Origin: Eudoraea sp.
GTDB taxonomy: Bacteria; Bacteroidota; Bacteroidia; Flavobacteriales; Flavobacteriaceae
Assembly: GCA_013041785.1 (NCBI GenBank)
Contig: JABDRK010000107.1
Coordinates: 1-16,526 of the forward strand
DNA length: 16,526 nucleotides
Direction of reading: 5' to 3'
Shown piece after piece: positions 1-16,526 of the stretch. Under the pieces are notes generated by a model, which did no database searches, was not told the origin of the DNA, and was given only the letters and a program-made list of their open reading frames with translations. Numbering within the stretch: position 1 is the stretch's first letter; each line of letters opens with the position of its first letter. The position numbers were made by a program, and so were the translations under genes.

Positions 1-1860
1 TCCTACAACAAAGTGTTTGATCATACGGATAATTTTGGCACCACCAACCTGGACACATTGGCACTGGCTTACAAATCCGTTCGATCCGAACAGACCCAAA
101 TGGAAATCCTAAATGACCTCGCCTACTACTGGCATACACGTAACCTAAATCGTTCCAGGGATTATACGCTTCAAGGGCTTGAGAGGGCTGCGAGGCTTGA
201 GGATACCCTTTGGGAGGGGCGTTTTAAAACAACCCTGGGTGCAGTACTGCTTCGGATGGAACAACTTGATTCTGCCCTTTATGTCTTAAAAACGGCTCGT
301 TCAAGGGTGGCAAGGCAAGACCTGCCCTTTCTCCTTACCCAAATGGGATATGTTTATGAACGCAGGGGGGAGCTTGGCACAGCTGCAGACTATGCCCTGG
401 AAGCCCTTAAAGTTTCGGAATCAAACGAAGACCTTCACGGACAAGCTATGGCCCACAGTGACCTGAGCAATCTTTTGTGGAAACAAGGCAAATTTGAAAA
501 GGGCCTGGCATATGGATTAAAAGCCCTGGAACTATTTGAACAAACCGGACTGAACAGTCTGGATTATGACTTTACACTGTACGTGGTGGGGAATAACTAT
601 CTGGCGCTCAGGAGATATGAGGAAGCAAGGAATCATTTTGAACATGCCATTGCCATTGGTGAACGATACGGGTTTTACAACAACCTTTCGGATGTTTATA
701 TGTCCATGGTAGAGCTATTGTCCGCTCTGAACCAATATGAAGCAGCCAGTCTGGCTGCTGAAAACGCAATAAAATATGCAGAACTCCTGGATAATAATTT
801 TATGCTCATGCGTTCCTGGCTGTCCCTGGGGAAGCTTCAGAACCTACAGGGAAAATTCCTTTCAGCTGTTGAGAGCCTGAACAACAGCATACGAATTGCC
901 ACACCTGAGTTTGGAGATGAATATTTTTTGAGTCAGGCGTACGACAATCTTGGAAAAGCCTATGCCGGAAGCCATAACTACAGGGAGGCATATCTGGCTT
1001 TTGAGCGGTATGATGAACTTAAAAACGCCATTTTTACCGAGCAGGCAGACCAACGGATCTCACAGCTCCAGGCCCAATTTGATTCTGAGGCAAAAGACAG
1101 TACCATACAGGAGCAGGAATCCAAGATCCAGAGACAAAGGGCTACCCAGACTTTTATTATTGTAATTACCATACTCCTGGTGGTAGCGCTGGTGCTTTTG
1201 TACGCCACATTGCGAAGTAACAGCAGGAAAAAAGAACTGCTGGAAAAACAAAACGAGGAAAAGGAATACCTGCTCAAGGAAATACACCACCGGGTGAAGA
1301 ACAACTTAGAGATTGTTTCCAGTCTGCTGGCCTTGCAATCGGCTCAGATCAAGGATCGCAAGATTGCGGATGCCATGCAGAAAAGCGAGCAGCGGGTACA
1401 CAGTATGAGTATGATCCACCAGAAACTCTACCAGGGAAAAAGCCTTTCCTATATTGAGATGAAAGACTACTTTGAAAATCTTGGGAATTACATTATACAC
1501 ACCTTTGGGAAAGAAGGCAAGGTGAAACTCCGTTGTGAAATGGTGCCTCTGGAACTGGATGTTGATCATGCAGTGCCAATCGGACTTATCGTAAATGAAC
1601 TCATAACGAACGCTATGAAATATGCGTATCCGGAAAGGGAAGAAGGTTTGGTGCAGGTTAGTCTTACCCGGACGGGCAATCAGCTCTACCTCCGGGTTTC
1701 AGACGATGGGATTGGCAAGGATATTACAAATATGAGGGGTACGGGCTTTGGCACCCAGTTGATTGCCTTGCTGACGGCACAACTGGAGGGAAAGATGGAG
1801 CTTTGTGTTGAACAGGGTACCTCAGTGAGTTTTGAATTCTTAGTTAACCAGGCTGCCTGA
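1..1860 (+). CDS. TPR-containing sensor histidine kinase (HisKA_2 type), 5' end outside window
   Basis: Membrane sensor kinase expected to autophosphorylate on His and pass phosphate to the adjacent response regulator. The reading frame is open from base 1; the GTG at 13 is not a convincing start, so the N-terminus, probably a signal peptide, lies upstream. About the first 1050 bases encode tetratricopeptide-like helix pairs, likely a periplasmic sensor. A coiled stretch, one membrane helix (about 1147-1209) and a second short coiled linker follow. The HisKA_2 box EIHHRVKNNLE begins at 1279; the His before Arg is the usual phosphoacceptor. The ATPase domain shows an N-box (NELITNAMKYA, about 1591), a DDGIG box and GTGFGTQL. 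The stop lies one base before the regulator ATG, so the two are almost certainly co-transcribed. The input signal is unknown. Confidence 0.9.
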   Translation, partial: SYNKVFDHTDNFGTTNLDTLALAYKSVRSEQTQMEILNDLAYYWHTRNLNRSRDYTLQGLERAARLEDTLWEGRFKTTLGAVLLRMEQLDSALYVLKTARSRVARQDLPFLLTQMGYVYERRGELGTAADYALEALKVSESNEDLHGQAMAHSDLSNLLWKQGKFEKGLAYGLKALELFEQTGLNSLDYDFTLYVVGNNYLALRRYEEARNHFEHAIAIGERYGFYNNLSDVYMSMVELLSALNQYEAASLAAENAIKYAELLDNNFMLMRSWLSLGKLQNLQGKFLSAVESLNNSIRIATPEFGDEYFLSQAYDNLGKAYAGSHNYREAYLAFERYDELKNAIFTEQADQRISQLQAQFDSEAKDSTIQEQESKIQRQRATQTFIIVITILLVVALVLLYATLRSNSRKKELLEKQNEEKEYLLKEIHHRVKNNLEIVSSLLALQSAQIKDRKIADAMQKSEQRVHSMSMIHQKLYQGKSLSYIEMKDYFENLGNYIIHTFGKEGKVKLRCEMVPLELDVDHAVPIGLIVNELITNAMKYAYPEREEGLVQVSLTRTGNQLYLRVSDDGIGKDITNMRGTGFGTQLIALLTAQLEGKMELCVEQGTSVSFEFLVNQAA

Positions 1861-1861
1861 T

Positions 1862-2596
1862 ATGGAGAAAAATACGCGCATACTCATTGTTGAAGATGAT
1901 ATGATCATCGCTGCCAACCTGTCCCTGCAGCTGAGCCAGCTGGGTTATGAAATTACCGGGATTGAATCCAGAGGAGAGGAGGCTGTGGTTCATGCGCGGC
2001 TAAACCCTCCGGACCTTATCCTGATGGATGTGAATCTCAAAGGAACACTGGACGGTATTGAAACCGTAAAGAAAATTCATGAAGTACGGAACGTGCCCAT
2101 TATCTACCTGACCGCCAACAATGATGAAGCTACCTTCAACCGCGCCAAGAGCACCCGCCCAAAGGCATTTATTTCAAAACCGTTTAACAAGCTAAACCTG
2201 CAGCGAAATGTAGCTTTGGTAGTGGAGCACATTGATTCTGAAAAGAATGGTAATGGGTCTGAAACAGGGGATGTTGCCGTGTTAAACGATAGGGTATTTA
2301 TTAGGCATCAGGGGAAAATGATTAAACTGATGCTGGATCAAATCCTGTATATTGAAGCGGATCGCAATTACTGCAAACTGGCCACTTCCATTGGGGATTA
2401 CCTGGTAGTCTGCACCCTAAAAACCATTGAGCATGAACTGGATCCAACGAAATTTGTAAGGGTACATCGCTCTTTTATGGTCAACTTGTCGAAACTGGAT
2501 GTAGTGGCCGAAAGCCATTTGGAAATCTCCCGTAAAACAATCCCGGTTAGCAAGTCGTACAAAGAACAACTGATGGCACGCCTGCATATGCTATAA
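1862..2596 (+). CDS. LytTR-family response regulator
   Basis: Transcription factor of 244 residues, the partner of the preceding TPR kinase (1-bp gap). The receiver domain (about 5-125) has the acidic pair Glu11/Asp12, phosphoacceptor Asp56 in LILMDVNLK, Thr84 and Lys106 in SKPF. A short linker (GNGSETGD) leads to a LytTR DNA-binding domain (about 143-244) with the family signatures ILYIEADRNYCKL and FVRVHRSFMVNLSKL. LytTR proteins bind paired 9-bp direct repeats about two helical turns apart. Its targets are not evident; the paired sites found further down could in principle be read by this regulator too, although the 6376-7131 regulator is the closer candidate. The gene ends 20 bp before a convergent gene. 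Confidence 0.93.
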   Translation: MEKNTRILIVEDDMIIAANLSLQLSQLGYEITGIESRGEEAVVHARLNPPDLILMDVNLKGTLDGIETVKKIHEVRNVPIIYLTANNDEATFNRAKSTRPKAFISKPFNKLNLQRNVALVVEHIDSEKNGNGSETGDVAVLNDRVFIRHQGKMIKLMLDQILYIEADRNYCKLATSIGDYLVVCTLKTIEHELDPTKFVRVHRSFMVNLSKLDVVAESHLEISRKTIPVSKSYKEQLMARLHML

Positions 2597-2616
2597 GGGT
2601 AATATCTGAGGGAAGA

Positions 2617-3231
2617 TTACTCCTGCTTTTCCCGGTTCAATTTCGCCGCGATTTCTTTGTCGCCCAAAGCGTTTCTCTCCTGTAATTCTTCAAAGATGCG
2701 GGCATGGTCGTTTTCCCTTCCCTGAGACAATTTATAAGCAGCCTGAATTTGGTCTACAGTAATTTGGAAGCCCACTACACCTTTTACCTGCCGGAGCGTT
2801 TTCGGGGATAGCTTATCCAGTGAAATGGGATGTTTTGAGCCTTTCTCGTACTTATCCACCAGCCGGTGCAGGGAGGCCATTACTTCTTCTTCGGTTAATA
2901 TGCGGAGCTTACCATATACATGTACTGCAATATAGTTCCATGTGGGCACTTCCTCTTCCTGATACCAGGAGGAAGAGATATAGGCATGTGGCCCGTTAAA
3001 GATGGCCAAAACAGTTTCATTTTCATCAAAATGCCGCCATTGTGGATTGGCTTTGGCAATATGGCCTGTAAGTACCTGCTTTCCGGAAGCATCTGTTTCC
3101 AGTTCCAGCGGGAGATGGGTAGCCCAGGGTTTGCCTGCTACCTGGCTGACCAGGACAGCAAAGGCATTGCTCCTGAGAAACTCAGCAACTTCCTCAAGGT
3201 CCTCGTTCCGATAGTGTAAAGGGATATACAT
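2617..3231 (-). CDS. PaiB-like FMN-binding negative transcriptional regulator
   Basis: Protein of 204 residues, the usual length for the PaiB / FMN_bind_2 family, a split-barrel flavin-binding fold. Typical features are the N-terminal MYIPLHYR, then SNAFAVLVSQVAGKPWATHLPLELE, then WRHFDENETVLAIFNGPHAYISSSWY and VPTWNYIAVHVYGKLRIL, and a C-terminal KGVVGFQITVDQIQAAYKLSQ segment. In Bacillus subtilis PaiB is described as a repressor of sporulation and degradative enzymes, but many homologues act alone and their role is unclear; no helix-turn-helix is visible here. It is convergent with the LytTR regulator and divergent from the second kinase locus. The ATG start gives the standard N-terminus. 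A weak -7-like TATCTTTA lies close upstream but without a good -33 partner. Confidence 0.88.
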   Translation of the reverse strand: MYIPLHYRNEDLEEVAEFLRSNAFAVLVSQVAGKPWATHLPLELETDASGKQVLTGHIAKANPQWRHFDENETVLAIFNGPHAYISSSWYQEEEVPTWNYIAVHVYGKLRILTEEEVMASLHRLVDKYEKGSKHPISLDKLSPKTLRQVKGVVGFQITVDQIQAAYKLSQGRENDHARIFEELQERNALGDKEIAAKLNREKQE

Positions 3232-3298
3232 GCTGCGGGTAAAGATAACTAAAATAGGAGCTAACGGCTTAGCGGGAGGGCGACAAGACAGTGATTCT

Positions 3299-3332
3299 AC
3301 AATTCAGGAACTGTAAATGACAGTTGGGTATC
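3299..3332 (+). promoter_or_regulatory. Putative LytTR operator A (two direct repeats, 21-bp pitch)
   Basis: Two similar half-sites, ACAATTCAGGAAC starting at 3299 and ACAGTTGGGTATC starting at 3320, are exactly 21 bp apart. ACAGTT is close to the core of known LytTR sites such as those of AgrA and VirR, which are 9-bp direct repeats separated by about 12 bp. The same arrangement recurs at 4928-4961. The site ends just upstream of a -33-like element, the usual place for an activator. Binding by the regulator at 6376-7131 is inferred. Confidence 0.6.
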
Positions 3333-3338
3333 ACTTAT

Positions 3339-3369
3339 TATGAATAGGGTTGGCAGACATCTAAATTTG
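3339..3369 (+). promoter_or_regulatory. Putative Bacteroidota-type promoter of the kinase locus
   Basis: TAAATTTG at 3362-3369 matches the Bacteroidota -7 consensus TAnnTTTG exactly. TATG at 3339-3342, 19 bp upstream, matches three of four bases of the -33 TTTG element. It lies 10 bp after the 3' end of the second operator half-site core. Transcription would start near 3375, giving a leader of about 190 nt before the kinase ATG. Confidence 0.55.
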
Positions 3370-3384
3370 CTTAAAAATTAAGTT

Positions 3385-3459
3385 ATGGCTCTTGTGATTA
3401 TATTAAGCGTAATGTGCTACAGCTATATTTCCTGGTTAATTAAGCAAGTGCTGGGGTGA
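3385..3459 (+). CDS. Possible 24-residue membrane peptide in the kinase leader
   Basis: A short frame opening with ATG at 3385, 15 bases after the predicted -7 element, encodes 24 residues. It begins MALVIILSVMCYSYISW and ends in LIKQVLG, which is one hydrophobic helix with a lone Lys near the end. The sequence before the ATG (TTAAAAATTAAGTT) closely resembles that before the first 2TM gene at 5021 (TTAAAAATTAAATC), which favours real translation. It could be a regulatory leader peptide, a small membrane partner of the kinase, or a chance ORF. No family is recognised. The stop at 3457-3459 is 109 bp before the kinase start. Confidence 0.35.
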   Translation: MALVIILSVMCYSYISWLIKQVLG

Positions 3460-3496
3460 GAGCTGGGGCATCACCCAAAGTTTTTACTAATTTTAA

Positions 3497-3526
3497 ATCC
3501 GGAGGCTTATGGCCGAAAAGCCGGAT
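3497..3526 (+). other. Possible hairpin in the kinase mRNA leader
   Basis: ATCCGG (3497-3502) can pair with CCGGAT (3521-3526), and CTT (3506-3508) with AAG (3518-3520), leaving an AGG bulge and an eight-base loop. A GGAGG run lies in the left arm, three bases before an ATG that opens a 9-codon frame (3509-3538). No U-run follows, so this is not a typical terminator. A role in translation control of the kinase is conjecture. Confidence 0.3.
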
Positions 3527-3568
3527 CGCGGTTTGTGAAGGAGTAGGAGTAGCCAAATAGATAAAGGC

Positions 3569-4906
3569 ATGTATAGAAAAATTATTAGAATACTGTTGGT
3601 CGGATTCCTGGTGGGCTTTGTACTGTCCTTTATTTTCATTGGGATACAGGTGCTGGCCGGCAGTCAGGACTTAGCCAATATCAAGGAAATACTCGAGGAT
3701 GTAGGCAGTTATATGCTGTATTCCATCGTGCTCACTTTTATCAATGTGAGCTGGTTTGATTATTTGAACAAGAAGGTAACATGGAAAAAATACAGCAGGT
3801 ACCGATTGCTTATTGGTGCACTGGGGGGTATTGTGTTCACCATGATTGGAATATTCTTTATCCGGGTATTTTTAGAGATTTACATCAGGGAGGAAACCTG
3901 GGCAGAATTCATAGCGGGGGAACGGTTGGTTTCTTACTACATCGCCCTGCTTATTACCCTTGTGGCCACTTTATTTTTTCATGCCTTGTATTTCTACAAA
4001 GCCTGGCAGGATAAACGGGTAAAGGAACAGAAAATCATTGCAGGATCCGCTTCTGCGAGGTTTGATGCGTTAAAAAATCAGTTAGATCCGCATTTTTTAT
4101 TCAACAGTCTTAATGTACTGACCAGCCTGATCGAGGAAGACCCGGACCAGGCCCAGCGGTTTACGACCTCCCTCTCCAAGGTGTATCGCTATGTCCTGGA
4201 GCAAAAGAACAAAGACCTGGTTACGGTAGACGAAGAACTTCAGTTTGCCCGCACCTACGTCCGACTCTTGAAGATGCGCTTTGAGGACAGCATAGTTTTT
4301 GAGATCCCTGAACATGCGTCGAATCCGGAGGCCAGGATAGTACCGCTCTCCCTGCAACTGCTGCTGGAAAATGCAGTAAAACACAATGTTGTTACCGCTA
4401 GCAAACCTCTGAGAATAAGGGTGTATGAGGAGAACGAGAATCTGGTAATCAGTAATAACCTGCAGGAAAAACAGGTGGTAAAGAGAAGTAGTGGAGTTGG
4501 CCTGCGCAATATCCAGCAGCGTTATCAGATATTGACAGACCGGGAGGTTGAGGTTTTGAAAAACACAGGTACATTTCAGGTAAAAATACCCATGCTTACC
4601 CGTCAGAAATCCGTGGCTTTGTCCCAGAAGGCATACATTGAAGATAAACGCTACCAGAAGGCCAAGGAACGTGTGGAGGCCATTAAGGGCTTTTACGGGA
4701 ACCTCGTTGCCTATTGCCTGGTTATTCCCGCCCTGGGAATCCTGAATTATGTAACCACAGGATGGCCCTGGGTGCTCTTCCCGGCAGTAGGCTGGGGATT
4801 TGGTGTAGTGGTACACGGCATGGAAGCTTTTGGTTACAATCCGCTCTGGGGCAAGCGCTGGGAGGAGAAGAAGTTAAATGAACTGATGCAGCGTGACGAT
4901 TTTTAA
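3569..4906 (+). CDS. LytS-type sensor histidine kinase with C-terminal 2TM domain
   Basis: Membrane kinase of 445 residues. The N-terminal part has four predicted membrane helices (about 6-30, 47-63, 79-104, 120-146) with little outside the membrane, so it may sense the envelope itself. A short coiled linker leads to the His_kinase domain, with the H box LKNQLDPHFLFNSLN (His175). The ATPase N-box is QLLLENAVKHN (about 263-273), with GVGLRNIQQRY at 309-319. After the catalytic core, where most family members stop, residues about 358-445 form a complete 2TM domain. It begins KAKERVEAIKGFYGNL, contains two hydrophobic segments and VVVHGMEAFGY, and ends KRWEEKKLNELM. The same domain occurs alone in the next four genes, so the kinase probably assembles with them through it. 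The cognate regulator is most likely 6376-7131. Confidence 0.9.
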   Translation: MYRKIIRILLVGFLVGFVLSFIFIGIQVLAGSQDLANIKEILEDVGSYMLYSIVLTFINVSWFDYLNKKVTWKKYSRYRLLIGALGGIVFTMIGIFFIRVFLEIYIREETWAEFIAGERLVSYYIALLITLVATLFFHALYFYKAWQDKRVKEQKIIAGSASARFDALKNQLDPHFLFNSLNVLTSLIEEDPDQAQRFTTSLSKVYRYVLEQKNKDLVTVDEELQFARTYVRLLKMRFEDSIVFEIPEHASNPEARIVPLSLQLLLENAVKHNVVTASKPLRIRVYEENENLVISNNLQEKQVVKRSSGVGLRNIQQRYQILTDREVEVLKNTGTFQVKIPMLTRQKSVALSQKAYIEDKRYQKAKERVEAIKGFYGNLVAYCLVIPALGILNYVTTGWPWVLFPAVGWGFGVVVHGMEAFGYNPLWGKRWEEKKLNELMQRDDF

Positions 4907-4927
4907 ACCAGACCTCATGGGCATACG

Positions 4928-4961
4928 ACAATTCGGTAAGGGAAAATGACAATTCGGCAAG
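4928..4961 (+). promoter_or_regulatory. Putative LytTR operator B (two direct repeats, 21-bp pitch)
   Basis: ACAATTCGGTAAG (4928-4940) and ACAATTCGGCAAG (4949-4961) differ at one base and start exactly 21 bp apart. The pitch equals that of the pair at 3299/3320 and fits two LytTR domains bound to one DNA face two turns apart. The site lies in the 114-bp gap between the kinase and the first 2TM gene and should raise or retune expression of the downstream set independently of the kinase. Confidence 0.65.
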
Positions 4962-4967
4962 TAAGAT

Positions 4968-4998
4968 TTAGATAAGGCCCCATCATTTTGGAGATTTG
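4968..4998 (+). promoter_or_regulatory. Putative promoter of the 2TM gene set
   Basis: GAGATTTG (4991-4998) matches TAnnTTTG except at its first base, with TTAG (4968-4971) as a three-of-four -33 match 19 bp upstream. Both elements stand at exactly the same distance from the second operator half-site as in the kinase promoter (19 and 42 bases from its first base). A competing -7 match, TCATTTTG at 4983-4990, lacks a good -33 partner. The leader would be only about 15-20 nt. Confidence 0.5.
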
Positions 4999-5020
4999 AT
5001 CTGTAATTAAAAATTAAATC

Positions 5021-5302
5021 ATGGAAAAAATCAATAAAGCAGACAAATACCTCCGGGCTAAAAAGAAGGTGGAGGAGATCAGAGGATTTTATGGCAACCT
5101 GACGGCATACCTTATTGTAATCCCAGTGCTCGCCTGGTTCAACTACAGGACTACAGATTTTCCCTGGGTCATTTTTCCCGCAGTAGGCTGGGGACTTGGC
5201 GTGATCCTGAACGGATTATGCGCCTTTGGGTACAGCCCCATATTAGGGAAGAATTGGGAAGAGCGAAAAATCAAGGAATATATGTCGGATAACCAATTTT
5301 AA
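5021..5302 (+). CDS. 2TM domain protein 1 (closest to the kinase tail)
   Basis: Small membrane protein of 93 residues made of essentially one 2TM domain. It has an N-terminal basic amphipathic helix (YLRAKKKVEEIRGFYGNL), two hydrophobic helices with a short TTDFPW turn, and a C-terminal NWEERKIKEYM helix. It is very similar to the C-terminal domain of the preceding kinase: both share TT..PWV.FPAVGWG, then GV, then AFGY. A His present in the second helix of all the other units is Asn here (VILNGL). It is the first gene after operator B. The biochemical function of 2TM proteins is not established; interaction with the kinase tail is inferred from the shared domain. Confidence 0.88.
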   Translation: MEKINKADKYLRAKKKVEEIRGFYGNLTAYLIVIPVLAWFNYRTTDFPWVIFPAVGWGLGVILNGLCAFGYSPILGKNWEERKIKEYMSDNQF

Positions 5303-5334
5303 CAGTAAAAAACATAACCATTAACATTAGCATC

Positions 5335-5640
5335 ATGGAAGACTTTAGCAAAGAAAACAAATACATACGCGCCAAGGAGCGGGTAGAAGAACTAAAAAAG
5401 TTCTATGGCAACCTTACCTCATATGTAATTGTAATTAGCGGCCTGGCCGTCCTGAATTACTGGATAGACGGCTGGAGGTATATGTGGTTCTTATGGGCAG
5501 CATTTGGATGGGGAATCGGACTATTTTTCCACGCCATACGTACCTTCAACCTCAATCCGTTCTTCGGTAAGGACTGGGAGGAAAGAAAGATCAAAGAATA
5601 TATGAAAGAAGACGATGACATTACCCGACGTTGGGAATAG
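5335..5640 (+). CDS. 2TM domain protein 2
   Basis: Protein of 101 residues, again a single 2TM domain. It begins with KYIRAKERVEELKKFYGNL. The first helix is around residues 28-44, the turn is WIDGWRYMW, and the second helix carries the conserved His (GLFFHAIRTFNL). The tail is KDWEERKIKEYMKEDDD, ending in RRWE. It starts 32 bp after the previous gene with no terminator between them, so it is probably in the same transcript. It is clearly homologous to its neighbours but more divergent from the kinase tail than protein 1. No enzymatic motif is seen. Confidence 0.87.
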   Translation: MEDFSKENKYIRAKERVEELKKFYGNLTSYVIVISGLAVLNYWIDGWRYMWFLWAAFGWGIGLFFHAIRTFNLNPFFGKDWEERKIKEYMKEDDDITRRWE

Positions 5641-5649
5641 CACAGGAAT

Positions 5650-5979
5650 ATGAAAAGCATACAGGATAACAAGGAGGAGGAAAAACTGATTCGCGCTAAA
5701 AAAAGGGTGGAGGAGATCAAAGGATTTTATATTCACCTGACTATTTACCTCATAATCAACACATTTATAATAATCAACCTGGGCCTTCAGAATTTTGGGA
5801 ATGACAACGAATTCTGGTCCTTTCCTACCTTTATGACCCCATTATTCTGGGGAATAGGATTAGCCTTCCACGGTATCAATACCTTTAAGAAGAATTCAGT
5901 ATTCACTAAAAAATGGGAGGAAAGAATGATTCAGAAGTATATCGAAAAAGACAAACAGGAAGCGGAGAAATATAAATAA
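5650..5979 (+). CDS. 2TM domain protein 3
   Basis: Protein of 109 residues with the same plan: the basic helix KLIRAKKRVEEIKGFYIHL, a first hydrophobic helix, a longer polar loop (NFGNDNEFWSF), a second helix with the conserved His (GLAFHGINTFKK), and KKWEERMIQKYIEKDKQEA at the end. It starts nine bases after the previous stop and abuts the next gene with no gap, so translation is probably coupled. The loop is enlarged relative to proteins 1 and 2. Partner and function are unknown; membership in the kinase-linked 2TM set is inferred from position and sequence. Confidence 0.87.
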   Translation: MKSIQDNKEEEKLIRAKKRVEEIKGFYIHLTIYLIINTFIIINLGLQNFGNDNEFWSFPTFMTPLFWGIGLAFHGINTFKKNSVFTKKWEERMIQKYIEKDKQEAEKYK

Positions 5980-6309
5980 ATGGAAACGAATCAAGCGTAT
6001 AAAGACAAATTGGAAAAAGCCAAAAAAAGGGTTAAGGCCATAAAAGGTTTTTTCAGCCATGTACAGATCTTTCTGATCGTGTCCATAATTCTGGCCGTAC
6101 TCTATGTACTGCAGGTAGAACCTATAATCCGGATACGCGAAGCGGTAAATGAAGAAGTAATGTCCTGGATAAACCTGAATATTTGGATAAACCTGGGTAT
6201 CTGGGCCCTGATTATCGTGATTCACGGACTGGTTGTCTTCAAATTCAGATTATCCTTTTTAAAAGACTGGGAGGAACGACAAATACAAAAGTACATGAAC
6301 GAAGAATAG
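5980..6309 (+). CDS. 2TM domain protein 4 (most divergent)
   Basis: Protein of 109 residues whose ATG directly follows the TAA of the previous gene. The N-terminal KAKKRVKAIKGFFSHV and C-terminal KDWEERQIQKYMNEE are clear family marks, and the second helix keeps the His (IVIHGLVVFKF). The loop between the helices is the longest of the set and includes a charged stretch (IRIREAVNEEVM) and WINLNIWINLG. The glycine- and proline-rich FPAVGWG segment of the kinase tail and protein 1 is lost. The stop is 66 bp before the response regulator, with a short repeated motif in between. Confidence 0.85.
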   Translation: METNQAYKDKLEKAKKRVKAIKGFFSHVQIFLIVSIILAVLYVLQVEPIIRIREAVNEEVMSWINLNIWINLGIWALIIVIHGLVVFKFRLSFLKDWEERQIQKYMNEE

Positions 6310-6340
6310 GGGATACCCCTGTATATTCGTTGGGATACCC
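6310..6340 (+). repeat. Two GGGATACCC repeats upstream of the response regulator
   Basis: GGGATACCC occurs at 6310-6318 and again at 6332-6340, a pitch of 22 bp, within the 66-bp gap before the regulator gene. The first copy is flanked to give GGGG-ATA-CCCC, but the three-base loop makes only a small hairpin. The motif differs from the ACAATT repeats. It could be an operator, an mRNA processing or attenuation signal, or chance. Confidence 0.4.
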
Positions 6341-6375
6341 TAATTTTAAACCGGAAAGTAAAAGCCGATCATTCC

Positions 6376-7131
6376 ATGCAAGTTATAATTATAGAGGATG
6401 AGAAACCTGCCGCAAGACGCCTCGCGCGCCTGCTATCCGAATTGGGTATTGAAGTATCCACCCTTTTGCATTCTGTTGAAGAATCTATAGCCTGGTTCCA
6501 GAATCATAAACACCCTGACCTTATTTTCCTTGATATTCAACTCTCAGACGGACTTTCATTTGAGATCTTTGATGCCGTTCAGGTGAATAGCGCTATCATT
6601 TTTACCACCGCCTATGATGAATATGCACTGCAAGCTTTTAAGTTGAACAGCATCGATTACCTGCTTAAGCCGATAGACGACGAGGAACTGGCTGTAGCCA
6701 TGAAGCAATATCAAAATCTCAACAATCAGGATAAAACCATCAACCTGGATTTTGAAGACATCAAAAAATTGTTGACCAATCCCCTGGAGCGTGATTACAA
6801 AAAACGCTTCACTGCCAAGGTAGGGCAGCATATCAAAATCATAAACGCAGAAGACATTGAATGTTTCTACAGTGAGAACAAAGGAACCTATGCTGCAACC
6901 CAGGACGGACGAAATTATTTATTGGATACTACCCTGGAACAATTGGAGGAGGAGCTGGCACCTGAAAACTTCTTCCGGGTGAGTAGAAAATTCTACGTCA
7001 ATATCCGGCACATTCAAGACATCGTAGCCTATACAAATTCCCGCCTGAAAGTGAAGTTAAATCGCTTTAACGAGCAGGAAATCATCGTTAGCAGGGAACG
7101 GGTACGGGATTTCAAGTTATGGTTAGAGTAA
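6376..7131 (+). CDS. LytTR-family response regulator of the 2TM kinase locus
   Basis: Transcription factor of 251 residues. The receiver domain shows Glu7/Asp8, phosphoacceptor Asp53 in LIFLDIQL, Thr77/Thr78 in IIFTTAYDEYALQAF, and Lys98 in DYLLKPID. These last two are the classic signatures of regulators paired with LytS-type kinases. After a linker with a helical DFEDIKKLL segment, the LytTR domain (about 145-251) includes DIECFYSENKGTYAAT and FFRVSRKFYVNIRHI, followed by VSRERVRDFKLWL. It lies at the end of the kinase/2TM cluster, so it probably receives phosphate from the kinase at 3569-4906 and binds the paired repeats at 3299-3332 and 4928-4961. Unusually, four small membrane genes separate kinase and regulator. 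Confidence 0.93.
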   Translation: MQVIIIEDEKPAARRLARLLSELGIEVSTLLHSVEESIAWFQNHKHPDLIFLDIQLSDGLSFEIFDAVQVNSAIIFTTAYDEYALQAFKLNSIDYLLKPIDDEELAVAMKQYQNLNNQDKTINLDFEDIKKLLTNPLERDYKKRFTAKVGQHIKIINAEDIECFYSENKGTYAATQDGRNYLLDTTLEQLEEELAPENFFRVSRKFYVNIRHIQDIVAYTNSRLKVKLNRFNEQEIIVSRERVRDFKLWLE

Positions 7132-7206
7132 ATTAACTTATTATTCTGATATAAAATATATTAACCCCTCCCATAGATTTTTCTTATACTACGTTTTTTA
7201 CAGAAA

Positions 7207-8400
7207 TTAAGGGGTATTTTCAACCCGATTGTCATCAAAAGCAGACGGCAGTAGTTTTGGAATCAGTTTGATAAATATAGGCAATAAAACGGCTCCTCCC
7301 GGGAGCATAAATATGGCCAGGGAAGGGATACTTTTAAAGATATCGATTAGCTGGTTTTGCACCTTTTTCTTCTCTTCAGGAGTAAGGTCTTTTACCGTGG
7401 ATTTGGAAAGCAGGGAGACCAATTCTTTGCTGTCTGTAAGTTCTTTTTGTAGTCTTTTGCTGTTCCGCAAGATGAGTTTATTTACCACTTTAGACATGCT
7501 GTCGTAGAACTGAATCGCCAGGTTATTGGATTTTAAAAATGAAATAATGGGAGCATTTTTTTCAAAAAAGTAAGTGACTTCTTCCAGGCTTCTGGAGATT
7601 TGTTTGCGTTCAAAACCAAGGTCATTTCCTATCCCGAATATGAATTCCGATTCGTGCAGTTCCAATACCTTGTCTTCCCAAACTGTGATACAGGCCACAT
7701 CCAAAAAATAGCGATTTTCCCATTTGCTGGCATATTTGGCCAATTTTTCCCGGTACCTGCCGTCAAATTTCTCCTTATTACTGTCAATAAATGTCAGGGA
7801 GGATTCAAAAAGCTGTGCCAGCCGGTCGTCTTTTTTGTTGCGTTCCTTGGAACTGAGTGCATGGAAGATCAGGTTAATTACGATATGCTCCAGGTTTTTT
7901 GCATGTTTCCTGATCTTTTCCCTCCCGTTAAGGTATTCCTTATAGGTAAGTACATCAATAAAGAGCAGGGAATTGGTGATAACACTGTTAAACGTCTTGG
8001 AGATCAAATTATCTTCCAGGTATACCCGGGAATCCATAAGTTTTTCCAGTTGGGAGGTAGTTTTCCTGCCTGTGAACAGTTTATTCAGGAATGACATGCT
8101 AAAAATCCCCAGCTCGGTATAAAATTGGAAAATGCTGTTAAGGAAGCTTTTATAGTCGGTTTGCCCGGTTTCGCTTTTAAAAGTGAAGTACAGGGAAGTG
8201 ATGAGGTTTATCTTCGCCTTTTCATCTTCGGAAAGGGGATGGGCCGACTCTATAAAACGGGGGACCTTCACATTGAGGCCATAGACAAACCCGGTCTTCT
8301 TCATTCCTCCGTATAAATCACGAAAGTCCTTATAGTTATCGAGATGATTTTTTACCTCGTGTCCAAACTTTACAATCCATCCAGATGCCGATGGGTTCAT
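7207..8400 (-). CDS. LETM1-related protein
   Basis: Protein of 397 residues, mostly charged alpha-helix with no signal peptide. Near the C-terminus (about 338-388) is a segment strongly like the LETM1 family: LTPEEKKKVQNQLIDIFKSI, then AIFMLPGGAVLLPIFIKLIP, then KLLPSAF. In mitochondrial LETM1, a K+/Ca2+-H+ exchange factor, the matching stretch is the membrane helix and following LLP..F motif. Related proteins in Flavobacteriia have been linked to biofilm formation by annotation, but no mechanism is clear. The single hydrophobic stretch suggests peripheral or single-span membrane attachment. It is convergent with the LytTR regulator (75-bp AT-rich gap, no clear hairpin). A weak promoter candidate lies upstream at about 8453-8486. 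Confidence 0.75.
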   Translation of the reverse strand: MNPSASGWIVKFGHEVKNHLDNYKDFRDLYGGMKKTGFVYGLNVKVPRFIESAHPLSEDEKAKINLITSLYFTFKSETGQTDYKSFLNSIFQFYTELGIFSMSFLNKLFTGRKTTSQLEKLMDSRVYLEDNLISKTFNSVITNSLLFIDVLTYKEYLNGREKIRKHAKNLEHIVINLIFHALSSKERNKKDDRLAQLFESSLTFIDSNKEKFDGRYREKLAKYASKWENRYFLDVACITVWEDKVLELHESEFIFGIGNDLGFERKQISRSLEEVTYFFEKNAPIISFLKSNNLAIQFYDSMSKVVNKLILRNSKRLQKELTDSKELVSLLSKSTVKDLTPEEKKKVQNQLIDIFKSIPSLAIFMLPGGAVLLPIFIKLIPKLLPSAFDDNRVENTP

Positions 8401-8719
8401 ACCGCGTTTTTTTGATTCCTTTCCAGCAGAAAAATAGCTTCGGGCTTAGACGCAAATTGATCTGAAACCTCCCTTCTCCGGGCAAAGAATTGGCAAGTTA
8501 AATATAATACTTCAAGTTTCGTAAAACATCCCTTTTACATTAAATCAGGGTTAACCTACATACCATTCATCGAAATTTTAACATTTCTATAGGAAAATAC
8601 AGACGAATGGTATATTTTTAACGTTGAACTACAGTAGTTTACCCTTTTTTGTCCCAAGCAAATGAGTTGTTAAACGACTGGCTCAACTCAAAATAATAGC
8701 TAACCCAAATCTGACTATT
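8401..8719. other. Divergent intergenic region with inverted repeats
   Basis: A 319-bp AT-rich gap between two divergent genes, with no credible longer ORF. On the minus strand, TTTG (8483-8486) and TCAATTTG (8453-8460), 22 bp apart, are a weak promoter candidate for the LETM1-related gene. A 9-bp inverted repeat, ATACCATTC (8560-8568) / GAATGGTAT (8605-8613), has a 36-bp spacer. A second inverted repeat, TGAGTTG (8663-8669) / CAACTCA (8684-8690), has a 14-base loop and lies 29 bp before the small plus-strand gene, so it may be an operator or a leader hairpin. No convincing plus-strand promoter was found. Confidence 0.5.
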
Positions 8720-8830
8720 ATGGAATACTTAATATTTTTTGTTTGGCTGGCGATCATGTCTTTTCTAGTTTACAAGATTGTGAAAGCCCATTATTCTCTG
8801 AAAAAATACGATAAGGTAGGAGGAGAATAA
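8720..8830 (+). CDS. Small single-helix membrane protein (36 residues)
   Basis: ATG at 8720 opens a 36-codon frame ending in TAA at 8830. The protein starts MEYLIFFVWLAIMSFLVYKI and continues with a basic, polar tail (VKAHYSLKKYDKVGGE), the look of a small inner-membrane protein with an N-out/C-in helix. The ORF is isolated, flanked upstream by an inverted repeat and downstream by a hairpin followed by T residues at 8864-8887, as expected for a short monocistronic transcript. No family is recognised. The tail rules out simple random hydrophobicity but does not prove expression. Confidence 0.5.
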   Translation: MEYLIFFVWLAIMSFLVYKIVKAHYSLKKYDKVGGE

Positions 8831-8863
8831 TTACGCAACGTTTTTAGTACCCTATATGAATGC

Positions 8864-8887
8864 ACTCCGTATACCGGAGTAGTTTTT
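8864..8887 (+). terminator. Probable terminator of the small membrane-protein gene
   Basis: ACTCCG (8864-8869) and CGGAGT (8875-8880) form a perfect six-pair stem with a TATAC loop, followed by AGTTTTT. It lies 33 bp after the stop of the 36-residue ORF. The T-run is short, so termination may be partial; a stronger hairpin follows at 8908-8936. Confidence 0.5.
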
Positions 8888-8907
8888 GAATTGTTTAAAA
8901 ATGACCA

Positions 8908-8936
8908 AAAAAAGGCCGCTAACTGCGGCCTTTTTT
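8908..8936. terminator. Bidirectional rho-independent terminator
   Basis: GGCCGC (8914-8919) and GCGGCC (8925-8930) flank a TAACT loop. Six A's before and six T's after extend the stem and supply a U-run on both strands. It sits between the plus-strand small gene and the 3' end of the minus-strand superoxide dismutase gene and can end both transcripts. Confidence 0.9.
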
Positions 8937-8956
8937 GTTTGTCGTGCTACGAGCTC

Positions 8957-9544
8957 TTATTCGATTATTCCCGTACAGCTAACCCGGGCTCCTGCAGCTC
9001 CGGTGGGCTGGGTTACAAAGTCGTCCTTTCCTTTGTGCACAATCACAGCTTTGCCTATGATGTTTTTGGTTTCGTCTTCACATCCCAGACACCAGAGGTC
9101 TGTTGAAAATTCCACGGTGGCGTTACCATCCGCATCTGCTATTAAGTTCCCGATATCTCCGCGGTGGTAACCCTCCTGAGCACCCCAGGCCCCATGGGGT
9201 TCACGGGTGGGATTCCAATGGCCACCGGTAGAGGTCCCATCATCGGCAGAACAGTCGGCTGTTTCATGAATGTGTATGGCGTGCTCCCCTTCGGAGAGTC
9301 CGCTGAATACCCCAACCATCTTTACCATTCCATCTTCCTCGGTAAAGGTCACGGTACCCGTGACATTACTGTCGCTTTTCGGTTCCATAGTGAAGGTGAT
9401 GGTCTTGACTTCGATTGTTTCCTCCACTTCTTCAACCATTTCCTGGGCTTCCTCTGCCGCATCCTTTGCGCCTTTTTTGGCGTCCTTACAATTGTAAAAT
9501 GCGATACAAACTATTCCCACTAAAAGGATACTTATCTTTTTCAT
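8957..9544 (-). CDS. sodC: Cu/Zn superoxide dismutase, probable lipoprotein
   Basis: Converts superoxide to hydrogen peroxide and oxygen outside the cytoplasm. Using the ATG at 9544 gives 195 residues with an MKKISILLVGIVCIA signal and a lipobox-like FYNC (Cys19). The frame stays open upstream but those residues do not look like a signal peptide. A charged helical linker (about 20-46, rich in Ala, Glu and Lys) leads to the SOD domain. All metal ligands are present: His91 and His93 (HAIHIHE), bridging His109 (GGHWNP), His117, His127, Asp130 (YHRGDIGN) and His170. The structural disulfide pair is Cys98/Cys190. An extra CxxC (Cys152, Cys155) is visible. It has its own promoter-like sequence upstream and a strong terminator downstream. 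Confidence 0.95.
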   Translation of the reverse strand: MKKISILLVGIVCIAFYNCKDAKKGAKDAAEEAQEMVEEVEETIEVKTITFTMEPKSDSNVTGTVTFTEEDGMVKMVGVFSGLSEGEHAIHIHETADCSADDGTSTGGHWNPTREPHGAWGAQEGYHRGDIGNLIADADGNATVEFSTDLWCLGCEDETKNIIGKAVIVHKGKDDFVTQPTGAAGARVSCTGIIE

Positions 9545-9566
9545 GTTTTTTGTTTTGGTTACCCCC

Positions 9567-9597
9567 GAAAGATAGGAAATTAGCTCAGCCTTGTCAA
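9567..9597 (-). promoter_or_regulatory. Putative promoter of the superoxide dismutase gene
   Basis: On the minus strand TATCTTTC (9574-9567) matches the -7 TAnnTTTG consensus except at its last base. TTG (9597-9595) lies 20 bp upstream as the -33 element. It falls in the 61-bp gap after the YdeI-like gene, 22 bp before the chosen ATG, which also supports that start. Confidence 0.5.
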
Positions 9598-9605
9598 CCA
9601 TTATC

Positions 9606-10088
9606 TTAAAAAGGCCTGAACAAAGCCCTGGGATCACGGATACCCCGCTTGAGGTTCTCACACAGAATCAGGGATTTGTCGATACGGGTTTGGGTCGATT
9701 TATATCGCAGGATGGCATAAATGAGTCCCCGTTTCCTGCCATCTGTAAGACTTTCAAATAGCTCCCGGGCTTCCGGATCACTCTCTAGCACAGCATCAAA
9801 TTCCTCCGGCATGTCCACGCCGTATTTGGAGGTGTCTTCAAAGAACTGTAGCTGAAAGTAATCATTGGGAAAGACTCCCAGCGCTTTCTGGTTTTGTTTC
9901 CCAAACATGAGAAAGTACCCTGTTCCACGTCCTTGCAGGGCCCCGTGGAAGCTGATGGAATTCCCTTCATGGTAAGCTGCTATCCGTACCCGGCTATGCC
10001 CTTTTTCCAAAAAGGGTTTTACTATCTCTTCGGGAAGGGGGAGACTGTGTATACTGCCCAACCTTACTTCAAAAACCGGACTTTCCAT
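9606..10088 (-). CDS. YdeI/OmpD-associated family protein (DUF1905 + OmdA)
   Basis: Protein of 160 residues if started at the ATG whose A is the last base of the upstream stop (TGATG overlap). An in-frame upstream extension to 10148 lies inside the previous gene and lacks family features. The N-terminal half is a DUF1905-type barrel: VFEVRLGSIHSLPLPEEIVK, then GHSRVRIAAYHEG, then GYFLMFGKQNQKALGV. The C-terminal half is the OmdA helical segment: DMPEEFDAVLESDPEARELF, then KRGLIYAILRYKSTQTRIDK. OmdA proteins have been tied to bacteriocin or envelope-stress protection, but the molecular action is unclear. The tight overlap with the hydrolase-OsmC gene implies coupled translation. Confidence 0.82.
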   Translation of the reverse strand: MESPVFEVRLGSIHSLPLPEEIVKPFLEKGHSRVRIAAYHEGNSISFHGALQGRGTGYFLMFGKQNQKALGVFPNDYFQLQFFEDTSKYGVDMPEEFDAVLESDPEARELFESLTDGRKRGLIYAILRYKSTQTRIDKSLILCENLKRGIRDPRALFRPF

Positions 10089-11302
10089 CAGGGCAGGAGT
10101 TTGGTGATTACCTGTGTTTCGCTGTGCAGGGTCCGGTGCACCGGGCAACGGTCTGCAATTTCCAGGAGTCGTTGGGTTTGTTTTTCATCCAGGTCCCCGG
10201 TCAATTTTACCTCCCGGTGAAACGTATCGATTTTGGCGCTGGCGGATTCACATTGAACACAATCTTCTGCATGGGTCTTGCTGTATGAGGTATGCACCTC
10301 TGCATTTTGCAGGTCCCAGCCCTTCCGTCGTGCATACATTTGCAGGGTCATCACCGTGCAGGCGGCCAACCCGGCCGATACAAACTCGTAAGGTGAGGGA
10401 CCAAAATCATTTCCGCCAAAATCCGTTGGTTCATCGGCAGTGAAATAATGGTTCCCGATCTTCATATCGGTCGTAAAACCCCCATCCCCATCCAGGCTGG
10501 CGATTACCTGGTGTGGGCTCTTTAGCTCTTCCGTTTCAGGAAGGATCACATACCTGCTGGCCCATTCGGCTACCACCCCTCCGGCATAATGGGAATCCCG
10601 GGAATTGGAGAGCAGGTGGTCTGCCCCATCCAGGGTAATAAAGCTTTTCGGATGGCGGGCGGCAAGGTAGATTTGTTCTGCGTTTTTTATTTCCACGGTA
10701 CGGTCCTGAGGAGAGTGAAGTATAAGCAGCGCCTTTTTTAAATTTTTTGCCACTTTGGGCAGGGTATGGGCCTCGAGGTCTTCCAGAAAGTGTTTCTTTA
10801 TGGTAAAGGGCCTGCCGCCGAGCTTCACGGTAGCCTTGCCCTGAGTTTTTATTTCTTCCAGATTGCCTTCTAATAAATGGGCGACATGTTTAGGATCAGA
10901 AGGGGCTCCTATTGTAGCTACTGCCTTGACCGAGTTGATTTGTGCCGCGGCAAAGATCACAGCCGCCCCGCCCAGGGAATGCCCTACCAGCAAAGATGGG
11001 GCCTTATGATGTTCCCCGAGATAACCTGCTGCAGCTACCAGGTCTTCTACATTTCCTGAGAAATTGGTATCGGCAAAATCCCCGTCGCTTTCTCCCAGGC
11101 CGGTAAAGTCAAACCGCAAGACCCCGAATCCTTTATTCGTAAGGGCCCTGCTGATGTTCCTTACCGCCGATAAATTCTTATTACAGGTGAAACAATGGGC
11201 AAAAAGGGCAAAGTTGTGGGGGTGTTGGTCTGCGGGAAGTTCCAGTCGGCCTACCAGTTGCTGCCCCTCGGTATTTTGAAAAAAGACCTTTTGTGGTTTC
11301 AT
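10088..11302 (-). CDS. Alpha/beta hydrolase-OsmC fusion protein
   Basis: Bifunctional-looking protein of 404 residues. Residues 1 to about 255 form an alpha/beta hydrolase with nucleophile Ser109 (GHSLGG), the acidic residue Asp200 (HSPQDRTVE) and His229 (GADHLL). The segment LFAHCFTCNKN probably forms the oxyanion side. Residues about 265-404 form an OsmC/Ohr-type domain with the two expected cysteines, Cys315 (GLAACTVMTL) and Cys386 (DRCPVHRTL), which in Ohr and OsmC reduce organic hydroperoxides by a thiol mechanism. The fusion is a known architecture; the hydrolase might release or deliver acyl substrates to the peroxidase, but this is inferred. It is a cytoplasmic protein, placed first in a likely two-gene unit with the YdeI-like gene. 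Confidence 0.93.
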   Translation of the reverse strand: MKPQKVFFQNTEGQQLVGRLELPADQHPHNFALFAHCFTCNKNLSAVRNISRALTNKGFGVLRFDFTGLGESDGDFADTNFSGNVEDLVAAAGYLGEHHKAPSLLVGHSLGGAAVIFAAAQINSVKAVATIGAPSDPKHVAHLLEGNLEEIKTQGKATVKLGGRPFTIKKHFLEDLEAHTLPKVAKNLKKALLILHSPQDRTVEIKNAEQIYLAARHPKSFITLDGADHLLSNSRDSHYAGGVVAEWASRYVILPETEELKSPHQVIASLDGDGGFTTDMKIGNHYFTADEPTDFGGNDFGPSPYEFVSAGLAACTVMTLQMYARRKGWDLQNAEVHTSYSKTHAEDCVQCESASAKIDTFHREVKLTGDLDEKQTQRLLEIADRCPVHRTLHSETQVITKLLP

Positions 11303-11388
11303 GTTTTCTCATTTTAGGCAATGGTCGTAATGAGGCAAGATACCTGACATGCTACGAACCCTTGTAAAATAATGAAAACTCAGGGAAC

Positions 11389-12096
11389 CTAATCTTTGGA
11401 TTTCTTTTTAAACACCCCCCGCAAATCCGGGTTATAGAAGACTGCAAACTGCAGCCGGTCAAAGTTAATGTTGTTGAAATGGTTTTTCAGGTACCCGAAC
11501 TGCACGCTGGTATTTTCGGTCACACGTACCCCCACCGCCCCGTAAAGCCGGTTCTGTCCAAAAATCTGGTCCTGCAGGTTGAGGAAGACCTCGTCGTAGA
11601 AATTCAGGAAAAAGGTATTGGTCAGCGGCAGGGTCACCTGCAGGCGGTAACGGGCACGGTGCTGGGTTTCCTTGCCACGTATCTCCCCGAAATCCAGGAA
11701 GCGCTGTTCCAGGCGGTAGCGGTGTTCAAACTTAAATTCCCACACCTGGTTGTATAAGAGGAGTTGCTGGAAAATACGGTTTTCAAGGATCTCGTTGCTT
11801 AGGTTTGCACCATCCTCAAAGGAAGGATCCGTATCGATAAAGGCATACCCCAGAGTCACAATGGCGTCCTTGTTGATATGATAATTGGCCCCGGTGCGAA
11901 GCAGCAGCTGGTTGAAATTCCCGGTAGTTTCGTAATACCGGAACTGGGCTTCAGTATGTATACTCCACTTTTCCGATACCCGGTTCATACCAAAATACAT
12001 ATACCAGGCCCCCCAGGTATCTGCACCGGTTTCCTGAGCCTGGGCTCCGGTTACAGCGAGGAGCGCGATCAAAATCCAAATTTTTCTCATTCCCAT
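11389..12096 (-). CDS. DUF2490 family secreted/outer-membrane protein
   Basis: Protein of 235 residues with a clear signal peptide (MRKIWILIALLAVTGAQA, cleavage before QETGA). The ATG at 12096 or the one two codons later (12090) are both possible starts. The mature part is strand-rich with alternating aromatics: WGAWYMYFGMNRVSEKWSIH, then EAQFRYYE, then NQLLLRTGANYHI. It ends FDRLQFAVFYNPDLRGV plus a basic KKKSKD tail, which suits a small outer-membrane beta-barrel. DUF2490 has no established biochemical role. It lies 84 bp downstream of the S9 peptidase, separated by a terminator hairpin, so it is probably expressed on its own. Confidence 0.83.
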   Translation of the reverse strand: MGMRKIWILIALLAVTGAQAQETGADTWGAWYMYFGMNRVSEKWSIHTEAQFRYYETTGNFNQLLLRTGANYHINKDAIVTLGYAFIDTDPSFEDGANLSNEILENRIFQQLLLYNQVWEFKFEHRYRLEQRFLDFGEIRGKETQHRARYRLQVTLPLTNTFFLNFYDEVFLNLQDQIFGQNRLYGAVGVRVTENTSVQFGYLKNHFNNINFDRLQFAVFYNPDLRGVFKKKSKD

Positions 12097-12129
12097 TTTA
12101 TTTCGACCGGTAATTTAATCAAACTAAAA

Positions 12130-12159
12130 AAAAGAAGGCCCCGGGTAGGGGCCTTTTTT
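12130..12159 (-). terminator. Rho-independent terminator after the S9 peptidase gene
   Basis: GGCCCC (12137-12142) and GGGGCC (12148-12153) form a six-pair stem, extended by AA/TT, with a five-base loop. On the minus strand the stem is followed by a T-rich TTCTTTTTTTT run; on the plus strand six T's follow too, so it could work both ways. It lies 22 bp beyond the peptidase stop. Confidence 0.85.
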
Positions 12160-12180
12160 GTTGGTATTCTTTTTATCGTA

Positions 12181-14118
12181 TCAGGAATTGGTTTCCAATT
12201 CCATGGATTGGCCGTCCTCTATAGGTTCTCCCGGATCCTTTTTTAAATAGACTTCCAGGAATTTCAGCACCTCGCTATAGGCTTCTATCTGATTTTCCTT
12301 TTTCACAAAGCCGTGTCCTTCATCTTCAAACAAGACATATTCCACCGGTACCCCATTGGCACGCACGCCAGCCACGATCTCATCAGACTCCACCTGCAGC
12401 ACACGCGGGTTTGTAGCCCCCTGTAAAACGATTAGTGGCTTGGTCACCTTATCGGTATGGAAGAGGGGGGATATCGCCCTTAACCGCACGGAATCAGCGC
12501 TGTACGGATCTCCCAGTTCTTTATAAAGTGCATCTTTGAAGGAAGCCCACCATGGCGGAATGCTTTTTAAGGTACGTATCCAGTTGGTGACCCCAAACAG
12601 GTTCACCCCAACGGCAAATTCTTCCGGAGTATAAGTAAGGGCAGCCATGGTCATGTAGCCTCCGTAAGAGCCCCCGATGATCCCGATTTTTTCCGGATCG
12701 ATTTCGGATTGTTGAGCCAGCCAGTTCTTTCCTTCAACACAGTCCTTAAGGTCCTTGTCCCCGTGGTTCAGGTCGTCCATCTGGTAAAAGGTCTTACCAT
12801 AGCCGCTGCTCCCGCGGTTGTTGACCGCCAGGATGGCATAACCGTGGTTGACCAGGTATTGGATCAGGGAACTGAAATTCTGACGGCTTTGTCCGCCGGG
12901 CCCCCCATGTACCCATACGAGGGCAGGAACCTTATTGTCTTCCGAGGCCTGGTGGGGTTTGTAATAGATAGCCGGAATCTCCAGTCCGTCAAAGGAAGCG
13001 AAGCGAACCACCTCTGCCGTCACCAAATGTTCCGGGGTGATTTCCGGATTCAGCACATCCGTGAGCTTGGTCAAATCCTCAGATTGCAAATCATAGACAT
13101 ACAGATTAGATGGTGTGTGCGAGCCCCCGGCATAGAAACGCATCATACTCTCGTCTCGTGAAAAGCTCACATTGGTGATGCTGGCATTTTCAATTTCAGG
13201 CAGTTCGATGTTCTCCCCACTGGCCACGTCCATCACCTCTATCATGTTCTTGGCGTCTTGGTTGATATAGGTAACCTGGTACTTGCCATTTTCAGTAAAA
13301 TAGCTACCCATGATATCCCAGTCGCGCTCCATGACTTTTTCACGGCTACCGTCCTCAAGGTTGTACTTCATCAGGTAGGCAAATTCCGAGCCGTCATCTG
13401 TGGAATAATAAAAGGCCGAATTATCCAGGGAAAAATCCTGCATGCTATTTGCGCTCTGGTTTTCATTAATCTTGATCAGGGCATCATCTTCCCTGCTAAA
13501 CAGAAAAAGGTCGCTGTCATTAGTATTTAAAGCCTTGCTGACAGCAACATATTCGTCATCCCAGGAGATTCCCTCCACACTGTAGCCCTCGGTATTTTCA
13601 AAAAGCAGGGTAGGAGTCAGGGTGGCGACATCCATTTTATAGAGGTCGTTATACTGCTTATCCCGTTTGTTTGAGGCAAAATAAAAATGCTCCTTGTCTT
13701 TGGACCAGCCATAGAACAGGGCTCGGGCCCCTTCATAGGGTGTCAGGTCTTGTTGGTTGCCTTCTTCATCTCTGAGGTAGATGTGGTAGATCTCGTCCCC
13801 GTTATTGTCCATGCGGAATAGCATGCGTTCGTCTTCAGGGAAATAGGAGATAGCAAATACAGAGGAGCTGTCCGATTCCGTTACCGGCATCATATCGCCA
13901 CCAGCCGCAGGAACCGTATACATATTGTAGATTCCTGAACGGTTACTGGAAACCAGCAATTTAGATTTGTCCGGAGAAAAACTCCCGCCCCCCACATTTT
14001 CATTGTCCATCATCTGCTCGATGGTATAGCTCTTGAGCGTCTCAGCTATTGAGGGCTCTTTTTTCTCCTGGCAACTCCAGATAAGGATAATGCCCAGAAG
14101 CAGCATGCTTTTTTTCAT
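12181..14118 (-). CDS. S9 family (prolyl oligopeptidase-type) peptidase lipoprotein
   Basis: Protein of 645 residues with a lipoprotein signal (MKKSMLLLGIILIWSC, lipid Cys16), so it is exported and membrane anchored. Residues about 35-360 form a beta-propeller of WD/TolB-like blades (GGGSFSPDKSKLLVSSNRSG, then ISYFPEDERMLF, then SFSRDESMMRFYAGG). The peptidase domain (about 370-625) has the oxyanion motif WVHGGPGG, a NNRGSSGYG segment, nucleophile Ser484 in GGSYGGY and His602 in DEGHGF. At the usual Asp of G..DPRV this protein reads GATNPRV, with Asn570. It probably trims peptides in the periplasm or at the surface if still active. It starts 41 bp after the upstream BNR/VPS10 gene, so the two are likely co-transcribed, and is ended by a strong hairpin. 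Confidence 0.93.
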   Translation of the reverse strand: MKKSMLLLGIILIWSCQEKKEPSIAETLKSYTIEQMMDNENVGGGSFSPDKSKLLVSSNRSGIYNMYTVPAAGGDMMPVTESDSSSVFAISYFPEDERMLFRMDNNGDEIYHIYLRDEEGNQQDLTPYEGARALFYGWSKDKEHFYFASNKRDKQYNDLYKMDVATLTPTLLFENTEGYSVEGISWDDEYVAVSKALNTNDSDLFLFSREDDALIKINENQSANSMQDFSLDNSAFYYSTDDGSEFAYLMKYNLEDGSREKVMERDWDIMGSYFTENGKYQVTYINQDAKNMIEVMDVASGENIELPEIENASITNVSFSRDESMMRFYAGGSHTPSNLYVYDLQSEDLTKLTDVLNPEITPEHLVTAEVVRFASFDGLEIPAIYYKPHQASEDNKVPALVWVHGGPGGQSRQNFSSLIQYLVNHGYAILAVNNRGSSGYGKTFYQMDDLNHGDKDLKDCVEGKNWLAQQSEIDPEKIGIIGGSYGGYMTMAALTYTPEEFAVGVNLFGVTNWIRTLKSIPPWWASFKDALYKELGDPYSADSVRLRAISPLFHTDKVTKPLIVLQGATNPRVLQVESDEIVAGVRANGVPVEYVLFEDEGHGFVKKENQIEAYSEVLKFLEVYLKKDPGEPIEDGQSMELETNS

Positions 14119-14159
14119 TATAGTTCGTTTTTTAATGGTTTACTTGTTATATCAGACGC

Positions 14160-16526
14160 CTATTCCAGCGTAAAGGTTTCGGTTTCTTTAAAAGGGGACA
14201 GCTCCAGTTTTTCCATCTCTTCTTTGTAGGCCTTCCAGCGGTTCGCAAAGAATGCGTTGGTTTGTTGCAAGGCGGCCTTCAGGTCGTCCTGGGCAAATTT
14301 GATCAGCTGCTCCTCGGTAGACGTAATCCCGGTTTTCCGGCTGGCCACATAGCGGTACGCATTGCCTATGCGCCGCATAACGGTTATCTCGGGATTCCTT
14401 GTAATTCCCTGCCGCTTGTCTTCCTTGCCCAGATAGACCGCAATAACAGAGTCTATGGCTTTAACCATATCCCCCGAGGTCTTGATCTGGTCCTTGAATT
14501 TTTCCTTGTCCAGCACCTTTAATTCTCTCTGGAATTTGTTGGCAATGTTCTTGCTTTCCACCAGTTGTTTTACAGCATCCGCAGCTGTCTGCATATGTCC
14601 TTCCAGCTTTTTGGTGGTTTCATAGACAGCATTGATGGCCGACAGGGAAACATTGATCCTGGGGTCTGTTTTTACGGTTACCGAGGTCTCATCGGTCAGG
14701 TCACCGTATTCCACCACCACCTTATAGTTTCCGGGTTTAACTGTAGCACCTCCGGGTTCCCTTGTCCGTTTGCGGATTCGTCGTGATGGGCGGTCTGGTC
14801 CGGCTTCATCCAGGTTCCAATAGACCCGGTGGAAGCCTTTTTTCTCCGGGGTTTTGTATTTCAGGGTACGGATCAACCGGTCTCCGTCATAGATCTTAAA
14901 GAAGACGGTATCCCTGGTTTTTTTCTTTTCCTCAGCACCCTCATCCTTCATTTCTTCTTTGTCCTCCTTCTTAGCCTCTGGTTTCTCTCTCTTTTTACCC
15001 TTTTTTAGATAATACGTGATCATGGCACCGCCATCCCGGTTTTCCGCATTGTAGAGGGCATCGCCCCCAAAACGGCTCCCTGTGGGCTGCTGGTATGCGG
15101 CCAGGTAGGCATCCGGGCCTGGAAAGAGGCTGATCTCCTGATTCAGGATCGTTTTATCCCCGGCCAGGGCCCTTAGCGGACGGATATCGTCCAGCACCCA
15201 GGCAGCGCGCCCAAAAGTTCCGATCACAAGATCCTGTTCTCTGGGGTGGATCACCAGATCTTTGGTGGATACAGTAGGGTAGCCCTCTGTCCATTTCTGC
15301 CAGTTGTTGCCGGCATCAAAGGAAATATATAATCCGTCATCAGTCCCGAGGAACATGAGGTTTGGGTTTTCTTTGTCTTCCACAATGGAAAGTGCATAGC
15401 TCTTCACATCGTTCCCATCCACGATCCGGGTCCATGTTTTCCCATAATCCCGGGTGCGATAGGCATAGGGTGTATAGTTGTACCTGCGGTAATCGTTCGC
15501 GATAAGCAGGGCTTCCCCTTTGTTGCGTTGAGAGGCCTTGATCTGAGGGATCCAGCTGCCTTTGGGCAGCCCTTTTATATTCTGGGTCACTTCCGTCCAG
15601 CTGGAACCACCGTTTTGTGTAATATGAACCCGACCATCATCGGTACCCACCCAGAGCATGTCTTTTTCCACTGTGGAAGGCTCAATAACCAGGATGGTAC
15701 AGTGGTTTTCGGCTCCGGTGGCATCCATGGTAAGGCCCCCGCTTTCGCTTTGTTTTTGCTTTTCCGGATCGTTAGTAGTAAGGTCCGGGGAAATAACTTC
15801 CCAGGTCAGGCCTTTGTCCGTGCTTTTATGTACAAACTGGCTCCCGAAATAGACCGTGCTGTTGTCAAACGGGTCCTGCCCGATCCCGGCATTCCAGTTA
15901 AAGCGCAGTTTGGTTTCCGCATCCGGTGGGGTAGGGCGTACGGAGTAATTGTTCCCCGTCTGCCAGTCGTACCGGCTTACAAATCCCTGCTGGCTCATGG
16001 CGTATCCGTAGCGGGAATCATCCAGGTCCGGGACCACGTCGAAGCCGTCCCCGAAGGCGATCTCCTGCCAGTAGCTGTTGCGGATGCCCTGGGCGCGCCA
16101 GACATAGGCCGGGCCCCTCCAGGAGCCATTGTCCTGCATGCCGCCGTAGACATTGTAGGGGTATTCATTATCCACACTGATGTGGTAGAACTGGGCTACC
16201 GGCAGATTGCCGATAAAACGCCAGGTCTTTCCGCCATCCTTGGTAATGTTCATCCCTCCATCGTTTCCGTCGATCATAAATTGGCCGTTATCCGGGTGGA
16301 TCCACCAGGCGTGGTGGTCCGGGTGTACCCCGTTGTCAACCCCATAGGCCGGCATCAACTGCGTGAAATTTTGTCCGCCGTCCTCGGAAACATTCACATA
16401 GGTAAAGACCGAAAATACCCTGTTCTCATTTTCCGGGTCCACATGGATGTCTGAATAGTAGAAAGGACGGTTACCAATATCGCTATTACTGTTGATCATT
16501 TTCCATTTAAAGCCCCCGTCCACACT
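14160..16526 (-). CDS. BNR/VPS10-like Asp-box repeat protein, N-terminus outside window
   Basis: At least 789 residues in an open frame reaching the window end; the GTG at 16523 sits inside an Asp-box (SVDGGFKW), so the true start is upstream. Repeated Asp-boxes mark a beta-propeller: SEDGGQNF, TKDGGKTW, STDKGLTW, TQNGGSSW, TRDYGKTW and SFDAGNNW. These proteins resemble sortilin/VPS10 and bacterial sialidase-type propellers and are generally secreted; no catalytic sialidase arginine triad was identified. After the propeller comes a Lys/Glu-rich stretch (coded at about 14910-15010), then an Ig-like strand segment (PGNYKVVVEYGDLTDE) and a helical C-terminus. The pairing with the S9 lipoprotein suggests joint action on external protein or peptide, but the substrate is unknown. 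Confidence 0.85.
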   Translation of the reverse strand, partial: SVDGGFKWKMINSNSDIGNRPFYYSDIHVDPENENRVFSVFTYVNVSEDGGQNFTQLMPAYGVDNGVHPDHHAWWIHPDNGQFMIDGNDGGMNITKDGGKTWRFIGNLPVAQFYHISVDNEYPYNVYGGMQDNGSWRGPAYVWRAQGIRNSYWQEIAFGDGFDVVPDLDDSRYGYAMSQQGFVSRYDWQTGNNYSVRPTPPDAETKLRFNWNAGIGQDPFDNSTVYFGSQFVHKSTDKGLTWEVISPDLTTNDPEKQKQSESGGLTMDATGAENHCTILVIEPSTVEKDMLWVGTDDGRVHITQNGGSSWTEVTQNIKGLPKGSWIPQIKASQRNKGEALLIANDYRRYNYTPYAYRTRDYGKTWTRIVDGNDVKSYALSIVEDKENPNLMFLGTDDGLYISFDAGNNWQKWTEGYPTVSTKDLVIHPREQDLVIGTFGRAAWVLDDIRPLRALAGDKTILNQEISLFPGPDAYLAAYQQPTGSRFGGDALYNAENRDGGAMITYYLKKGKKREKPEAKKEDKEEMKDEGAEEKKKTRDTVFFKIYDGDRLIRTLKYKTPEKKGFHRVYWNLDEAGPDRPSRRIRKRTREPGGATVKPGNYKVVVEYGDLTDETSVTVKTDPRINVSLSAINAVYETTKKLEGHMQTAADAVKQLVESKNIANKFQRELKVLDKEKFKDQIKTSGDMVKAIDSVIAVYLGKEDKRQGITRNPEITVMRRIGNAYRYVASRKTGITSTEEQLIKFAQDDLKAALQQTNAFFANRWKAYKEEMEKLELSPFKETETFTLE

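Follow-up and report, generated by a model that had tools for sequence, protein, structure and literature searches.

The window analysed here is a 16,526-nucleotide stretch of the genome of an Eudoraea sp. (contig JABDRK010000107.1), and the features of the kinase locus described below lie on its forward strand. Pfam searches identified a sensor histidine kinase (PF06580) carrying a 2TM domain (PF13239) at its C terminus (3569-4906), four genes for 2TM-domain proteins (5021-5302, 5335-5640, 5650-5979 and 5980-6309) and a REC-LytTR response regulator at 6376-7131, which is presumed to bind both operators discussed here. The locus thus encodes the PF06580 kinase and REC-LytTR regulator that characterize a LytS/LytTR-type two-component system, and the regulator gene also lies 3' of the kinase in those relatives whose fetched stretch reaches that far. 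Judged by the kinase, Lentiprolixibacter aurantiacus (Flavobacteriaceae) is the nearest of the named relatives, with 81% identity in the kinase and 92% in the regulator. A second two-component pair is encoded upstream at 13-2596, consisting of a TPR/HisKA_2 kinase and another REC-LytTR regulator (1862-2596).

Two direct-repeat operators, located by reading the sequence and scored with a half-site profile, flank the kinase gene. The kinase-promoter operator (3299-3328) consists of the half-sites ACAATTCAG (3299-3307) and, 12 bp past the first, ACAGTTGGG (3320-3328), with a pair profile score of 26.6; the 2TM-promoter operator (4928-4957) consists of two copies of ACAATTCGG (4928-4936 and 4949-4957; pair profile score 27.5). 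Both have a 21-bp pitch and the same layout, namely 9 bp, 12 bp and 9 bp for the operator, 10 bp, a 4-bp -33-like element, 19 bp and an 8-bp -7 element, so that each operator ends 33 bp before its -7-like element. The -33-like elements are TATG (3339-3342) and TTAG (4968-4971), and the -7 elements are TAAATTTG (3362-3369) for the kinase promoter and GAGATTTG (4991-4998) for the 2TM promoter. The first-pass annotation had already given the four half-site starts and the common pitch, and had put the -33-like and -7-like elements 19 and 42 bases, respectively, after the second half-site. Counted from the first base of that half-site, these distances hold, and the sequence agreed with the annotation to the base. 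When the two 91-bp promoter regions are aligned, 49 of the 91 columns agree, so a local duplication is possible, and the likeness could in principle reflect chance or a promoter duplicated around the kinase without regulatory meaning. Across loci, however, the half-sites and the -7 element stay fixed while the spacers vary, and the same pair precedes unrelated genes elsewhere; chance is also contradicted by the conservation and control counts given below, and we regard this explanation as extremely improbable.

The operator is rare in the genome from which the window comes (2.37 Mb, 87.85% complete). A search for ACARTTSRG-N10-14-ACARTTSRG returned three matches, comprising both operators and one pitch-23 match inside a transporter-like reading frame, and the reversed control returned none. 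Allowing two mismatches gave 31 matches versus 18 in the control, and further targets in this genome can therefore not be claimed. We also compared the regions upstream of related kinase genes (81 distinct ones of 85, with three duplicates and one too short region dropped, and L001-L004 and L089 excluded beforehand). On the coding strand, ACANTT pairs at pitch 21 with at least nine of the ten core letters were found in 26 of the 81 regions, where shuffling gave a mean of 2.5; perfect pairs were found in 11, compared with a mean of 0.05 after shuffling. The largest other counts at pitches 12-39 were 8, on the forward strand at pitch 13, and 7, on the reverse strand at pitch 21. An 18-position half-site profile divided the regions into two groups, 30 of the 81 scoring at least 18 and the other 51 at most 8.5. 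Many of the site-less upstream regions read like coding sequence, and when whole loci were scanned, the site turned up at a greater distance upstream in those named loci that were of sufficient length.

Conservation was followed in 55 named relatives (L034-L088) and the window, searching 1300 bp upstream and 300 bp downstream of the kinase. The profile had been trained on a 400-bp window, beyond which at least 32 of the upstream sites lie, and no site from the gap between the kinase and the 2TM genes was used in training. A profile site occurred upstream of the kinase in all 55 testable loci (L080 was too short) and in 47 of 54 kinase-2TM gaps (L038 and L085 were too short), being absent from the gap in L065, L069, L079, L080, L081, L082 and L086; neither region contained a reverse-strand site in any named locus or in the window. 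These conserved sites are not independent events, as several of the named loci are closely related to one another. The remaining 544,590 control bases contained 12 forward and 5 reverse matches, and some of the 12 forward ones are probably further real sites. On a larger scale, the strict operator pattern was found in 30 of the 60 genomes in the relatives set, which contains the window's own, with one match to the reversed pattern, and the operator combined with the -7 element in 76 of 395 genomes of the order, with none for the reversed control. These 76 genomes belong to the window's own family (66), family f5 (9) and family f3 (1), and to no other family. The half-sites, the pitch and the distance to the -7 element are thus kept in the Flavobacteriaceae, strict matches are rare elsewhere in the genomes, and sites recur upstream of both the kinase and the 2TM genes in relatives. 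These results, with the own-genome control, the pitch-21 enrichment and the reversed controls, bear out the earlier judgement that the arrangement was unlikely by chance.

Two loci carry more elaborate arrays. L083 has three successive operators 3' of the kinase, at 28, 453 and 876 bp past the kinase end (about 425 bp apart), which may provide one promoter per 2TM gene. L077 has three half-sites at an even 21-bp pitch, forming two overlapping operators 203 and 182 bp before the kinase, an arrangement reminiscent of three-repeat LytTR operators.

The core promoter was brought out by aligning the sites on their half-sites alone, whereupon the -7 element emerged at a fixed offset. Among the 56 sites upstream of the operon, its A is present in 56 and the following T, T, T and G in 54, 55, 54 and 47; among the 47 gap sites, A is present in 46 and T, T, T and G in 47, 47, 46 and 44. 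The -33-like element begins with T in 54 of the 56 operon sites, and relatives are T-rich at the same offset in the 2TM promoter. The operator-linked -7 element matches the Flavobacterium -7 element TANNTTTG, in which the first T is nearly invariant across 241 probable promoters (PMC6847099). A generic scan for E. coli-type promoters gave 14 matches versus 9.8 expected and was set aside. Structured RNA in the kinase leader was likewise rejected (z 0.75; 151 of 200 shuffles fold as well), and a search of 3200-7400 for Rfam families returned no match. A 24-aa hydrophobic short reading frame (3385-3459) begins 15 bp past the kinase-promoter -7 element, and several other loci have short frames near the same place, often hydrophobic; their sequences differ, and a conserved small leader peptide was discarded as a candidate. 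The short frame of L020 resembles, by eye, both ends of the protein gene that precedes the kinase in relatives, and the leader frames may therefore be relics.

ComE is an autoregulated LytTR-type response regulator that has a kinase partner of its own and targets competence genes, whereas the genes considered here are 2TM, DUF2141 and DUF2807 genes with a Bacteroidota-type promoter. The ComE box of Streptococcus pneumoniae and S. mitis reads aCAnTTcaG-12-aCAgTTgaG and resembles the present operators in half-site letters, 9-bp half-site length and 12-bp spacer; the listed ComE boxes examined mostly lie 31-32 bp from the -10 element, whereas the window operators lie 33 bp from the -7 element (PMC6001120). 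The SP1717 ComE box (ACAATTCAG-12-ACAGTTGAG, 31 bp to -10) differs from the kinase operator in only one of 18 letters (PMC6001120). LytTR operators are defined as 9-bp direct repeats spaced 10-13 bp apart (PMC11347149, PMC6193735). Both window sites are 9-12-9, all 103 conserved sites keep a fixed place just upstream of the core promoter, and a LytTR regulator is encoded alongside (6376-7131), G008 being the exception among genomes. LRS promoters share the 9-bp repeats, a mostly 12-bp spacer, a strong bias to 10 bp upstream of -35, positive feedback and membrane proteins encoded with the regulator, but an LRS pairs a LytTR regulator with a membrane inhibitor and is set apart from two-component systems (PMC6193735). 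The regulator here has a PF00072 domain and a kinase neighbour; the locus is consequently not an LRS, and its promoter may, by analogy, work like an LRS promoter. AgrA of Staphylococcus aureus also binds as a dimer to two direct repeats upstream of the two promoters of one locus, and differs in genes, signal, core promoter and recognition segment (FFRCHNS versus FFRVSRKF here; PMC4227749). The first-pass assignment to the LytTR type agrees with these published operators, which have the same layout and nearly the same letters (PMC6001120, PMC6193735). The operator is of a known kind, and the likeness to ComE boxes and LRS promoters points to a mechanism of a known kind as well; for the operator or its regulon, our search of the mainly open literature on 2TM, LytTR, DUF2807 and DUF2141 in Bacteroidetes and Flavobacteria found no earlier account.

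The sign of regulation calls for separate consideration, since LytTR sites alone do not give it and the LytTR protein CoxC is a repressor (PMC11347149). The regulator at 6376-7131 could accordingly bind these operators for repression or negative feedback. The CoxC operator, however, overlaps the -35 box, whereas the operators here end 10 bp upstream of the -33-like element, as in activated LRS promoters (PMC6193735). Among the 103 kinase-locus sites, 99 have C or G as the first base of the -7 element, compared with 33 of 98 matches to NA[ACT][ACT]TTTG in other upstream regions of the named loci, and such a base, where present, fits a weak promoter needing an activator. The kinase promoter of the window is one of three sites with the consensus T at this position, and many distant operator and -7 matches also have T (for example in G417, G182 and G265). 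The C or G is therefore a clade trait with exceptions, and the idea of a weakened -7 element as the mark of the whole regulon is ruled out. Weighing the operator position and the base preference in the kinase loci, we consider repression quite unlikely, and activation is the sign adopted below.

Which regulator reads the operators was approached through co-occurrence in the 60 genomes, with a cut-off of E <=1e-90 that was chosen once the hits were seen to fall on either side of an interval from 1.3e-91 to 4.0e-68. By this cut-off, 30 of the 60 genomes have a close copy of the 6376-7131 regulator, and 9 more have one at E 1e-30 or better. The strict operator pattern matched in 25 of the 30 genomes with the regulator versus 5 of the 30 without it (Fisher 3.6e-7, a value that ignores relatedness), and in the other five regulator genomes (G013, G023, G027, G033 and G036) the profile places sites close to the kinase or to a DUF gene. 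The five genomes with a strict match and no close regulator are G008, G009, G038, G044 and G045. G038 has a regulator at E 4e-68, the matches in G009 look repetitive, and the composite operator and -7 pattern no longer finds those of G044 and G045. G008 is a real exception, with a full operator and -7 element at a DUF2807 promoter (site L138, G008:C8:10561-17561) and a best regulator of only E 1.9e-28.

The nearby LytTR regulator at 1862-2596, whose partner is the TPR/HisKA_2 kinase, could also bind the operators, in which case the kinase-2TM operon would be its target. It adjoins the locus, its segment FVRVHRSF fits the canonical recognition motif FhRhHRS, and a copy with >50% identity is present in the fetched stretch of 18 of the 55 named relatives; the operator of G008, lacking a close copy of the 6376-7131 regulator, is in line with another reader. 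The recognition segment of the 6376-7131 orthologues is FFRVSRKF or near it (62 examined, five without a motif match), which departs from the canonical motif. When solved structures were searched with the DNA-binding part, a single weak hit to a response regulator was obtained (3d6w, E 0.0059), the other hits being unrelated proteins. On the other hand, the operators are also found in named relatives with no close 1862-2596 copy in the fetched stretch, L034 carries such a copy and the profile finds no third site in its fetched 13.7 kb, and the motif tracks the 6376-7131 regulator across the 60 genomes. We therefore consider it improbable that this or another LytTR regulator is the reader. Positive autoregulation by the 6376-7131 regulator, as predicted by the first-pass annotation, is the best-supported reading, because this regulator is the syntenic neighbour, its presence tracks the motif with exceptions, and the 2TM promoter reads towards its gene. 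Sequence comparison lends good support both to the proposed autoregulation and to the identity of the regulator.

The operator also occurs upstream of genes outside the kinase locus, a point absent from the first-pass annotation. Among 24 fetched operator stretches, four were kinase loci; among the remaining 20, DUF2141 or DUF2807 genes recur downstream of the site. Single cases were found before a beta-lactamase-fold protein and a DUF2306-like protein (under the Pfam cut-off), and TonB-receptor-like genes follow the operator in L126 (a kinase locus) and L135. Among the matches listed, a site lies within 400 bp upstream of 16 of 30 DUF2807 (Toastrack) homologues, with none on the reverse strand, and of 16 of 29 DUF2141 homologues, with two on the reverse strand (a 30th DUF2141 homologue had no upstream sequence and was left out); no site was found in this interval for the other 14 DUF2807 and 13 DUF2141 homologues among those matches. 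Five of the 16 DUF2141 genes with a site (L224, L227, L228, L236 and L239) adjoin a kinase gene of the same kind, and their site is thus the kinase operon's own. No operator lies upstream of the DUF2807 homologue in the window's own genome (30% identity), and the contig with the DUF2141 homologue contains no sequence upstream of that gene, so the wider regulon is known from relatives only. Toastrack-domain proteins include DUF2807 (PMC11237479), and a Toastrack-domain target or partner of the PSP/Lia-like kind is accordingly found in relatives and not in the window's own genome. PSP/Lia-like loci likewise tie LytTR regulation to Toastrack-domain proteins, through operon neighbourhood in Firmicutes, whereas here the DUF2807 genes lie elsewhere in the genome under a common operator (PMC11237479). 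In G038, from another family, an operon of DUF2141, DUF2306-like, kinase and LytTR genes has two operators, and its kinase has no 2TM domain, suggesting that the pairing of operator and regulator may predate the 2TM fusion.

Several operator stretches show further arrangements. L126 and L135 each have two operators about 2.3 kb apart, of which the first precedes the TonB-receptor-like gene and the second a gene encoding about 205 aa; in L126 this latter gene leads on to the kinase. Paired operator and -7 matches about 2.3-2.5 kb apart are seen in many genomes of the order. At site 1001 of L139, a high-scoring operator has no gene start near it and the next gene, PorV, lies 1350 bp on, and in L122 an AraC-type gene starts 588 bp after the operator.

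The operator pair is real and conserved and its regulon is well defined in relatives, as seen from the sites, their conservation, the fixed promoter spacing, the target genes and the co-occurrence with the regulator. Based on sequence evidence, we consider it very likely that the kinase and the REC-LytTR regulator form a two-component system for which both repeats are activator operators, and which switches on its own operon together with a small envelope regulon. Through its membrane and 2TM portions, the membrane kinase (3569-4906) probably monitors the condition of the cell envelope, and it would phosphorylate the 6376-7131 regulator. Two LytTR domains would then bind the two half-sites, two helical turns apart, and could recruit RNA polymerase at the adjacent Bacteroidota-type -33/-7 promoter. 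One operator would drive the kinase, and the other the four 2TM genes and, by read-through, the regulator; such read-through would close a positive feedback loop. The same operator before DUF2141 and DUF2807/Toastrack genes in relatives is what suggests a small envelope regulon, in which a single regulator probably activates, besides its own operon, several functionally uncharacterized genes of the cell envelope.

A role in envelope stress is our guess from the targets (Toastrack per PMC11237479). We tentatively propose, as a possibility that we hold somewhat short of even, that this is an undescribed envelope-stress system of the Flavobacteriaceae and some neighbouring families, in which 2TM kinase/LytTR pairs read the inner membrane and ComE-box-like operators induce 2TM, DUF2141 and DUF2807/Toastrack proteins; the 2TM proteins may compete with the 2TM domain of the kinase and thereby tune it. 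If true, the system would be a Bacteroidota counterpart of Lia/VraSR-type responses. The letters and pitch of a LytTR operator are nearly alike in Bacteroidota and streptococci despite a quite different core promoter, and for three poorly understood protein families (2TM, DUF2141 and DUF2807) across a large bacterial family the finding supplies an operator, a regulator and a set of targets that can be tested.
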